Shown in pieces: positions 1 to 64,000 of a stretch of 64,000 nucleotides of DNA. The position numbers and the translations under genes are program-made. Source of the DNA: Gemmatimonas phototrophica (GTDB taxonomy: Bacteria > Gemmatimonadota > Gemmatimonadetes > Gemmatimonadales > Gemmatimonadaceae); assembly GCF_000695095.2 (NCBI RefSeq), contig NZ_CP011454.1, forward strand, positions 1,984,001 to 2,048,000. Reading direction: 5' to 3'. Each line of letters opens with the position of its first letter. Within the stretch, counting starts at the first letter, position 1. Below the pieces are notes generated by a model, which searched no databases, was not told where the DNA came from, and saw nothing but the letters and a program-made list of their open reading frames with translations.

Positions 1-1761
1 CTTGCACACCCGGATGACCTGCCGCTGTCCACACAATTGCTGGAGCGGCACCTCTCGGGTCAATCACCGCACTACGATTTTGTGTGCCGGATGCGCCACA
101 AGCAGGGGCATTGGGTATGGGTGCACGACCGTGGGCAGGTCATCGAATGGGCAGACGATGGTACGCCGCTCTGGATGGCGGGTACCCACATCGATGTGTC
201 GGAAATGATCCAAACGGCCGAGGCGCTTCGGCAATCGCGTGATCGGGCGCAGCATGTGCTGGATACGGTGCAATCCGTTCTCGTCTCCGTGGATGCCACT
301 GGCTGCGTCACCCAGATCAACCACGCCGGCTGCGAGCTGTTTTCCCTCGACGAATCGCAAATTCTGCGGCGGAACTGGTTTACCGACCTCGGTATCTTCG
401 CGCAGGGTGCCCCGCTGCTGCAGCGATTCCTGAGGGTCATTGGCGGCGGCGTTCCCCTTGCGCCGTGGACCGAACATGTCGTGCTCACCCGCAAGGCCGG
501 TAGCCGCTTGCTTCGCTGGCACCATGTCCTGTTGCGCGACGAAGAGGGGACCGGGATCGGCGTCCTCAGTAGTGGGGAAGACATCACCGAGTTGCGTCTA
601 TTGGAGCGCCTGAGTTCTCGGCGGGATCGACTGGAGTCCATTGGGACATTGGCGGGCGGAATCGCGCACGATCTCAACAACGCCTTGTCCCCCGCCGTCA
701 TGGGAATGGAGCTCCTGCGGGAAGCGGCGCCCTCCGAAGGGGCCCTGCTGGATCTGATCGATTCCAGTACACAGCGCGCCGCCCAGATGGTTCGCCAATT
801 ACTGGCCTATGCCAAAGGAGCCGAAGGAGAACGGCGGTCCGTGGATCTCACCGCATTGATCCAGGAAGTCGAACGTCTCATCCGTACCACGTTCCCCAAG
901 AATCTCGTGATCGCGGTGAACTGTCCGGACGAGATTCCCAACATCCTCGGCGATGCCACGCAGGTGCACCAGATCCTCCTCAACCTCGCGGTGAACGCCC
1001 GTGATGCCATGCCGGAAGGTGGCGCACTCGTGATCGAGGTAGAGGTCATGTCGGTTGATGCCGAAGCGGCGTCGCGGGTGAGTACCGCGGCCGTTACCCC
1101 CGGGCCATTTGTGCATGTTGCCGTGCGGGACTCGGGTGCCGGAATTGCGGAAGGCGATCTCGATCGCATCTTCGATCCGTTCTTCACGACCAAAGGGCCC
1201 GAGCGCGGCACGGGCTTGGGACTGTCCACTGTGCTTGGCATTGTCAAAGGGCATGGCGGCTTCCTTCGCGTGGAAAGCGTGGCCGGGGCCGGAAGTACCT
1301 TTCACGTATACCTGCCAGTCCCCGACCAGGTCGCCGACGCTCCACCACCCCTGGCGGTGCGCGAAACATCGGCAAGAGAGCAATTCATTCTCTTCGTGGA
1401 TGACGAACCGCTGGTCCGGTCCGTCGCGATGCGACTGGCCCAGCGTATAGGTCGCGGCTCCCTCACCGCGAGCTCCGCGAACGAGGCGCTGGCGCTCCTC
1501 GCGAAACCCGACCACGGGATCACGACGGTCGTGACCGACCTCCATATGCCTGGCCAGGATGGGCTGTCTCTGACGAGGGAAATCAGGGAACGCTGGCCGG
1601 AGCTTCCGGTCGTCATCGTCTCAGGGCTGGTCACGGATGATCTGTGGCAGCAGGTCCGCGCCTTTCCGCGCGTGACGTTGCTTCCTAAGCCATTCTCGGA
1701 ACAGCAGTTGCGAGCCGCCGTCGAGCTCACGGCCCAACCCGTGCTGGCGGTTACCCCGTAG
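1..1761 (+). CDS. Hybrid PAS sensor histidine kinase with C-terminal receiver (5' partial)
   Basis: The reading frame is open from the first base of the window, so the N-terminus is missing. In order: the end of a PAS fold-3 domain (residues ~1-65, ending in a typical GTHIDVSE PAC segment), a second PAS (~80-190), a HisKA dimerisation domain with GGIAHDLNN (phosphoacceptor His at residue ~223 of the visible part), an HATPase_c domain with N box NARDAMPEGG, DSGAGI and GTGLGLSTV, and a receiver (~455-575) with VDDE, phosphoacceptor Asp in TDLHMPG (~513) and LPKPFS. The hybrid architecture suggests intramolecular phosphotransfer or feedback on the kinase. No membrane segment is visible in the part present, so sensing may be cytoplasmic, but the missing N-terminus could change this. 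The signal is unknown and no partner regulator lies next to it. Confidence 0.93.
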   Translation, partial: LAHPDDLPLSTQLLERHLSGQSPHYDFVCRMRHKQGHWVWVHDRGQVIEWADDGTPLWMAGTHIDVSEMIQTAEALRQSRDRAQHVLDTVQSVLVSVDATGCVTQINHAGCELFSLDESQILRRNWFTDLGIFAQGAPLLQRFLRVIGGGVPLAPWTEHVVLTRKAGSRLLRWHHVLLRDEEGTGIGVLSSGEDITELRLLERLSSRRDRLESIGTLAGGIAHDLNNALSPAVMGMELLREAAPSEGALLDLIDSSTQRAAQMVRQLLAYAKGAEGERRSVDLTALIQEVERLIRTTFPKNLVIAVNCPDEIPNILGDATQVHQILLNLAVNARDAMPEGGALVIEVEVMSVDAEAASRVSTAAVTPGPFVHVAVRDSGAGIAEGDLDRIFDPFFTTKGPERGTGLGLSTVLGIVKGHGGFLRVESVAGAGSTFHVYLPVPDQVADAPPPLAVRETSAREQFILFVDDEPLVRSVAMRLAQRIGRGSLTASSANEALALLAKPDHGITTVVTDLHMPGQDGLSLTREIRERWPELPVVIVSGLVTDDLWQQVRAFPRVTLLPKPFSEQQLRAAVELTAQPVLAVTP

Positions 1762-1793
1762 CGGCGGTCTTCGACCGTGAACGGGCGCAGCCC

Positions 1794-1822
1794 TTGATCC
1801 AGACCTGTTTCACGGTTATGTA
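1794..1822 (+). promoter_or_regulatory. Candidate sigma70 promoter for the tRNA-Ser pair
   Basis: TTGATC at 1794-1799 and TATGTA at 1817-1822 are separated by 17 bases, and the -10 lies about 45 bases before the first tRNA. The -35 matches the consensus in its first four bases. Seen in sequence only. Confidence 0.45.
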
Positions 1823-1866
1823 TCGAGGCTATGAGAGTCCTTCCGCCATTCGGCAGCGGGGCCCTA

Positions 1867-1953
1867 GGATAGGTGGCCGAGTGGTTGAAGGCACCGGTCT
1901 CGAAAACCGGCATACCGGCAACGGTATCGTGAGTTCGAATCTCACCCTGTCCG
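1867..1953 (+). tRNA. tRNA-Ser (anticodon CGA)
   Basis: An 87-base cloverleaf with a long variable arm, as expected for class II serine tRNAs. The acceptor stem GGATAGG (1867-1873) pairs with CCTGTCC (1946-1952), with G discriminator at 1953. The anticodon stem CCGGT/ACCGG encloses loop CTCGAAA with anticodon CGA at 1901-1903, reading UCG. The T arm has the standard TTCGAAT loop. CCA is not encoded. It is followed 71 bases later by a second serine tRNA. Confidence 0.96.
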
Positions 1954-2024
1954 CTGCACAATTGTTGTTTCTCAAGCGTGAACGCGCCGCCACGGCCTGC
2001 CGCGGTGGTGCGTTCCTGCTTCCT

Positions 2025-2111
2025 GGATGGGTGGCCGAGTGGTTTAAGGCGCACGCCTGGAAAGCGTGTGGGGGTGAAAGCCTCTCGCGAGTTCGAATCT
2101 CGCCTCATCCG
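2025..2111 (+). tRNA. tRNA-Ser (anticodon GGA)
   Basis: An 87-base class II tRNA. The acceptor stem GGATGGG (2025-2031) pairs with CTCATCC (2104-2110), discriminator G. The anticodon stem CACGC/GCGTG encloses CTGGAAA with anticodon GGA at 2059-2061, reading UCC and UCU. It has a long variable arm and T loop TTCGAAT. CCA is not encoded. It is probably co-transcribed with the tRNA-Ser(CGA) just upstream. Confidence 0.96.
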
Positions 2112-2121
2112 CTGCAACATG

Positions 2122-2156
2122 AATCCCCGCGACGGTCTCACCACCGCGCGGGGATT
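2122..2156 (+). terminator. Terminator-like hairpin after the tRNA pair
   Basis: A perfect 10-bp inverted repeat, AATCCCCGCG (2122-2131) and CGCGGGGATT (2147-2156), begins 11 bases after the second tRNA. The downstream sequence TGTGCTTTCTT is moderately T-rich. Confidence 0.7.
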
Positions 2157-2236
2157 TGTGCTTTCTTCCCGGTCCGCCCCCGAAGGCGGGTGCCCTCCCC
2201 AAACGCTGCAGCACCTTACCCCTGCGGATGTTTGCC

Positions 2237-2668
2237 ATGACCAGACGCAACATAGCCCTTGGGATGCTCGCCCTTGCCCTGACGACCAGTACCGGGTTTG
2301 CGGCAGGGGTCGTGGTTGGCAATCGTCAGACCGACCGCGTTTACGAACTGCGCACCTATACCACCTTGCCGGGGCGGTTACCCGCCCTTGAGCAACGGTT
2401 TGCCAAACACACCATGCAGCTGTTCGAAAAGCATGGGATGCGCAACGAGATGTACTGGATTCCGACCGACAGTGCCTTGCGTACGACAACGCTGATCTAC
2501 GTCATCTCACACGACAGTCGTGAAGCCGCCGACCGCAGTTGGCGGAACTTCGGGACGGACCCGCAGTGGATTGCCGTGCGCGACGCCAGTGAAGCCGACG
2601 GCAAGATTCTCGCCCGGTCCCCCGAGCGCGTCTTCATGCAGCGGACCGCATGGTCACCACCGCGGTAA
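2237..2668 (+). CDS. Secreted NIPSNAP-family protein
   Basis: 143 residues. The start at 2237 gives a clean signal peptide (MTRRN, hydrophobic core, cleavage near GFAAG); an ATG nine bases upstream is possible. The mature part begins YELRTYTTLPGRLPAL and continues with EKHGMRNEMYW and a later FGTDPQW. This is the ELRxY...PG pattern of NIPSNAP-type ferredoxin-like alpha/beta-barrel proteins. The family has no settled biochemical role; many members are periplasmic in bacteria. It stands alone between the tRNA terminator and a convergent minus-strand thioredoxin gene. Confidence 0.8.
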   Translation: MTRRNIALGMLALALTTSTGFAAGVVVGNRQTDRVYELRTYTTLPGRLPALEQRFAKHTMQLFEKHGMRNEMYWIPTDSALRTTTLIYVISHDSREAADRSWRNFGTDPQWIAVRDASEADGKILARSPERVFMQRTAWSPPR

Positions 2669-2684
2669 CGCCGCGCGCCGTCGT

Positions 2685-3482
2685 TTAGGAGAAGAGCACC
2701 GACGCCATGCGTCGGCGAGCGCCGCGCACCACCTCGTCATCGTCGATCAGCTGCAGTCCGTCCACCAAGGCGAGGCGTGCCGGACTCTCATCGCTCTTGT
2801 CATCGCGGAGCGCGTCCAGCAAGTGCGAAATGCCCTCGTCCGCGCGCCCGTCAAGTAGCGCCTGAGCGCCAAGGCGTATACGGTCCCCGGGGTCGCGGTC
2901 ATGCACCCGCCGGCGGAGTGAGATGCGCGCACGCGCACGCACCGCCTGCGGACTTCCGTACAGGTCAGCAGGCAGTCCTTCAAGAAGCGTCCCCGCCTCC
3001 TGGTCGCCATCCACGTCGAGCAGCGCCACTGCCAGCTCCAGCTGCAGGGGGCTCCGGGTGGGATGCTGCCCCAAGGCGTCGCGAATCTGCGCCACACGTT
3101 CGGCGGGCACCTCCGACCATGTGGGCACCTCGCCACCGGCCTCCACACCGTTCTGTCGCAGAAAGGCGCGGATCTTTCCTTCCGGCTGTGCTCCCAGAAA
3201 GGTCGCCGTTGCTTTGCCGTCTTTGAAGAGCGCGACCGTAGGAAGCGAAGCGATCTTGAATGCCGATGCCAGCTGCTGTTCCCGGTCAGTATCCACCTTG
3301 ACCATCAGGAACCCGCCCGCGTACTCCTCCGCGAGCTTCTCAAGCACGGGCCCAAGGGCTCGACAGGGGGCGCACCACGCGGCCCAGAAGTCCACCAGCA
3401 CCGGCGTGCGGTGTGATGGGGCAAGCACGAGTGCTTCGAACGTTTCGGTGGTGGCGTTTGCAACCCACGCAGAATCAGACAC
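2685..3482 (-). CDS. Thioredoxin-domain TPR protein (YbbN/CnoX-like)
   Basis: 265 residues. The GTG start at 3482 was chosen because GGGGGAG lies 6-7 bases upstream; an in-frame ATG further upstream would place the terminator of the preceding gene inside the coding region. A thioredoxin fold fills residues ~5-110 with active site WCAPC (Cys37 and Cys40), then VDFWAAW-type beta3 and a cis-Pro segment SLPTVALF. The C-terminal half (~125-260) is alpha-helical with TPR-like repeats. This matches YbbN/CnoX, a cytoplasmic co-chaperone that works with DnaK and GroEL. E. coli YbbN lacks one active-site Cys, whereas the protein here keeps both, so it could also be a true oxidoreductase. There is no signal peptide. 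Confidence 0.85.
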   Translation of the reverse strand: MSDSAWVANATTETFEALVLAPSHRTPVLVDFWAAWCAPCRALGPVLEKLAEEYAGGFLMVKVDTDREQQLASAFKIASLPTVALFKDGKATATFLGAQPEGKIRAFLRQNGVEAGGEVPTWSEVPAERVAQIRDALGQHPTRSPLQLELAVALLDVDGDQEAGTLLEGLPADLYGSPQAVRARARISLRRRVHDRDPGDRIRLGAQALLDGRADEGISHLLDALRDDKSDESPARLALVDGLQLIDDDEVVRGARRRMASVLFS

Positions 3483-3506
3483 GGATTTTCTCCCCCAGAA
3501 AACAAT

Positions 3507-3533
3507 CCCGGTACGGTGTGGCACCGTACCGGG
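3507..3533 (-). terminator. Intrinsic terminator of the amidohydrolase gene
   Basis: A perfect 12-bp stem (CCCGGTACGGTG at 3507-3518, CACCGTACCGGG at 3522-3533) with a 3-base loop. Read on the minus strand it is followed by ATTGTTTT. It lies between the amidohydrolase stop (3561) and the thioredoxin gene start (3482), so it separates the two minus-strand genes. Confidence 0.8.
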
Positions 3534-3560
3534 AAAGTTAGTGGGTTGGGCAGGGGTGCG

Positions 3561-5231
3561 TTACTTGCCGCCGCGAGCCCGACGTTGGGCGTTCCCCATC
3601 TCCTCGATGTCTGCCAGCAACTTTTTGGCATCGTACACAATCCCGTCCTTGATGGTGTACTTCACCCCACCATACGTTTCCACCTTCCCCGTCTCGTCAT
3701 TGAGGCGCTGCCACCCCGTGCCGTAGAGCACCTTGAGATTGGTGAACGGATTCGCATCCACGATCACCAGATCAGCCAGCGCACCGGGCTCTACCACGCC
3801 GCGTTCAATCGGCAGTCCCGTCGGCTTGTTGAGCGCCACCGCCGCATGGTACGTGCCGGCCCTGATCGCTTCACCCGGATAGAATCCGGCTTCCTGCAGG
3901 AGCTCCAACTCTTCGATGGTCGAAAAGCCCGGCGTGTTCCAGATGAACCCGGCGTCCGAGCTCGCGGTCACACGGCCACCCATGTTCTTGTAGTCATTCA
4001 GGAACATCATCCACACGCGATAGAAGTTCTTCCACGCCACTTCATCGGCCGTCGTCCAGTCGTAGAAATACGCGCCGTGGTTTTCGCGATTGGAGAGGTA
4101 GAAGTCCCGCTGCGTGGGAATCGTGTACTTCTCGTGCCACGGCGCGTACATCCGGTGATTGACATCGCGCCCCGTAAGGTACGTCGTCATCGTGGGATCG
4201 AGCGTCACGTCACGGTCCTTCAGGTTCTTGAGGAAGCGGTTCCACTTCTCACTGCGTGGTGTTACCAGGCTCCACTGCCGCGCCACCTGACCAAACCGCG
4301 TCTGCTCATCCTGCAGGTTCGCGTCGAGCGGCCACGGCTGCACCTGGTTGTTGTCGTACATCGATTCAAAGACGCCATAAAAGTGCGTAATGGCTTCCAG
4401 TCCCATCGCGGTCGCCACGTCGCCATTCACCTGCGCCACGCCACCCTGTTGCAGGTGCGCCGTCGTGCCCAGCCCCAGCTTCTTCGCTTCGTCGAGGTAG
4501 GCCTGCATCAGATCCGGACGCTCGGCTCCCAGCTTGAGACCGTCGGCGCCGTTGGCCTTCGCCCACCGCACCCATTCACGGGCCACGTCCGGGGTACGCG
4601 GCGTGCCACGCCCCCATCCCGTGCCGGGGCGCTGGTACACCACGTACCGTGGGGCCGTAATTTCGTTCTTTTCGCTGCGCGCCCGCTCCTTGACGGAATA
4701 GTCGAAACTCGCGAATGGCACACCGCGCACCGTCGTAATGCCGTGCGCCAGCCACAGTTTGTTGTAGTACTCACTCTCCGGAGCCTTCTGCTGCGTGCCC
4801 TGATGCACATGCAGATCAATCAACCCCGGCATGAGATACATGCCATTCGCGTCGATTTCCTTGGTGGCCCCGGTGGGACGCTTGGCCGGATCGATCTTCA
4901 CTTTCGGATAGCCAACGCTCACGATCTGGGCAATCCGGTTCCCCTCCACGACCACATCCACCGGTCCGCGCGGGGCGCTGCCGTACCCGTCAATCACATT
5001 CACGCCGCGAATGATGAGGCGCTGAAATGGCCCCTCCCCTTCGCGTTTGGCCGGGGCAGGGGCGGGATCTTCCCGTCGCTCACCAGCCAGCCGTGCCTGT
5101 ACGGCGGGGTCCACGGGAGCGGTTTGGGCCTTCGGACGGGCCTGTGCTGCACTGCTGAACATCGGGAGGGCGAGGAACGCCCCGGTCGCCAGAAGGGGAC
5201 CGGTAGAACGAAGGAGGGATAATCGGCGCAT
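3561..5231 (-). CDS. Secreted amidohydrolase (metal-dependent hydrolase)
   Basis: 556 residues. ATG at 5231 gives a signal peptide (MRRLSLLRS, hydrophobic stretch, SSAAQA cleavage region); the frame stays open further upstream but that part is not protein-like. The amidohydrolase/TIM-barrel pattern is clear: an N-terminal composite beta-sandwich with IIRGVNVIDGYG, the metal-binding LIDLHVHQG, a middle THFYG, ASSDAGF near the end of the barrel, and a C-terminal GALADLVIVDANP that closes the sandwich. It is related to imidazolonepropionase/prolidase-like amidohydrolases; the substrate cannot be told from sequence. It is transcribed alone, divergent from the ferritin-like lipoprotein gene. Confidence 0.88.
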   Translation of the reverse strand: MRRLSLLRSTGPLLATGAFLALPMFSSAAQARPKAQTAPVDPAVQARLAGERREDPAPAPAKREGEGPFQRLIIRGVNVIDGYGSAPRGPVDVVVEGNRIAQIVSVGYPKVKIDPAKRPTGATKEIDANGMYLMPGLIDLHVHQGTQQKAPESEYYNKLWLAHGITTVRGVPFASFDYSVKERARSEKNEITAPRYVVYQRPGTGWGRGTPRTPDVAREWVRWAKANGADGLKLGAERPDLMQAYLDEAKKLGLGTTAHLQQGGVAQVNGDVATAMGLEAITHFYGVFESMYDNNQVQPWPLDANLQDEQTRFGQVARQWSLVTPRSEKWNRFLKNLKDRDVTLDPTMTTYLTGRDVNHRMYAPWHEKYTIPTQRDFYLSNRENHGAYFYDWTTADEVAWKNFYRVWMMFLNDYKNMGGRVTASSDAGFIWNTPGFSTIEELELLQEAGFYPGEAIRAGTYHAAVALNKPTGLPIERGVVEPGALADLVIVDANPFTNLKVLYGTGWQRLNDETGKVETYGGVKYTIKDGIVYDAKKLLADIEEMGNAQRRARGGK

Positions 5232-5406
5232 GGTGGGGATGAGTTGAGGGGGTGGGGGTACCATAGAGATACTGCCAACGTCGCGGATTCGCTGGCGCAC
5301 CGGCTGAATGGCACGGCCTCGGGGAAATCCTGATGGGGTAAGTATCTGTTTATGTGTAAATGCATATAGAGTGATTATTCCCACATCTCCGATACGAGGA
5401 GGGCCC

Positions 5407-5910
5407 ATGCGCCACCCCATTCGATTCTCCCGCGGCACTCGCTCCCTGTGGCCAGCTCTTGGCGTGTTCCTGGCTGCTTGCAATACCACTGCAACCGCCC
5501 CGGCCGTGGCTCCGGCGCTGGCCGCCAACGTAGTGGCGGCGATCGACACCACCCTTCAGGATGAACGGCATGCCGAGTCGATCTATCTCCGCGTGCTCGC
5601 CGATCACGGCAATGTGCTCCCGTTCTTCAACATTGTGGTCGCCGAACAGCGCCATTCCGCGTCGCTGGAGGCCCTGTTGCGGGGGCGAGGACTGCCGGTC
5701 GCCGAAAGTCCGTGGACGCTCGACAACGTGCCGCGTTTTCCCTCCGTACGCGAAGCGTGCGCTGCGGCGGCAACCGCCGAGGTGGATAATGTAGCGCTGT
5801 ACGACCGGTTCCTTTCCTTCGACCTGCCTGCAGACGTTCGGCAGGTCTTCACAGCCAATCGACGGGCGTCGATCGAGAAACATCTTCCGGCTTTCCAGCT
5901 CTGTCGCTGA
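5407..5910 (+). CDS. Ferritin-like DUF2202-type lipoprotein
   Basis: 167 residues. The ATG at 5407 has AGGAGGG seven bases upstream. A lipoprotein signal peptide ends in LAAC (Cys ~24). The mature part is helical: a pair QDERHAESIYLRVL and VVAEQRHSASLEALL has the E...ExxH spacing of ferritin-like four-helix bundles, and EVDNVALYDRFL follows, as in DUF2202 proteins. It may bind iron or protect against oxidants, but no function is established for the family. The 175-base region before it (5232-5406) is shared with the divergent amidohydrolase gene and contains an AT-rich stretch (around 5340-5380) that is a likely promoter zone, although no clear -35/-10 pair was found. Confidence 0.75.
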   Translation: MRHPIRFSRGTRSLWPALGVFLAACNTTATAPAVAPALAANVVAAIDTTLQDERHAESIYLRVLADHGNVLPFFNIVVAEQRHSASLEALLRGRGLPVAESPWTLDNVPRFPSVREACAAAATAEVDNVALYDRFLSFDLPADVRQVFTANRRASIEKHLPAFQLCR

Positions 5911-5996
5911 GGGCTCGGCGGCGCTGGCGAACCGTTCTCCAAAAGGCTGAAGAGGCCGGCAAATGCACGATGGCGGTGGCGGCGGTAGGTTGGGAG

Positions 5997-7577
5997 ATGC
6001 CTTCCTACCCCGCTATTCGCACGGCAACATCCGCGCTCCTGATCGGATGGGCCATCGCTTCCCTCGGCCTGCTTCCGGCATCGGCGCGGGCCCAGCGTCG
6101 ACCGGCATCGACCGGCGTACGCAGCGCTGAGGTGCCCGCGGCGCTGTCGCTCATCAAGGAGGCCGACCTCAAACGCGATCTCTACGCCATGGCCGGCGAC
6201 GCCATGCGTGGTCGCGAGGCCGGCACACCGGACGAAATGCGCGCCTCCATGTGGGTCGCGGAGCAACTGCGCACCATTGGTGTGAAGCCGGTGGGGGATG
6301 ACGGCTCCTATTTCCAATGGTTCAACATGATTCGTACCCGTGTCTCCAGCGTCTCGTCGCGAGGCACTCTGGGGAGCGAGCCTATTGAGGTCTGGAAGGA
6401 TTTCATTCCGCTCGGTGGCTCAGGGGCGGATGTGGCCGGAACCGTCGTGTGGGTGGCCAACAGCGCCGATACGACCATAGATGTGCGCGGAAAGGTCGTG
6501 GCGACCGCCATGGTGCCCCCGTCTCCCGCGAGCATTCGCACCACAACCAACAGCGCCGAAGTGCGCTATACGCAGGCCGCCATTGCTGCCACGCAGGCCC
6601 GGTTCGCACGCCGTGGCGCCGCCGGGCTCATTCTCGTGGCCGATGCGACCAGTGACATTGCCTTTGATGCCCTGGCCATTCTGCGGGCGCGCGGCACGTA
6701 TGATGTCGATCGCGCCGCCCGTCGGTTCGCCGCCCAACCCATCCGCGCTGAAGTGCCAGTGCCGGCACGTCAGGCCGGGACGCCCGCCTTCCTCGTGCGC
6801 AGCGCCATGGCCTCGCGCCTGCAGGCCTCGCCGGCGGTGGACATTCAGGTGCGCCTCGAACGCTTCGAAACGCCTAGCGTCAACATTGTTGGCGTCATTC
6901 GTGGCACGGACCCCAAGCTGCGCGACGAGTACGTCCTCTACAGCTCACACCAGGACCACGACGGGGTGCGCTACAAAATTGAAGGCGACTCGGTGTGGGC
7001 CGGTGCCGACGATAATGGCACCGTGAGTGTGGCCCTAATGGCCTCGGCGCGTGCCTTTGCACGGCAGCCGGGAAAACGCTCCATCCTCTTCGTTTACCAC
7101 GGTGCCGAAGAGCGCGGCTTGCTGGGCAGCCGCTACCACGCGGCCCATCCCGTCGTGCCCCTCAGCAACATCGTCACCGTCCTCAACGGCGACATGATTG
7201 GCCGCAACCACCCGGACTCGGCCAGTTTGCTGGGCATCCAGCCACCCCATCGCAATTCGGCAGATCTGGTTGCCATGGCCGTGCGGGCCAATGAGCTCAC
7301 CGGAAAATTCAAGCTCGATTCCATCTGGGATCGCCCCACGCACCCGGAAGGCTGGTACTTCCGCAGTGATCACGTGCCGTATGCCCGCCTCAATGTACCG
7401 GCGGTCATGTACAGCACCAATCTGCACCCCGATTACCACACCCCCCGCGATAAACCCGAGCGCATCAATTATCCGAAGCTCACGCGGATGACGCAGTGGA
7501 TGTATCTCACCGGCTGGTTTGTCGCCAACGCTCCCAAACGTCCCGCGATCGACGAGGGCTTCAAGCTGGAGCGGTAA
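5997..7577 (+). CDS. Secreted M28-family zinc metallopeptidase with PA insert
   Basis: 526 residues from ATG 5997 (an upstream in-frame ATG at 5970 is less likely because it buries the signal peptide). The signal peptide runs to SARAQ. A protease-associated (PA) insert with AAGLILVADATSD lies at ~130-290. The M28 co-catalytic zinc site is complete: SSHQDHD (His318/Asp320), GADDNGT (Asp338/339), catalytic GAEERG (Glu371/372), NGDMIG (Asp399) and RSDHVPY (His459). The expected activity is an aminopeptidase or carboxypeptidase acting on peptides outside the cytoplasm. It precedes a penicillin-acylase-type gene, possibly in one transcript (48-base gap). Confidence 0.92.
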   Translation: MPSYPAIRTATSALLIGWAIASLGLLPASARAQRRPASTGVRSAEVPAALSLIKEADLKRDLYAMAGDAMRGREAGTPDEMRASMWVAEQLRTIGVKPVGDDGSYFQWFNMIRTRVSSVSSRGTLGSEPIEVWKDFIPLGGSGADVAGTVVWVANSADTTIDVRGKVVATAMVPPSPASIRTTTNSAEVRYTQAAIAATQARFARRGAAGLILVADATSDIAFDALAILRARGTYDVDRAARRFAAQPIRAEVPVPARQAGTPAFLVRSAMASRLQASPAVDIQVRLERFETPSVNIVGVIRGTDPKLRDEYVLYSSHQDHDGVRYKIEGDSVWAGADDNGTVSVALMASARAFARQPGKRSILFVYHGAEERGLLGSRYHAAHPVVPLSNIVTVLNGDMIGRNHPDSASLLGIQPPHRNSADLVAMAVRANELTGKFKLDSIWDRPTHPEGWYFRSDHVPYARLNVPAVMYSTNLHPDYHTPRDKPERINYPKLTRMTQWMYLTGWFVANAPKRPAIDEGFKLER

Positions 7578-7625
7578 CTGTCCAGACTGGATTGCCATCG
7601 TTCCATTCTTCGGTTCCCCTTCTCC

Positions 7626-9797
7626 ATGTCCGCACCTTCGCACCTATGCCGCCTCGCCGCGGCGTTGCTGCTGCCATGTCTTCTCGGCGGGGCAAACCGC
7701 ACCGCCATCTCGGACGAGCCCACGATTCGCCGCACCGAGTTCGGCGTACCCCATATCGAGGCCACAACGTTCCGGGGACTGGGCATCGGCCTTGGCTTTG
7801 CCCAGGCCGAAGACTACCAGGAGCGCGTCGTCATTTCGTTGTTGCGAGCCAAGGGGTATATGGGGCGCACCTTCGGCAAGGACAGCATGGAGTCGGACTT
7901 TGCCGCCATGCGTATCCATGCCCGGGTACAGCAGACATACCACCTGCTCGATGCCGATACGCGGGCCATGTATGATGGGTTCGCCGAAGGGGTCAATCGC
8001 TACATCACGGCCAATCGTGGTACCCTCCCGGCATGGGCGCAGCCGGTGTTCCATGGTCATGATGTGGCGGCCGGTGACATCGGTACCGCCAACACCACCG
8101 CCGCCCGCAATCTGGTGCTACGGTGGCTGCGTCGGGATTCATTGGCACGGGTCACACCGCCCGAACACGACGCCAGTCGTGAAGAGCCAGACATTGCGGC
8201 ACGCCCCATTCTTGGCAGCGATGCCGACGTGGGCTCCAATGCGTGGGCGCTGGCTCCCTCGAGGACGACCTCGGGGCGCGCGATCCTCTTGCGGAATCCT
8301 CATCTCAACTGGAACGCGGGGTATTGGGAGGCCCACGTCACACTCCCCGGGAAGCTCGACTTCTACGGTGATTTTCGCATTGGCAGCGCCTTCTCCGTTG
8401 TTGGAGGATTCAATGCGCAGCTCGGATGGGCGACCACCAACAATGCGACCGATCTCGACGAGGTGTATGAACTGGCGCTCGATGCCACGCAGCCGGATCA
8501 TTACCTGTTCGATGGGACCAGCGTGCCGGTGCGCTATGACGACGTCGCGGTAGTCTCGCGGGACGGCGACAGCCTGCGCACCACCACGCGGCGATATGCC
8601 ACCACGCCGCTCGGTCCAGTCATCCATCGCAGCCACGACAAGTTGTACATCGTCCGCGCGGGCCCCGAAGGGGAATACCGTGCCGGTGCGCAGTTTCTGG
8701 CCATGATGCGCGCGCAGTCGCTGAAGGAATGGAAGCAGGCACTCGCCATGCGCGCGCGCGCCACATCCAATCTGACCTATGCCGACCGCGCCGGAAACAT
8801 CCTGACGATCTGGATGGCCACGATTCCGCGATTGCCGCATCCGTCCGGCCACGACTCGGTGCCCATTCCGGCGCGTACTTCGGCGGATATCTGGACCCGG
8901 CTTATTACACTCGACTCCCTCCCGCAAACCCAAAATCCGCCGGGAGGGTACGTCCACAATGAGAACGACGCGCCGCATTTTGCCAATCTCCGCGCGCTGC
9001 TCGATACGGCTCGCTATCCCGATAATGTGGAGCGCGGCGAACTGCGGCTCCGCAGTCAGCTGGCGCTCCAGCTCATTGCCAACACCCGCAAGTTTTCGCT
9101 GGAAGACGTCGTCCGCCAAAAGCACTCCATGCGGATGCTGCTGGCCGATCGTGTCAAGCCGGAGCTGCTGGCGGCGGTGAAACGTTCGCCGGTGGCCACT
9201 GACTCCACGGCCATGCTGGCCGTCGCCATCCTGGCGGCGTGGAACAACTCTGTCGCTCCGACCAGCCGCGGCGGTGTCCTTTTCGAGACGTTCTGGCGCC
9301 GGTATCTGTTGCAGGCGCGCGATTCCGCTTTTGCCGAAAAGTGGTCGTGGGCGCGGCTCACACAAACGCCGCGAGGGCTCGGCCAGCCGGAGAAAGCGGT
9401 TGACGCCCTGCTGTGGGCCATGAACGAAACGACTCGGAAGTTTGGACGCCCTGATGTGGCCTGGGGGGATGTTCACCGGGTCCGGCGCGGTGGCGTGGAT
9501 GTGCCGGTGGGTGGCTGTAGCGGGGCACTTGGCTGCTTTCGCGTCCTCACCTACGAAGAACAGGCTGATGGCAAGCGGGCGGCCAACAGTGGAGATGGGT
9601 GGGTACTGGCCGTGGAGTTCGGTCCTCGCACCCCGCGGGCGTATTCGATCCTTGCCTACGGACAAAGCACCGATCCCAAGTCCCCGCACCATGCCGACCA
9701 GGCGGCCATGTTCGCCCGCGGGGAGTTCAAGCCGGTGCGATTCACCGCCAAAGATGTGATTGCTCACACAATCCGGCAGTACACCCCCAGCCCATAA
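7626..9797 (+). CDS. Penicillin acylase family (S45) Ntn-hydrolase
   Basis: 723 residues with a signal peptide (~1-28). The alpha chain begins IRRTEFGVPHIEA, with GLGFAQAEDY, the usual start of penicillin/acyl-homoserine-lactone acylases. The autoprocessing site is seen as VGSNAWALAPSRT, making Ser204 the new N-terminal nucleophile, followed by RNPHLNW. Later Asn and Arg residues of the beta chain (TTNNATDLDE, VHNENDAP) are present. These enzymes cleave amide bonds of acylated amines in the periplasm. AHL lactonase-type quorum quenching, beta-lactam side-chain removal or acyl-peptide scavenging are all possible; sequence alone does not decide. Confidence 0.93.
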   Translation: MSAPSHLCRLAAALLLPCLLGGANRTAISDEPTIRRTEFGVPHIEATTFRGLGIGLGFAQAEDYQERVVISLLRAKGYMGRTFGKDSMESDFAAMRIHARVQQTYHLLDADTRAMYDGFAEGVNRYITANRGTLPAWAQPVFHGHDVAAGDIGTANTTAARNLVLRWLRRDSLARVTPPEHDASREEPDIAARPILGSDADVGSNAWALAPSRTTSGRAILLRNPHLNWNAGYWEAHVTLPGKLDFYGDFRIGSAFSVVGGFNAQLGWATTNNATDLDEVYELALDATQPDHYLFDGTSVPVRYDDVAVVSRDGDSLRTTTRRYATTPLGPVIHRSHDKLYIVRAGPEGEYRAGAQFLAMMRAQSLKEWKQALAMRARATSNLTYADRAGNILTIWMATIPRLPHPSGHDSVPIPARTSADIWTRLITLDSLPQTQNPPGGYVHNENDAPHFANLRALLDTARYPDNVERGELRLRSQLALQLIANTRKFSLEDVVRQKHSMRMLLADRVKPELLAAVKRSPVATDSTAMLAVAILAAWNNSVAPTSRGGVLFETFWRRYLLQARDSAFAEKWSWARLTQTPRGLGQPEKAVDALLWAMNETTRKFGRPDVAWGDVHRVRRGGVDVPVGGCSGALGCFRVLTYEEQADGKRAANSGDGWVLAVEFGPRTPRAYSILAYGQSTDPKSPHHADQAAMFARGEFKPVRFTAKDVIAHTIRQYTPSP

Positions 9798-9798
9798 T

Positions 9799-9827
9799 GC
9801 CCAAGGCATTTACTTCTGGGCGCTTTT
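9799..9827 (+). terminator. Terminator candidate after the acylase gene
   Basis: GCCCA (9799-9803) pairs with TGGGC (9817-9821), partly extended by AG/CT, and is followed by GCTTTT. The stem is short. The TTGACG at 9826-9831 just behind it may be the -35 of the next gene. Confidence 0.45.
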
Positions 9828-9877
9828 GACGTTCATTTTCCAGACCTTTTCACTTCACTTCAGGGGAGTCACCCACG

Positions 9878-10285
9878 ATGCAGCATCTCGTGCGCCGCTT
9901 GCTGGTGCCTGTTCTCGCAACTGCGGCCCTCACGTTGGGCACTTCGCAGGCCAGTGCGTTTGTCGGCCAGCCCAAGGCTGAACTCAAGATTGAAGGTGAA
10001 CGCGCGCAGGATGGCGCCCGCCTCGTGATCAAGGGGAAGAATTGGCCTGCCAAGTCCAAGCTCAAGATTACCGCTACTCGCGCGCCGGGCGCGCGCAGCC
10101 CGCAGGACTTTGGTGTGGTCGATGTCGATGACAAGGGCGAGTTCGTGCTGCGCAAGACGGTCCAGTGCACCACGCAGTCCATGGACGAGGGTACGACGGA
10201 AAGCGTGACCTTCACGGCGGCCGAAGAAACGTCGGGAACGAAAGCCACGGCCAAGTCCACCGGTGCGCCCTGGGTCTGCATGTAA
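9878..10285 (+). CDS. Small secreted protein of unknown function
   Basis: 135 residues. A clear signal peptide ends near ASAF (~27), and AGGGGAG lies upstream of the start. The mature part, about 108 residues, is rich in Lys, Thr and beta-strand-like alternation (ARLVIKGKNWPAKSKLKITA, KGEFVLRKTVQC) and ends in Cys-Met. The LVIKGKNWP pattern resembles the start of an Ig-like or surface-binding beta-sandwich, and the two Cys residues may form one disulfide. It was not recognised as a known family. A TTGACG at 9826 may supply its own promoter; the matching -10 is poor. Confidence 0.7.
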   Translation: MQHLVRRLLVPVLATAALTLGTSQASAFVGQPKAELKIEGERAQDGARLVIKGKNWPAKSKLKITATRAPGARSPQDFGVVDVDDKGEFVLRKTVQCTTQSMDEGTTESVTFTAAEETSGTKATAKSTGAPWVCM

Positions 10286-10363
10286 TCGTTGGCTCGGAGG
10301 CCACTCCGTGCGGATCGCCGGGCTGTTGGTCGCCGAAACGATGGTTGTCGCACTAGTTTCTCC

Positions 10364-10396
10364 ACGCGGTGCTCCCCTGCTTGGGGGGCACCGCGT
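10364..10396 (+). terminator. Hairpin after the small secreted protein gene
   Basis: ACGCGGTGC (10364-10372) and GCACCGCGT (10388-10396) pair perfectly, and the inner TCCCC/GGGGG extends the stem to 14 bp. No T-run follows, so termination may be inefficient. It lies 24 bases before the first ATP-grasp gene. Confidence 0.6.
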
Positions 10397-10420
10397 TGCA
10401 TATCTCCGCTACCCGCCGCC

Positions 10421-11638
10421 ATGCTGGTAATCTTCGTTGCCCCGTTCTTTTCCCCCGCCGCCACGCAAATGATTGAGGCGGCGCTGGCACTGCCTCACAT
10501 CCGCCTCGCGGTCATTGCCCAACAGGCACTGGAGCAGTTGCCTCCTCATCTCGCCGCCCGCCTGGTAGGGCACTGGCGCGTGAACGATGTCACAGACGCC
10601 GGGCAATTGACGTGGGCAGTGAAAGGCCTGTCCGCGGCCCATGGGGCGGTCTCACGCTGTTTCGCCGCCTACGAGCAAACGCAGTGGCCATTGGCGACTG
10701 TCCGGGAGCAGCTGGGAATTCCCGGGCTCCCCAGCGAGGCCGCGCAAAACTTCCGCGACAAGGCCCGCATGAAGGACGTCTTGCGTGCCGCCGGCGTGCC
10801 CGTTGCCAGACACCAATTGGTTGAGCATGCTCCCGACGCCCGACGATTCGTGGCCGACGTGGGCTTCCCCATTGTCATCAAGCCGCCGGCCGGCGCTGGC
10901 GCCAAGGCCACCGAGCGCATAACCGATGCGTCGTCGTTGGAGGCCGCCCTTCAACGCTACGCGCCGTCGCCGCAGGATCCCATGCTCGCCGAGGAATTCC
11001 TGCGTGGTACGGAGCATTCGCTGGAAACGGTCACGATCAACGGCGCGCCGGTCTGGCACTCGCTGACACGATACGCTCCGACACCGCTGGACGTCATTGA
11101 GAACCCGTGGATCCAATGGACGGTGCTTCTCCCGCGCGACATCGATACCCCCCAGTACGACGACATCAAGGCCATGGGCGACAAGGCGCTCAAGGTACTC
11201 GGCATGACCACCGGCGTGTCGCACTGCGAATGGTTCCGGCGCCCCGATGGATCGGTCGCCATCAGTGAAATTGCGGCCCGGCCACCTGGCGCCAACATCA
11301 CCACCATGGTGTCCCGCGCGAACGACATGGATTTCGTGACTGCCTGGATGCGCCTCATGATCGACGGACGGTTCACGGTTCCCGAGCGCAGGTATGCCGT
11401 TGGCACAGCCTACCTGCGAGGACAGGGGCAGGGAATCGTGGCTGCAGTGGAAGGGCTTGATCTCGTTCGGCGCGAGCTGCATCACCTGATCTGCGACGAA
11501 CGGCTCCCCTATCCGGGGCAGGCGCCCACCGGCAGCTACGAGGGCGAGGGATTCATCATGGTGCGCCACCCCGACACTAGGGTGGTGCAAAACGCCCTGA
11601 CGCGTATCATCTCCACTGTGAAGGTCATTCTCCGTTAG
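10421..11638 (+). CDS. ATP-grasp domain protein (paralogue 1)
   Basis: 405 residues; ATG 10421 was chosen because the protein-like sequence (MLVIFVAPFF) begins there. A Rossmann-like N-terminal pre-ATP-grasp part (~1-105) is followed by the ATP-grasp fold: FRDKARMKDVLRAAGVP, GFPIVIKPPAGAGAKAT (phosphate-binding loop), AEEFLRGTEHS, and the Mg-binding SEIAARPPGANI. This is the carboxylate-amine/thiol ligase layout (carnosine synthase/PurK-like): ATP makes an acyl-phosphate that a nucleophile attacks. The substrates are unknown. It is followed 53 bases later by a divergent paralogue of similar length, suggesting a two-step or hetero-oligomeric ligase. Confidence 0.85.
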   Translation: MLVIFVAPFFSPAATQMIEAALALPHIRLAVIAQQALEQLPPHLAARLVGHWRVNDVTDAGQLTWAVKGLSAAHGAVSRCFAAYEQTQWPLATVREQLGIPGLPSEAAQNFRDKARMKDVLRAAGVPVARHQLVEHAPDARRFVADVGFPIVIKPPAGAGAKATERITDASSLEAALQRYAPSPQDPMLAEEFLRGTEHSLETVTINGAPVWHSLTRYAPTPLDVIENPWIQWTVLLPRDIDTPQYDDIKAMGDKALKVLGMTTGVSHCEWFRRPDGSVAISEIAARPPGANITTMVSRANDMDFVTAWMRLMIDGRFTVPERRYAVGTAYLRGQGQGIVAAVEGLDLVRRELHHLICDERLPYPGQAPTGSYEGEGFIMVRHPDTRVVQNALTRIISTVKVILR

Positions 11639-11691
11639 CCGCGACCACGTTTCGTCGTCGTTCTGCCACCACCGACCCGTCGGCCCTCCAA

Positions 11692-12924
11692 GTGTCCATA
11701 TCCAAAACCGTCCTCATGATCACGCCGGGGTTTCCCGGCGAAATGCCCTTGTTCACCCGCGGACTCTCCGAGCAAGGTGCCACGGTGCTGGGGGTGGCCG
11801 ACGGACCGGCGAGCGATCTGCCCGAACTCGCCCGGCGGCATCTGAGCGACTATTTGCAGGTGCCCGACCTGTTCTCCAACGTGCCGAGTGCCATTGACCA
11901 GATCCGTCGCTGGTTGGGGGCTCGCACCCTCGATCGCGTCTGCTGTCTCTGGGAGCCCGGTATTGAACTCGCGGCGCAGATCCGGGAAGCGCTCGACGTG
12001 CCGGGGCAAGGGTATGAGCAGTCGCTCAAGTTCCGCAATAAAGACCTCATGAAGCAGGCGCTGGCCGATGGCGGAGTGCGGGTGCCGCACCACGCGGTGG
12101 CCAGTACCGCCGCCGAGGTCTGGGCGGCGGCCGAACAGGTGGGTTACCCGCTCATCATCAAGCCCATCGCCGGGGCGGGATCCATGGACACCTTCCGCTG
12201 CGATGACGCCAAAGCCGTTGCGGCGGCCATTGCACAGCTGGGGCACATTGAAACGGTGGACGTCGAAGAGTTCATCGACGGCGAAGAGTTCACCTACGAC
12301 ACCATTTGTGCCGGCGGGGACATCAAGTACTTCCACGTTGGTCACTACCGACCGCGTCCGCTCATTGCGCGGACCAACGAGTGGATCTCGCCGCAGACGC
12401 TGTCCTACCGCCATCTCGATGATCCGTGGGTGACTGATGGCATTGCCCTCGGCGAACAGGTCATCAAGATCCTTGGCTACGATACCGGATTCACCCATAT
12501 GGAGTGGTACCGGAAATCCAATGGCGAGGTGGTGTTCGGCGAAATTGGTGCCCGCCCGCCCGGTGCCCGGACCGTGGACCTGATGAACTTTGCCAGCAAC
12601 GTGGACCTGTTTGCCGGGTGGGCCGAGGCCGAGCTGCACGGCGCCTTCTCCCTGACCGTCGAACGACCGTATAACTGCGCCTGCATTACCAAGCGCGCGC
12701 ATGGACAGGGGCGTATTCAGCGCATTGAAGGGCTCGATCGCATCAAGAGCCGGTTGGGTGATGCGATCTGCACGATTGATCTGCTCACCCTCGGGTCGCC
12801 TCGCCGCGATTGGAAAAGCACCCTGCTGTCCGACGGGTACGTGACGCTGCGTCATCCCGACTGGCAGACATGCAAGGACATGGCGGATTTCGTGGGTACT
12901 GATCTCCACTTGTACGCCGGATAA
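11692..12924 (+). CDS. ATP-grasp domain protein (paralogue 2)
   Basis: 410 residues with a GTG start at 11692. It has the same layout as its upstream neighbour: a Rossmann-like N-terminus (TVLMITPGFPGEMPLFTRGL), FRNKDLMKQALADGGVRVP, GYPLIIKPIAGAGSMDT, VEEFIDGEEFTYDT and FGEIGARPPGARTVDLMN. The residues that bind ATP and Mg are conserved, while the substrate-facing parts differ. Both proteins share the C-terminal RxAHGQGRIQRIEGLD/LRGQGQGIVAAVEGLD segment, a sign of gene duplication. Likely a cytoplasmic ligase joining a carboxylate to an amine; no biosynthetic neighbour identifies the product. Confidence 0.85.
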   Translation: MSISKTVLMITPGFPGEMPLFTRGLSEQGATVLGVADGPASDLPELARRHLSDYLQVPDLFSNVPSAIDQIRRWLGARTLDRVCCLWEPGIELAAQIREALDVPGQGYEQSLKFRNKDLMKQALADGGVRVPHHAVASTAAEVWAAAEQVGYPLIIKPIAGAGSMDTFRCDDAKAVAAAIAQLGHIETVDVEEFIDGEEFTYDTICAGGDIKYFHVGHYRPRPLIARTNEWISPQTLSYRHLDDPWVTDGIALGEQVIKILGYDTGFTHMEWYRKSNGEVVFGEIGARPPGARTVDLMNFASNVDLFAGWAEAELHGAFSLTVERPYNCACITKRAHGQGRIQRIEGLDRIKSRLGDAICTIDLLTLGSPRRDWKSTLLSDGYVTLRHPDWQTCKDMADFVGTDLHLYAG

Positions 12925-13172
12925 CGGATACCGGGGTGGCGGGAACTGCTGGCACGGAAGGTCGATCTGTGGCGTCCGTGCCTCACTCCCGGTGGTTTCG
13001 ATGCAACGTGTGGCAAGCTCAACCGTTTGCGTGGAAACACATACCGAGTGGTTTCAGAGGGAAAACGGTGATTTGAAGGGTGTTTGGGCCGCGGCACACG
13101 CTTTGCCCTACTGGTGTGCGAAGGCCGCGTTGAGGCGGCCGCGATGCATCCCTCTCTGCCGGAACCGTTTTC

Positions 13173-13649
13173 ATGTCGCCCATTCTCGAAGAACCGCCAG
13201 TCGATCCCATCCGCGGGTATTTCTCGCAGTTGTGTGTGATGCTCACCGGCATCGCCTCCGGGGTCGTTGAGGCACCGGCCGGGAATGCCCTGCAGTCGCC
13301 CACATATCACATGGGTCGCCGCGACGGCTTGCATGTGGTGGTCGCCCACCTCGCGTCCAGTCGCACGCTCAAGGAAGCGGCCGACAAGTGTGTGGCGTTC
13401 GGTCGCGGGGTTGAGGAACGGGCGGACTCGCACCCGTATGGCCCTGATTGGTCGCAGGGGTTTGCGCAGGCCACCATGGAGGCCGCGTCCGATATCGCCA
13501 TGTACGCCGCCACCTCGCATATCCCGCCGGTAGACAAGGCCCGGCTCCGGGCCGCTCGCACCGCCGCGCGTCACCTGTCGCCGCTCCATGGGCTGTGGTC
13601 GCCCAAGGCGGCCGGCACCGAACCGCCGCGGTCTCACCACGAGTGGTAA
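13173..13649 (+). CDS. Conserved-looking protein of unknown function
   Basis: 158 residues, no signal peptide or membrane segment. The sequence is largely helical: RGYFSQLCVMLTGIASGVVEAP, then SRTLKEAADKCVAFGRGVEERA and DWSQGFAQATMEAASDIAMYAA, followed by an unstructured Pro/His-rich tail. It has codon use like its neighbours, so it is probably real. No family was recognised. The 248 bases before it (12925-13172) hold no gene I can support. A strong hairpin follows at 13697. Confidence 0.55.
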   Translation: MSPILEEPPVDPIRGYFSQLCVMLTGIASGVVEAPAGNALQSPTYHMGRRDGLHVVVAHLASSRTLKEAADKCVAFGRGVEERADSHPYGPDWSQGFAQATMEAASDIAMYAATSHIPPVDKARLRAARTAARHLSPLHGLWSPKAAGTEPPRSHHEW

Positions 13650-13696
13650 GCTGGCCGCTCTGAAAAATCGCAGTCTCCAGTGGCAGTGAAGTAGGG

Positions 13697-13737
13697 AAGT
13701 GGCGAGCGTCCGGGGGGGCGCTCGCCACTTTGTGTTT
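13697..13737 (+). terminator. Strong terminator hairpin in the pyrR leader
   Basis: A perfect 12-bp stem, AAGTGGCGAGCG (13697-13708) and CGCTCGCCACTT (13719-13730), with a 10-base G-rich loop, followed by TGTGTTT. It either ends the upstream gene (stop 13649) or acts as a pyrimidine attenuator, since pyrR begins only about 60 bases later. A second GC-rich pairing (CGCCCGGG near 13738 with CCCGGGGCG near 13760) could compete. I could not find a convincing PyrR-binding loop of the Bacillus type. Confidence 0.75.
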
Positions 13738-13793
13738 CGCCCGGGTCGCGCAACAGTCTCCCGGGGCGCCCGGCCGCTGTTAACTTGTCCGCC

Positions 13794-14345
13794 ATGCCCA
13801 ACAAGCCCACCACAGTGCTGGACGCACGCGCGCTCGATCGCACGCTGCGCCGCATGGCCGACCAGATCGTTGAACTCAACGCCGGCACCGATAATCTCGT
13901 GATCGTCGGTATCCAGCGGCGCGGTGTGCAACTCGCCGAGCGCATCGTGCGCATCATCGAGAGCCAGGAAAAGGTGACGGTCGCTTCCGGCGCTCTCGAT
14001 ATCACGCTCTATCGCGACGACCTGCAGACCGTTGGGCCCCGCCCGGTGGTGGGAGCCACGTCGCTCCCGTGGGCACTCGACGATCAGCGCGTGGTTATCG
14101 TCGATGACGTGCTCTATACGGGCCGTACCGTACGCGCGGCGCTCGACGAACTGGCCGATTTCGGACGGCCCTCACGCATTGCGCTCGCGGTGCTCATCGA
14201 TCGCGGGGGACGCGAACTGCCCATTCACGCGGACATCGTGGGCCGCCGGATAGACGTGGCCGCCGGACAACGCGTCGATGTCTTCATCGAAGAACTCGAC
14301 GGCCGCGACGAAGTGGAGATTGCCTCCCGCGACGAGGAGGGCTGA
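13794..14345 (+). CDS. pyrR: PyrR: pyrimidine regulator / uracil phosphoribosyltransferase
   Basis: 183 residues from ATG 13794 (a TTG at 13785 in the same frame is possible). The PRPP-binding motif [19 protein letters not shown] is diagnostic of type I phosphoribosyltransferases, and the N-terminal [17 protein letters not shown] and [10 protein letters not shown] match PyrR. In many bacteria PyrR binds pyr mRNA in response to UMP and attenuates the operon; it also has weak uracil phosphoribosyltransferase activity. Here it heads pyrB and pyrC, and a strong hairpin sits in its leader, which fits autoregulation. Confidence 0.95.
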
Positions 14346-14349
14346 GCGT

Positions 14350-15309
14350 ATGGCTGGTCCCCTTGGCAAGGACCTGTTGGGGCTTGCGCCGCTCTCGGCC
14401 GACCAGATCCGTCTGGTCCTCGACACCGCGGTGCCGTTCCGGGAAATCTCGGAACGTGCCATCAAGAAAGTCCCCACGCTGCGCGGCGCAACGATCGTGA
14501 ACCTGTTCTTCGAGGCCTCCACGCGAACCCGTATTTCGTTCGAGTTCGCCGAGAAGCGCCTCAGCGCCGACACCGTCAACGTGGCCTCCGCCGGGTCGAG
14601 CGTATCGAAGGGGGAAACGCTCGTCGACACGGCGCGCAATCTCGAAGCGATGAAGATCGACATGGTCGTCGTCCGCCACGGCGGCTCGGGAGCGGCGAAG
14701 TTCCTTGCCGAACGCATCGAGTCGAACGTCGTCAATGCCGGTGACGGCACCAACGAACACCCCACGCAGGGGCTGCTCGACATGCTCACGTTGCGTGACC
14801 GCTTCGGTGATCTTGCCGGCAAGCGCATCTGCATCGTGGGTGATGTGCTCCATTCGCGCGTGGCGCGCTCCAACATCTGGGGGCTCACCAAGCTTGGCGC
14901 ACAGGTCGCGGTCTGCGGCCCGCGGTCCTTGCTTCCCAACGCCATCGAACAGATGGGCGTGACGGTCTTCAATCGCATCGAAGAAGCGATCGAATGGGCC
15001 GACGCGCTCAACGTGTTGCGTTTGCAACTCGAGCGCATGCAGGCGGGCTACATCCCGTCGCTGCGCGAATACAATCGCGTTTTCGGCGTCACCAGTGCAC
15101 GACTGGAGAAGGCGTCGCGCGATCTGCTCATCCTCCATCCAGGCCCGATGAATCGTGGCGTGGAAATCGATAGCGACGTGGCCGATGGACCGCACTCGGT
15201 GATCCTCGATCAGGTCACGAACGGCGTTGCCGTCCGTATGGCTGTCCTGTACCTGCTTGCCGGTGGCAAGCCTGAACTGGCCGAAGCGGCCAAGAAGGGA
15301 GTGGCATAA
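14350..15309 (+). CDS. pyrB: Aspartate carbamoyltransferase catalytic subunit
   Basis: 319 residues, full length for the family. The ATG at 14350 has GAGGAGGG eight bases upstream. The carbamoyl-phosphate site [15 protein letters not shown] is intact, as are [22 protein letters not shown] and the aspartate-site [12 protein letters not shown]. It condenses carbamoyl phosphate and aspartate to N-carbamoyl-aspartate, the committed step of pyrimidine synthesis. No pyrI regulatory subunit is present. It starts four bases after pyrR and its stop overlaps the pyrC start (TAATG). Confidence 0.97.
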
Positions 15310-16607
15310 TGGCGTATCCCATCGGGTCACGGGACCTGCTCATTCGTGGTGGTCGCATCATCGACCCGTCGCAAGGCCTCGATGCCGTCGGCGACGTGCT
15401 GTTGCGCAATGGTATCGTCGAGGCGTGTGGAGGCACCATCAGCACACCGGACGGCGCCGAGATTCTCGACGCCTCGGGGCTCGTGGTCGCGCCGGGCTTT
15501 ATCGATGTCCACGTGCACCTGCGCGAACCGGGACGCGAAGATGTCGAAACCGTCGCAAGCGGTGCGCATAGTGCCGTGGCGGGTGGCATTACGGCCGTGT
15601 GCTGCATGCCCAACACCAAGCCGGTTACCGACAATCAGGCGGTCGTCGGCTTCGTGAAGCAGAAGGCCGAGCAGGCCGGTTACGCGCGCGTCTATCCGTA
15701 CGGCGCCATTTCGGTGGGTCAGAAGGGCGAAACACTCGCCGAGATGGCTGAGATGGTCGCCGCCGGTGCCGTCGCGTTCAGTGATGACGGTCGTCCGGTG
15801 GAAAGTGCGCAGCTCATGCGCAGCGCGCTCGAATATGCCCGCGCCTTCAACGTGCCCATCGCCGAGCACTGCGAAGACATGACGCTCGCGCGCGGCGGCA
15901 GCATGAACGAAGGCATCATGAGCGCGAAGCTCGGGCTCAAGGGTATTCCCGCCGAGGCGGAAGAGATCTACGTCATCCGCGATATCCTGCTCGCGAAGCG
16001 CACCGGCGGACACATTCACATGTGCCACCTCAGCACCAAGGGGTCCGTGGAGCTCGTGCGCTGGGGCAAGGAACGCGGCATCAACGTCACGGCGGAAGTG
16101 TGCTCGCACCACATCTCGCTCACCGAAGATGCCGTCGACGGCTACAACACCAACGCGAAAATGAATCCGCCGCTGCGCACCGCCGAGGATATCGAAGCGC
16201 TGCAGCAGGGGCTCGCCGACGGCACGATCGATCTGCTCGTCACTGATCACGCGCCCCATCACTACGACGAAAAGGAACGTGAGTTCGCCGATGCGCCCAA
16301 CGGTATCGTGGGGCTCGAGACGGCGCTGGCGGTGAACACGACGTATCTGTTGCACACCGGTATTCTCACGCTGCCGCAGATCGTCGATGCCATGAGCTGC
16401 AAGCAGGCGAAAATCTTCCATCTGCCGGGCGGAACGCTCGCTCGGGGCGGCATCGCTGACGTGACCATCTTCGATCCCAATCGCCAGTGGAGTTGCGATC
16501 CGAAGGCGTTCAAGTCGAAGGGGCGGAACACCCCGTATGGGGGACATACGTTCACGGGGCAGGCGCGCTATACGATCGTTGCCGGTCGCGTGGTGTACAC
16601 GGCGTAA
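15309..16607 (+). CDS. pyrC: Dihydroorotase (class I)
   Basis: 432 residues; the start overlaps the pyrB stop by one base. The metal-binding HVHLREPG (His68, His70) opens the amidohydrolase barrel, and FSDDGRP, HICHLS-like HMCHLSTKG, NPPLR and TDHAPH (Asp in the active site) are present. It cyclises N-carbamoyl-aspartate to dihydroorotate. With pyrR and pyrB it forms a three-gene pyrimidine operon, ended by a hairpin at 16652. Confidence 0.97.
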   Translation: MAYPIGSRDLLIRGGRIIDPSQGLDAVGDVLLRNGIVEACGGTISTPDGAEILDASGLVVAPGFIDVHVHLREPGREDVETVASGAHSAVAGGITAVCCMPNTKPVTDNQAVVGFVKQKAEQAGYARVYPYGAISVGQKGETLAEMAEMVAAGAVAFSDDGRPVESAQLMRSALEYARAFNVPIAEHCEDMTLARGGSMNEGIMSAKLGLKGIPAEAEEIYVIRDILLAKRTGGHIHMCHLSTKGSVELVRWGKERGINVTAEVCSHHISLTEDAVDGYNTNAKMNPPLRTAEDIEALQQGLADGTIDLLVTDHAPHHYDEKEREFADAPNGIVGLETALAVNTTYLLHTGILTLPQIVDAMSCKQAKIFHLPGGTLARGGIADVTIFDPNRQWSCDPKAFKSKGRNTPYGGHTFTGQARYTIVAGRVVYTA

Positions 16608-16651
16608 TGGTGACGGCTCACGGCTGATCACGCCTGAGCTCGTCAGGACGG

Positions 16652-16677
16652 ACCGGTGTGACTTCGGTCACACCGGT
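16652..16677 (+). terminator. UUCG-tetraloop hairpin after pyrC
   Basis: An 11-bp perfect stem ACCGGTGTGAC (16652-16662) / GTCACACCGGT (16667-16677) closed by a TTCG tetraloop, 45 bases after the pyrC stop. There is no T-run downstream, so it may be a 3'-end stabiliser or a factor-assisted terminator. Confidence 0.65.
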
Positions 16678-16843
16678 TGGCCGCGGCGGAGCAATTGACA
16701 ACCCCGTGCTGTCACAAAGTGTGCACGGCTGCCATAGTTGAGTACATGACCGCCGCCCTTCACGTGACACCCCTCCGTTCCGCATCGTCCGTTCACGGGA
16801 TGGCCTGCAGTGAGGGCCTCTCCGAAATCACCCCTCGTTCCTC

Positions 16844-18193
16844 ATGACGGAGTCCAACGTCGTGTCCATCGAAGAAGTGCGCACGCTGGTCGCTGAGCGA
16901 CAGCGCTATGACGATTGGCTGGCCGCGCTGGAGGCCAAGCGGACCGAAACTCCGCCCCGTGTCTTCGAACGGGTACACGGCGATTACCTCGGCCGCCGAC
17001 GCGAGGTCATCGTGCGCCTGCAGTCGCACATTGGCGGCTTGTCCGCCATTGGGCATGACCTCGAGCAGCGCCTCAGTGATCTTGAAGCGCGTTTGGCGCT
17101 GCATGAGGAAGAACTGGCCGAAGGCATGCTGCGCAATCTGGTCGGAGAATACGACGGCGACCGATGGGACAATGTGCGTCAGGAAATCGAGGCGCGTATC
17201 ACCGCGCTCGGCGACGAACGAACTACGTTGGCCGTGGAAGTGGCGGATGTGCAGACGCTACTGGCCAGCGCCCGCACGGAGCCGGAGGCGGAACCAGAAC
17301 CAGACCCCGCGCCTGAGCCGGAACTCCTGGAAACGCCGTCCGCCGATGCGTCCGAGGCGCCCGTGGCCGTTGAGGAGGGCACTGACACCGCCGCCGCCGC
17401 CGCTGACTGGCTGGCGGAATCGTCCGCGCCTCAGGATTTTGACCTTGAGGCCGGAACGACCGAGACGCGCGTCGAGACGGACTTCGTGGTGACGGACGTT
17501 GTCGCGTACGAAGAATCCGCGCCGCTCCCGGAAGCCACGGCAGAGACGGCGGGGATGCTGGTGGAGACGGTCGAAGGGGCTGCTCGCTCGCCATACGAAG
17601 TGGGCACGCCGGCGGCGGCGTTCCTGGCGCAGCCTGACGAAGATTCGCTGTTGGACATCGACGTGTCCGGCATGGTAGACAACCCGATTCCACACAGTGC
17701 TCGCCATGAGGACGTGCTTGCGGATGTCGCGGCGCTGTTTGATACGTCGAGCATCACCGCCGTCCCTGAACCCACGCCGTCGCCCGCCGCGCCAGCGAAC
17801 CCGGCGGAATTCGACGATGCGCTTGCCATGTTTGGCGATGTAAGTGGGGACGCCGATGCCCAATTCCTCAAGTCGCTGGAAGGCATCGAAGCCGATCATG
17901 ATGCCCCGCCTCAGGGAGGCTCGCGTGTGGATGTCTCCACCACGACCGCCACACCCCCGGCGGCTCCCTCCGGCAACGATCCCTTCGACGATCTCGCCTT
18001 CCTGCGCTCGGTCACCGAACCCGGACATTCGGCGGATATCGTGCCTCCCGCCGCACCGTCCATTATGTCGTCAGCGCCGGCGACGTCGGCCCACGAGCCC
18101 CAGAAAACCCTGCGCTGCACGGAGTGCGGTACGATGAATCTCCCCACCGAATGGTATTGTGAGCGGTGCGGGGGAGAGTTGGCGGCGTTCTAG
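16844..18193 (+). CDS. Coiled-coil protein with acidic linker and C-terminal zinc ribbon
   Basis: 449 residues, not recognised as a named family. Residues ~1-145 are a charged coiled coil (RQRYDDWLAALEAKR, DLEQRLSDLEARLALHEEE), ~145-415 are a low-complexity linker rich in Ala, Pro, Glu and Asp with repeated acidic short motifs, and the C-terminus has a zinc ribbon CTECGTMN...WYCERCGG (two CxxC pairs). There is no signal peptide. A zinc ribbon on a flexible tether suggests a scaffold or assembly role in the cytoplasm. It lies alone, with a shared bidirectional terminator between it and rpsT. The 236 bases upstream hold the pyr hairpin and an isolated TTGACA at 16695 with no good -10. Confidence 0.75.
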   Translation: MTESNVVSIEEVRTLVAERQRYDDWLAALEAKRTETPPRVFERVHGDYLGRRREVIVRLQSHIGGLSAIGHDLEQRLSDLEARLALHEEELAEGMLRNLVGEYDGDRWDNVRQEIEARITALGDERTTLAVEVADVQTLLASARTEPEAEPEPDPAPEPELLETPSADASEAPVAVEEGTDTAAAAADWLAESSAPQDFDLEAGTTETRVETDFVVTDVVAYEESAPLPEATAETAGMLVETVEGAARSPYEVGTPAAAFLAQPDEDSLLDIDVSGMVDNPIPHSARHEDVLADVAALFDTSSITAVPEPTPSPAAPANPAEFDDALAMFGDVSGDADAQFLKSLEGIEADHDAPPQGGSRVDVSTTTATPPAAPSGNDPFDDLAFLRSVTEPGHSADIVPPAAPSIMSSAPATSAHEPQKTLRCTECGTMNLPTEWYCERCGGELAAF

Positions 18194-18220
18194 CGCCGCC
18201 ACCTGGCGACGAAGGACAAC

Positions 18221-18254
18221 AAAAAGGCCGGTCTCGCGAAGAGACCGGCCTTTT
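18221..18254. terminator. Bidirectional terminator between the zinc-ribbon gene and rpsT
   Basis: AAAAAGGCCGGTCTC (18221-18235) pairs with GAGACCGGCCTTTT (18241-18254) around a 5-base loop. T-runs on both strands make it work in both directions, as expected between two convergent genes. Confidence 0.93.
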
Positions 18255-18281
18255 CTTGAGTGGCAACAGGCACGCGCGCGA

Positions 18282-18533
18282 TTACGCAGCGACAGCCTTG
18301 TTGGCCAGCTTCGCGAGCTTGCTCTTCTGGCGAGCAGCAGCGTTCTTGTGGATCAGCCCCTTGCGGGCAGCACGATCAAGCAACGAAACGGCGCTAAGAC
18401 GGTCATCGGCCGCCGCAGTTGCCGTCTTGGCCTTCTTCACGGCGGTCCGCAGCGCCGAGCGCTGCGCGCGGTTACGCACCGCAGCCGCACGCGACTTCCG
18501 CAGATCTTTCTTTGCGGATTGAATATTCGGCAC
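18282..18533 (-). CDS. rpsT: 30S ribosomal protein S20
   Basis: 83 residues, normal S20 length. GTG start at 18533, with AGGAG about seven bases upstream, gives the canonical N-terminus PNIQSAKKDLRKS after the initiator. The remainder is the Lys/Arg/Ala-rich helical bundle typical of S20 (ending KSKLAKLANKAVAA), which binds 16S rRNA early in 30S assembly. It is a single-gene unit with its own promoter (18620-18648) and terminator. Confidence 0.97.
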   Translation of the reverse strand: MPNIQSAKKDLRKSRAAAVRNRAQRSALRTAVKKAKTATAAADDRLSAVSLLDRAARKGLIHKNAAARQKSKLAKLANKAVAA

Positions 18534-18619
18534 GAAAAACTCCTGAGAACCAGTTGAACAGTGACGTGGAAACCACCCGGCAGACGGATGGAATCCGGCC
18601 ACGGCGGAACAGACTGGTA

Positions 18620-18648
18620 AACATAGAAACGACCGGCAGACCAGTCAA
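18620..18648 (-). promoter_or_regulatory. rpsT promoter
   Basis: On the minus strand: TTGACT (18648-18643), 17-base spacer, TATGTT (18625-18620). The spacing is ideal and the -35 is one base from consensus. It would start transcription about 80 bases before the GTG of rpsT, leaving an untranslated leader that could carry S20 autocontrol. Confidence 0.8.
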
Positions 18649-18722
18649 GCGGCGGTCGGTAATGGAGTTAGCTCGCCACGGCGATCATCAGTAATGTGGA
18701 TAACTTTTTGTGTGGAATACTT

Positions 18723-18751
18723 TTGACATCGCCCCTCTTCCACGCTACCTT
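18723..18751 (+). promoter_or_regulatory. Promoter of the S2P/scpA/scpB/rlu gene group
   Basis: A consensus -35 TTGACA (18723-18728) is followed after exactly 17 bases by TACCTT (18746-18751), which keeps the TA...T pattern of a -10. It lies about 90 bases before the GTG of the protease gene. With the divergent rpsT promoter it fills the 303-base gap 18534-18836, in which I see no gene. Confidence 0.65.
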
Positions 18752-18836
18752 CACACTCTGATTTGCTTGCATTCGCGTTTCTGGTGACGGCGTTCGCTGC
18801 CACTGACTCTCGCCTCATTTTTTCCCGGCTGCCGCG

Positions 18837-19520
18837 GTGGATTTCGCCCAGCAACTTGCTCTCGTCGCTCCAGTCTTGCTCTTCTCGATGGTCGCCCACG
18901 AGTATGCGCACGGCTATGCGGCGTTCCGGCAAGGGGATATGACCGCGTATCAGCTGGGGCGCCTCACCTGGAACCCCGCCAAGCATATCGACCCCTTCAT
19001 GACCATCATTTTACCGGTCATGCTGGCGTTTCTTGGAGGCCCCATCTTTGGCGGTGCCAAGCCGGTGCCGGTCAATCCGCGGAACTACCGGCATTATCGT
19101 CAGGGCGACATCATCGTGTCTCTCGCCGGCGTGACGGTCAACGTCCTCATTGCGTTTGCGTGTGTTCCGCTCATCATGGGCGTCGGGCTGCTCGGACAGC
19201 AGTTTCCAGGAGCTGCGCGGCCGCTGTTCGTTCTGCAACTCATGCTGAACCAGGGCATCATCATCAACCTGGTGCTCGCGGCGTTCAATCTCATTCCCAT
19301 CCCGCCGCTCGATGGGTCGCATGTATTCAAGTATCTCTTGCCGCCGCGCTGGTCGCTGCAGTATCAGCGCATCGGGGCCGTGGGCTTCCTGCTGTTGTTT
19401 GCCTTGCTTTCGTTCGGGCGGCCGTTGGTGAACCTGTGGATGACTCCCGCGTTCGCACTCAACAGTCTCGCTCAGCGGGTGTATATCCCGTACTTGCTGC
19501 CCAACCCTTTCGACGCGTGA
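18837..19520 (+). CDS. Site-2 protease family (M50) membrane metalloprotease
   Basis: 227 residues with a GTG start. The zinc motif HEYAH (His21-Glu22-His25) lies in the first membrane segment, and a second conserved motif, NLIPIPPLDGSH, lies in a later one, giving the Asp ligand of site-2 proteases. About five or six hydrophobic segments span the membrane. It lacks a PDZ domain and belongs to the short group of M50 proteins with no known substrate. It is the first gene of a likely operon with scpA, scpB and the pseudouridine synthase; a link to chromosome condensation is only positional. Confidence 0.9.
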   Translation: MDFAQQLALVAPVLLFSMVAHEYAHGYAAFRQGDMTAYQLGRLTWNPAKHIDPFMTIILPVMLAFLGGPIFGGAKPVPVNPRNYRHYRQGDIIVSLAGVTVNVLIAFACVPLIMGVGLLGQQFPGAARPLFVLQLMLNQGIIINLVLAAFNLIPIPPLDGSHVFKYLLPPRWSLQYQRIGAVGFLLLFALLSFGRPLVNLWMTPAFALNSLAQRVYIPYLLPNPFDA

Positions 19521-19527
19521 ACCCAGC

Positions 19528-20277
19528 GTGATCGCACCGAATTTTCGCCCCTTAGAGGCTGAAACGTCGTCGTTCGTCATTGAGCTGAGCCAGTTCACCG
19601 GCCCGCTCGACCTGTTGCTGTCGCTAATCCGCGACGAGCAGTTGGACATCTACGATATCCCCATCGCCCGCATTGCCGAGCAGTTCCTGGCGCGCATCAG
19701 CACGCTGGGGCTCGACGAAGCCGCCGACTATCTGGAAATGGCGGCCCGCCTGTTGCGCATCAAGGCGCAGATGCTGCTCCCGCGCGCCGACGGCGAAGAG
19801 TCCTGGGAAGATCCCCGGGCCGAACTCGTCCGCCGATTGCTCGAGTATCAACAGATGCGCGAAGTGGTGGATCTGCTCGAACGCCGTGGCGAAGAGCGTC
19901 GCCACCAGTTCCCGCGTCGCTTCATCCCCATCGCGGCCGACATCACGCCGCTCAACGCGCCGCTGTCGCTCTCCCTTGGTGAGTTGCTCGCCGCCGTCGA
20001 CCGCGTGCTGCGGACGACCAAGGAACCCAAGATCCACGAAGTCGTACCGCGTGCCCTCGACGTGGCGGGCGCCATGGTCACCGTGCGCGCCGTTCTCGCC
20101 ATGCGTCGGCATGCCCAGTGGACCGACCTCGTGGGCCGTGATGCGGAGCCGTGGCAGATTCTGTCCGTGCTGCTCGCCTTGCTTGAAATGGCCAAGATGG
20201 GTGAACTGCGCATTGCGCAGTCGCGTGCCTTTGCCTCTGTGGAGATCCGTCGTGACGCCATTAGCGAAGCTGCTTGA
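19528..20277 (+). CDS. scpA: Segregation and condensation protein A
   Basis: 249 residues, GTG start. The family pattern is seen at the N-terminus (FTGPLDLLLSLIRDEQLDIYDIPIARIAEQF) and in AADYLEMAARLLRIKAQMLLP. The C-terminal winged-helix part (~195-249) is rich in Leu (LSVLLALLEMAKMGELRIAQ), as needed to bind the SMC head. ScpA is the kleisin of the SMC-ScpAB complex that organises and separates chromosomes. It overlaps scpB by 26 bases, which implies coupled translation. Confidence 0.95.
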   Translation: MIAPNFRPLEAETSSFVIELSQFTGPLDLLLSLIRDEQLDIYDIPIARIAEQFLARISTLGLDEAADYLEMAARLLRIKAQMLLPRADGEESWEDPRAELVRRLLEYQQMREVVDLLERRGEERRHQFPRRFIPIAADITPLNAPLSLSLGELLAAVDRVLRTTKEPKIHEVVPRALDVAGAMVTVRAVLAMRRHAQWTDLVGRDAEPWQILSVLLALLEMAKMGELRIAQSRAFASVEIRRDAISEAA

Positions 20278-20806
20278 AGCCGCGCTGTTCGCGGCGCCGC
20301 GCCCAATCCCGCTGACGGCACTGGAGGCCCTCGACCAGGAGTCCAGCCCGGCAGCGGTTGCGGCCGCGCTGGACGAACTGCGCGAGCACTACGACGTGGA
20401 CGGCCACGGGGTTGAACTGGTGGAGCAGGGTGGCGGGTGGCAGATCCTCACCCGGGCGGAATTCGCCGAAGCCATTGAACGGGCCCAGGTGGCCGTGCGC
20501 CCCCACAAGCTCTCGGCGGCGGCGCTCGAGACGCTGGCCATTGTGGCGTATCGCCAGCCCATCGGTCGCGCGGAAATCGAGGAAATCCGCGGCGTGGCCG
20601 TTGGCTCTGTCCTCAAGTCACTCCACGAGCGCAATCTCATTGATATCGTGGGGCGCAGTGAAGGAATCGGCCGCCCGTTGCTCTATGGCACCACCCCCCA
20701 GTTCCTCGAGCAGTTCGCCCTGCGGCACCTCGAAGAACTGCCACGCGCTGACGAACTGGCCATCGCCCTGCGTGGCGCCGGGAACACTGCGGTCGTGCCC
20801 GAGTGA
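20252..20806 (+). CDS. scpB: Segregation and condensation protein B
   Basis: 184 residues from GTG 20252, which is inside the end of scpA (26-base overlap); no later start would give full-length ScpB. Two winged-helix parts are visible: LLEAALFAAPRPIPLTALEAL at the N-terminus and LSAAALETLAIVAYRQPIGRAEIEEIRG in the middle, followed by GRPLLYGTTPQFLEQFAL, the ScpB signature. It forms the dimer that binds ScpA in the SMC complex. Its stop overlaps the GTG start of the next gene (GTGA). Confidence 0.94.
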   Translation: MTPLAKLLEAALFAAPRPIPLTALEALDQESSPAAVAAALDELREHYDVDGHGVELVEQGGGWQILTRAEFAEAIERAQVAVRPHKLSAAALETLAIVAYRQPIGRAEIEEIRGVAVGSVLKSLHERNLIDIVGRSEGIGRPLLYGTTPQFLEQFALRHLEELPRADELAIALRGAGNTAVVPE

Positions 20807-21891
20807 CGCCCCCGCGTCGTTCCGGCGGAGGCAGCGGCGGTCCTCTCAACAGCAGTGGCGGTCCCCGCAAAAGCTCCGGTACTTCCTCGGGACGCCCTGC
20901 GGCGCGCCCGTCGGCGCGGCCGTCGGCCAAATCCGATATCAATCCCGCCTCGCGCAGTAAGCGCGAGGCCACGCGCGGCGGCGATGGTCGCGGTGGCGAA
21001 TCCCGAGGCAGCGACTCGCGTTCCGGCGAATCGCGAGGGAAGGGGACAGGCAAGGGGCCGCGGAAGGCCCCCCCCCGTCCGCCACGCCCTGCCATGATCC
21101 CGGGGGGCGGGCAGTTCATCAACAAGGCTGGCGGGACCGTCAAGGCGCGGAATGAAGGCCCCATGCGCGTGCAGCGCGCCCTCGCTCGTGCCGGTGCCGT
21201 CTCGCGGCGAGAGGCCGATCAGGCCGTGGCCGACGGACGGGTGCTGGTAAACGGACAGGTCGCTCTTGTTGGACAGGTCGTCGATCCCGCCCGCGATGTC
21301 ATTACGCTCGACGGGGCGCCGGTCAAAACACACGTTACGGCGCATCGGTGGATCGTGCTCAACAAGCCGGCCGCCACCATGACCACCCGCAAAGACCCCA
21401 GCGGACGCACCACCGTCTTCGATCTCGTGGATGACGTGCCCGGACTGGTCTATGTGGGTCGCCTCGACTTCATGACCGAGGGCGTGTTGCTCCTCACGAC
21501 CGACGGGACGGCGGCCCATGCCCTCACGCACCCCAGTCGCGAGGTTGAACGCACCTACATCGCCACGGTGCGCGGTGATGCGCTCGCGGCGGCGAAGCGC
21601 GCGCGCCAAGGGGTGCAGCTGGAAGATGGCCTGGTCACTCCGCGCGACGTCCAGGCGCATCCGTTGGGGGCCCGTCGCTGGGCCTTCGAGATCACCATCG
21701 CCGAGGGCAAGACGCACGAAGTCCGGCGCATCTGCGATGCCCTTGAGCTCGAAGTGGAGCGCCTCATTCGCACCAGCTTCGGCCCCGTACGTCTGGGGAA
21801 TCTCCCCTCCGGAGAAGCCCGCGCTCTGACGGCCGCCGAACGGACCGTCCTCGACGCCATCATCAGCAAAGAACAGCTGCCGAAGGCGTGA
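20803..21891 (+). CDS. Pseudouridine synthase (RluB/RsuA type) with long basic N-terminal tail
   Basis: 362 residues, GTG start overlapping the scpB stop. The first ~115 residues are a low-complexity Ser/Gly/Arg/Lys/Pro-rich tail (GGSGG, RPAARPSARPSAK, GRGGESRG, PPRPPRP), likely disordered and RNA-binding. An S4 domain follows (MRVQRALARAGAVSRREAD...GRVLVNG) and then the catalytic domain with GRLDFMTEGVLLLT, whose Asp is the nucleophile, and EGKTHEVRRICDAL. The enzyme isomerises a uridine in rRNA (RluB acts on 23S U2605, RsuA on 16S U516); which of these applies here is not decided. Position after scpAB is common in many bacteria. Confidence 0.92.
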   Translation: MTPPRRSGGGSGGPLNSSGGPRKSSGTSSGRPAARPSARPSAKSDINPASRSKREATRGGDGRGGESRGSDSRSGESRGKGTGKGPRKAPPRPPRPAMIPGGGQFINKAGGTVKARNEGPMRVQRALARAGAVSRREADQAVADGRVLVNGQVALVGQVVDPARDVITLDGAPVKTHVTAHRWIVLNKPAATMTTRKDPSGRTTVFDLVDDVPGLVYVGRLDFMTEGVLLLTTDGTAAHALTHPSREVERTYIATVRGDALAAAKRARQGVQLEDGLVTPRDVQAHPLGARRWAFEITIAEGKTHEVRRICDALELEVERLIRTSFGPVRLGNLPSGEARALTAAERTVLDAIISKEQLPKA

Positions 21892-21893
21892 CG

Positions 21894-21910
21894 CCGGTGG
21901 GTCTCACCGG
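21894..21910 (+). terminator. Short hairpin after the pseudouridine synthase gene
   Basis: CCGGTG (21894-21899) pairs with CACCGG (21905-21910) over a 5-base loop, three bases after the stop codon. There is no T-run; weak support. It separates the scp group from the MoxR/Bat group. Confidence 0.35.
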
Positions 21911-22025
21911 GTTGACGGGTGGCCAGGGGCCCACCAGGTAAGGTCCATGGAGCAGACGGAACCTTGCCGGGGTATGGGGAAACAGGCGTGATTCACGCAG
22001 TTCTCACTCACAGGAGCAGGTTGAC

Positions 22026-23000
<975 letters not shown>

Positions 23001-23010
23001 GGCCGTCACG

Positions 23011-23982
23011 GTGAGCGTTACGGCGATCGCGCCGGCCGATGTTCTCCGGCAGGTGCGGCGCATCGAAGTGCGCACGCGCCGGCTGGTCGACTCGCGCTTT
23101 GCCGGTGAATATCGGTCGCTGTTCAAAGGGCAGGGGATGGAGTTCGCCGAGGTGCGCGAATACCAGCCCGGAGACGAAGTGCGCTCCATCGACTGGAACG
23201 TGTCGGCCCGCATGGGCAAACCGTTCGTCAAGCGGTACGTCGAGGAACGCGAACTTACCGTCATGCTGGCCGTCGATCTCTCCGGGTCGGCCCGCTTCGG
23301 CACCCGGGCCCGCTTCAAGCACGACCTGGCGATTGAGTTGGCGGGCGTGCTCTCGCTGGCGGCCGTCCGCAACAACGATCGCGTGGGGCTCATGCTCTTC
23401 AGCGATCAGGTCGAGCACGCCCTCCCCGCTCGCAAGAGCCGCAAGCACGCATTGCGACTCATTCGCGATCTGTTGTCGGTGCAGCCCAAAGGGCGTGGCA
23501 CCTCCTTCACCGTTGCGGTAGACCGCCTCATGCGGCTGTTGCCGCACCGTTCGGTGGTGTTTCTCGCCTCCGACTTCATTGCGGCCGACGTGGAAAAGCC
23601 GCTCGCCCGCCTCGCGCAACGGCATGATGTCATTGCGGTCACGCTGGAGGATCCCGCCGAGCGCGTGCTCCCCAACGTGGGGGCCGCTCGTCTGGAAGAT
23701 CCGGAAACGGGCGAGGTCGTGGAGATCGATACCTCGCATCCGGCGGTGCGCTCGGCGTTCGCCCAGCGAATCGCCGCCGATGACGAAGCCCGCCGGAAAC
23801 TGTTCGGCCGGCTGGGGCTCGACGAAATCATCGTCCACACCGAACACGGCTACGTGGACGCGTTGCTCGCCTTCTTTCGCGCGCGTTCCCGCCGCCCGCA
23901 CGGTGCGGTTCGCACCGGTCCGCGCGGGGCTATGGGTGATGCCGCACTGGCCGTGGAATCCCGAGCGGTGCCACGTCGATGA
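23011..23982 (+). CDS. DUF58 domain protein (Bat operon)
   Basis: 323 residues, GTG start. The DUF58 signature is seen as GMEFAEVREYQPGDEVRSID, followed by DWNVSARMGKPFVKRYVEERE and a VWA-like part with AVDLSGSARFGTRARFKHDLA (DxSxS-type metal site: DLSGSA). The C-terminus is rich in Arg and Pro. DUF58 proteins almost always sit next to MoxR and probably act with it; the molecular role is unknown. It has no signal peptide. The stop overlaps the next start by four bases (ATGA). Confidence 0.92.
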   Translation: MSVTAIAPADVLRQVRRIEVRTRRLVDSRFAGEYRSLFKGQGMEFAEVREYQPGDEVRSIDWNVSARMGKPFVKRYVEERELTVMLAVDLSGSARFGTRARFKHDLAIELAGVLSLAAVRNNDRVGLMLFSDQVEHALPARKSRKHALRLIRDLLSVQPKGRGTSFTVAVDRLMRLLPHRSVVFLASDFIAADVEKPLARLAQRHDVIAVTLEDPAERVLPNVGAARLEDPETGEVVEIDTSHPAVRSAFAQRIAADDEARRKLFGRLGLDEIIVHTEHGYVDALLAFFRARSRRPHGAVRTGPRGAMGDAALAVESRAVPRR

Positions 23983-25049
23983 GCACCGCCGCGCCGGCGT
24001 TCGTGCAACCGCCAGCGACGCCCACGCGCTCCGTTGGCGTGGATACCGTGTTCCTCACGCCGCAGAACGGCGCCAAGGTCCGCGCCGGAACGCTCGTGCA
24101 GCCGGACACGGTGGAAGTGGGGGATCCGTTCACCTTCGTCGTCACCGTTGCCGTTCCTGCCAACGCACGTGTGGAATGGCCAACGCTCGCTGATTCGGCT
24201 GCCGTCGTCTCCATGCGTGAACCAGTCCGTATCGTGGACGAAGGCACAAAGGTGGCGACGCGCCGTGAACGTGCCATCTACACGCTCAGCGCCTGGGATA
24301 TCGGTCCGCAGTCATTGAATATGCCGGACGCGATTGTTCACTATGGCAGCACCTCCATGCGTGTCCCGCTCGGGAACGCGCGGGTGTTTGTGCGTACCGT
24401 CCTCCCCGGCGACAGCACCCAACACATTCCCAAGCCGGCCCGCGATCTGTTTCCGCGAGTCCTCCCCTGGTGGCAGCAGTGGTGGCCCGCTCTGTTGATC
24501 CTCGCTGCGCTCGGCCTGCTCTGGTGGCTGTGGAGACGGCGTCGCCGGGTTGCCGCCGCCCGAACCGTCGTCAGCGCACTCAATCCATACGCCCGGGCCA
24601 TTCACGAATTCGATCGCCTTGAACGCCTGGGGCTCGCCGATGCCGGAGAAGCCGGTCGGTATGTCGCACTCGCGGTTGATGTCATGCGTCTGTACCTTGC
24701 GAGCAGTGAACCGGCAGCCATGTTGTCGCTGACCAGCGGCGAACTGCTCGACGTGCTGGTAAACGATACCCGTATTCCGCGTGATCGGCTGCAATCGCTG
24801 TTCGCAGATGTTGACGGCATCAAGTTCGCCGCCCGCACGGTGTCCCCTGTGCGTGCCCGCGAATTGGCGGCCGCTGCGCGGAGCATCGTTGAGCATATTG
24901 ATCGGGTGGAACGGGAACGCCGAGCTGCGGCCGAGGCGGCGCAACGTGCCGCGGCCGCGGCCGCCACGCGCGAAAAGCAGGATGCCGAAGACAAGGCGCG
25001 TCGCGCGTCGCGCGCCTCGCGTGGACCCAAATCAGGCGCCGGCGTATGA
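23979..25049 (+). CDS. Membrane protein of the Bat operon (BatD/DUF4381-like half)
   Basis: 356 residues. N-terminal ~1-150 is a beta-rich domain (VEVGDPFTFVVTVAVPA, RERAIYTLSAWDIGPQ), then one transmembrane helix (WWPALLILAALGLLWWLW, ~165-185) and a cytoplasmic helical region ending in a long charged coiled coil (RAAAEAAQRAAAAAATREKQD). The layout is that of DUF4381/BatB-associated proteins next to BatA. There is no cleavable signal peptide visible at the N-terminus. It overlaps DUF58 and the next VWA gene by four bases on each side, so it is clearly part of the operon. Confidence 0.75.
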   Translation: MSTAAPAFVQPPATPTRSVGVDTVFLTPQNGAKVRAGTLVQPDTVEVGDPFTFVVTVAVPANARVEWPTLADSAAVVSMREPVRIVDEGTKVATRRERAIYTLSAWDIGPQSLNMPDAIVHYGSTSMRVPLGNARVFVRTVLPGDSTQHIPKPARDLFPRVLPWWQQWWPALLILAALGLLWWLWRRRRRVAAARTVVSALNPYARAIHEFDRLERLGLADAGEAGRYVALAVDVMRLYLASSEPAAMLSLTSGELLDVLVNDTRIPRDRLQSLFADVDGIKFAARTVSPVRARELAAAARSIVEHIDRVERERRAAAEAAQRAAAAAATREKQDAEDKARRASRASRGPKSGAGV

Positions 25050-26098
25050 ACGGCGCGGACTCACTGGGACTGGCCACATGGTGGAGCGAGCAGATCAGCG
25101 CCCTCACGCTGTTCGGCCTCAACTTCGGTCACCCCGAATCCCTCGCGCTGCTGGCGTTGCTGCCGCTCTGGTTTCTCTGGCAGCGGAAGCGCGAATCCCA
25201 GCGCCGAACGATTCCCTTTTCCCGTGCCGCCGTGCTGGCGGCAGGGCCGCGTCCATCCCTACGCTGGGTGAAGTGGTTGCCGTGGCTCCGGATGCTGGCC
25301 ATCGCGGGCGTGATCCTCGCCGTGGCACAGCCGCGCTCCGGAGCACGCGCCGAACGGGTGAACAGCGACGGCATCGATATCGCGCTTACCGTCGATATCT
25401 CCAGCTCCATGCTTGCGGAGGATTTTCAGCCGCAGAATCGTATGGAAGTTGCCCGGGAAAAGCTCAAGCGCTTCGTGCTGGGACGCAAAACGGACCGGGT
25501 GGGACTCATCGCGTTTTCTGGCGAAGCACTCACGCAAGTGCCACTCACCACCGATTACCCGGTGGTGCTGGCGGCCATCGATAACCTGCAGGTCGGTCAG
25601 CTCGAAGATGGCACCGCGATCGGCACGGCCATTGCCACCGCCGCGAATCGCCTCCGCAATTCACCGGGACGCTCACGCGTCATGGTGCTACTCACCGATG
25701 GTGAAAACAACCGCGGCGCGATTGATCCGCGTACCGCCGCCCAGGCCGCCGGGACCTTCGGGATTCGCATTTACACCATCGGCGTTGGCAGTGAAGGCAT
25801 GGCCCCCGTCCCCGTAGGACGTGGGCTGTTCGGGCTGCGCTACGAAAATCGCCCGGTTAAGATCGACGAGCCTCTCCTCACGGAAATCGCCAGCAGTACC
25901 GGTGGACGGTATTTCCGAGCCAAGGATGCGGCGGCGTTGCAGGCCATTTACGAACAGATCGACCAACTCGAACGCTCGGCGGTCGAAGCGAAAGCCTTCA
26001 TTCGCTACACCGAGCGATTCCGTTGGCCGCTGCTCTTTGGACTGGCGGCACTCTGTGCCGAACTTTGGCTCCGCGCGCGACGTGGAGTGTTGCCGTGA
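25046..26098 (+). CDS. BatA-like membrane VWA protein
   Basis: 350 residues. Two N-terminal hydrophobic segments (LALLALLPLWFLW and LPWLRMLAIAGVILAVAQ) precede a VWA domain with a complete MIDAS: DISSSMLAED (DxSxS), DKT-type TTDYP and LTDGENN. A C-terminal membrane segment ends the protein. BatA is a membrane-anchored VWA protein of the Bat system, linked in Bacteroides to oxygen tolerance, and a likely client or partner of the MoxR ATPase. Starts overlap the previous stop (ATGA). Confidence 0.9.
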   Translation: MNGADSLGLATWWSEQISALTLFGLNFGHPESLALLALLPLWFLWQRKRESQRRTIPFSRAAVLAAGPRPSLRWVKWLPWLRMLAIAGVILAVAQPRSGARAERVNSDGIDIALTVDISSSMLAEDFQPQNRMEVAREKLKRFVLGRKTDRVGLIAFSGEALTQVPLTTDYPVVLAAIDNLQVGQLEDGTAIGTAIATAANRLRNSPGRSRVMVLLTDGENNRGAIDPRTAAQAAGTFGIRIYTIGVGSEGMAPVPVGRGLFGLRYENRPVKIDEPLLTEIASSTGGRYFRAKDAAALQAIYEQIDQLERSAVEAKAFIRYTERFRWPLLFGLAALCAELWLRARRGVLP

Positions 26099-26105
26099 GG
26101 AACGC

Positions 26106-27848
26106 ATGAATCCTCTCGCGCCCCTCACGATTCCTTTGGGGGAGAATCTCCCGCCACTGGTCTTTGATGCGCCGCTATTTCTGATCGCGGCCATCGCGCT
26201 GCCCCTGCTGGTCTGGTGGTTGCGTCAGCAGCGTGCTCGGCAACGGGAGACCCGACTGTCCCGCTACGCCGATGCCGCAGCACTCGCCCGGCTGGTGACG
26301 GGGCGTGATGCCGGTGAGGGGCGCCGCACGCTGCGCCTGGTCTCCGTTGCGCTCTTGATTGGTCTTGCACTCAGTGGGCCGCGCTGGGGGCTCGCCCGCG
26401 GTCCCATGAGCTCGCGCGGGATCGACATGGCCATCGCCATCGACGCGTCGCTTTCCATGATGGCCCCGGACGACAAGCCCAATCGACTGGAACGGGTCAA
26501 GCAGGAAGTCCGTCGACTGCGCGCCATGTCGCAGGCCGATCGCGTGGCACTGATTGCGTTTGCCGGACGCAGCTACATTCTTTCGCCGCTGACGGCCGAC
26601 GATGGGGCGTTGGAGCTGTTCCTGGAGAATCTCGATCCCTCTGTGGTGGGGCAGGCGGGAAGCTCCATTGCCAAGGCCGTGCGACAGGGCACCGAACTGC
26701 TTTTGTCCAGTGATGGCAGTGCCGATCGCGCGCTCGTCATCATGACCGACGGCGAATCGTTCGATGCCGTGGAAGACGTGGAGGTTGCGGCGCGTGAAGC
26801 GGGTGCCAAGGGGATCAACCTCGTCACCGTGGGCTTCGGCACCATTAATGGGAGCACTATTCCCATTCGGGATGGATCATCAGTGAAGGCCAAGACCGAC
26901 GACGACGGGAATGTGGTGGTAACGCGCTACTCTCCCGAATTGCTCGAGCGGGCGGCGACGGCGGCTGGCGGCACCTTTATCGCGGCGGATGCCTCGGATA
27001 AGGCCTCACGCATTCGCGGCGCGCTGCGTTCGCTGCGCACCGCGCGGCGGCAGGTGGATACGCGGGAAGATCACGTCCCACGTTTCCTCTGGCTGCTCGT
27101 GCCTGCGCTGCTGCTGCTCGCCTACGACACATGGCGGCTGGTACGGCGCACGCGGGCCGACCTGAAGGACCGCGGGACGGTCAAGGGCTCCTCGACATCG
27201 CCGGCAAGCGCCACGGCAATGACGGCCCTGCTGCTGGCCATCATCCCCAGCACATTTGTCGCCTGTAACAGCGAACCCGATCCTGCCGCGCTGTTCACCG
27301 AAGGCCGGGTCGCCGAGGCCATAGCCGCGTATCGAATGATGGTGGCCAAAGGCGATACCAGCGCGCGAACCGTCTACAATCTGGGCACCGCCATTCTCGG
27401 CGCCGATTCGTTGAAGGAAGCGGCGGGTCTGCTCGAGGCCGTGCGGAAGAACAGCGACGGCGAAGTGCGCGCCCGCGCGCGTTTCAACGCCGGTCTTGCC
27501 GCCCTCAAAATGGGGCGCCAGCCAAACAATCCCGAGGGGGAGCAGGAGCTCGCCGCGGCGCGCGCTGCGTATCGCGCGTTTCTCATGGAACGTCCCGGAC
27601 ACGCCGACGCCAAATGGAACTACGAACTCGCGCTGCGGAAGCAACCCCCGCAAAGCGGTGGCGGCGGCGGTGGGGGCGGCGGGGGCAATGATCAAAACAA
27701 TGATCAAAAGGACAAGCCCCAGTCCGAAGGAGGGCTCGATCAACGCCAGGCTGACGCGCTGCTGAACAGTGCTGCCCGTGAAGAGAAGGACGTGCAGGGA
27801 CGCAAGCAGCGGCAAGGGCGTGTCCCGCCGGGCGGGAAAGACTGGTGA
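26106..27848 (+). CDS. BatB-like VWA protein fused to a BatC-like TPR region
   Basis: 580 residues; ATG 26106 has GAGGA just upstream. N-terminal membrane segments and a VWA domain (DASLSMMAPDD MIDAS, MTDGESFD) cover ~1-300, followed by a membrane segment (FLWLLVPALLLLAYD). After this comes a second export-like stretch (TALLLAIIPSTFVACNSEP) with a lipobox-like FVAC, then TPR-like repeats (~390-500: AEAIAAYRMMVAKGDTSARTVYNLGTA) and a Gly10-12 run plus an acidic/Gln-rich tail. In other bacteria BatB and the TPR protein BatC are separate; the internal lipobox-like segment looks like a relic of the fusion of BatB with a lipoprotein. Overlaps the next gene by four bases. Confidence 0.88.
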   Translation: MNPLAPLTIPLGENLPPLVFDAPLFLIAAIALPLLVWWLRQQRARQRETRLSRYADAAALARLVTGRDAGEGRRTLRLVSVALLIGLALSGPRWGLARGPMSSRGIDMAIAIDASLSMMAPDDKPNRLERVKQEVRRLRAMSQADRVALIAFAGRSYILSPLTADDGALELFLENLDPSVVGQAGSSIAKAVRQGTELLLSSDGSADRALVIMTDGESFDAVEDVEVAAREAGAKGINLVTVGFGTINGSTIPIRDGSSVKAKTDDDGNVVVTRYSPELLERAATAAGGTFIAADASDKASRIRGALRSLRTARRQVDTREDHVPRFLWLLVPALLLLAYDTWRLVRRTRADLKDRGTVKGSSTSPASATAMTALLLAIIPSTFVACNSEPDPAALFTEGRVAEAIAAYRMMVAKGDTSARTVYNLGTAILGADSLKEAAGLLEAVRKNSDGEVRARARFNAGLAALKMGRQPNNPEGEQELAAARAAYRAFLMERPGHADAKWNYELALRKQPPQSGGGGGGGGGGNDQNNDQKDKPQSEGGLDQRQADALLNSAAREEKDVQGRKQRQGRVPPGGKDW

Positions 27849-30139
27849 ACACACGTGTCTCCCGATGCCGGTCGTTCCTGACCCTGGTGTCTGTGGCAAC
27901 CGCACGCTGCCGCAGCGCCATCGCCATGGCGGTGCTGCTGCCGGTAACGTCGGCACCGATACTGTCGTCACAGCCGTCTCCCACCGCGATCGTTGACCGT
28001 ATTCGCAGCACGGACGGAAAGCCGATCGACTTCCATGCGGCGGCGTTCCCGGAGTCCGTCTATGTCGGGCAACAGGTCACCTATCAGGTGGCGGTGCTGC
28101 TCAGCGATCAGGCGCGCAGTCGGTTGCGACGCAATCCGGAGTTTCTCCCTCCCGAGTTGCGTGGGCTGTTGGCCTACGAGTTGGGCACCCCGCGTCGTGT
28201 GCCTGCTCGCAGCTACGGCGGCGGTGTGGCGTATGAAGCGCACGTATTTCAACGGGCGCTGTTTGGGGTCGCCGCTGGTACACTGAAGGTGCCCGCGCCG
28301 CAGCTCACCTACAGTTTGCCGCAGTCCTCCAGCTACTTCAGTCGTGAAGAGCGGTTTGTGGTTCGCGCGGAAAGTGCGCAGCTTGTCATCCGGCCGCTTC
28401 CCGAAGAGGGGCGGCCATCCGATTTCACGGGGGCCGTTGGTGTCCTGCGAGCATCTACCCGCTTCGATGGCGCCGACGTGCGTGTTGGAGACCCGCTGGT
28501 GCTCACGATTCGCATTGAAGGCACTGGCAATGTAAAGCTGTTGCCGCGGCCGGCACTCGAACTGTCGTGGGCGTCCGTGGTGCCGGGCAGCGAGCGGGTC
28601 CAGGTGGATACCACCGGCGCGCTGGTGCGCGGCGCGAAGGAGTTCGATTTCATCCTCACGCCAAATCAATCCGGCGCCGTAACCTTGCCCGTGGTACGCT
28701 ATGCGTACTTCGATCCGTACCGTCGCGCCTACGCCAACGCGGAATCGGCCCCGGCCGATGTTCGCGTGGCTGATGGGAACCTCGCTGCGGGAGCCGAGGC
28801 CCCTGAGTCTGATGCGTTGCCACTCCGCACCTGGCAACATCGGGAGACGCGCTCCGTTGCCGAATGGGCTCCACTGTGGCGTATCCTGGGGCTCGTGCTG
28901 CTCTTGCTGGCACCAGTGCCGGCGTTGGTGACACTCGTCGCACGCGTTCGCCGGCAACGTGCGGCGCAGAGACCAGACGTGCCGCGCGCCAGCGCGCGTG
29001 AGGAGGCCATCGATGACGATTCACCCGCCGGCATGGCCCGACGCACGCGACGCACCATGCTGGCGGAGTTGGCGTTCCGCCTGCACGTCAAAGCTACAGA
29101 CCTCGTGACGCCAGCCGATGTAGAGCGGGTACTGCGCCGTCGTGGCGTGACACGGGCCACCACGCGCGATGTGATGCTCTTGCTCGATGAGCTGGCCACG
29201 CAAGGGTTCGCTGGTCCGTCCGGAACCAATCAGGATCGCCCGTTGGCCCACCAGCGCGCCGAACCCCTCCTGGCGAAAGTCAACGGTGAAGCGGTGACGC
29301 ATGGCCGCGCGCGGCTCTGGTCCCGGCGCGCCAGGCAGTCCAGCGCGCTGCTCCCTGTGCTTCTGGTGGGACTCGCGATGAGTGGGCCGCTGCATACCCT
29401 GCACGCCGCGCCGCTCGCCGTTGTTGACACTACCGCAACCTGCCAGAGTGAGTCTGCGGAAGCCTCCTCCGGATTGGCCGTGCTGGTGGAGGAAGGAATG
29501 GCCGCCTATCGGGCCGGACGATTCACCACCGCCGCCCAACGAATGGGGACGGCCGTAGCGATCTGTCCTCGCGACGCCGATCTGCTGCTCAATTGGGGGA
29601 ACGCGGCCTGGGCCGCCAGCGATACGGTGTCCGCCGTCATGGCCTGGCAGCGCGCTGCGCGCCTTGATCCGCTGGCCGCCGACGCGCAGGAGCGTCTTGC
29701 CTTGCTCCCTGCAGGAGCCCGCGGCGGGTTTGCCGAAGTCCCCATGGTTCCGGTTACGGCGCTGGTCATTGCGGGTGCCGTCGCCTGGCTGGTCGGGTGG
29801 GTGCTCTTCCTGGTGGCATGGCGTGACCCCAACGGGTCCGGTACCGTGTCGCTCGTGGCCACACTGCTGTTGGCGGCGGCGCTTGCGGCTGGCGGTACGG
29901 CATGGTGGGGGCACCGTGCCCTGAGTAGCTCGGGGTTGGCCGTCGTGCGGCGCCCGGAGACGTTGCGGTCAGCCCCCGGATTTGACGCCAACACCGCCGG
30001 CGGATTGTCCACCGGCGATCTGGTGCGGATGTCGTCTATGCAGGAAGGGTGGTTCCGCATTGAACACATCGATGGGCGCAGCGGATGGGTACCGGCATCA
30101 CGCCTGGCGCCACTCGTGGGCGGCACCGCCACCCGATAA
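27845..30139 (+). CDS. BatD-like protein fused to a BatE-like TPR/SH3 region
   Basis: 764 residues, GTG start overlapping the previous stop. Signal-like N-terminus, then the BatD beta-domains (YVGQQVTYQVAVLLSDQ, ...RVGDPLVLTIRIEGTGNVKLLP) up to ~310. A membrane segment (LGLVLLLLAPVPALVTLV) is followed by a cytoplasmic-like helical part (~375-475), then a second export-like segment (LLPVLLVGLAMSGPLHTLHAAP, ~500-520), TPR repeats (~540-610), two more hydrophobic segments and a C-terminal SH3-like domain (LRSAPGFDANTAGGLSTGD, GWVPASRL). BatD and the TPR/SH3 protein BatE are normally separate; here they form one chain. mutL starts eight bases after its stop. Confidence 0.87.
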   Translation: MNTRVSRCRSFLTLVSVATARCRSAIAMAVLLPVTSAPILSSQPSPTAIVDRIRSTDGKPIDFHAAAFPESVYVGQQVTYQVAVLLSDQARSRLRRNPEFLPPELRGLLAYELGTPRRVPARSYGGGVAYEAHVFQRALFGVAAGTLKVPAPQLTYSLPQSSSYFSREERFVVRAESAQLVIRPLPEEGRPSDFTGAVGVLRASTRFDGADVRVGDPLVLTIRIEGTGNVKLLPRPALELSWASVVPGSERVQVDTTGALVRGAKEFDFILTPNQSGAVTLPVVRYAYFDPYRRAYANAESAPADVRVADGNLAAGAEAPESDALPLRTWQHRETRSVAEWAPLWRILGLVLLLLAPVPALVTLVARVRRQRAAQRPDVPRASAREEAIDDDSPAGMARRTRRTMLAELAFRLHVKATDLVTPADVERVLRRRGVTRATTRDVMLLLDELATQGFAGPSGTNQDRPLAHQRAEPLLAKVNGEAVTHGRARLWSRRARQSSALLPVLLVGLAMSGPLHTLHAAPLAVVDTTATCQSESAEASSGLAVLVEEGMAAYRAGRFTTAAQRMGTAVAICPRDADLLLNWGNAAWAASDTVSAVMAWQRAARLDPLAADAQERLALLPAGARGGFAEVPMVPVTALVIAGAVAWLVGWVLFLVAWRDPNGSGTVSLVATLLLAAALAAGGTAWWGHRALSSSGLAVVRRPETLRSAPGFDANTAGGLSTGDLVRMSSMQEGWFRIEHIDGRSGWVPASRLAPLVGGTATR

Positions 30140-30147
30140 GCTTCAGC

Positions 30148-31971
30148 ATGCCGCGCATTGCCATTCTCTCCAGCGCTGTCGCCGACCAGATCGCCGCCGG
30201 CGAGGTCGTCGAGCGTCCCGCGTCGGTGGTGAAGGAACTCGTCGAGAATGCCATCGACGCCGGTGCCAGCACCGTGGATATCACCATCGAGGATGGCGGA
30301 CGCCAGCTGGTACGCATTGCCGATGATGGCTCCGGCATGGATCGTGATGATGCCGTGCTCGCGCTGTCGCGGCACGCGACCTCCAAAATTACGGCGGCCG
30401 AGCAACTCGTGGGGGTGCGCAGCTTCGGCTTTCGCGGGGAGGCGCTGCCAGCCATTGCCTCCGTGTCTGAACTGACCATCGAAACCGCACCCGACGATGG
30501 CGCCGGCTCGATCGTGAGAGTGGCCGGCGGTATTCTGCAAGAGACCCGCGATATCGCGCGCCGCCGCGGCACCACGGTGTCGGTGCACCGACTGTTTTTC
30601 AATACGCCTGCCAGACAGAAATTCCTGCGCAGTGCCCGCAGCGAATGGCGGGGGATTGTTGACACGGTGCAGGCCATCGCGACGTTGCGCCGCGATGTGC
30701 ATTTCACCCTCCGCCATGATGGCAAGGTCGCGTTCGACCTGCCGGCTGTTGGCACATTGCGTTCGCGTCTCGCGGCGTTGTGGGGCGCTCGGGAGATGGA
30801 GCGCTTCGTTGATGTTGACGATGTACAGGGCCCTGTGCATGTCACCGGATTGGCCGAACGTCCCGCCGATGTTGGCACCGCAACGCGCCGGATCCTGCTC
30901 ATTGTGAATGGGCGCCTGATTCGCGATCACGGTCTGGTTCGCGCTGCCGAGGCGGCCTACAAATCCACGCTGCCGTCTGGCGTGCGACCGTCACTGGTGC
31001 TGCAGGTACACGTGCCGGGCGGCGATGTGGATGTGAACGTCCACCCGGCCAAGGCAGAGGTGCGATTTCGCGATCGCTGGCCGATCGAACGGGCGGTGGA
31101 ACAGGCCGTTCGACGGGCGCTAGGGCTCTTCGATGCCTCCGCCGGCCTTGGTGGATGGCGGACCTGGACGCCGTCCCCTTCGCCCGCGCCCGAGTGGCGT
31201 GCGGATCAACACGCCATGGAGCCGGCGGCGCTGCGAACAGCCCCCGCCCTCGACGGCTTGTTTGCCGCCAGACTCGACGGAGACGCCGCCCCGGCGTTCG
31301 ATACACCACCGTGGGAAACCCACCTCGAAGCAACGGTGGGCGATGGGATGCCGGCCCCAGCTCCAATGGAGGATCCCGCCATCGAGCCGGTAGCGCCCGT
31401 CAGCGTCCCGCCGCTTATGCAGTTGCGTCGCATGTACCTCATGTTTGAACACGACGAGGGCGTGGTGCTCATCGACCAGCACTCGGCGCATGAGCGAGTA
31501 CTGTATGAGCAATTCCTTGGGGTGTTGGAGCGGGGGGAGGCGCCTTCGCAGCGGTTGCTCTTCCCCATGACGCTGCACCTTGGTCCCGATGAGGCCGAGG
31601 CCTTTGAGGCCAGTCGCGACCTGTTCAACCGCCTCGGCTTCGATATTGAACATTTCGGCGGGAACACGTTGTTGGTGAACGCGGTCCCCATGCCCCATCC
31701 CCGCTTCGATGCGGAGCGCTGCCTACGGGATACACTCGCCGCGATGACCGGCGACCGGAACGCCAGCAGTCATGCCCGGCATGAACGGCTGGCGGCCACG
31801 TTTGCCTGCAAAGCCGCCATCAAGGCAGGCGACAGTATGTCACCCGGGGAGATGCGGGCCCTGTTCATCGCGCTGGCCGACACGAAGTTGCCGGCGCACG
31901 ACGTGCATGGACGCAGTACCATCGTTCGTCTGTCCTGGGATGAGTTGGACCGTCGCTTTGGTCGCAAATAG
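30148..31971 (+). CDS. mutL: DNA mismatch repair protein MutL
   Basis: 607 residues; ATG at 30148 begins PRIAILSSAVADQIAAGEVVERPASV, the usual MutL start. GHKL ATPase motifs ELVENAIDAGAS, DDGSGM and SFGFRGEAL are intact, and the transducer domain has DVNVHPAKAEVRF. The C-terminal MutL_C domain (~420-605) contains DQHSAHERVLYE, the endonuclease metal motif of nicking MutLs (DQHA-x2-E-x4-E with Ser for Ala), so this MutL is expected to nick DNA. A Pro-rich linker joins the two parts. No mutS is nearby. Confidence 0.97.
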   Translation: MPRIAILSSAVADQIAAGEVVERPASVVKELVENAIDAGASTVDITIEDGGRQLVRIADDGSGMDRDDAVLALSRHATSKITAAEQLVGVRSFGFRGEALPAIASVSELTIETAPDDGAGSIVRVAGGILQETRDIARRRGTTVSVHRLFFNTPARQKFLRSARSEWRGIVDTVQAIATLRRDVHFTLRHDGKVAFDLPAVGTLRSRLAALWGAREMERFVDVDDVQGPVHVTGLAERPADVGTATRRILLIVNGRLIRDHGLVRAAEAAYKSTLPSGVRPSLVLQVHVPGGDVDVNVHPAKAEVRFRDRWPIERAVEQAVRRALGLFDASAGLGGWRTWTPSPSPAPEWRADQHAMEPAALRTAPALDGLFAARLDGDAAPAFDTPPWETHLEATVGDGMPAPAPMEDPAIEPVAPVSVPPLMQLRRMYLMFEHDEGVVLIDQHSAHERVLYEQFLGVLERGEAPSQRLLFPMTLHLGPDEAEAFEASRDLFNRLGFDIEHFGGNTLLVNAVPMPHPRFDAERCLRDTLAAMTGDRNASSHARHERLAATFACKAAIKAGDSMSPGEMRALFIALADTKLPAHDVHGRSTIVRLSWDELDRRFGRK

Positions 31972-31989
31972 CGGGACTGCGGCGCGCGC

Positions 31990-32916
31990 ATGACCGTGCC
32001 CCTCTGTTGTGTGGTGGGGCCTACGGCCGCCGGAAAGAGTGCCTTGGCCATGGCGCTCGCCGAGGCGCGCCAGCTGGCCATCATCAGTGCCGATTCGCGA
32101 CAGGTGTATTGCCGCTTCGATATCGGCACGGCAAAACCCACTTCGGCTGAGCGTGCGCGCGTGTCGCATTTCGGGGTGGATGTCGTGTCCCCCACCGAGC
32201 GCTATTCCGCGCACCGCTGGGCGCAGTCGGCCGAGCAGTGGATGCAGCAGGCGCACGAAGCTGGGGCGTCGCCGTTGGTGGTGGGCGGAACCGGCCTGTA
32301 TATCCGGGCTTTGGTCCAACCCCTCGATCCGGTCCCCACACTTGATGCACAGCGGCGCGCGGCACTCGCGCCATGGCTGGCCGCGCTCCCCCTGTGGGAA
32401 TTGCAGCGGTGGTGTGCGCAGCTCGACCCGTCGCGGGCCCATCTGGGGCGGACTCAACTCCAGCGTGCCGTGGAAACGGCCCTGCTCGATGGGACTCGGT
32501 TGAGCGATCGGCTCGGGCAGTCCGACACACCAGCACGACCGGTTCGCTATCTTGTGGTGGATCCGGGGGCTGCACTCGCCACACGAATTGCCGCGCGAGT
32601 TGAGGCCATGCTGGCCGCCGGGTTTGTCGAGGAAGTCGAACGTTTGAACCGGGAGATTCCCGCTGACGCACCTGCCTGGAATGCGAGTGGCTACGGGGTC
32701 ATGCGGGCGGCCGTCGAAGGGACCATGTCACGGGGTGCGGCCATTGAACGGGTCATCATTGAGACACGACAGTACGCCAAGCGTCAGCGCACGTGGTTCC
32801 GCCATCAGTTGCCGGCGCCACTGGTGACCGTCGTGAATCCGCTGGAAGACAACGCACTGGATGTGGCGCTCGCATGGTGGGACGCGGCGCAACAGTCCAA
32901 TGGAGCAGACAGATGA
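31990..32916 (+). CDS. miaA: tRNA dimethylallyltransferase
   Basis: 308 residues. Walker A GPTAAGKS near the start, ISADSRQVYCRFDIGTAKPT, the substrate loop GGTGLYI, and the C-terminal RQYAKRQRTWFRHQ helix are all typical. It adds a dimethylallyl group to A37 of tRNAs that read UNN codons, before MiaB methylthiolation. The mutL-miaA order is conserved in many bacteria. Its stop overlaps the bshA start (ATGA). Confidence 0.96.
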   Translation: MTVPLCCVVGPTAAGKSALAMALAEARQLAIISADSRQVYCRFDIGTAKPTSAERARVSHFGVDVVSPTERYSAHRWAQSAEQWMQQAHEAGASPLVVGGTGLYIRALVQPLDPVPTLDAQRRAALAPWLAALPLWELQRWCAQLDPSRAHLGRTQLQRAVETALLDGTRLSDRLGQSDTPARPVRYLVVDPGAALATRIAARVEAMLAAGFVEEVERLNREIPADAPAWNASGYGVMRAAVEGTMSRGAAIERVIIETRQYAKRQRTWFRHQLPAPLVTVVNPLEDNALDVALAWWDAAQQSNGADR

Positions 32917-34076
32917 GAATCGGCATCACGTGTTATCCCACTTATGGCGGCTCTGGCGCCGTGGCAACGGAACTGGGCATCGCCCTCGCCGCCCGTGGGC
33001 ACGAAGTGCACTTCATCACCTACGCACAGCCCTTCCGGCTTCCCAGCTTCCTGCCGCGCGTCTACTTCCACGAAGTAGATGTCGGTCGCTATCCGCTGTT
33101 CGAGTATCCGCCCTACGATCTCGCCCTTGCGGTGCGTATGCACGAGGTGGTCCGCGACCACCAGCTCGATATTCTGCACTGTCACTACGCCATTCCACAT
33201 GCGACCAGCGCGTGGATTGCGCGCTCGATGCTGCGCGAGGAAGGACGTGACGTGAAAGTGGTGACGACGCTGCACGGGACCGACATCACCATCGTGGGGC
33301 AGGAACGCTCGTTCTTTACGATCACCAAGTTTTCCATCGAGAAGTCGCACGCGGTAACAGCCGTGTCCGATTACCTGCGAGATGAAACGTACCGGGCCTT
33401 CGGGTGTGTGGGCTGTCAGGTCGATGTCATCTACAACTTTATCGATCCCGATCTGTACGATCGTACCCGCCATATCTTCCCGATCCCTGCCGATGTCATC
33501 AAGGGGCGGCGGGTCATCATGCACATCTCGAATTTCCGCCCCGTCAAACGGGTGCGCGATATCGTGAAAACGTTTGCCCGCATCAACCTCGACGTCCCTT
33601 CAGTACTGGTCATGGTCGGTGACGGGCCGGAGCGCGTGGAGGCCGAGGCCGAAGCACGCGACCTTGGCGTGGCGGAGCACGTGCTGTTCCTGGGAAAGAT
33701 TGATGCCATCGCGCCCCTGTTGGCAGGAGCCGACCTCTTTCTGCTCACCAGCGACAAGGAATCGTTTGGGCTGAGTGCACTGGAGGCAATGGCCAGCGGG
33801 GTGCCGGTCATTGGTGCCCATGCCGGCGGGTTGCCGGAGGTGGTAACCGATGGGGTGACGGGATATCTGCGTTCCGTGGGGGATGTGGATGGCATGGCCA
33901 GTGCCGGCATTGCGCTGCTGCGTGACCATGACCGCTGGAAAACCATGAGCGAAGCGGCTGCGGCAGATGCCCGCACGCGATTCAGTGAAGCGGCCATTGT
34001 CGCGCAGTATGAAGCCTTATACGAGCGCACCATCGCGCAGCCTTCTACTCTGCACTCTCTCTCCGATTCGCTGTGA
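32913..34076 (+). CDS. bshA: N-acetyl-alpha-D-glucosaminyl L-malate synthase (bacillithiol synthesis)
   Basis: 387 residues. BshA hallmarks: MRIGITCYPTYGGSGAVATELG at the N-terminus, HCHYAIPHA, TTLHGTDITIVGQ, and the C-terminal GT4 EX7E site in DKESFGLSALEAMASG. It joins UDP-GlcNAc and L-malate in the first step of bacillithiol, the low-molecular-weight thiol of Firmicutes and several other phyla. The partners bshB and bshC are not in this window. It overlaps miaA and uppP by four bases each, so it is translated from the same mRNA. Confidence 0.92.
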   Translation: MRIGITCYPTYGGSGAVATELGIALAARGHEVHFITYAQPFRLPSFLPRVYFHEVDVGRYPLFEYPPYDLALAVRMHEVVRDHQLDILHCHYAIPHATSAWIARSMLREEGRDVKVVTTLHGTDITIVGQERSFFTITKFSIEKSHAVTAVSDYLRDETYRAFGCVGCQVDVIYNFIDPDLYDRTRHIFPIPADVIKGRRVIMHISNFRPVKRVRDIVKTFARINLDVPSVLVMVGDGPERVEAEAEARDLGVAEHVLFLGKIDAIAPLLAGADLFLLTSDKESFGLSALEAMASGVPVIGAHAGGLPEVVTDGVTGYLRSVGDVDGMASAGIALLRDHDRWKTMSEAAAADARTRFSEAAIVAQYEALYERTIAQPSTLHSLSDSL

Positions 34077-34882
34077 CGATTTTTCAGGCCATTGTTCTTG
34101 GGGTGGTGCAGGGACTTACAGAGCTCCTGCCGGTGTCCAGTTCTGCGCATCTGGCGCTGACACCGTATCTGCTCGGCTGGCAAGATCCCGGGCTCTCGTT
34201 CGACGTGGCGCTGCATTTCGGCACGCTGATGGCGCTCGCATGGTACTTCCGGGCGGAATGGGCGGAGATGACCAGAAGCGCGGTCAGCATTCTTCGGCAT
34301 CGCCGGATTGAGACCATGCACGAACGGCGGCTGGTATTCCTCATGGTGGCCACCGTGCCCGCCGGCGTTGGTGGCTTACTGCTCAATGATCTCGCGAAGA
34401 CCACGTTCCGATCGCCCTACATCATCGGTACTACGCTCATCGTCTTGGGCATACTCCTGTGGGCGATCGATCGCTGGAGTGTGCGCTCGCGCAGTATTGA
34501 GGAGATAACGCTCAAAGACGCCATCGTGGTGGGATGCGCGCAGGTGCTGGCCCTGGTCCCCGGTGTATCCCGTTCGGGATCAACCATCACGGCTGGACGC
34601 TTGCTCCACTTGGATCGCCCGAGCGCGGCGCGCTTCAGTTTTCTGATGAGCATGCCCATTACGGTGGCCGCAGTACTCAAGGAGGCTCCGGAGGCGATCC
34701 GGGTCGAAGGATTCTCCCTGCCGTTGGTCTTTGGCGTACTGGCTGCCGCCGTCAGCAGCTGGCTCGCCATCACGGTACTCCTGCGCTACGTGAGCAAGCA
34801 TAGCTTTGGCATCTTCGCCTTGTATCGCGTGCTGTTGGCCGGCGTCGTGTTCTACACGTTGGCCATCCGCGGTCCCTCATGA
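34073..34882 (+). CDS. uppP: Undecaprenyl-diphosphatase
   Basis: 269 residues, GTG start overlapping the bshA stop. The family motifs ELLPVSSSAHL and VPGVSRSGSTITAGR are present, with about eight membrane segments. It removes one phosphate from undecaprenyl diphosphate at the inner membrane, so the lipid carrier can be reused for peptidoglycan and surface polysaccharide. The link to bacitracin resistance is known for the family. Confidence 0.96.
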   Translation: MTIFQAIVLGVVQGLTELLPVSSSAHLALTPYLLGWQDPGLSFDVALHFGTLMALAWYFRAEWAEMTRSAVSILRHRRIETMHERRLVFLMVATVPAGVGGLLLNDLAKTTFRSPYIIGTTLIVLGILLWAIDRWSVRSRSIEEITLKDAIVVGCAQVLALVPGVSRSGSTITAGRLLHLDRPSAARFSFLMSMPITVAAVLKEAPEAIRVEGFSLPLVFGVLAAAVSSWLAITVLLRYVSKHSFGIFALYRVLLAGVVFYTLAIRGPS

Positions 34883-34905
34883 CGCGTCGCGTTCACAGGT
34901 AGCCC

Positions 34906-35637
34906 ATGACAGCCCCGTCGCCCGCACTCATTCACCAAGTGGGGCTCGCGCGTCTCGACTACCATGTGCGTGTCACGTCAACCATGGATGTGGCGCACGA
35001 CCTGGCGGAGCAAGGCGCACCGGCGGGCACACTGGTGCTCGCGGCAGCGCAGGAAACGGGACGCGGGCGCAGCGGCAAGTCATGGATCTCCGAGCCCAAT
35101 GCCGGTTTGTGGTGCACCCTTGTGGAACGTCCGCTCGATACGCGCGCCCTCGATGTGCTGGCGTTGCGCGTCGGGCTCGCACTTGCCGAGGCGTTGACGC
35201 CGCTGGTTGACGATGTGGTGCAACTCAAATGGCCCAACGATGTGCTGGTGGCGTATCGCAAGCTGGCTGGCGTGTTGATCGAAGTGCGCTGGCGTGATGG
35301 ACGACCCGAGTGGGTTGCCATTGGTGTTGGCATCAATCGGCGCGTTCCACCGACATTTCCCGACGTCGCCTGTGTTCGTGCCGATGTTTCGCGCGACGCG
35401 CTCTTGCTTGCCGTGGTCCCCGCGCTGCGACGTGCCGCCGCTGGAGTTGGGCCACTCACCCAGACGGAATGTCAGGCGTGGTCGGCTCGGGATTGTGCGC
35501 TGGGGCGCCGAGTCATCGCACCAGCTCTCGGTACGGTCGGCGGCATTACCCCCGATGGCGGGGTCCAGGTTCTGGACCTGCAGGGCTCGGTGCGAGTGCT
35601 GCACAGCGGCTCGCTGATCTTCGCGCCGGACGCCTGA
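34906..35637 (+). CDS. birA: Biotin--[acetyl-CoA-carboxylase] ligase
   Basis: 243 residues. The catalytic motifs QETGRGRSGKSWIS (biotinyl-AMP loop) and KWPNDVLV are intact, as is the C-terminal SH3-like part. It lacks the N-terminal helix-turn-helix of the E. coli BirA, so it can biotinylate the carboxyl carrier protein but is not expected to repress biotin genes. It ends the run of closely spaced genes that starts with MoxR (22026). Confidence 0.94.
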   Translation: MTAPSPALIHQVGLARLDYHVRVTSTMDVAHDLAEQGAPAGTLVLAAAQETGRGRSGKSWISEPNAGLWCTLVERPLDTRALDVLALRVGLALAEALTPLVDDVVQLKWPNDVLVAYRKLAGVLIEVRWRDGRPEWVAIGVGINRRVPPTFPDVACVRADVSRDALLLAVVPALRRAAAGVGPLTQTECQAWSARDCALGRRVIAPALGTVGGITPDGGVQVLDLQGSVRVLHSGSLIFAPDA

Positions 35638-35723
35638 CGTCGGCCAATTTGGCAGCGAGATCACTGGTTTTGTCGTCTCGAGTGCCACCTCGGCAAACGG
35701 GCCTGCCTATCTGGCTTGATGCT

Positions 35724-35754
35724 AAGCTGTTGATTTTAATGGGTTTAACAGCTT
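35724..35754. repeat. AT-rich inverted repeat upstream of groESL
   Basis: AAGCTGTT (35724-35731) and AACAGCTT (35747-35754) form a perfect 8-bp palindrome with an AT-rich centre, within an otherwise GC-rich gap of 250 bases (35638-35887). It is upstream of the groESL promoter; a second operator is possible. The gap also contains an imperfect hairpin at about 35650-35687 (TGGCA/TGCCA plus CGAGA/TCTCG), which may end birA transcription. Confidence 0.4.
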
Positions 35755-35764
35755 CGTCCGCCGC

Positions 35765-35793
35765 TTGACGGGACCCCGTTCCCTGTCTAGGTT
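35765..35793 (+). promoter_or_regulatory. groESL promoter
   Basis: TTGACG (35765-35770), 17 bases, TAGGTT (35788-35793). The -35 differs from consensus in one base and the -10 keeps the TA...T pattern. The start of transcription would fall at about 35800, directly on the CIRCE operator. This is the arrangement used for HrcA repression. Confidence 0.75.
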
Positions 35794-35801
35794 ATACCTC
35801 G

Positions 35802-35828
35802 TTAGCACTCACCTGTGTTGAGTGCTAA
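35802..35828. promoter_or_regulatory. CIRCE operator (HrcA)
   Basis: A perfect TTAGCACTC (35802-35810) - nine bases - GAGTGCTAA (35820-35828) matches the CIRCE consensus exactly. HrcA binds it to repress heat-shock genes under normal growth. It lies 59 bases before the groES start. Confidence 0.97.
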
Positions 35829-35887
35829 TCACAGTGAAGCACATCCTACTGTCCGTCCCCTGACACTGTTTGCAGGAGATCACCCGT

Positions 35888-36175
35888 ATGTCCAAGGTCG
35901 CGCCGCTCGCGGATCGCGTAGTCGTGAAGCCGCTCGAAGAGGCGGAGCAGATGCGCGGAGGGTTGTACATCCCCGATACCGCCAAGGAAAAGCCGCAGCA
36001 GGGTACCGTCGTTGCTGTTGGCCCCGGCCGCTATGAGAAGGACGCCCGCGTCCCGATGGACGTGAAGGCCGGAGACAAGATCCTCTACGGCAAGTACAGC
36101 GGCACCGAAGTGACGATCGAGGGCGAGCAGCTGCTCATCCTGCGCGAGTCCGATATTCTCGCCGTCATCAACTGA
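35888..36175 (+). CDS. groES: Co-chaperonin GroES
   Basis: 95 residues; ATG 35888 has AGGAGAT ten bases upstream. Canonical Gro[33 protein letters not shown] with the mobile loop, and the C-terminal [12 protein letters not shown]. It caps the GroEL ring. First gene of the heat-shock pair under CIRCE control. Confidence 0.98.
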
Positions 36176-36202
36176 ACCGCACTCCAACCGTAAAGAGCTA
36201 CC

Positions 36203-37834
<1,632 letters not shown>

Positions 37835-37872
37835 GTCGAACGCCTCGCGTTCAACCGTACCACGCCAAACAC

Positions 37873-37904
37873 AACGGGCACCCCAATCGGGGTGCCCGTT
37901 TGTG
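37873..37904. terminator. Bidirectional terminator after groEL
   Basis: A perfect 12-bp stem, AACGGGCACCCC (37873-37884) and GGGGTGCCCGTT (37889-37900), with a 4-base loop; followed by TGTG on the plus strand and by GTGTTTGG on the minus strand. It can also end the minus-strand subunit operon that stops at 37989. Confidence 0.85.
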
Positions 37905-37905
37905 C

Positions 37906-37930
37906 ATTGATTCATTGATTGATTGATTCG
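37906..37930. repeat. Short ATTG/GATT tetranucleotide tract
   Basis: Four or five imperfect copies of ATTG/TTGA (37906-37930), AT-rich, between the groEL terminator and the end of the fibre operon. It is probably a simple repeat with no function in its own right; slippage here would not affect a gene. Confidence 0.6.
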
Positions 37931-37988
37931 CTCAAGCCATTGGCACGACCACGCGCACACGCGCCACGGCCCGCAGCCGTCAGGCCAG

Positions 37989-38537
37989 TCAGGGCAGTGG
38001 AACGACCCTGAACTGGAGGGCAGATGACAAACCCACCGCGTCAGGACGCTGCGACGTTGGACCACCTGCGGTAAAGCGGAGAGAGACCGGCACACCTGGC
38101 GTTGGTGTGGAGCCATCGCCGATAGCGAGCCAAGTCCCGCTCACCGGGAGGCCACTACCGTCCGTCGGCCACCAGCTAATCGGTGCCGTCACACCAACCG
38201 TGGGAGCCAGTCGCACCTGCAATTGCCAGCCACTGTTGCTGCGCAGCGTCACGGTGGCACGGAAGCACGTCAGGGGGGCACACCGATCAAGCGGGGCACC
38301 GCTTTCGGCGAACACCGGCTGTGTCGGTTCAAGCTTGAAAAACGCTCCGATGACCACACTGGTGACGGTCTCTATCGGCAGGGGCGCGCCGGTCGTCAGT
38401 CTCGGCGAAGGCTGGCTGACACCAGCGGCCGGGCTCATGGCCGCCCCCACCACCAAGCACACCGTGGCACATGTAGCGCGACGGCGGGAGACAGGGAGCG
38501 GGCGTCCGCAGTGCTGGCACACGGACCATCCCTTCAC
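37989..38537 (-). CDS. Secreted subunit-like protein, last gene of fibre operon 1
   Basis: 182 residues; GTG at 38537 overlaps the stop of the preceding gene (GTGA). The real start could be a few codons later, because a normal signal peptide (RRRATCATVCLVVGAAMSPAAG) begins only at ~17. The mature part is beta-rich with the short Cys pair DRCAPLTC and ends in SSALQFRVVPLP, like its counterpart in operon 2 (45402-45917, AKCAPGRC, ending LLQFRLVRQ). It sits at the same place, seventh in the operon. Probably a fibre subunit or tip component taken by the chaperone; the exact role is inferred. Confidence 0.65.
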   Translation of the reverse strand: MKGWSVCQHCGRPLPVSRRRATCATVCLVVGAAMSPAAGVSQPSPRLTTGAPLPIETVTSVVIGAFFKLEPTQPVFAESGAPLDRCAPLTCFRATVTLRSNSGWQLQVRLAPTVGVTAPISWWPTDGSGLPVSGTWLAIGDGSTPTPGVPVSLRFTAGGPTSQRPDAVGLSSALQFRVVPLP

Positions 38538-39109
38538 GGGGGACTCACCGAAAAGGAGACAGGGAGCGTGCAGTTCGCCTCCGACACCGGGCCATCTGTG
38601 AGCCAGCCCAGACCGACCCGCAAGAATACGTCACGCGGTTGCCCAGTCGTGAATGTTCCACCACTGAACACGGTTGTTGCCGAGAGACTGACCGGTGTCG
38701 TCCGCGTCGCGGAGGTCGTTCCCCATTGAATCGTCGAGGCACTCTTGTTGGTGCAGGAACCGGTCAGCGTTGCACTCAGCGCTTGCATTGAGACGCGCCA
38801 CGGGGCATTCGACTGCACGAGCAACTGAATCGACCCGCTGGCATTGAACATCCCGGCGGTGTAATCGTCCACGCCAAGCTGCCCGCTGGCTGGCGTAAGG
38901 GAGAAACTTGTTCCCGGGGTCACCACCAGACGACGCGTGGCCTGAATGGTCGAACTGATATTCACTTCAAGTCGGCAGGACGAATTGTTCGAGGTGCCGG
39001 TGACGCAGGTCCCTTGCGCCAAGGATACGCCCCACGGCGTCACGGCGAGCAGCAGCAGCCCAAGCACACGCATCAGCAGAGGGGTCGTGGACACCGGGGC
39101 GCGCCTCAT
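38534..39109 (-). CDS. Secreted subunit-like protein, gene 6 of fibre operon 1
   Basis: 191 residues with a signal peptide to SLAQG. The mature protein has a Cys pair CVTGTSNNSSC near its start and a second region with SCTNKSA, and it ends PVSEANCTLPVSFSVSPP. It matches the counterpart of operon 2 (45917-46498: SCTVLAKESERTC, ending CLLPLIFTVEPY). Predicted beta-sandwich, no membrane segment other than the signal peptide. Its start overlaps the stop of the usher-like gene (ATGA). Confidence 0.68.
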   Translation of the reverse strand: MRRAPVSTTPLLMRVLGLLLLAVTPWGVSLAQGTCVTGTSNNSSCRLEVNISSTIQATRRLVVTPGTSFSLTPASGQLGVDDYTAGMFNASGSIQLLVQSNAPWRVSMQALSATLTGSCTNKSASTIQWGTTSATRTTPVSLSATTVFSGGTFTTGQPRDVFLRVGLGWLTDGPVSEANCTLPVSFSVSPP

Positions 39110-42100
39110 TGTGCTCGCGGGCGAGATGCGGGAGACGGACGCTCGATCCGAGATCGAGGGGCTTTCCGCAACCGTCGCGTCGGTGCCGGCGGAGTGCCCG
39201 GCTGCATTCGGACTCCAGGCGAGGAGGCATCAAACGTTTTCACACGAATCGGACGCGCCCGCATGCTGATGGTCACCAGCTCAGGCGTATCCGCGCCACC
39301 TATATGCACCACCGGCTCAGCGTCGGACATGCTCAACGGTTCCTCGAGTGTCGAGGCGTCGACGCCAATGGTGTACCGGCCACTGGGTAGTGCTTCCAGA
39401 ACAAACCGTCCCGCCGTGTCGGCGCGGGCATAGAAGAGGCTCCCGACCGTATCGCGGGCAAACACCACGGCATCGGACAGCATCAGCGATCGCAAACGCA
39501 AGCTGTCGCTCCCACCCACATACAGGGCGACCCGAACGGGGCGAACAAATCGCAAAGCAACCGGTTCGCCATAGGTCACGTTCTGAGAGGCGGCGAGCAG
39601 TCCCACCGGGACAGTTCGTGCATCGAGGGACTGCTCTCGCTCAGCACAGCTGAAGCGTCCGCTATTGTCCGTCTGCAGCAGACGGGTGCCGCAACGGATG
39701 ACCACGCCTCCCACCCCACGCTCGTTGCGATCGCGGCGGCCGTTGCCATTGTCATCGCGAAAGACCTGATTGCGTGCGCCCGACATCAGGCGTGGGAGCA
39801 AGGTGGTGCGATCCACGCGAAGGGTGTACGCCATGGGGGTGCGGCGACCACCCGCAATCATGTTCATGAACGGGTTGCGCTCCGCGGCCAGGGTAATGGA
39901 GAGCCCCATTCGCAAATCCACCGTGGCCGCGGCCCGAGCCGACCAAAACGCTGGTCCGCTCGCGCCAATCTGCAGCCGCTGCACCTCGCCTTCAAACGAC
40001 AATGGCGATGAGAGGCGCGGACGCACCCGCTCGGCACGAATGTGCAGTGACTGCTGCGCTGGAAGATTGCCCGCTGCCGCCGAGAACTGCTGATAGGTCC
40101 AGTTGGCCTGCATCGTGCCGTGGGCAGTACCCCGGAGCAACGATACCGAATGATCCAGACGCCACTGCCGCGATTGCGTGTTGAAGGTACTGTCGGCGAG
40201 CGCACGGTCGATGCGCGACAGCGACGAACGTGTAATGACTGATGTCCCAAGCAGGGTGTGGGACCACATGCCGCCGCCGCTCACTTCCGTATTTCCCAGG
40301 CGCGTGTTTTCTACGGTTGAACGGAAGGTGCCCCCGCGGAGGTCAAGACCTAAGGTCCCGAATCGTGGCAGATCCACGGCAGGAGCCACCGACCACCCGC
40401 CGTTGTGCAGCGCACCCAGCAAGGGATTCGCATCACGTTGCCGCCAGCCGTTCACGGCCACAAACCCGCGTGACCCCAACGACCGCGATGCGGCGAGGCT
40501 CACCTCGTCTGTGGCCCGCGCGAAGCCGGCAGATCCGCCTGGCGCGTGAAGCACTCGTGCTTCCACAAAGGAGCGCGCGCCGGTGCGCTGGAAGGTGCTG
40601 GATACGCCCACGCCGCGCTGCAGACCAGCATCCCGATAGGCAACTTCCGTCTGCAATTGTGATCCACCGGCCTGCCCGATACCGGTCCGCACACCGTACG
40701 CCGTCAGGGTCCGACGCGTAAACTCATCATTGAGTCGGCTGCCAAACGCCGAGGCACGGAATCGTGATGAGGTAAAGCCCATCTCGGCACCTTGCAGACG
40801 CCCTGCGCCAATGGGGAGCAGGGAAGTGCTCATCGTCGTCCCGAGAGGGCGCAGATCGAAACCGCGGAGTACCAGACCGGCGCGTTCGATCGCCACCGCA
40901 CCACCCAGTCCCGCCAGGTTGTAACCGCCGAGTTCTGCTTGCGGCACCATGGCGCTACCCGCCTGGATGTGTAACGCCGGGTGCCGAAGCTCAAGAACCG
41001 GCGGACCGGTCAACATCCCCGAACGCGCCAGCAGCATCCCACTGGTCCCCGATGCGTCGAGCGCACCGGCATAGCTGAGTCGCCCATTGAGGATCGTGGA
41101 ATCACTCAAGTTGCCGGCAATCCCAACGGCATAGGCAGTCGCCCCCGGTTGACCAGCGGTGTGGCCACTGATCACCGAGGTGGTGACTCGGGTGCCCGCT
41201 TGCTCCCGGGCAAAATCACCCATGACATCCACCTGCAACTGGACCGTCGTGTCCCGCTCCCCGGGGCGCACCAGGCGCACGGGAAGCATGACCAGACCGC
41301 TGTTGGCCTGTGCAGGAATCCAGAGGCGCAGCGACACGGGAAGGCTTTGCCCTGGCGCGACGCGCTGGGCGCGACTCGCCGTGCGCACGTCGGCGCGCCA
41401 GTTCTGCGGAAGCCCAACGCCAACTGCGGCGAGTTCCTCGACGTTGCCGGCATTGGTCACCCGCAACGCCATCGACGTCCATCGTCCACGCGTGGCCAGC
41501 AACGACGTGGCCTCCATGGTAAGGCTGAGCTGGCGCCGGGTTGGCACGTTGAGCTCAATGGGGACCGATGCTGATATGGTACCCACCGAAAACTCCGCCG
41601 TGGCCGCGAGCGATCGCCCCGCCGGGGCGCGACGTGACACACGGAACGCCACCAGGATGGCCGTGTCCCGCACCGGGTTGATGCTGCCACTGATGGGACC
41701 GAGCACCTGCACATGACGACCGACCACCAGCCGGTAGGAGGCCGACCGCAACGTCATGGCCGCATCCAGGCGCACGGCGGCAGGAATGGGCACCCGAACA
41801 ACGGTGACCTCTTCACCTTTGGTATCGGCGCGCACTGGGATGGTGCCCGAATCACTGGCCACGCGATATGGCGCCCGCGCGGCGAACGCCTGACCAGCAG
41901 ACAGGGGCCGCGCCGGGACTGCCGAAACATTCGGGATGCCGTCGGACAATCCCATGGAACTGCGCGTGATACTGCGCGTGACGCTACGCGTGGCAAATGC
42001 TGTTTCGGCGTTGTTGCTCCACTGCGCTTGTGCCGCAGAGGCGCTGCCGGCGCAGAGAACGAGCGCGAGGGCAGCACGTTGCCCCAGGAGCCGTACCAGA

Positions 42101-42126
42101 GGGAAATCGGCCGCGGACATCGTCAT
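39106..42126 (-). CDS. Large usher-like outer-membrane protein, operon 1
   Basis: 1006 residues; ATG 42126 overlaps the preceding stop (ATGA); the frame extends upstream but only as a shadow. Signal peptide to AQAQ. Parts seen: an N-terminal Ig-like region (~50-320: RQLSLTMEATSLLATRGRW, ALRVTNAGNVEELAAVGVGLPQNW), a long stretch of alternating hydrophobic/polar strands (~330-770), typical of an outer-membrane beta-barrel, and a C-terminal domain at ~785 with FRDDNGNGRRDRNERGV, a calcium-binding SdrD-B-like pattern, then LPSGRYTIGVD. It follows the chaperone and a subunit gene, which is the usher position in chaperone-usher operons, but the classical FimD motifs were not seen. A paralogue with the same domain order is in operon 2. 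Confidence 0.7.
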   Translation of the reverse strand: MTMSAADFPLVRLLGQRAALALVLCAGSASAAQAQWSNNAETAFATRSVTRSITRSSMGLSDGIPNVSAVPARPLSAGQAFAARAPYRVASDSGTIPVRADTKGEEVTVVRVPIPAAVRLDAAMTLRSASYRLVVGRHVQVLGPISGSINPVRDTAILVAFRVSRRAPAGRSLAATAEFSVGTISASVPIELNVPTRRQLSLTMEATSLLATRGRWTSMALRVTNAGNVEELAAVGVGLPQNWRADVRTASRAQRVAPGQSLPVSLRLWIPAQANSGLVMLPVRLVRPGERDTTVQLQVDVMGDFAREQAGTRVTTSVISGHTAGQPGATAYAVGIAGNLSDSTILNGRLSYAGALDASGTSGMLLARSGMLTGPPVLELRHPALHIQAGSAMVPQAELGGYNLAGLGGAVAIERAGLVLRGFDLRPLGTTMSTSLLPIGAGRLQGAEMGFTSSRFRASAFGSRLNDEFTRRTLTAYGVRTGIGQAGGSQLQTEVAYRDAGLQRGVGVSSTFQRTGARSFVEARVLHAPGGSAGFARATDEVSLAASRSLGSRGFVAVNGWRQRDANPLLGALHNGGWSVAPAVDLPRFGTLGLDLRGGTFRSTVENTRLGNTEVSGGGMWSHTLLGTSVITRSSLSRIDRALADSTFNTQSRQWRLDHSVSLLRGTAHGTMQANWTYQQFSAAAGNLPAQQSLHIRAERVRPRLSSPLSFEGEVQRLQIGASGPAFWSARAAATVDLRMGLSITLAAERNPFMNMIAGGRRTPMAYTLRVDRTTLLPRLMSGARNQVFRDDNGNGRRDRNERGVGGVVIRCGTRLLQTDNSGRFSCAEREQSLDARTVPVGLLAASQNVTYGEPVALRFVRPVRVALYVGGSDSLRLRSLMLSDAVVFARDTVGSLFYARADTAGRFVLEALPSGRYTIGVDASTLEEPLSMSDAEPVVHIGGADTPELVTISMRARPIRVKTFDASSPGVRMQPGTPPAPTRRLRKAPRSRIERPSPASRPRAQ

Positions 42127-42635
42127 CGCCCCTGACGCAACAGGAACCGCATCTCGGTCGACGTCGTACCAATCGGCGTTGTTGCCGGATTCCAGCTCAA
42201 CGGGCGGCACACCCATACCACAAAGGTGGTGGCGCCGTTGGTTTGCATCAGAACGGGAGCCTGCGAAGCGTTCGGCGAGGAAACGCCCGAAACATCCAGG
42301 GGGCAGTCAGCAATCGACGTGGGTGCCGCGCCGCCGATGCGAAGGCGAAGCCCACCTGGCGGTTGCCCTTGTGCACCGAGGGTCACTTGACACGGCGTCC
42401 GACCACACTTCAGCACCGATATCGTGAAGCTGCCAAGGACAGCCACGCCATTGGCAAAGTCTGAAGCGGACGGGATTGCTGAAACAGGGGAGTACGTTAC
42501 GGTGAGACAGCTGTTCGAAATTCCCGCCACGCACGCTTGCGCGTCTGAGACGGAAGGCCGGCCGGCCAGCGCAAACGTGCCCGTCGCTATCGCGACAAGC
42601 ATGCGGCGCAACGTGACGGGACGGCCGAACACCAT
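42123..42635 (-). CDS. Secreted subunit-like protein, gene 4 of fibre operon 1
   Basis: 170 residues; signal peptide to SVSDAQ. A Cys pair CVAGISNSC and LKCGRTPC in the middle are seen, and the C-terminus TSTEMRFLLRQGR is strand-like. It sits between the chaperone gene and the usher-like gene, as does its operon 2 counterpart (49363-49884). Its stop overlaps the next start. Probably a fibre subunit of the spore-coat-U-like type, with low sequence conservation. Confidence 0.65.
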   Translation of the reverse strand: MVFGRPVTLRRMLVAIATGTFALAGRPSVSDAQACVAGISNSCLTVTYSPVSAIPSASDFANGVAVLGSFTISVLKCGRTPCQVTLGAQGQPPGGLRLRIGGAAPTSIADCPLDVSGVSSPNASQAPVLMQTNGATTFVVWVCRPLSWNPATTPIGTTSTEMRFLLRQGR

Positions 42636-42637
42636 GC

Positions 42638-43459
42638 TCAGCGTACCTCGTGAGTGTACATGCCCGCGGCAATCTCACTGCCGCCGTAGTCCACGACACT
42701 GATCAACAGGTACCGCCCCGCCGGTAGCGTGGGCAAAACTGCCGTGGCGTGCATGGTGGCGCCTGGCAGTGCGTACATGGGAGGGAGATCGACCGTCTGC
42801 ACGAGGCTGTTGTCTTCACGACGAATCTCAATGCGGGCCTTGGTCACGAAATGACGCGCGCCCTTGTTGGCAAAGGCGACAATGGCCACATCCTGATCAC
42901 GTCCATTCGACTTCGTACGCGCGACCGACAATCCTTCCACTTCGCCATGGAGCGTGAGTCCTTCGGGCGCCACATACACCTTGAGCCCCGAGCGGATGTT
43001 GTACAGCAATTGACGCCCATTGGCCTGCGCGCGTGGTGCCGGCGTTTCGACAACCACCAGCGACCAGCATTCCTTGGCCCTCGATGCTGGACCGGTATAA
43101 TCGATGCGTACGCTTTGTGTTTCCCCAGGCTTGAGCGTCAGCGCCTGCGGAAAGACCTGCAGCGAAGGGGCGCAACTTCCGGGCACGGTACCCGCGGGGA
43201 AGAACCGGTTGTTGCCATCGGGGGCTCGATCCCAGTCTTCAAGACGCACTACGGCCTGTGCGGCCGTCTGGCCGTCATTGCGGACGGTCAGGACACCGCT
43301 CCGCTGGTCCGTCCCGTCAGGGCGCAGAAACAGATCGAGCTTGTCGATGGCCAGCTGAGCGCTGGCACTGGACGGCACAAGCGCCGTCAGTGCGGCCACC
43401 AGAACGAAACGCGGCATGACACGCGACGTACGAAGAGGGGCTGGCGGAGTGAAAGTCAT
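42638..43459 (-). CDS. PapD-like pilus assembly chaperone, operon 1
   Basis: 273 residues; ATG 43459 overlaps the preceding stop (ATGA), a signal peptide follows to SASAQ. PapD-like two-Ig-domain pattern: LAIDKLDLFLRPDGTDQRSG (A/B strand), VFPQALTLKPGETQSVRIDY and LLYNIRSGLKVYVAP (G1-strand region, with the Lys that binds the subunit C-terminus). The closing PAGRYLLISVVDYGGSE... recurs in the operon 2 paralogue. Chaperone of archaic (Csu/CupE-type) fibre systems: it captures subunits in the periplasm by donor-strand complementation and hands them to the usher. Confidence 0.86.
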   Translation of the reverse strand: MTFTPPAPLRTSRVMPRFVLVAALTALVPSSASAQLAIDKLDLFLRPDGTDQRSGVLTVRNDGQTAAQAVVRLEDWDRAPDGNNRFFPAGTVPGSCAPSLQVFPQALTLKPGETQSVRIDYTGPASRAKECWSLVVVETPAPRAQANGRQLLYNIRSGLKVYVAPEGLTLHGEVEGLSVARTKSNGRDQDVAIVAFANKGARHFVTKARIEIRREDNSLVQTVDLPPMYALPGATMHATAVLPTLPAGRYLLISVVDYGGSEIAAGMYTHEVR

Positions 43460-43995
43460 GGGGAAGTGAGCGTAAGGTTCACAGGGAGCGTGTAGGCACC
43501 CGGCGGACTGCCGGTCCATTGCCACAGCGTCCGATAGAACAGAGAAATCGTTTGCCCCGCCGTGGCCGGAGCCGCTGTGCCGGACGCGGGCCAAATGGTC
43601 GTGGCGCTCGATGAGCTGGTCCACGGACCGCCCGCCGTTCGGGCCCAGCGAAGATCTGCCGACGATTTCGCTGGATTGCTCGACGCGCCGGTGTACTGCC
43701 AGGTCGCCGCCGCCGCTTGCACCGTCACCCGGTACGGAGCGTTGGCCAGCACGGTAAGGACTGGACCTGGAGCGTCCTTCAAGCCCGCCGCAAAGTCTGC
43801 CGCTGTAAGGGCCGGCACGACGGTGGTGGCCTGACTCAATGACAGGCGAAACACCTCTGGTCGCCCCAGGCGGAGCGTGACCGTCACGGAGCAGGAGGTG
43901 CCCCCATTGCAGGCCGCCTGAGCCGATGCGGTGCGCGGAGCGAACGCTCCCAGCACCAGCACCAACCACACAGGGGCAGCAAGGGCGTGCAACAT
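43456..43995 (-). CDS. Secreted fibre subunit, gene 2 of operon 1
   Basis: 179 residues from ATG 43995, which starts a clean signal peptide (MLHALAAPVWLVLVLGAF...ASAQ); an ATG at 44061 adds 22 residues before it. The Cys pair ACNGGTSC opens the mature protein and the C-terminus is PPGAYTLPVNLTLTSP, the spore-coat-U/SCPU-like ending. Its counterpart in operon 2 (50669-51214) ends PPGYYAMPIQITLVAP. Its stop overlaps the chaperone start. Confidence 0.78.
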   Translation of the reverse strand: MLHALAAPVWLVLVLGAFAPRTASAQAACNGGTSCSVTVTLRLGRPEVFRLSLSQATTVVPALTAADFAAGLKDAPGPVLTVLANAPYRVTVQAAAATWQYTGASSNPAKSSADLRWARTAGGPWTSSSSATTIWPASGTAAPATAGQTISLFYRTLWQWTGSPPGAYTLPVNLTLTSP

Positions 43996-44092
43996 CCTCG
44001 ACCTATGACGAGTGACGTTCCCCAACAGGAAGCGGGCACCGCACTTCGCGTGCACGATCATGACCGGGCGACCCCGACGACCCGGGCGGCGT

Positions 44093-44110
44093 CATGCGCG
44101 TGTGCGCATG
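44093..44110 (-). other. Hairpin between subunit genes 1 and 2 of fibre operon 1
   Basis: CATGCGC (44093-44099) and GCGCATG (44104-44110) form a 7-bp palindrome with a 4-base loop, in the 134-base gap between the first subunit gene (stop 44130) and the next start (43995). The matching genes in operon 2 overlap instead. An mRNA-stabilising or partial-termination structure after the first subunit gene would raise its amount over the distal genes. Its role is inferred. Confidence 0.5.
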
Positions 44111-44129
44111 CGCCACCCGGACAATCAGG

Positions 44130-44675
44130 TCACGGACTGGACAGCGTATAGTTGATCGCCAGCGAGTACGAACCCGGCACGTCGCTGCCCCAGCTGTACA
44201 GCACATTGTAGCCAATGTTGACCAGCGAGGCCGAAGTGGCGGCCGTCGACGTGAACACAGTCTGTCCCGCGGTGTTGCTCAGCGTCAGAAAGGTGGACGG
44301 GTTGGCCGGCAGGAAAATGCGCAGGTCCGTGGCCGGCTTGGCATAGGGTCCCGACCAGGCGGCGGTGGCCGCCGTTGCCGTTACAGTGACACCGGCGTTG
44401 GCACTCACGGTCAATGCCGTGGGGTCCGTGGTGCTCTTGCCACCAGGGGCGCCGAAGTCTTCAGCCGTAGGCGAAGGCAGCGTCGTGGCCGTGGTGATTT
44501 CCATGCGCGCCACCCACGGAATCGTGGCCGATACCGTGTTACGGACGAAGCAAGCACTGGCAGCGGCGCTGGGAGTGCCACCAGTGCAGTTGGCGGTATT
44601 CGTGGCTTGCGCCTGAGCGGTTCCCGCCAGGACGGTCGACATGGCGACCGCGGCGATGATCCGAGTGACCTTCAT
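44130..44675 (-). CDS. Secreted fibre subunit, first gene of operon 1
   Basis: 181 residues; ATG 44675 has CCGGAGTAGATCG upstream (GGAG, eight bases). Signal peptide MKVTRIIAAVAMSTVLAGTAQAQ. The mature protein carries a Cys pair NCTGGTPSAAASAC, then VRNTVSATIPWVARMEITT, and ends VPGSYSLAINYTLSSP. It is the likely major subunit because it is first and is followed by a hairpin. Counterpart in operon 2 is 51211-51762 (ends LPGTYDATVTYTLTAP). A spore-coat-U (SCPU)-type beta-sandwich is the best guess. Confidence 0.8.
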   Translation of the reverse strand: MKVTRIIAAVAMSTVLAGTAQAQATNTANCTGGTPSAAASACFVRNTVSATIPWVARMEITTATTLPSPTAEDFGAPGGKSTTDPTALTVSANAGVTVTATAATAAWSGPYAKPATDLRIFLPANPSTFLTLSNTAGQTVFTSTAATSASLVNIGYNVLYSWGSDVPGSYSLAINYTLSSP

Positions 44676-44903
44676 CGATCTACTCCGGAAGTAGGGTGTG
44701 GTCGGGGGGATTCCCCGTCTGGCTGCCCGGCGTTGGTATGGGGGGGCCGGGAACGTGATAGCCACCTCATAGAAGATCTGCCCCGGTTGTTCGTCACAAA
44801 AACTTGAATGCGTAAAAGGTCGTACCCAGCTTCCGGAAAATTGCAGATTCGCGTGATAGCAGTGCCAGCGTTGCTATTGAACAGCCAGCGTCGTCTCCCC
44901 ACT

Positions 44904-45362
44904 GTGACGATCATTTCAATCCCGGTCCGGCGCGCCGTTAGTTCGCTAAGTGTATCAATAGCAACAGCTTGCCTACTGTCTGCCTGTCTCCCGTCAACCA
45001 GCGAACCCCCCGGTGTCACACCGGTGGAAGGGCAATGGGACGTGTCGGGGCTGTCTGCAAGTGGGGCAGGGGGCACATTTCTGGGGGGCCTCACCCTGCG
45101 CAGCACCTCCGCCAGTGGATTTACCGGCTCCTATGACGTCCTGGAAACGTCAGCCCAGGGACAGCAACGACGAGTGGCCGGGCCAGTTGGCGGCCGCATG
45201 GCTGGTGCCACGACGGTCGAGTTCGACGTGACGCTCGGCGGCAGTACGCGCCGTCATGTCGCAAGCGTCGTGGGCGATTCGCTGCGGGGCAGTTGGTTCG
45301 ATGTCGCCACGGCCGGATCCGTGGAATCGTCCGGCTCGTTTCGGGCCATACGAAAAAAGTAG
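44904..45362 (+). CDS. Small lipoprotein between the two fibre operons
   Basis: 152 residues from GTG 44904, which gives a lipoprotein signal peptide ending in LLSAC; an ATG at 44808 would add 32 residues with no signal-peptide character. The mature part repeats short beta-type units (GTFLGGLTLRSTSASGFTGSYDVLE, TVEFDVTLGGSTRRHVASVVGDSLRGSW) and ends in a basic RAIRKK. The pattern resembles small secreted beta-sandwich proteins that recur in Gemmatimonadota-like genomes, but I recognise no family. It is on the strand opposite to both operons and divergent from operon 1; it might be a tail piece, a surface anchor or unrelated. Confidence 0.6.
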   Translation: MTIISIPVRRAVSSLSVSIATACLLSACLPSTSEPPGVTPVEGQWDVSGLSASGAGGTFLGGLTLRSTSASGFTGSYDVLETSAQGQQRRVAGPVGGRMAGATTVEFDVTLGGSTRRHVASVVGDSLRGSWFDVATAGSVESSGSFRAIRKK

Positions 45363-45401
45363 CGCGCCCGTTCGCCGCCGATGGTCTCCGGCAGCGTACC
45401 G

Positions 45402-45917
45402 CTACTGACGAACCAACCGGAATTGCAGGAGCGAGGCGATGTCGAGCTCACTTGGCAGCCGCCCACCTGGTCCTTTGAGTCGTGCACCGTAGAGGGTCAC
45501 CTCAACCACCTGGGTGCGGGTCGCAGCTCCGCCCTGCAGCACGCTACTCCACACCATTGCGTTGAGATCTGCTACCGGGACGGCCGGAGCATTGATACTG
45601 CTGATCGCCAGGGAAAACCCTTGCGGTGGTCCCCACAGCTTGCTCTCCAGGCGCCACGCGGCATTCGCCTTGGCCTGTACCATCACGGAAAAACAGCGCC
45701 CTGGTGCGCACTTCGCCCGCTTCGGCGCAATCACCGAAATACCGGCCGTCCGTGCGTCGTGAACGAAGGGCACGGCCATGGAGGCGCTGGAGACTGTCCG
45801 AGGCTGGCCTTGCACCTGCTGAACCGGGCGAGACTGGCCCAACAAAGACGCGCCCACCAAGGCGAACGAGACCACCGACACGCCACACACCATCATCACC
45901 GCACGGCCATGGCGCAT
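45402..45917 (-). CDS. Secreted subunit-like protein, last gene of fibre operon 2
   Basis: 171 residues; ATG 45917 overlaps the preceding stop (TGATG). The signal peptide-like N-terminus is RHGRAVMMVCGVSVVSFALVG. A short Cys pair AKCAPGRC follows in the mature part and the C-terminus is ASLLQFRLVRQ. The operon 1 counterpart (37989-38537) has DRCAPLTC and ends QFRVVPLP, so the two are homologous despite low identity. Possibly a tip protein. Confidence 0.65.
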   Translation of the reverse strand: MRHGRAVMMVCGVSVVSFALVGASLLGQSRPVQQVQGQPRTVSSASMAVPFVHDARTAGISVIAPKRAKCAPGRCFSVMVQAKANAAWRLESKLWGPPQGFSLAISSINAPAVPVADLNAMVWSSVLQGGAATRTQVVEVTLYGARLKGPGGRLPSELDIASLLQFRLVRQ

Positions 45918-46498
45918 CAGTATGGCTCGACCGTAAAAATGAGAGGGAGCAGGCAGGTTGCGGCAGGTGCGTCGCTGGCCCAATTCAGCCCCACCCGGAA
46001 ATGCACGGTGCCAGCACCGCCGCCCGTCGGACTCGCCTGGGTGAACAACAACTGGCCTGTGCCGGTACTCGGGAGCGCGTCCGTTGCGGTCGATGTCGTC
46101 GTGCCCACGGTAACGGAAGACGCCGGTTTATTGTTGCAGCCGCCAGTCAGGGTCGCAGTTGCGCTGCGCACATAGATGCGGATGTTCGCGTTGGTCCGCC
46201 ACGTGAGCGTGAGAGGAGACGCCGGAACCGCGAATCCTCGTGCAAAGTCATCGGCCGTGATTATGCCGTTCGCCGGCGCCAGGGCGTACGACGCAGATGG
46301 CGCCTCCATCTGTGCCGTCACGGGGATTCTTGCCAGCGGTTCAAAAGTGGCCGAACAGGTGCGCTCACTTTCCTTCGCGAGGACAGTACACGAAATACTT
46401 TGCGCTTCGGCCAACGCCGGGAGGAGAAAACACCCGAACACCAGCAGGCGCGTGGCCGCAGGGTGCAAACGTAGAAGTTGGCGAAGAAACCGTCTCAT
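45917..46498 (-). CDS. Secreted subunit-like protein, gene 6 of fibre operon 2
   Basis: 193 residues, ATG 46498 overlapping the usher-like stop (ATGA). Signal peptide to ALAEAQ. Two Cys pairs (SCTVLAKESERTC; GGCNNKPASS), and the ending ATCLLPLIFTVEPY matches the operon 1 counterpart (NCTLPVSFSVSPP). Mature protein is beta-rich. Its position after the usher-like gene is the same in both operons. Confidence 0.68.
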   Translation of the reverse strand: MRRFLRQLLRLHPAATRLLVFGCFLLPALAEAQSISCTVLAKESERTCSATFEPLARIPVTAQMEAPSASYALAPANGIITADDFARGFAVPASPLTLTWRTNANIRIYVRSATATLTGGCNNKPASSVTVGTTTSTATDALPSTGTGQLLFTQASPTGGGAGTVHFRVGLNWASDAPAATCLLPLIFTVEPY

Positions 46499-49362
46499 GA
46501 TTTCGGTGGCATCGGGGCAAGGGTCTTCAGACGCAGGGGACGCGGCCGGACGTCAACAGTGAGCAAGGCTGGTGTCGCTTGCCCGGACACCACGATCTCC
46601 GGCGGGGCGCCCACCAGCGTTGCGGGTTCACGCATCGCACCGGGGTCGAAGTCGAGGACGTAATGCCCCGCGGGCAACGCGTCGAAAATAAACCGGCCAT
46701 CCGTCTCCATCCGCGCTTGCCACCGCGTTCCCTGATCATCGCGCACGCTGAGGATCGCCAGTCGCAATTCACTCGCTGCCAGTCGCGTGGAGTCGGCCGC
46801 GGATACCCGCAGCGCGACCACGATCGGCTGGACGTGCTGGAGCGCAACGTCGTGTGGGCCGTCAATGTTCGCAGGGGCGACGAGCCCAAGAGGGACTGTT
46901 CGCAAGTCAAGACTGCTGCGCAGATGGCCGGGACAGCTGAACATCCCCTGAAGATCCGTGGTGCTGGCGACCCCGGCGCACTCAATGGCAATGGCTGGAA
47001 GCGGTTCATCGCCACCATCAAAGCGTTGATTGCCGTTATGATCGACAAAGACCCGACGCCGCCCGCTGGCCCCGCGCCTGAACTGCGGGAGACGGGCTCG
47101 CTGCTCCAGTCGAACGCCATACGTCATGGGCGGTGGGCCACCCGTCAGCAGTCGAAGAAACGGATTGCGATCGGATGTAATCACCACCCGCGTGGTGCCC
47201 GGCAGTGGGATCGCCACTTCACTATGCACCATCCATCCGCCAGCCCTGTCGGCCGCCGACAGCGCACGCTGGGCGTCGAGCATGAGTTCCACCGGCCGGT
47301 CGAAGAGGTGGGCAATGGTCAGCCGGTCCATCCGGACACTCACGATATCCTGCCGTGCTACCCCCATCGCGATGCCCTGAAAGCCGAGCGCCGCCCACGA
47401 GACATCAATCGTACCGCGTGCGTGGCGCACCCCCAGCCTGACCTGATGCTCGCCACGACGCCCGCGCGCATTTCGAATACTGAAGCTGTCAGCCGACGTA
47501 CGTCGCGCCAGCACGCCGTACGATGTCCGCACCCGGGCGTACCAGATGCCCGTCTGCAGATCCGCACTGATCGCTCCGGTCTGCTCGTCGTTGTGATAGC
47601 CAATAGGTCCACTCTGAACGGCAAACGTGGAGCCTCGCAACTCGGCATTGAGAATCCCCCACGACGTGGGCGACCAACTCGGGGTCACAAACCATCCCAC
47701 GGTTTGCATGCGTCCGATCGCCGAGGCAGCATCATGCTGCAGCCACCCCCCGCTGGCCACCTGCGTAGTGGCTGAAAAACGATGGGAGAGATTGCCGGAT
47801 GCTTCACTGCCGGCTCTGGCGAAGCGCTGATTCGTCCCGGGTGCATGCACCACGCGCACATCAAACGCCGAGGTCGCCGTCTGCCGTGAGTAGGCGGCCG
47901 ACGCACCGGCACTTCGTCGATGGCCCTGCACGAATGACGATTGCTCATAGGGCGATCCGGGAAGGGCCAGCGAGCTGCCATCAAGGTTCCCGAGCGACCG
48001 CACGGCGGCGGCGGCAGACAATTGCCCGCCGCCGAGGCTCAGGTCAGATCCGTAGAGTGTGAGTGACCTGACGCGTTGCCACATGCGCGCATCATCGACC
48101 GCTGCCGCTTCAAGGCCCACTCGGCCACTCCAGACGCCTCGATCCAGATGCGCACCGGCCAATGTCCCGCGGCCGGTGCCCGGCAACCCGTGCATGGCCC
48201 GCATCTGGCCAAATGGCACACCACCAAATCCGCCGAGGCGCCAACGCCGACGGTTCCACGATACCTCGCTCCCGTATCCCGCCACGAAGGCTCCCGCGGG
48301 ATCGCGCAGGCCAACATTCAGCGCGCCCGCGCTGATCCCGCCGGACGGCATCTGGAGCGATAACATCGGAGGCATCGTCAGGAGCCCCGCGCGAGCCAGT
48401 CCGAAGGCCGCGGCCTGATCCTGGCTATACCCAAACGTGCCTCGAAGATCGATTTGCACCGAGTCGGTGAGCTGCCCGTGCATTGCGAGACCGTAGCCCG
48501 CTGCTGGCGAAGCCGTCGGGGTATGAATCGCCATGCTTGTCAGGTCGACCGTTACCCCCTGCTGAACTTCGGATGGCACCGTGATACTGATGCTCAGCGG
48601 GGCCTCCGCCACGACCACCCCTTCGCTGAGCAGGACGACCCGCGAGGGATGGAGGCCAACGGTCGCCCCCGCCGGTATCCGCCAGCGCAACACGGCTTCC
48701 TGCGTGCTGCCAGACGGAGCACTCACGAGAGAATCCGTGAGGCTTTTCCATCCGATCGGCAGCCGCAGCCCCAATCGCAGTAACGGCGTGTGATTGCCTT
48801 GATTGCTGATGCGGACCCGTACCGAGGCCCAACTGCCGGCGGATACGGCAATGCGCGGTGTTGTCACCACCAGACTCAGTTTGTTCACGCGCGGGACTTC
48901 AATGACCACCGCCGTGGTTACGCTTGCCGACGCACTGCGAAAGGTGACCAGTGCCACTTCAGTGCTGCCTGCGTCCTGACGTTGGCTGAGGGCCACGGTC
49001 ACTGGCACCGACGTGCGACCGCGATCCAGCGGCAGCACACGGTCCAACGCCGGGCCAAGAATTCGGGTGCCGCTGCTTTGCGTTACGCTGTAGCTGATGG
49101 CCGCCTGTGCAGAGGCGGCGGCGTCTCCTGGCACAATAGGAACGGGAACGCGCACGACCGCAACACCACCCGGCGCAATGGACGCGGTGATGGGGGCTGT
49201 TCGAGTTGGCGCGTCGTCGTTTGGGCGTGCCGCCGTGGCCTCTGTTACCGCGACGTCCGTACGGAACGCGGTCGGACGTTGGGCGTTCAGCTGCGCAGGG
49301 AAGGACGCGCACCACAGTGCCATCACACCCAGAAGGACGCGACTCTTCTGCCTGTCGCGCAT
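46495..49362 (-). CDS. Large usher-like outer-membrane protein, operon 2
   Basis: 955 residues; ATG directly follows the preceding stop (TAAATG). Signal peptide to LNAQ. Same layout as the operon 1 paralogue (39106-42126): N-terminal Ig-like region (NKLSLVVTTPRIAVSAGSWA, NQGNHTPLLRLGLRLPIGW), a long beta-barrel-like middle, the NPF segment DRNPFLRLLTGG before the tail, and a C-terminal domain at ~769 with VFVDHNGNQRFDGGDEPL, then LPAGHYVLDFD. The N-terminal and C-terminal domains align well, the barrel less so, as expected for surface-exposed loops. Believed to form the outer-membrane pore that assembles the fibre; no FimD motif was found, so 'usher-like' is inferred. Confidence 0.7.
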   Translation of the reverse strand: MRDRQKSRVLLGVMALWCASFPAQLNAQRPTAFRTDVAVTEATAARPNDDAPTRTAPITASIAPGGVAVVRVPVPIVPGDAAASAQAAISYSVTQSSGTRILGPALDRVLPLDRGRTSVPVTVALSQRQDAGSTEVALVTFRSASASVTTAVVIEVPRVNKLSLVVTTPRIAVSAGSWASVRVRISNQGNHTPLLRLGLRLPIGWKSLTDSLVSAPSGSTQEAVLRWRIPAGATVGLHPSRVVLLSEGVVVAEAPLSISITVPSEVQQGVTVDLTSMAIHTPTASPAAGYGLAMHGQLTDSVQIDLRGTFGYSQDQAAAFGLARAGLLTMPPMLSLQMPSGGISAGALNVGLRDPAGAFVAGYGSEVSWNRRRWRLGGFGGVPFGQMRAMHGLPGTGRGTLAGAHLDRGVWSGRVGLEAAAVDDARMWQRVRSLTLYGSDLSLGGGQLSAAAAVRSLGNLDGSSLALPGSPYEQSSFVQGHRRSAGASAAYSRQTATSAFDVRVVHAPGTNQRFARAGSEASGNLSHRFSATTQVASGGWLQHDAASAIGRMQTVGWFVTPSWSPTSWGILNAELRGSTFAVQSGPIGYHNDEQTGAISADLQTGIWYARVRTSYGVLARRTSADSFSIRNARGRRGEHQVRLGVRHARGTIDVSWAALGFQGIAMGVARQDIVSVRMDRLTIAHLFDRPVELMLDAQRALSAADRAGGWMVHSEVAIPLPGTTRVVITSDRNPFLRLLTGGPPPMTYGVRLEQRARLPQFRRGASGRRRVFVDHNGNQRFDGGDEPLPAIAIECAGVASTTDLQGMFSCPGHLRSSLDLRTVPLGLVAPANIDGPHDVALQHVQPIVVALRVSAADSTRLAASELRLAILSVRDDQGTRWQARMETDGRFIFDALPAGHYVLDFDPGAMREPATLVGAPPEIVVSGQATPALLTVDVRPRPLRLKTLAPMPPKS

Positions 49363-49884
49363 TTACTCTCTCACCACGCGGAAGTACAGCGTTGGCGTGT
49401 ATCGGGCGGGCGCGGTGGACCAACCCACCACATAGCAGAGCACAAAACTGGCCTGGCCGCTCGCTCCGCCGTTGATGGCGGTTACGGTGAGCACCGCGGG
49501 AAAGGCCGTGCTGGCGAGCGGTGGCGTTGTCGATACCGCCACGGGATTGGTGCAGGCCGCGGCATTGACCCCCCAACGCAGGTCCGTGGCAGAGAGCGTG
49601 GACCCACCGGCGGTGACGGAAATGTGCGCGCTGCACGTCCGCGTGCCGCCGCGGCGTTCGCAATTGCTGATCGATGCGGTCATCTGTCGGACCACCGCGA
49701 TCCCGCTGGAGAGCGCTGTGGCCGTGACCAACGTGTCAATCGCACCACTCACGACGGTGAGGGTTTGTGCGTGAACGGGAACGGCAAAAAACACCGCGGC
49801 GGCAAAACTCCACGCGAGGTACCGGGGACGCACGTGCAGATCCCCCAGCAGACGGCAAGCGCGCCGGCGCCACATCACGGACAT
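49363..49884 (-). CDS. Secreted subunit-like protein, gene 4 of fibre operon 2
   Basis: 173 residues; ATG 49884 overlaps the chaperone stop (TGATG). Signal peptide after a 20-residue basic start (WSFAAAVFFAVPVHAQ). Cys pair SNCERRGGTRTC, then a beta-rich sequence, ending PARYTPTLYFRVVRE. It corresponds to 42123-42635 of operon 1 by position and by the C-terminal strand. Confidence 0.66.
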   Translation of the reverse strand: MSVMWRRRACRLLGDLHVRPRYLAWSFAAAVFFAVPVHAQTLTVVSGAIDTLVTATALSSGIAVVRQMTASISNCERRGGTRTCSAHISVTAGGSTLSATDLRWGVNAAACTNPVAVSTTPPLASTAFPAVLTVTAINGGASGQASFVLCYVVGWSTAPARYTPTLYFRVVRE

Positions 49885-50663
49885 CAGCGGACCTCGAATT
49901 CCCGCTGGGCGGCCGCGTACTCGGCGCCGCCGTAATCGAAAATGGCCAGCACCAGGTAGCGCCCGGGGGGCAAGGCCGCCAGCGACCGACCCACACGCAT
50001 AGTGGCGCCGGGCAGTGCATACACATCGGGAAGGGTGGCGGATGAGACCACGCTGTTATCATCGCGTCGCACTTCAAGCCGTCCTTGTGCCTTCACTCGA
50101 CGGGAGCCTTCGTTGCGATACAGTACCGCGACCGTCAGCGAATCCGGTGAGGTCGTGGTGACATCAACAGACACGACATCGCCCCCGCCTTGAGCCCCCG
50201 GCGGTGTGACGTAGACTTTAAGGCCCATCCGCATGGTGAAGCGCAGGGCACCTCGTACTTGCGACGGTGCGGACGCGTCCTGCACGACTACCAGGCTGGT
50301 GCATTCCCGCTCACGCGCCCCGCCAGTGTATTCAACGCGAACCGTTTGCACTTCCCCAGGCGCCAGACTCAAGGTCCGGGGAAACACCTGCAGGTCGGTG
50401 CCGCAGCTCAGCGGCTGACTGCCGAGCGGGAAGAACCGATTGGCGCCATCACCGGCACGATCCCAATCCTCGATCTGCACCATCCCCTGAACCCGCGCCG
50501 TACCCGCATTGCGAACGGTCAGCAATCCGGTGCGCGCCTGTGCAGGACCAGTGGGCGCGAGATCAAGTTCGCCACGGTCAATGGAAAGCTGCGCGGTGGC
50601 CACGGTCGGCAGGAACACGCACAGCATGGCGACCGTCGTCGGACGCCAAAGCGGAGAGAGCAT
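49884..50663 (-). CDS. PapD-like pilus assembly chaperone, operon 2
   Basis: 259 residues from ATG 50663 (five bases after the preceding stop). Signal peptide to VATAQ, then two Ig-like domains: LSIDRGELDLAPTGPAQARTG, VFPRTLSLAPGEVQTVRVEY and FTMRMGLKVYVTPPG (G1-like strand with Lys). The C-terminus (ALPGATMRVGRSLAALPPGRYLVLAIFDYGGAEYAAA) aligns closely with the operon 1 chaperone. It should hold subunits in the periplasm and pass them to the usher-like protein. Confidence 0.87.
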   Translation of the reverse strand: MLSPLWRPTTVAMLCVFLPTVATAQLSIDRGELDLAPTGPAQARTGLLTVRNAGTARVQGMVQIEDWDRAGDGANRFFPLGSQPLSCGTDLQVFPRTLSLAPGEVQTVRVEYTGGARERECTSLVVVQDASAPSQVRGALRFTMRMGLKVYVTPPGAQGGGDVVSVDVTTTSPDSLTVAVLYRNEGSRRVKAQGRLEVRRDDNSVVSSATLPDVYALPGATMRVGRSLAALPPGRYLVLAIFDYGGAEYAAAQREFEVR

Positions 50664-50668
50664 GAGGG

Positions 50669-51214
50669 TCAGGGGGCAACCAGTGTGATCTGTATCGGCA
50701 TGGCGTAGTAACCGGGCGGCGTATCGCCCCAGCGCCACTGCACACGAAATTCCAGCGTCCTCGTTGTTTCCGTGCTCCCAGGCAGCACACCGGCCACAAG
50801 CGCCGCCTGACTGCGACCAATCGGTTGCCAGGGAAGACTTGTGGTGCGCCACTCCAGATCACCCACCGGCTTTGACGGATCGGCAAAGGACCCGGTGTAC
50901 GCCCACTGACTCTCGACAGACGCCAGTTGCAGGGTGAATGCGAAGTTGGCACGGGCCGTCACGGTGGGGCCGGCAACCGATTGGGTTCCGGCCTGAATGA
51001 CGCTCGCCGTGACCTGACCAACCGAAGTGGTTGGTGAGGACACGGTTAACGTCGCCGCATGAGGCAGGGATACGGTTGCATCAACGGCGATCGTGCAACT
51101 GGCGGTGTTCAGCTGCGTGCACGTGCTCTGGGCCCCCACCGGGGGCGCAACCCACAGGGAAACAGCGAGGAGGAGGCGCATCACGCGATGCGCGCCCTCC
51201 CCGCGACCCTTCAC
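50669..51214 (-). CDS. Secreted fibre subunit, gene 2 of operon 2
   Basis: 181 residues from GTG 51214, which overlaps the preceding stop (GTGA); ATG 51181 would give the same mature protein. Signal peptide to PPVGAQ. Cys pair TCTQLNTASC, beta-rich mature part, ending DTPPGYYAMPIQITLVAP. Its homologue in operon 1 is 43456-43995. The gene is directly coupled to the first subunit gene, unlike in operon 1. Confidence 0.76.
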   Translation of the reverse strand: MKGRGEGAHRVMRLLLAVSLWVAPPVGAQSTCTQLNTASCTIAVDATVSLPHAATLTVSSPTTSVGQVTASVIQAGTQSVAGPTVTARANFAFTLQLASVESQWAYTGSFADPSKPVGDLEWRTTSLPWQPIGRSQAALVAGVLPGSTETTRTLEFRVQWRWGDTPPGYYAMPIQITLVAP

Positions 51215-51762
51215 GGAGCGGTCAGCGTGTAGGTCACCGTGGCGTCATACGTGCCCGGCAAATCCTTCGTCCAGTCATACCGGACCCGGAACCACAACGG
51301 CAGTGTCCGCGTGCTGGTCGGCGTCGCCGTCGTGCTGGAAGCACCGGCAATCACCACACCCGACGACAGCGCGACAAAATCCGCCGAATTGTTGGCCGTC
51401 GCAATCTCGAGATCGCCCGTAGCCTTCGTGTAGCCGCTGACGGTGTTGAAACCACTGGACGTCGCCGTGATGACGTAGCCGAAATTGCTCTGGACCGTGA
51501 GTGTCGGGCCGGTCACGCTGGCCGAGACGCCGGCATCCATGTTCGCCACCGTGGCCGCCGGAAGCGTCACGGACGACGTCGAATGGTTGACGGTCGCGAG
51601 ATACGGCACGAGGGCCGAAAACGTGTTCGTGACCGCGCAGGCCGTGCTGTTGAAATCGGCCTTCGCGGTTTGGTTGCAGGACGCCGTCAGCGTCTGCGCT
51701 TCGAGTGAACCCGCGGCCAGCAACATCGCGGCCGACACCAGGAGGATTCGGGTATGACGCAT
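51211..51762 (-). CDS. Secreted fibre subunit, first gene of operon 2
   Basis: 183 residues; ATG 51762 with GGAG ten bases upstream. Signal peptide MRHTRILLVSAAMLLAAGSLEAQ. The mature part has a Cys pair SCNQTAKADFNSTAC followed by VTNTFSALVPYLATVNHST, and ends LPGTYDATVTYTLTAP, as in the SCPU-type ending. It is the paralogue of 44130-44675 in operon 1. Likely the major subunit. Confidence 0.8.
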   Translation of the reverse strand: MRHTRILLVSAAMLLAAGSLEAQTLTASCNQTAKADFNSTACAVTNTFSALVPYLATVNHSTSSVTLPAATVANMDAGVSASVTGPTLTVQSNFGYVITATSSGFNTVSGYTKATGDLEIATANNSADFVALSSGVVIAGASSTTATPTSTRTLPLWFRVRYDWTKDLPGTYDATVTYTLTAP

Positions 51763-52072
51763 GTAAAGCAAACTCCGGACTGGTAAGTGAGGGGGGACTT
51801 CCACCCATCGTCGGGTGGCAGTCTCGACCGTTGCCAGATCCTTGCCGTTACGGCCGAGTGCGCCACGTGAATGACCGTTCACGATCGCAAATGACTGCCC
51901 CGTAACACCTTGTGTAATTAAGAACAGTTCATTTTTCGTCGTGGCACAAAAATTGGCTCTGTTGAATCCACGCAACGGCGTGTTGCGGATACTGTTGGAT
52001 TAAAGAATACTTCATGTTGTATAGAAGTACCTTAAGTACATGATTGGCAAGCGGTTGTACGGCTGTGTCCGG
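51763..52072 (-). other. Upstream region of fibre operon 2 (no gene seen)
   Basis: 310 bases between the first subunit gene of operon 2 and the end of the MBL gene; both neighbours are on the minus strand. More AT-rich than the rest of the window. On the minus strand it holds a TATACA box (near 52022), the AATTTTTGTG block also seen before operon 1 (51945-51952), and a 6-bp hairpin CCACCC/GGGTGG at 51801-51818 in the 5' leader. No complete -35/-10 pair was found, and no reading frame is protein-like. Confidence 0.55.
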
Positions 52073-52906
52073 CTAAAGGCCGAGGGCCAGTTGTGTGGCC
52101 GCTGGACGTCCCACCCCGCCATCTGTCCGTACGGGTGAGAGCGGCAGCCTCTGCGGTGCCGCCGACACACTGTCCCTTTTCCACCCGGCCTTGCGTAGTG
52201 CATCGCGCGACGCGCCAAGCGCCAGATCCGGTGTGTTGTTGGTCTCGCTCAGGTGCGCCAGCACCACGCCCCGAAGTCCGCGGTGGGCGCAGGCGGCCGC
52301 CAAGTGTGCCGCCTCCGCATTGGATAAGTGCCCCTGACCGCCGCTAATCCGTTGCTTCAGCGGCCACGGGTACGGGCCATTGGTCAGCAGGGCGCTGTCA
52401 TGGTTCGATTCGAGGACCAACAGGTCGAGTCGGTCCAGAAAATCCGATAGGCCATCCGGCACGTGCCCCGCGTCCAGCACGATCCCGGCCCGGGCGCCAC
52501 TCCGCACATCGGTCAACACCAACGCGCGACAATCAGCGGCATCGTGCGGAACCGGCGCATGTTCCACCGAAAAACCGCACACGGTCGTGGCGCCCCGCTC
52601 AGCCAGTGGAACCGTGAGCATGGGCGATCCACTCGCTTGAACGCTGAGTGCCGCCAACGTGGCCGATGTCGCATGGATGGGCCACGACCAGCGGTCACAC
52701 GCGGCCGCTGCGCCACACGCATGATCCACGTGCTCGTGTGTGAGCAACACCGCGCCCACATCATCCGGAGCCCGCTGCGCGGTTTCAAACCGCTTGGCCA
52801 ACGTGCGCACGCCAAAACCGGCGTCCACCAGCACGGTGCCTTCACTGCCGTCAATCAGAATGGCATTGCCACGGCTCCCCGACCCCAGCATGGTCACCGT
52901 TATCAC
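52073..52906 (-). CDS. MBL-fold metallo-hydrolase (YycJ/WalJ-like)
   Basis: 277 residues; the GTG at 52906 was chosen because a run of six G lies upstream and the protein-like sequence (VITVTMLGSGSRGNA) begins there; GTG 52897 and ATG 52891 are close alternatives. Metal-binding HEHVDH (in LTHEHVDHACG) and the later HXLSETN (LAHLSETNNTPDLA) are seen, with an Asp/His pair (DAGHVPD, NHDSALL) for the second metal. The family (YycJ/WalJ) processes nucleic acid or is linked to cell-wall signalling in Firmicutes; the substrate here is unknown. It is the last gene of a minus-strand group with the GlmU-like and guanylyltransferase genes. Confidence 0.86.
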   Translation of the reverse strand: MITVTMLGSGSRGNAILIDGSEGTVLVDAGFGVRTLAKRFETAQRAPDDVGAVLLTHEHVDHACGAAAACDRWSWPIHATSATLAALSVQASGSPMLTVPLAERGATTVCGFSVEHAPVPHDAADCRALVLTDVRSGARAGIVLDAGHVPDGLSDFLDRLDLLVLESNHDSALLTNGPYPWPLKQRISGGQGHLSNAEAAHLAAACAHRGLRGVVLAHLSETNNTPDLALGASRDALRKAGWKRDSVSAAPQRLPLSPVRTDGGVGRPAATQLALGL

Positions 52907-52934
52907 CGCGCCCCCCACGAGGTCAGAGGCCCCC

Positions 52935-54149
52935 TCATCGGCGCGTCCACCGTGCGTCACCAACAGCCATGCTATGCAGCTGCTGATACCACGCACGAGC
53001 CGTCGGCGACATGTACACCTGCCGGCGGCCCATCATGCGCTCGGCGGCTTCCACAAACTTGTCGGCGGCAAAGACGCCGTACGGCGCCTCGCTGCCCCAG
53101 GAGAATGGCGCCACGGCCTTGGGTGGCATGGCGTCAAACACATTGGCGCCCGCTCCCACCACGCACCCGGTGGTCAGGCGTAGGCCTATCCCGGTCTTCG
53201 CGTGGTCACCAAAGAGGGTCCCGAGAAACTGCAATTTCGTGTCACGCACACCATCGGGGGTCCACAACGAGACCGTTCCGTACGTGTTCTTGAGGTTACT
53301 CGTAATGGTGCCGGCGCCCAGATTGACCCAGCGCCCAAGGACGGAATGCCCGACAAAGCCGTCGTGTCCCTTATTGGCGTGACCCACAAAAATTGAGGCA
53401 GAGACTTCACCGTGCACCCGGCACACATCGCCGATGGCGCATCCGGCGATCCGGTCTCCCATGACCGTAGATTGACGCCCCACATAGCACGGTCCAACGA
53501 TCCGGGTAAACGCCTGCACGACGGAGCCCGCCCGCAAGAGAACGGGACCATTGCTCGTGTCGAACACGGTGTGTGGCTCTACGATGGCGCCGTCTTCGGC
53601 AAACACCGGATGGGGGCCAAGGATGGTGGTATCCGTGGCCGACAGTGGCGCGGCACCAAGGCGGGCCGCCAGCAGTGGTATGTCCGAACTCAGGACCGTC
53701 TGGAGGTGCGAGATGAGATCCCACACCTCATCCAGCCAGATGCCGGGCAAATTCGCCATCGATCCCGTACTTGGCATCACATCTTCGAGCGAGAACTGCG
53801 CATCGCGCAGCTGCTCCAGTGGCACGGGGGCGGCCAGCCGCACGGCGGCCACTCGATGATCGATGGCCATAACCGAGGCAATACTGGAGGCCGTTTGCAG
53901 CACCGGCACCGCCCGCGTGTTCACCAGCCAGGTGTTCACCGGCAGCTCGCCGTGGATGCGCGGTGGCGCTTCCCCCTCTTCAAAACCGTCCAAATGCGGA
54001 GACGACACGAACCCCTGCGCCGCAGCGCCCAGCAGGTACTGCCAGCGCTCGCGCTGCAGTAACGCGCCGACGCGCATCTCACCCAGAGGACGTGTAGTGG
54101 CAAACGGTTCGAAGCGCCGCGCGGGCGCATCATCATACAGCACGATCAT
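52935..54149 (-). CDS. Putative sugar nucleotidyltransferase/acyltransferase (alternative GlmU type)
   Basis: 404 residues. The N-terminal part (~1-180) starts LYDDAPARRFEPFATTRPLGEMRVG, the reduced nucleotidyltransferase-like form without the classical LAAGxGTRM, followed by left-handed beta-helix repeats (~185-345: VFAEDGAIVEPHTVFD, GPCYVGRQSTVMGD, GAGTITSNLKNTYG). It is most like the alternative bacterial GlmU proteins (as in Bacteroidetes) that combine pyrophosphorylase and acetyltransferase functions. Probably makes UDP-GlcNAc, the precursor of peptidoglycan and of bacillithiol. The stop of the guanylyltransferase overlaps its start (ATGA). Confidence 0.8.
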   Translation of the reverse strand: MIVLYDDAPARRFEPFATTRPLGEMRVGALLQRERWQYLLGAAAQGFVSSPHLDGFEEGEAPPRIHGELPVNTWLVNTRAVPVLQTASSIASVMAIDHRVAAVRLAAPVPLEQLRDAQFSLEDVMPSTGSMANLPGIWLDEVWDLISHLQTVLSSDIPLLAARLGAAPLSATDTTILGPHPVFAEDGAIVEPHTVFDTSNGPVLLRAGSVVQAFTRIVGPCYVGRQSTVMGDRIAGCAIGDVCRVHGEVSASIFVGHANKGHDGFVGHSVLGRWVNLGAGTITSNLKNTYGTVSLWTPDGVRDTKLQFLGTLFGDHAKTGIGLRLTTGCVVGAGANVFDAMPPKAVAPFSWGSEAPYGVFAADKFVEAAERMMGRRQVYMSPTARAWYQQLHSMAVGDARWTRR

Positions 54150-55177
54150 CGGTCGCGAACCTCAGGGGGCAGGGCATCGAGCAGGGTTTTGAGGTCGGCG
54201 GCTTTGTCGCGTGACGTCACCATGACCAGGCCGCTCCTCGCGACCACCACAAGGTCGTGCACCCCGTACAGCACTACCTGCGTGCCATCGGCGTGCACCA
54301 CGTTGCCAGTGGCCTGACAGGCCACGCTGGGGCCCAGCATGGCGTTCTCCTGACTGTCGTGCTGGCGCACCCGATGGAGCGCGGCCCACGTCCCGACATC
54401 GTCCCAGCCGAACTGCCCCGGCAGCACCAGGACACGCTGGCTGCGCTCCAGCACGCCCACATCAATCGCAATGCTCGTGACCTCGGCAAAGAATCGCGCG
54501 AGGTCGCCTTCAGACTGTTCGAGTGCCGGCTGTACTTCCGGGGTGTGCAGCCGGATCTCCTCCAGCAGATCCCCGACGCACCAGACAAAAATCCCCGAAT
54601 TCCACAGATACCCGTCGGCGACCATGCGTTCAGCCGTGGCGCGGTCCGGCTTTTCGGCAAAGCGGGCGACCCGGCGCACATCGTCACGGACCAGTGCTCC
54701 GGGCTGGATATAGCCGAAGCCCGAATCTGGCCGTGACGGGACAATGCCCACCGTCACGAGTGCGCGTTCTGCCAGCGCCACCGTAGCCGCATGGTCCAAC
54801 GTGGCGCGAAAGGCTGGCACGTCGCCGATGGCCCAGTCCGCATGGGTACACACCATCACCGCATCACTGCCGTCCCGCTGCGCAATGAGTTGCGCGGCCC
54901 ACGCCAGCGCGGCGCACGTCCCGGCCGGTCGCGGTTCGGCAATCACATTCTCCGGCGGCAGCGACGGGTCGAGGCGCAGGACGGCATCGCGCAGGGAGGC
55001 GTTGGTCAGCACCAGCGTCCGTTCCGGTGGCGCCGACGGGCGCAGCCGGTCGATGGTGTCGCACAGCATCGGGGCATCGGTAACCAATGGCAGCAGCTGC
55101 TTGGGGCGCTCCGGAGTGGAGAGCGGCCAGAATCGCGAACCCACGCCACCGGCAAGTACCACATTCCAACGAATCAT
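54146..55177 (-). CDS. Mannose-1-phosphate guanylyltransferase
   Basis: 343 residues from ATG 55177. The nucleotide motif VVLAGGVGSRFWPLSTPERPKQ is complete, and AEKPDRATAERMVADGYLWNSGIFVW and QFGWDDVGTWAAL are typical of ManC. It makes GDP-mannose from GTP and mannose-1-phosphate, used for surface polysaccharides and glycosylation. It lacks the C-terminal phosphomannose isomerase domain of bifunctional ManC. Confidence 0.93.
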   Translation of the reverse strand: MIRWNVVLAGGVGSRFWPLSTPERPKQLLPLVTDAPMLCDTIDRLRPSAPPERTLVLTNASLRDAVLRLDPSLPPENVIAEPRPAGTCAALAWAAQLIAQRDGSDAVMVCTHADWAIGDVPAFRATLDHAATVALAERALVTVGIVPSRPDSGFGYIQPGALVRDDVRRVARFAEKPDRATAERMVADGYLWNSGIFVWCVGDLLEEIRLHTPEVQPALEQSEGDLARFFAEVTSIAIDVGVLERSQRVLVLPGQFGWDDVGTWAALHRVRQHDSQENAMLGPSVACQATGNVVHADGTQVVLYGVHDLVVVARSGLVMVTSRDKAADLKTLLDALPPEVRDR

Positions 55178-55205
55178 CAGCGCACCCACCCGGGTGTGAA
55201 TGGAG

Positions 55206-55634
55206 TCATAGCGCCCCGGCGTCCCCGACGTCGTGTGGCACGACATCCGGGGCGGTGTAGGCGCGAACGCGCGCCAGCAGGCGACGGGGACTGAACGGTT
55301 TGGTCATGATTTCGGCGACGCCCAGCGTCTCCACCTCACGCAGCTGCGCGTCTTGTCCGGCCGCAGTCAGCACAATGCAGGGAAGGAGGGCCCAGCGGGC
55401 GTCCTGACGCACGATCCGCAAAATGTCGATGCCGGACATACCAGGGAGCATCAAGTCGAGGACCAGCAGCCCAATGGCCGGGTCACGCGCCAGCGTCGAC
55501 AGTGCTTCCACGCCGTTTTCGGCCAGATGCACCGCGATGCCATCCTGCTCGAGCCGGGTACGGATGATGTTGCCAATGTGTGGCTCGTCGTCCACCACCA
55601 AAACGGTCACGGTGGACACGGTAGACTCGGGCAT
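55206..55634 (-). CDS. Single-domain response regulator (receiver only)
   Basis: 142 residues. The receiver fold is complete: VLVVDDEPHIGN, phosphoacceptor Asp in LLVLDLMLPGMSG, VLTAAG and TKPFS. There is no DNA-binding or enzymatic output domain, so it acts by protein-protein contact. It follows the roadblock gene by 20 bases, which suggests one pathway, perhaps controlling motility, polarity or the fibre. Confidence 0.92.
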   Translation of the reverse strand: MPESTVSTVTVLVVDDEPHIGNIIRTRLEQDGIAVHLAENGVEALSTLARDPAIGLLVLDLMLPGMSGIDILRIVRQDARWALLPCIVLTAAGQDAQLREVETLGVAEIMTKPFSPRRLLARVRAYTAPDVVPHDVGDAGAL

Positions 55635-55654
55635 GCGAACGGCCGTGGCGCCGG

Positions 55655-56008
55655 TCAGACGAGCGCCGCGATCTGAGCGCGATGCCGCCGCAGTTCGTAG
55701 AGCAGCGCCGCCAGATTGGCCGTCGGCTGCAGGAGCACCAGCAGATAGACGTCCGCCGAGAGCACCGTCACCACGACGTTGCCGGCGGCGTATTCCAGCA
55801 CCATCAGGCCGAAATCTCCCCGTTGGGAGGCCAGCCCCATTTCTACGGCCGCGAGGGCCATCGGGGGCACAAAGGCCGCCAGCCCCTCCGGATCAAGCGG
55901 TGCCGCGCTGTTCCCGTCTATCAACAGGCCGTCGCGGCCGAGCACGATGGCCGCGTCCACGCCTTCCCGGCGTCGCAGGGCGCTGACCAGATCACGAATG
56001 GTGGGCAT
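55655..56008 (-). CDS. Roadblock/LC7 domain protein
   Basis: 117 residues from ATG 56008, where the MPTIRDLVSALRRREGVDAAIVLGRDGLLIDG start of roadblock proteins begins (the frame extends upstream but is not protein-like there). The second half (AGNVVVTVLSADVYLLVLL) completes the alpha/beta fold. Bacterial roadblock proteins (MglB-like) act as GTPase-activating partners of Ras-like GTPases such as MglA. No such GTPase is in this window. It lies divergent to the lipoprotein at 56148 and next to a receiver gene. Confidence 0.85.
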   Translation of the reverse strand: MPTIRDLVSALRRREGVDAAIVLGRDGLLIDGNSAAPLDPEGLAAFVPPMALAAVEMGLASQRGDFGLMVLEYAAGNVVVTVLSADVYLLVLLQPTANLAALLYELRRHRAQIAALV

Positions 56009-56147
56009 GGCGGAACGCTGTCCCTCCTGCGGGGTGAAGTCAAGCGAGAACAACGTGTCCGAAGCGCTTGCCCGGACACGAGTTGAGCGGTAACCTCCGC
56101 TGCGTGTCGTACGCCGGCGTCCTCGCCGGATCACCTCTGGAAACACC

Positions 56148-56774
56148 ATGGGCACCACCCTGTTTGCTCGTTTGTGCAGCGCGCCCCGCCTCGCTCGGCG
56201 CGCTCTATCGTTTGGCCTGGCTGCTGGCGTGGCCGGCGCTCTCGCCGCCTGTGGCGACAACAACAACTTCCTGTCGCCCGCGACATCAGAAAACGCCATC
56301 AGGAGCTACAGCATCTGGGCCATAACCGGCACCAGCGCGGCCCTGCCAGCCGCCGTGCAGTTCAGCGCCCAAACCACCGAACGGCCGCAGATTCTGGCCA
56401 ATGGGTCGGTAAACTTCGAAGTCGCCTTCGATATCACGAGCGACGGCAAGGTGCGCTTCATGCCAGCCCGGTCGTTTGTCCCGCAGCCGCCGGCCGGAGC
56501 CCCAACGGTGGGGTTGACCAAGTCCACCTCGGCGTTTTCGGCGGTTTCCCGTGCCCCGGATCGTGGATATACCGACGACTCCACATTGGTGGTCTCTACC
56601 AATGAAGTGGTGTTGGTGCGCCTTTCCAGCTCCGGCTGCATTTATGGCGAACCGTATTACGGCAAGGCCATCGTCGACAGCGTTATCGCGGCGGAGCGCC
56701 GCATCGTGCTGCGGGCCCTGATCAATCGCAATTGTGGCTACCGGGCGCTCTCCGAAGGCCTTCCCTCGAACTGA
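56148..56774 (+). CDS. Lipoprotein of unknown function
   Basis: 208 residues with a lipoprotein signal peptide (GVAGALAACGDNN; lipidated Cys ~35). The mature part is beta-rich (AVQFSAQTTERPQILANGSVNFEVAFDIT, DGKVRFMPARSF) and ends with a single Cys pair (SGCIYGEPYYG...RNCGYRALSE). No known family was recognised. The gene ends 13 bases before serS and may share its transcript. Confidence 0.72.
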   Translation: MGTTLFARLCSAPRLARRALSFGLAAGVAGALAACGDNNNFLSPATSENAIRSYSIWAITGTSAALPAAVQFSAQTTERPQILANGSVNFEVAFDITSDGKVRFMPARSFVPQPPAGAPTVGLTKSTSAFSAVSRAPDRGYTDDSTLVVSTNEVVLVRLSSSGCIYGEPYYGKAIVDSVIAAERRIVLRALINRNCGYRALSEGLPSN

Positions 56775-56787
56775 TTCTTCACTCGGT

Positions 56788-58065
56788 ATGCACGATATTC
56801 GGCTGCTGCGGGACCAACTCGAACACCTCCGCGATGGCATGCGCCGCCGCGGGAAGCTGGCGGAACTCGCTTCCCTGCTCGATCGTGCGGAATCGTTGGA
56901 AAGAGACCGCCGTGCCGCGATTACGGAGTTGGAAGGGCAACAAGCGCGCCGTAACAAGGTCACGCAGGAAGTCGCCCAGAAGCGAAAGGCTGGTGACGAC
57001 GCGACTGCCCTGATGGCTGAAGGGCGCGCGATCGGAGAGGCCATTGCGTTGTTGGAGCAGCGCAAGAATGAGGCGGAGGCGGCTGTGCAGGCCATGCTCT
57101 ACGAGCTGCCCAACATCACGCTCCCCGAGGTCCCCGAGGGGGACGAGTCCCACAATACGGTCGTCAAGTCGTGGGGGGCGCCGCGCCTCGATGCCACGGG
57201 CATCATGCCGCATTGGGAAAAGGGGGCCGAGCTGGGCATGCTTGACCTGCCCCGCGGTGCCAAAATCACCGGTTCCGGCTTCATCGTGTATCGCGGTGCC
57301 GGGGCCAAGCTGGTCCGGGCGTTGATGAACATGATGCTCGATACGCATACCGAGGAGCACGGCTACGAGGAAGCGTGGGTCCCGTTGGTCGTGAATCGCG
57401 CGAGCATGACCGGCACCGGGCAGTTGCCCAAGTTTGAAGACGATATGTACGGCATTCCGGACGAGGAGCTGTTCCTCATTCCTACCGCCGAAGTGCCGGT
57501 GACCAATCTCTACCGCGACGAAATTCTCGAAGCCGCCGATCTCCCCAAGGGGCTCTGCGCCTACAGTGCCTGCTTCCGGCGCGAGGCCGGCTCGGCCGGG
57601 AAAGACACGCGTGGGCTGTTGCGCGTGCACCAGTTCGACAAGGTGGAACTGGTGCGATACGCCACCCCTGAGAATTCGCGCGAGCAGCTCGAGCTACTCA
57701 CGCAGCATGCAGAAACAATGCTGGAGCGACTGGAACTGCCCTACCGACGCGTGCTGCTGGCCGCTGGCGACACCGGCTTCTCCAGTGCGATGACGTACGA
57801 TCTTGAGGTGTACGCCCCCGCGGTCGGGAAATGGCTGGAAGTGTCGAGTTGTAGCGTCTTCACTGATTTTCAGGCCCGGCGGGCCAATATCAGGTACCGT
57901 CCCGCCGCTGGTGAGAAACCGCGCTTCGTGCACACCCTGAACGGTTCGGCCCTCGCGTTTTCGCGGATCATTGCGAGCATCCTGGAGCATCACCAGCAGG
58001 CAGACGGTTCGGTCCGTATCCCCGAAGCGCTGCAGCCCTATTTCGGACGCGCCGTCCTGCGCTGA
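56788..58065 (+). CDS. serS: Seryl-tRNA synthetase
   Basis: 425 residues. An N-terminal coiled-coil arm (~25-105) that binds the long variable arm of tRNA-Ser is followed by the class II core: motif 2 CFRREAGSAGKDTRGLLRVHQF, motif 3-region NGSALAFSRIIASILEHHQ, and EVSSCSVFTDFQARR. It charges tRNA-Ser, including the two serine tRNAs at the start of this window. The gene is closely followed by a histidine kinase, with a 52-base gap. Confidence 0.97.
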   Translation: MHDIRLLRDQLEHLRDGMRRRGKLAELASLLDRAESLERDRRAAITELEGQQARRNKVTQEVAQKRKAGDDATALMAEGRAIGEAIALLEQRKNEAEAAVQAMLYELPNITLPEVPEGDESHNTVVKSWGAPRLDATGIMPHWEKGAELGMLDLPRGAKITGSGFIVYRGAGAKLVRALMNMMLDTHTEEHGYEEAWVPLVVNRASMTGTGQLPKFEDDMYGIPDEELFLIPTAEVPVTNLYRDEILEAADLPKGLCAYSACFRREAGSAGKDTRGLLRVHQFDKVELVRYATPENSREQLELLTQHAETMLERLELPYRRVLLAAGDTGFSSAMTYDLEVYAPAVGKWLEVSSCSVFTDFQARRANIRYRPAAGEKPRFVHTLNGSALAFSRIIASILEHHQQADGSVRIPEALQPYFGRAVLR

Positions 58066-58117
58066 GCGCCGGACGCCGCACCGAGTTTCCCCTCCGCCCA
58101 TTACGCCCCCCTCCTCG

Positions 58118-59272
58118 ATGCGCCGTCGCCGTTGGCCGGTGGTTGCGATGGTGCTGGGCGTCCTCGGGTTGCTCGGCTGGTACGTGGCCTATACCCAGCA
58201 CGTGGTCACACAGCTCCGAGCGGCTGCCGGTGGCCAGGGGCGCATGTATGCCCGGATCTACGAGGCACTGCAGGATACCAGCCTCAACGCTGATCCAACC
58301 ATCGCGCTTCTCGACCTCTCGCGGCAGATCCGTGAGTCCGGTTTGCCCCTGGTCCTCACGGACAAGAATGGGCGCGTGTCCGCGACCGCCAACCTCCCTA
58401 CACATGTAGTGCCGGAGGACAGTGTCAGTTTCTGGCGGTATCTCATGGAACTGGACCGCGAGAATCCCCCTATCGTCGAGCCGGCAGTTGGCGCAGTGCA
58501 CTTTGGTGACAGTGCCATTGTCAGCGGATTGCGGTACATCCCGCTGTTGCAGGCACTCGGCATCGTTCTGTTGCTCGCGTTCGGCATCTACGCGCTGGTT
58601 GAGCGTGGACGAGCGGAGCGGGAGAAGGTCTGGGCCGGAATGGCGCGTGAAGCGGCGCACCAATTGGGTACCCCCTTGTCGGCCCTGGCGGGCTGGATCG
58701 AATTACTGGCCGACACGGTGCAGGGTACAACGGCCTCCAGGGCGGTCGAGGGGATGGGGCAGGATCTGCAGCGGCTGGAACGCGTCTCGCACCGGTTTGA
58801 GCGCATCGGCCGGCCACCGCGCGATGAACGGGTCGACGCGAGCGAGCTGGTCGAGCGTCTTGCGGGCTACTTCGCGATGCGGGCTCCCACCTTGGCACGG
58901 ACCGTCACCATTCGTAGCGAGCATCCCGGTGTTCCCGTCATGGTGCGCGGTGATCTGGTCTTGCTCGAGTGGGTATTGGAAGTGCTGATCAAGAACGCCA
59001 TGGATGCGCTGGGTGGGCGCAACGGTGAAGTCATTGTGTCCGCCACTCCGCTCCCCGAGGGAGGCGCTCGCATCCGGGTGCAGGACGATGGGCCCGGCGT
59101 CCCGCGCAAGCTCCGCAAGCGCATTTTCGACGCCGGGTTCACCACCAAAGACCGGGGATGGGGCATCGGACTCTCCCTGGCACGCCGAATTGTCGAAGAA
59201 AACCACGATGGACGCCTGATCCTTGCCGAGACCGACCGTGGCGCCGCGTTCGACGTTATCTTGCATGGATGA
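58118..59272 (+). CDS. Membrane sensor histidine kinase
   Basis: 384 residues from ATG 58118. Two N-terminal membrane segments (~5-25 and ~155-175: LLQALGIVLLLAFGIYALVE) enclose a periplasmic sensor loop of ~130 residues. HisKA with AREAAHQLGTPLSALAGW gives the His (~193); HATPase motifs NAMDALGG, DDGPGVP and GWGIGLSLARRI follow. It has no receiver of its own. The stop overlaps the UvrD start (ATGA), so translation is coupled; no response regulator is adjacent. Confidence 0.92.
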   Translation: MRRRRWPVVAMVLGVLGLLGWYVAYTQHVVTQLRAAAGGQGRMYARIYEALQDTSLNADPTIALLDLSRQIRESGLPLVLTDKNGRVSATANLPTHVVPEDSVSFWRYLMELDRENPPIVEPAVGAVHFGDSAIVSGLRYIPLLQALGIVLLLAFGIYALVERGRAEREKVWAGMAREAAHQLGTPLSALAGWIELLADTVQGTTASRAVEGMGQDLQRLERVSHRFERIGRPPRDERVDASELVERLAGYFAMRAPTLARTVTIRSEHPGVPVMVRGDLVLLEWVLEVLIKNAMDALGGRNGEVIVSATPLPEGGARIRVQDDGPGVPRKLRKRIFDAGFTTKDRGWGIGLSLARRIVEENHDGRLILAETDRGAAFDVILHG

Positions 59273-61698
59273 CGACGACGGGTTGGACCGCATCCCTTTT
59301 TGACGCCGCGCCCTCCGCGCCAGCGCTCGACCTTGACGCTATTACGCGTGGCCTGAACCCCGGCCAGCGCGAATCAGTCTTTCACGACGACGGGCCAGCT
59401 CTGGTGCTGGCCGGTGCCGGTTCCGGCAAAACACGGGTCCTCACCACGCGGATCGCGCGCCTGATTGGGGCGCAGAACGTCGCCCCGCACGAAATTCTGG
59501 CGGTCACGTTTACGAACAAGGCCGCTGGTGAAATGCGCGAACGCATTGCCAAGCTGCTCGGGCACGAGCCCAAGGGCATGTGGTGCGGGACCTTCCACTC
59601 GCTGGGCGCGCGCATGCTTCGCGGGGTTGCCCCATTGGTCGGTCGCGAACAGAACTTCACGATCTACGACGAAGACGACACGCTGGGCGCCATCAAGCGC
59701 GTCATGGAAAAGCGGAAGCTGAGCCCCACGCAGTTCGCGCCCAAGGCCATCATCAGTGCCATCTCCAGTGCCAAGAACGCACTGGTCTCCCCTAACGAGT
59801 ATGCGCGTACGGCGCGCGATACGTTCACGATGGCGGTTGCTGGGGTGTACAGCGATCTCGAGGTGGCGCTGCAGCAAACCAATGCCGTCACCTTTGACGA
59901 TCTCCTGGTGCTGCCGGTACGGGCCCTGGAAACCGATCAGCAGCTTCGTGAACACTATCAGCGGCGGTTTCGCTACGTGCTGGTGGACGAATACCAGGAT
60001 ACCAACGCCGCGCAGTACCGCTTCGTGCAACTCATTGGCGGGCTCCACGGGAACGTGATGGTGGTGGGCGACGATGACCAGTCCATCTATGGCTGGCGTG
60101 GCGCGGATATCCGGAACATCCTCGATTTCGAGCGGGATTTCCCCGGCGCGCGCATTGTGCGCCTTGAGGAGAATTACCGGTCCACGCCCAACGTATTGGC
60201 CCTCGCCAACGCCGTCATTGCCGAGAACACCGAACGCCGCGGCAAGACCTTGCGGGCGACCCGTCCAGAAGGGGAACCGGTGACGCTCATCGAAACACTT
60301 GATGAGCGGGACGAAGCCGATTTCATTGCCGAAACCATCCTGACCCGGATGGCCAAATCGGATCTGGCGCGACGCGACTGTGCGGTGCTCTACCGCACGA
60401 ACGCGCAGTCGCGCGCCATTGAAGACGCCTTCCGCCGACGCAGCATTCCATATCGTCTCGTGGGGGCCGTGCGGTTCTACGACCGTCGCGAAATTCGCGA
60501 CCTGATGGCGTATCTCAAGTTGGTCGCCAATCCGGCCGACGACGAAGCCTTCCGGCGCGCCGTCAATGTGCCTAAGCGGGGACTCGGCGATGCGACCATT
60601 GCGCTGCTGGTGGAAAAGGCGGCACTGGAAGGAAAGCCACTGCTGGAAATCGCCTCGCGCCTCGACGTCATTGCGTCGTTGCGTCCTGCGGCGCGTGGAG
60701 CCATCGACGAATTCGTCACGCTGGTGCATCGCCTGCGCGCGGCCGCTGTGGACGCTTCCGTCGATGAACTGCTGCGTGACCTCGTGCAGGCCATTCGGTA
60801 CGCGGACCATCTGCGGGCAGAGGGTCCGGAAGGGCAGGAGCGCATTGAAAACGTGCGCGAAATGATTGCCGGTGCCGCCGAAGTTGTGGCCGACGAAGGC
60901 GGTGAAGTCGGTCTCACGCCGCTGGATCATTTTCTGCAGTCATCGACCCTCGTTGCCGGTATCGACAAGCTCGATCCCAACGCGGATGCCGTGGTGTGCA
61001 TGACCATGCACAACGCCAAGGGGCTTGAGTTCCCGTTGGTGTTTGTGTGCGGACTGGAGGACGGACTCTTCCCCCTCGCGCGGGCCAGCGAAGACCCCAG
61101 CCAGCTCGAAGAAGAGCGGCGTCTGTTTTACGTGGGTATCACGCGCGCCGAGGAAAAGCTGTATCTCACCTGTGCGGAGCAGCGTCGCCGCAACGGAGAG
61201 CTCATGGTGTCCATGCCGTCGCGCTTTCTCAAAGTCATTACGCCGTCACTCGCGGAACGAGGCATGACGGCGCGCGCCAAGCACGAAGGCCGTGGCGGGT
61301 TCTCGGGGTTGGGGAGTAGTCGCGCTGGTGGCGATGCCAGTTGGGGAAGAACCGGTGGCGGGGCAGGGACCCCGGCACCGCGTCGGAGTGGAGGCCCCTA
61401 CGGCTCGTCGGCGTACAATGACCGACCGAACAACATCCCCTTCGAAACCGCGCCGCCGGGTGGCTTCAGTGCCCCCAATCGGCGCGACAAGATGCCCAAT
61501 CCCGAAGACGAATCGCAGGACGCACCCAGCTTCACGCCGGGGGAACGGGTGAAGCATGCGAAGTTCGGCTCCGGAACAATCGCCGAACTCACCGGCAGCG
61601 GTCGCGATACCAAGGTGCGCATTGATTTCGACGACGAGGAGATCGGGCGAAAGACGCTCGTGCTCGCTCAGGCCAAGCTGGAAAAGGGGTGGGAGTGA
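59269..61698 (+). CDS. UvrD/PcrA-family DNA helicase
   Basis: 809 residues from ATG 59269. All SF1A motifs are present: GPALVLAGAGSGKTRVLTTRI (Walker A), VDEYQDTNAAQY (motif II), GDDDQSIYGWRGAD (motif III), and MTMHNAKGLEFPLVFV; the C-terminal FTPGERVKHAKFGSGTIAEL...RIDFDDEEIG is the PcrA-type tail (Tudor-like) that binds RNA polymerase. Its job is likely nucleotide-excision repair and replication-transcription conflict relief. A Gly/Arg-rich linker (~670-750) precedes the tail. Confidence 0.94.
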   Translation: MTTTGWTASLFDAAPSAPALDLDAITRGLNPGQRESVFHDDGPALVLAGAGSGKTRVLTTRIARLIGAQNVAPHEILAVTFTNKAAGEMRERIAKLLGHEPKGMWCGTFHSLGARMLRGVAPLVGREQNFTIYDEDDTLGAIKRVMEKRKLSPTQFAPKAIISAISSAKNALVSPNEYARTARDTFTMAVAGVYSDLEVALQQTNAVTFDDLLVLPVRALETDQQLREHYQRRFRYVLVDEYQDTNAAQYRFVQLIGGLHGNVMVVGDDDQSIYGWRGADIRNILDFERDFPGARIVRLEENYRSTPNVLALANAVIAENTERRGKTLRATRPEGEPVTLIETLDERDEADFIAETILTRMAKSDLARRDCAVLYRTNAQSRAIEDAFRRRSIPYRLVGAVRFYDRREIRDLMAYLKLVANPADDEAFRRAVNVPKRGLGDATIALLVEKAALEGKPLLEIASRLDVIASLRPAARGAIDEFVTLVHRLRAAAVDASVDELLRDLVQAIRYADHLRAEGPEGQERIENVREMIAGAAEVVADEGGEVGLTPLDHFLQSSTLVAGIDKLDPNADAVVCMTMHNAKGLEFPLVFVCGLEDGLFPLARASEDPSQLEEERRLFYVGITRAEEKLYLTCAEQRRRNGELMVSMPSRFLKVITPSLAERGMTARAKHEGRGGFSGLGSSRAGGDASWGRTGGGAGTPAPRRSGGPYGSSAYNDRPNNIPFETAPPGGFSAPNRRDKMPNPEDESQDAPSFTPGERVKHAKFGSGTIAELTGSGRDTKVRIDFDDEEIGRKTLVLAQAKLEKGWE

Positions 61699-61699
61699 T

Positions 61700-62017
61700 A
61701 TGTCGGTAACACCGGATGATGTCAGGCACGTGGCCCGATTATCCCGGCTCGGCCTGGAAGAGGACCGCGTTCCTTCGTTGGTGGCGGAGCTCAATGGGAT
61801 TCTCGGGCACATGGATGTTCTGCAGCAGGTCGACATATCCGCTGTGCCACTCACCGCGCCGTATCACGCGGCGCCGCTGCGCGACGACGCCCTGCCGGCC
61901 GACCCATTGCTGCGCACGCGCGAAACCTTTGCGCCCGCAGCGCGTGACGGCTTCTTCCTCGTGCCGCGACTCACCACGCATGGGGCCCTGGAGGCCAAGG
62001 TGGCGGAGGACGCATGA
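61700..62017 (+). CDS. gatC: Aspartyl/glutamyl-tRNA amidotransferase subunit C
   Basis: 105 residues. The start VTPDDVRHVARLSRLGLEEDRV and the C-terminal TRETFAPAARDGFFLVPRL are typical GatC. It wraps GatA and GatB together in the amidotransferase that makes Gln-tRNA(Gln) or Asn-tRNA(Asn) from the mischarged forms. It starts one base after the helicase stop and overlaps gatA (ATGA). Confidence 0.96.
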   Translation: MSVTPDDVRHVARLSRLGLEEDRVPSLVAELNGILGHMDVLQQVDISAVPLTAPYHAAPLRDDALPADPLLRTRETFAPAARDGFFLVPRLTTHGALEAKVAEDA

Positions 62018-63393
62018 CCATCGACGCGCTGCGCGCCCACCGTGTCTCCGACGCCTGGAGCGTCTTTGACGCCGTGCAGGCCGGTCCCGACGGACTCAAT
62101 GCGTTCCTGTCCACCGATCGCACAGCGGTCGGCAACGCCACTGGTTCGCTCGCCGGCGTGCCCGTGGCGGTCAAGGACAATCTGGCAACGCTGCACATGC
62201 CTACGACCTGCGGGTCGAAGATCCTTGACGGCTACATCAGTCCGTTTGAAGCCACCGCGGTTCGCAAGCTGCGCGAGGCCGGTGCTGCGATCATCGGCAA
62301 GACCAACATGGACGAGTTCGCGATGGGCTCGTCCAATGAGAACAGCGCGTACGGACCGGTGCGCAATCCGGTTGATCGCACGCGCGTGCCGGGGGGCAGT
62401 TCCGGCGGCTCGGCCGCCGCGGTGGCCTCCGGGGTCGTCCGCATCGCGTTGGGCTCCGAAACGGGCGGCTCCGTGCGACAGCCAGCGGCCTTCTGCGGCA
62501 TCGTGGGGATCAAGCCCACGTATGGTCGAGTCAGTCGATATGGGTTGGTGGCGTACGCCTCGTCGCTCGATAACGTGGGAGTCTTCGGTGCGACGGTCCA
62601 TGAGGCGGCACTCGGACTGCAGGTAATTGCCGGACACGATCGCTTCGATTCCACCAGTGCGAACACCCTCGTGCCTTCACTGGTCCCAGATCTTGGCACC
62701 AGTGATCGTCCACTGACGGGGCTCGTGGTGGGCAAGCCGCGGGAGTATTTCCCGGCGTCCCTCGATCCACGCGTGGCGGAACGATGCGAACGCGCACTCG
62801 CCTCGTTGGTGGCCTTGGGCGCGGAAGTCCGTGACGTATCGCTGCCCAGTACCGAGTTGGCGATCCCCGTGTATTACATCATCGCGCCGGCCGAAGCCTC
62901 CAGTAACCTCGCGCGCTACGATGGCGTGCGGTACGGACATCGTGCGCCGGCGGCGGATCTCGGCACCCTGTACGAGCAAACACGATCGCAGGGCTTTGGT
63001 GCCGAAGTCACGCGGCGTATTCTGCTCGGCACGTACGTCCTGAGTGCCGGCTATTACGATGCGTATTACAAGCGGGCACAAGCCGTGCGCTCGCTCATCA
63101 CGCAGGAGTTTACGCAGGTCTTCGCCAGTGGCGTGCATCTGCTGTTCACGCCAACAGCGCCAACCACGGCGTTTCGTCTCGGCGAAGTCTCTGATCCTTA
63201 CGAGATGTATCTGAGCGACATCTTTACGGTCACCGCCAACCTGGCGGGCATTCCGGCCATGTCGCTACCGGTCGGTCGTATCGATGGGCTCCCGGTCGGG
63301 GGACAATTCATGGCCGCACCGTTTGATGAGGCCACCATGCTTCGGGCAGCGGCCGCACTGGAACGGGTACTTGGGGCGGAGGCACACCAGTGA
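62014..63393 (+). CDS. gatA: Aspartyl/glutamyl-tRNA amidotransferase subunit A
   Basis: 459 residues. The amidase signature is complete: catalytic Lys in VPVAVKDNL (~54), [15 protein letters not shown] with the cis-Ser, and [16 protein letters not shown] with the nucleophile Ser. It releases ammonia from glutamine for GatB. Its stop overlaps the gatB start (GTGA), keeping the order gatC-gatA-gatB found in many bacteria. Confidence 0.97.
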
Positions 63394-64000
63394 CCAACGC
63401 GACTGCGACGACGACCGCGACGAGTGATTGGGAACTCGTCATCGGGTTGGAAGTGCACTGCCAACTCAAGACGCGCAGCAAGATCTTCTGCGGTTGCCAC
63501 ACGTCGTTCGGCGACGCGCCAAACGCGAACACCTGTCCCGTGTGTCTGGGTCTTCCAGGAGCGCTTCCGGTACTGAATGCGCACGCCGTGGAGCTGGCGA
63601 CGCGCGCGTCGCTGGCGCTGGGGTGCACCGTGCACGAAACGTCGGTCTTTGCACGGAAGAATTACTTCTATCCCGATCTGCCCAAGGGATATCAGATCTC
63701 CCAGTTCGATCGGCCGCTGGCAACCGAAGGGGCAATCGTCGTGGGGCACGATGCCGCTGGTATACCACGGGTCATCCGGGTCCATCGGGTGCATATGGAG
63801 GAAGACGCGGGCAAGTCGGTGCATGATCGGTTTGCGGACGTCTCGGCCATTGATCTCAATCGTGCCGGTACGCCGCTCGTGGAAATCGTGTCCGAGCCCG
63901 ATATCCGCAGTGCCGAGGACGCCGTGAGTTACGCGCGACGCCTCAAGCAGATCCTCGAGTATGCCGAAGTCTCCGACGCGAACATGGAAGAAGGGTCACT
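63390..64000 (+). CDS. gatB: Aspartyl/glutamyl-tRNA amidotransferase subunit B (3' partial)
   Basis: GTG start at 63390 overlaps the gatA stop. The frame runs open to the window end, so about 203 of the usual ~480 residues are seen. The N-terminal pattern [38 protein letters not shown] and [18 protein letters not shown] is specific for GatB, and the zinc Cys residues are present. GatB binds the mischarged tRNA and does the transamidation. Confidence 0.97.

Follow-up and report, generated by a model that had tools for sequence, protein, structure and literature searches.

Chaperone-usher assembly is usually split into three pathways, classical, archaic and alternative, whose ushers and chaperones carry recognisable signatures. 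For a stretch of 64,000 nucleotides of the Gemmatimonas phototrophica genome (the window), the original prediction was of two seven-gene operons with the same gene order, encoding a divergent chaperone-usher-type pathway. The operons are borne out by the list of open reading frames: all 14 genes lie on the minus strand, operon 2 at 51762-45402 and operon 1 at 44675-37989, and each operon reads S1, S2, chaperone, S4, barrel, S6 and S7, where S stands for a small subunit (Table 1). The inventory of seven genes was confirmed as well, but it had overlooked a lipoprotein gene on the plus strand between the operons. The pathway itself is supported by chaperone homology, subunit fold and conserved gene order, and we consider it likely (probability about 0.8) that each operon encodes a chaperone-usher-like pathway building a surface fibre.

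Table 1. Genes of the two operons and the divergent lipoprotein gene (positions in the window)
Feature	Position	Strand	Assignment and basis
Operon 2 gene 1	51211..51762	-	Class S1 subunit, probable major pilin; signal-like N terminus, CX12C, Gly at -14, S1 profile
Operon 2 gene 2	50669..51181	-	Class S2 subunit; S2 profile, CX7C at mature N terminus, Gly at -14
Operon 2 gene 3	49884..50663	-	PapD-like periplasmic chaperone; PapD_N E 0.0029 (below cut-off), 48% to operon 1 chaperone
Operon 2 gene 4	49363..49884	-	Class S4 subunit between chaperone and barrel; S4 profile
Operon 2 gene 5	46495..49362	-	Usher-like outer-membrane barrel, 955 aa; AlphaFold2 model, Foldseek, VIA; no PF00577
Operon 2 gene 6	45917..46498	-	Class S6 subunit; S6 profile
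Operon 2 gene 7	45402..45917	-	Class S7 subunit; S7 profile
Eighth component	44808..45362	+	Lipoprotein (lipobox LLSAC), transcribed away from operon 1; may start at an internal codon
Operon 1 gene 1	44130..44675	-	Class S1 subunit; S1 profile, CX11C, Gly at -14
Operon 1 gene 2	43456..43995	-	Class S2 subunit; AlphaFold2 model, chaperone-usher pilin fold
Operon 1 gene 3	42638..43459	-	PapD-like chaperone; PapD_N 28.6 bits
Operon 1 gene 4	42123..42635	-	Class S4 subunit; S4 profile
Operon 1 gene 5	39106..42126	-	Usher-like barrel, 1006 aa; NPCBM_assoc/NEW3 over cut-off, weak SdrD_B and CarboxypepD_reg
Operon 1 gene 6	38534..39109	-	Class S6 subunit; S6 profile
Operon 1 gene 7	37989..38537	-	Class S7 subunit, start unsure; S7 profile

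Adjacent genes within the operons overlap by 1-4 bp or are spaced by no more than ~35 bp, the exception being a gap of ~130 bp between genes 1 and 2 of operon 1. Start codons were refined for the operon 1 barrel (ATG 42126, giving 1006 aa and a 4-bp overlap with gene 4), the operon 2 chaperone (ATG 50663) and operon 2 gene 7 (ATG 45917); gene 2 probably starts at ATG 43995 in operon 1 and at ATG 51181 in operon 2, and the start of operon 1 gene 7 is unsure. Signal peptides of the small proteins were assessed by eye, and scans for promoters and terminators gave signals not above those of shuffled sequence. The expectation that the two operons are paralogous gene by gene held at 30-48% identity. 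BLASTP of each gene against its counterpart gave 35% for gene 1, 31% for gene 2, 48% for the chaperone, 35% for gene 6 and 31% for gene 7, and the two barrels are 30-33% identical. No BLASTP match was found between the gene 4 copies, which are linked only by both scoring on one S4 profile whose seed includes them.

The chaperone has a sequence link to known systems. The operon 1 protein passes the Pfam PapD_N model (28.6 bits against a cut-off of 23 bits, E 1.5e-6), and the operon 2 protein falls below the cut-off (E 0.0029). In profile-profile comparison, the family profile (33 rows) matched nine E. coli K-12 chaperones over 208 columns and both domains (probability 95.9, E 6e-9); against PDB sequences it matched CupB2 (E 0.0025) and PapD (E 0.02). 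Judged by sequence, the predicted PapD-like chaperone is therefore upheld over both domains. The superfamily-invariant proline (P104) is present in all 35 chaperones of the family and in 3/3 from Deinococcus, and C96, C131, K160 and R213 are likewise invariant in the 35. The three Deinococcus chaperones keep the proline and Y250 and lack the lysine and the cysteines. In the profile alignment, as opposed to a structural one, K160 (35/35) aligns with the classical G1-strand anchor lysine (PapD Lys112), and the position of PapD Arg8 is Glu/Asp in 32/35, leaving the classical basic pair with Lys112 incomplete. The signature arginine of archaic and alternative chaperones is Arg89 of CsuC and EcpB (PMC4654587); by a weak alignment to EcpB, the equivalent position is Ser/Asp/Ala in 32/35. 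Because the classical and the archaic/alternative arginine positions are both substituted, the anchor for the subunit carboxylate would not be of a described kind, and the residues that form it can be proposed from these alignments. An orphan chaperone of the same family was found in another genome (G032, L032:8541-9554), and neither a barrel nor a subunit turned up around it.

The small subunits are more heterogeneous than was foreseen. A CX(4-13)C pair is present in all ten, as had been claimed, but it is not one single feature: the pair lies at the mature N terminus in genes 1, 2 and 6 and internally in operon 2 gene 4 and both copies of gene 7, and operon 1 gene 4 has both kinds. The AlphaFold2 model of operon 1 gene 2 (pLDDT 75.7) predicts a beta sandwich that starts near residue 55, with low confidence up to about residue 50 and pLDDT below 50 for residues 1-31. 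In this model the mature N terminus, a Cys pair followed by V-x-V-x-L-x-L, is unpacked, as expected for a donor strand. The top fold matches were TLP-1a (9ikj)/TLP-1b and then chaperone-usher pilins, including many of Fim, Pap and CfaB; Csu was matched with Z 8.8 and rmsd 2.9 over 118 residues, the Z values being middling and tied. The predicted donor-strand-type subunit fold is thus reproduced in the single subunit modelled. A subunit profile found no match among PDB sequences. A glycine at position -14 from the C terminus occurs in 22/22 S1 and 41/42 S2 proteins (63/64 class-1/2 subunits) and in 9/10 of the E. coli K-12 pilins checked; it is mostly absent from S4, S6 and S7. S1 is probably the major pilin, since it is duplicated in two related loci (L028 and L029), and the products of genes 6 and 7 may be minor subunits or sit at the tip. 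Among the operon genes we saw no two-domain adhesin, and adhesion would therefore lie in the fibre itself. In a related locus, the gene immediately 3' of the last subunit (L033:14474-14926) is type IV pilin-like (GFTLIELLIVVVIIG).

For the large barrel protein, the AlphaFold2 model of the operon 2 copy, built from 13 sequences with middling confidence (mean pLDDT 75, pTM 0.52), predicts two Ig domains (Ig-like strands at 55-246), about 26-27 long strands at 249-758 and C-terminal beta domains that are Ig/CnaB-like. No inter-strand segment of the model exceeds ~22 residues, so that it contains no plug-sized insert. The first eleven Foldseek matches were FimD/PapC (E to 4e-13), with low TM-scores (0.2-0.3 of the query). 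VIA-align placed MtrB, whose barrel has 26 strands, first (Z 20.2, 439 residues) and PapC second (Z 15.0, 373 residues), with many unrelated porins near Z 14. In the operon 1 barrel, Pfam NPCBM_assoc/NEW3 is over the cut-off in the N-terminal part, and SdrD_B and CarboxypepD_reg match weakly at the C terminus.

Searches of the barrels for usher sequence signatures were negative. The usher model PF00577 matched neither window barrel nor any of 41 relatives. PapC_N and PapC_C were absent from the window barrels (a FimD control passes all three models), as were TcfC and CooC_C (an EcpC control has both). The barrel profile matched neither nine K-12 ushers including EcpC, nor EcpC alone, nor an usher set that included a PF00577 usher from Gemmatimonadota. 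PF00577 is over the cut-off in only 1/395 Gemmatimonadota genomes; this sole match lies in a genuine archaic operon with SCPU, PapD_N and PF00577 (G103, L134:6667-10324). The C-terminal domains of the window barrels are shared with DUF4402-type ushers (98.9%, E 3e-17), which in turn align with classical ushers across 577 columns (E 3e-10). For the barrel part itself these searches detected no homology to ushers, and its predicted usher likeness rests on gene order and on fold comparison, in which Foldseek puts ushers and VIA-align puts MtrB first.

These observations bear on three other explanations. It is rather unlikely that the operons encode an archaic system (sigma type, as in Csu/CupE/spore coat U) with an usher and pilins too diverged for the Pfam models to recognise. 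In favour of this, Csu comes next after TLP in fit among the named pilins, archaic systems are those reported in Deinococcus-Thermus (PMC4654587), and the phylum does contain a true archaic operon (L134; SCPU 2e-28, PapD_N 5e-13, Usher 9e-17). The same Pfam models do detect that operon, however, whereas SCPU and PF00577 are unmatched in the window proteins, and the CsuC Arg89 position holds Ser/Asp/Ala in window-family chaperones. We are equally doubtful of a hybrid in which a PapD-type chaperone and pilins work with a recruited barrel of other origin, MtrB-like or another porin, as the pore through which the fibre leaves. The clear lead of MtrB among the structural matches, the model without a plug-sized insert and the missing sequence match to ushers all speak for such a recruitment, yet Foldseek puts FimD/PapC first, and the C-terminal domains match DUF4402-type ushers that themselves match classical ones. 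The archaic and the hybrid explanations are versions of one question, a drifted usher or a separate barrel, and both overlap with the chaperone-usher-like pathway that we prefer.

A third explanation dispenses with the fibre: the barrel would conduct electrons or act as a transporter, and the small proteins, soluble or at the surface, would bind carbohydrates and have a chaperone-like partner. The structural match to MtrB is consistent with this, as are the NEW3/NPCBM-type Ig domains matched here, which also occur in carbohydrate-active proteins. Against it, the operons contain no cytochrome or enzyme gene, the chaperone is PapD-type and the subunits show a pilin fold (in the operon 1 gene 2 model), the glycine at -14 and N-terminal extensions, and we regard it as highly improbable.

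The lipoprotein has homologues in ~30 related loci, in most of which its gene stands between those of the barrel and the final subunit. Members of the window's genus (L025, L026, L028, L029, L030) and L092 instead have the gene divergent and upstream of S1. The protein has no match in Pfam. In the window, a single lipoprotein serves, or at least accompanies, both operons.

The module is flanked by groEL and a metallo-beta-lactamase gene. These are 14.2 kb apart in the window, 7.3 kb in G009, ~2.4 kb in G008 and ~70-350 bp in eight congeners (G021, G029, G026, G022, G016, G001, G005 and G013); in G004 they are on separate contigs. Whole-operon gain or loss at a single site, in either direction, explains these spacings. 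The junctions with the two flanking genes are at 37835-37988 and 51763-52072 of the window; no flanking repeat was noted there by eye. A terminator-like hairpin follows groEL and is found at empty sites too. The barrel tree joins operon 1 to L025/L026 (100/100) and operon 2 to L028/L029 (100/99), all of them congeners with one operon each in the same slot as the window, and a chaperone tree made by a quick method gave the same grouping. The 'duplicated' pathway of the original prediction is therefore right in that the operons are paralogous, but a recent tandem duplication is ruled out by the barrel tree, which splits them among congeners. Since they group with different congeners, operons 1 and 2 represent two old, co-resident lineages.

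Near-full-length barrel matches were found in 32/395 sampled Gemmatimonadota genomes, and split matches in 6 more (32-38 in total); these counts are a manual tally of the match table that leaves out many matches to the SdrD_B-like segment alone. The order S-chaperone-S4-barrel-(lipoprotein)-S is conserved at more than 30 loci in several families, which answers the proposed check of gene order in relatives. The complete seven-gene order occurs in L025, L026 and L027, and in L029 with S1 doubled. A scan of named genomes gave Gemmatimonadota alone among the identified records; searches of plasmids then found Deinococcus, and confinement to one phylum was rejected. On the Deinococcus plasmids, which carry a subunit-chaperone-subunit-barrel core, a ~291-aa protein comes first; a chaperone follows (E 1e-37 to 9e-32), then a ~180-aa protein and lastly a barrel (E 5e-29 to 4e-15). 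D. deserti has a shorter form. These proteins are annotated mostly as 'hypothetical protein' or as 'carboxypeptidase-like regulatory domain'.

Several other loci were noted in the course of these searches. The D. deserti chaperone (L126:7923-8693) is labelled 'FimB/Mfa2 family fimbrial subunit', with Mfa2 at 21.7 bits against a cut-off of 21.2, which is probably a misannotation. Close to two of the Deinococcus loci there is a large regulator-like gene (L123:5092-7299 and L124:14087-16333), and the two genes resemble each other. A candidate third copy at G000:C1:2958418 was rejected as a chaperone-usher operon. It is a small protein that looks secreted and is encoded next to a GH3 glycosidase gene (L006:7972-8709; G000:C1:2958418-2958666); its likeness to the chaperone is confined to the second domain of the latter (E 1.5e-8), and its relatives (L034, L035, L038, L039) adjoin a ~900-aa gene in several congeners. 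In the part of the literature covered, searches for DUF4402, Gemmatimonadota chaperone-usher systems, Gemmatimonas fimbriae and Deinococcus ushers found no description of the system.

In the chaperone-usher-like pathway that we propose, the five small subunits would be exported by Sec as incomplete Ig folds. The PapD-like chaperone would lend its G1 strand and grip the subunit C terminus between its domains, and the chaperone-subunit complexes may dock on the periplasmic Ig domains of the barrel. The N-terminal extension of the next subunit, in which alternating hydrophobic residues come after a loop with the Cys pair, would then displace the chaperone strand, and the fibre would grow outward through the barrel. 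The analysis demonstrates the operon structure, the homology of the chaperone and the conserved gene set, and structure models predict the pilin fold and the barrel; donor-strand exchange, fibre formation and export, and with them a mode of working like that of the classical, archaic and alternative pathways, are what we infer. The lipoprotein may help to seat or gate the barrel, or may anchor the fibre. As two old lineages, operons 1 and 2 would reasonably be expected to yield two different fibres.

For each of the classical, archaic and alternative pathways a defining test came out negative, and we therefore assign the pathway to none of them. We tentatively raise, as a possibility still short of an even chance, that it is a fourth chaperone-usher-type class in Gemmatimonadota and Deinococcota, with a plug-less, ~26-stranded pore not derived from classical ushers, a Cys-loop donor strand (in Gemmatimonadota), different chaperone residues holding the subunit C terminus, and a lipoprotein as standard in the Gemmatimonadota form. 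If true, the pairing of chaperone and pilin logic with a plug-less, unrecognisable barrel would test how much of an usher donor-strand-driven export needs, and would give two little-studied phyla a surface-fibre system.

With archaic systems (Csu, CupE, spore coat U), the window operons share several single-domain pilins, of which the modelled one has a fold close to CsuA/B, one PapD-like chaperone and one large outer-membrane barrel. They differ in having no SCPU (PF05229), PF00577, chaperone Arg89 or CsuE-type two-domain tip adhesin, and in adding a lipoprotein and a Cys pair in the donor extension. The likeness to classical systems (Fim, Pap) lies in the PapD-type chaperone with its G1-strand anchor lysine, the pilin glycine at -14 (S1, S2) and the fold, whereas the chaperone has Glu/Asp at the PapD Arg8 position and the barrel is without PF00577, PapC_N, PapC_C and, in the model, a plug-sized insert. 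Alternative systems (CFA/I, Ecp) likewise have ushers that end in a carboxypeptidase-regulatory-like domain, but the window barrels have no TcfC or CooC_C, the chaperone no Arg89, and EcpA lacks the -14 glycine that S1 and S2 have. The MtrB porin of MtrCAB is the best structural match of the window barrel by VIA-align, but MtrB has no Ig domains, and the genetic context is another one, the window operons having no adjacent multihaem cytochromes. Chaperone-usher operons of the DUF4402 type are frequent in Gemmatimonadota (PF14352 in 51/298 genomes; for example L133:6563-10829, also L040, L112, L036 and L037). They differ in their DUF4402 pilins, in an usher of ~816-850 aa that still matches classical ushers (one matches PF00577 weakly), and in that no lipoprotein or extra subunits were seen, but they share with the window operons the order subunit-chaperone-subunit-usher, a related chaperone (profile E 2e-9) and related usher C-terminal domains.
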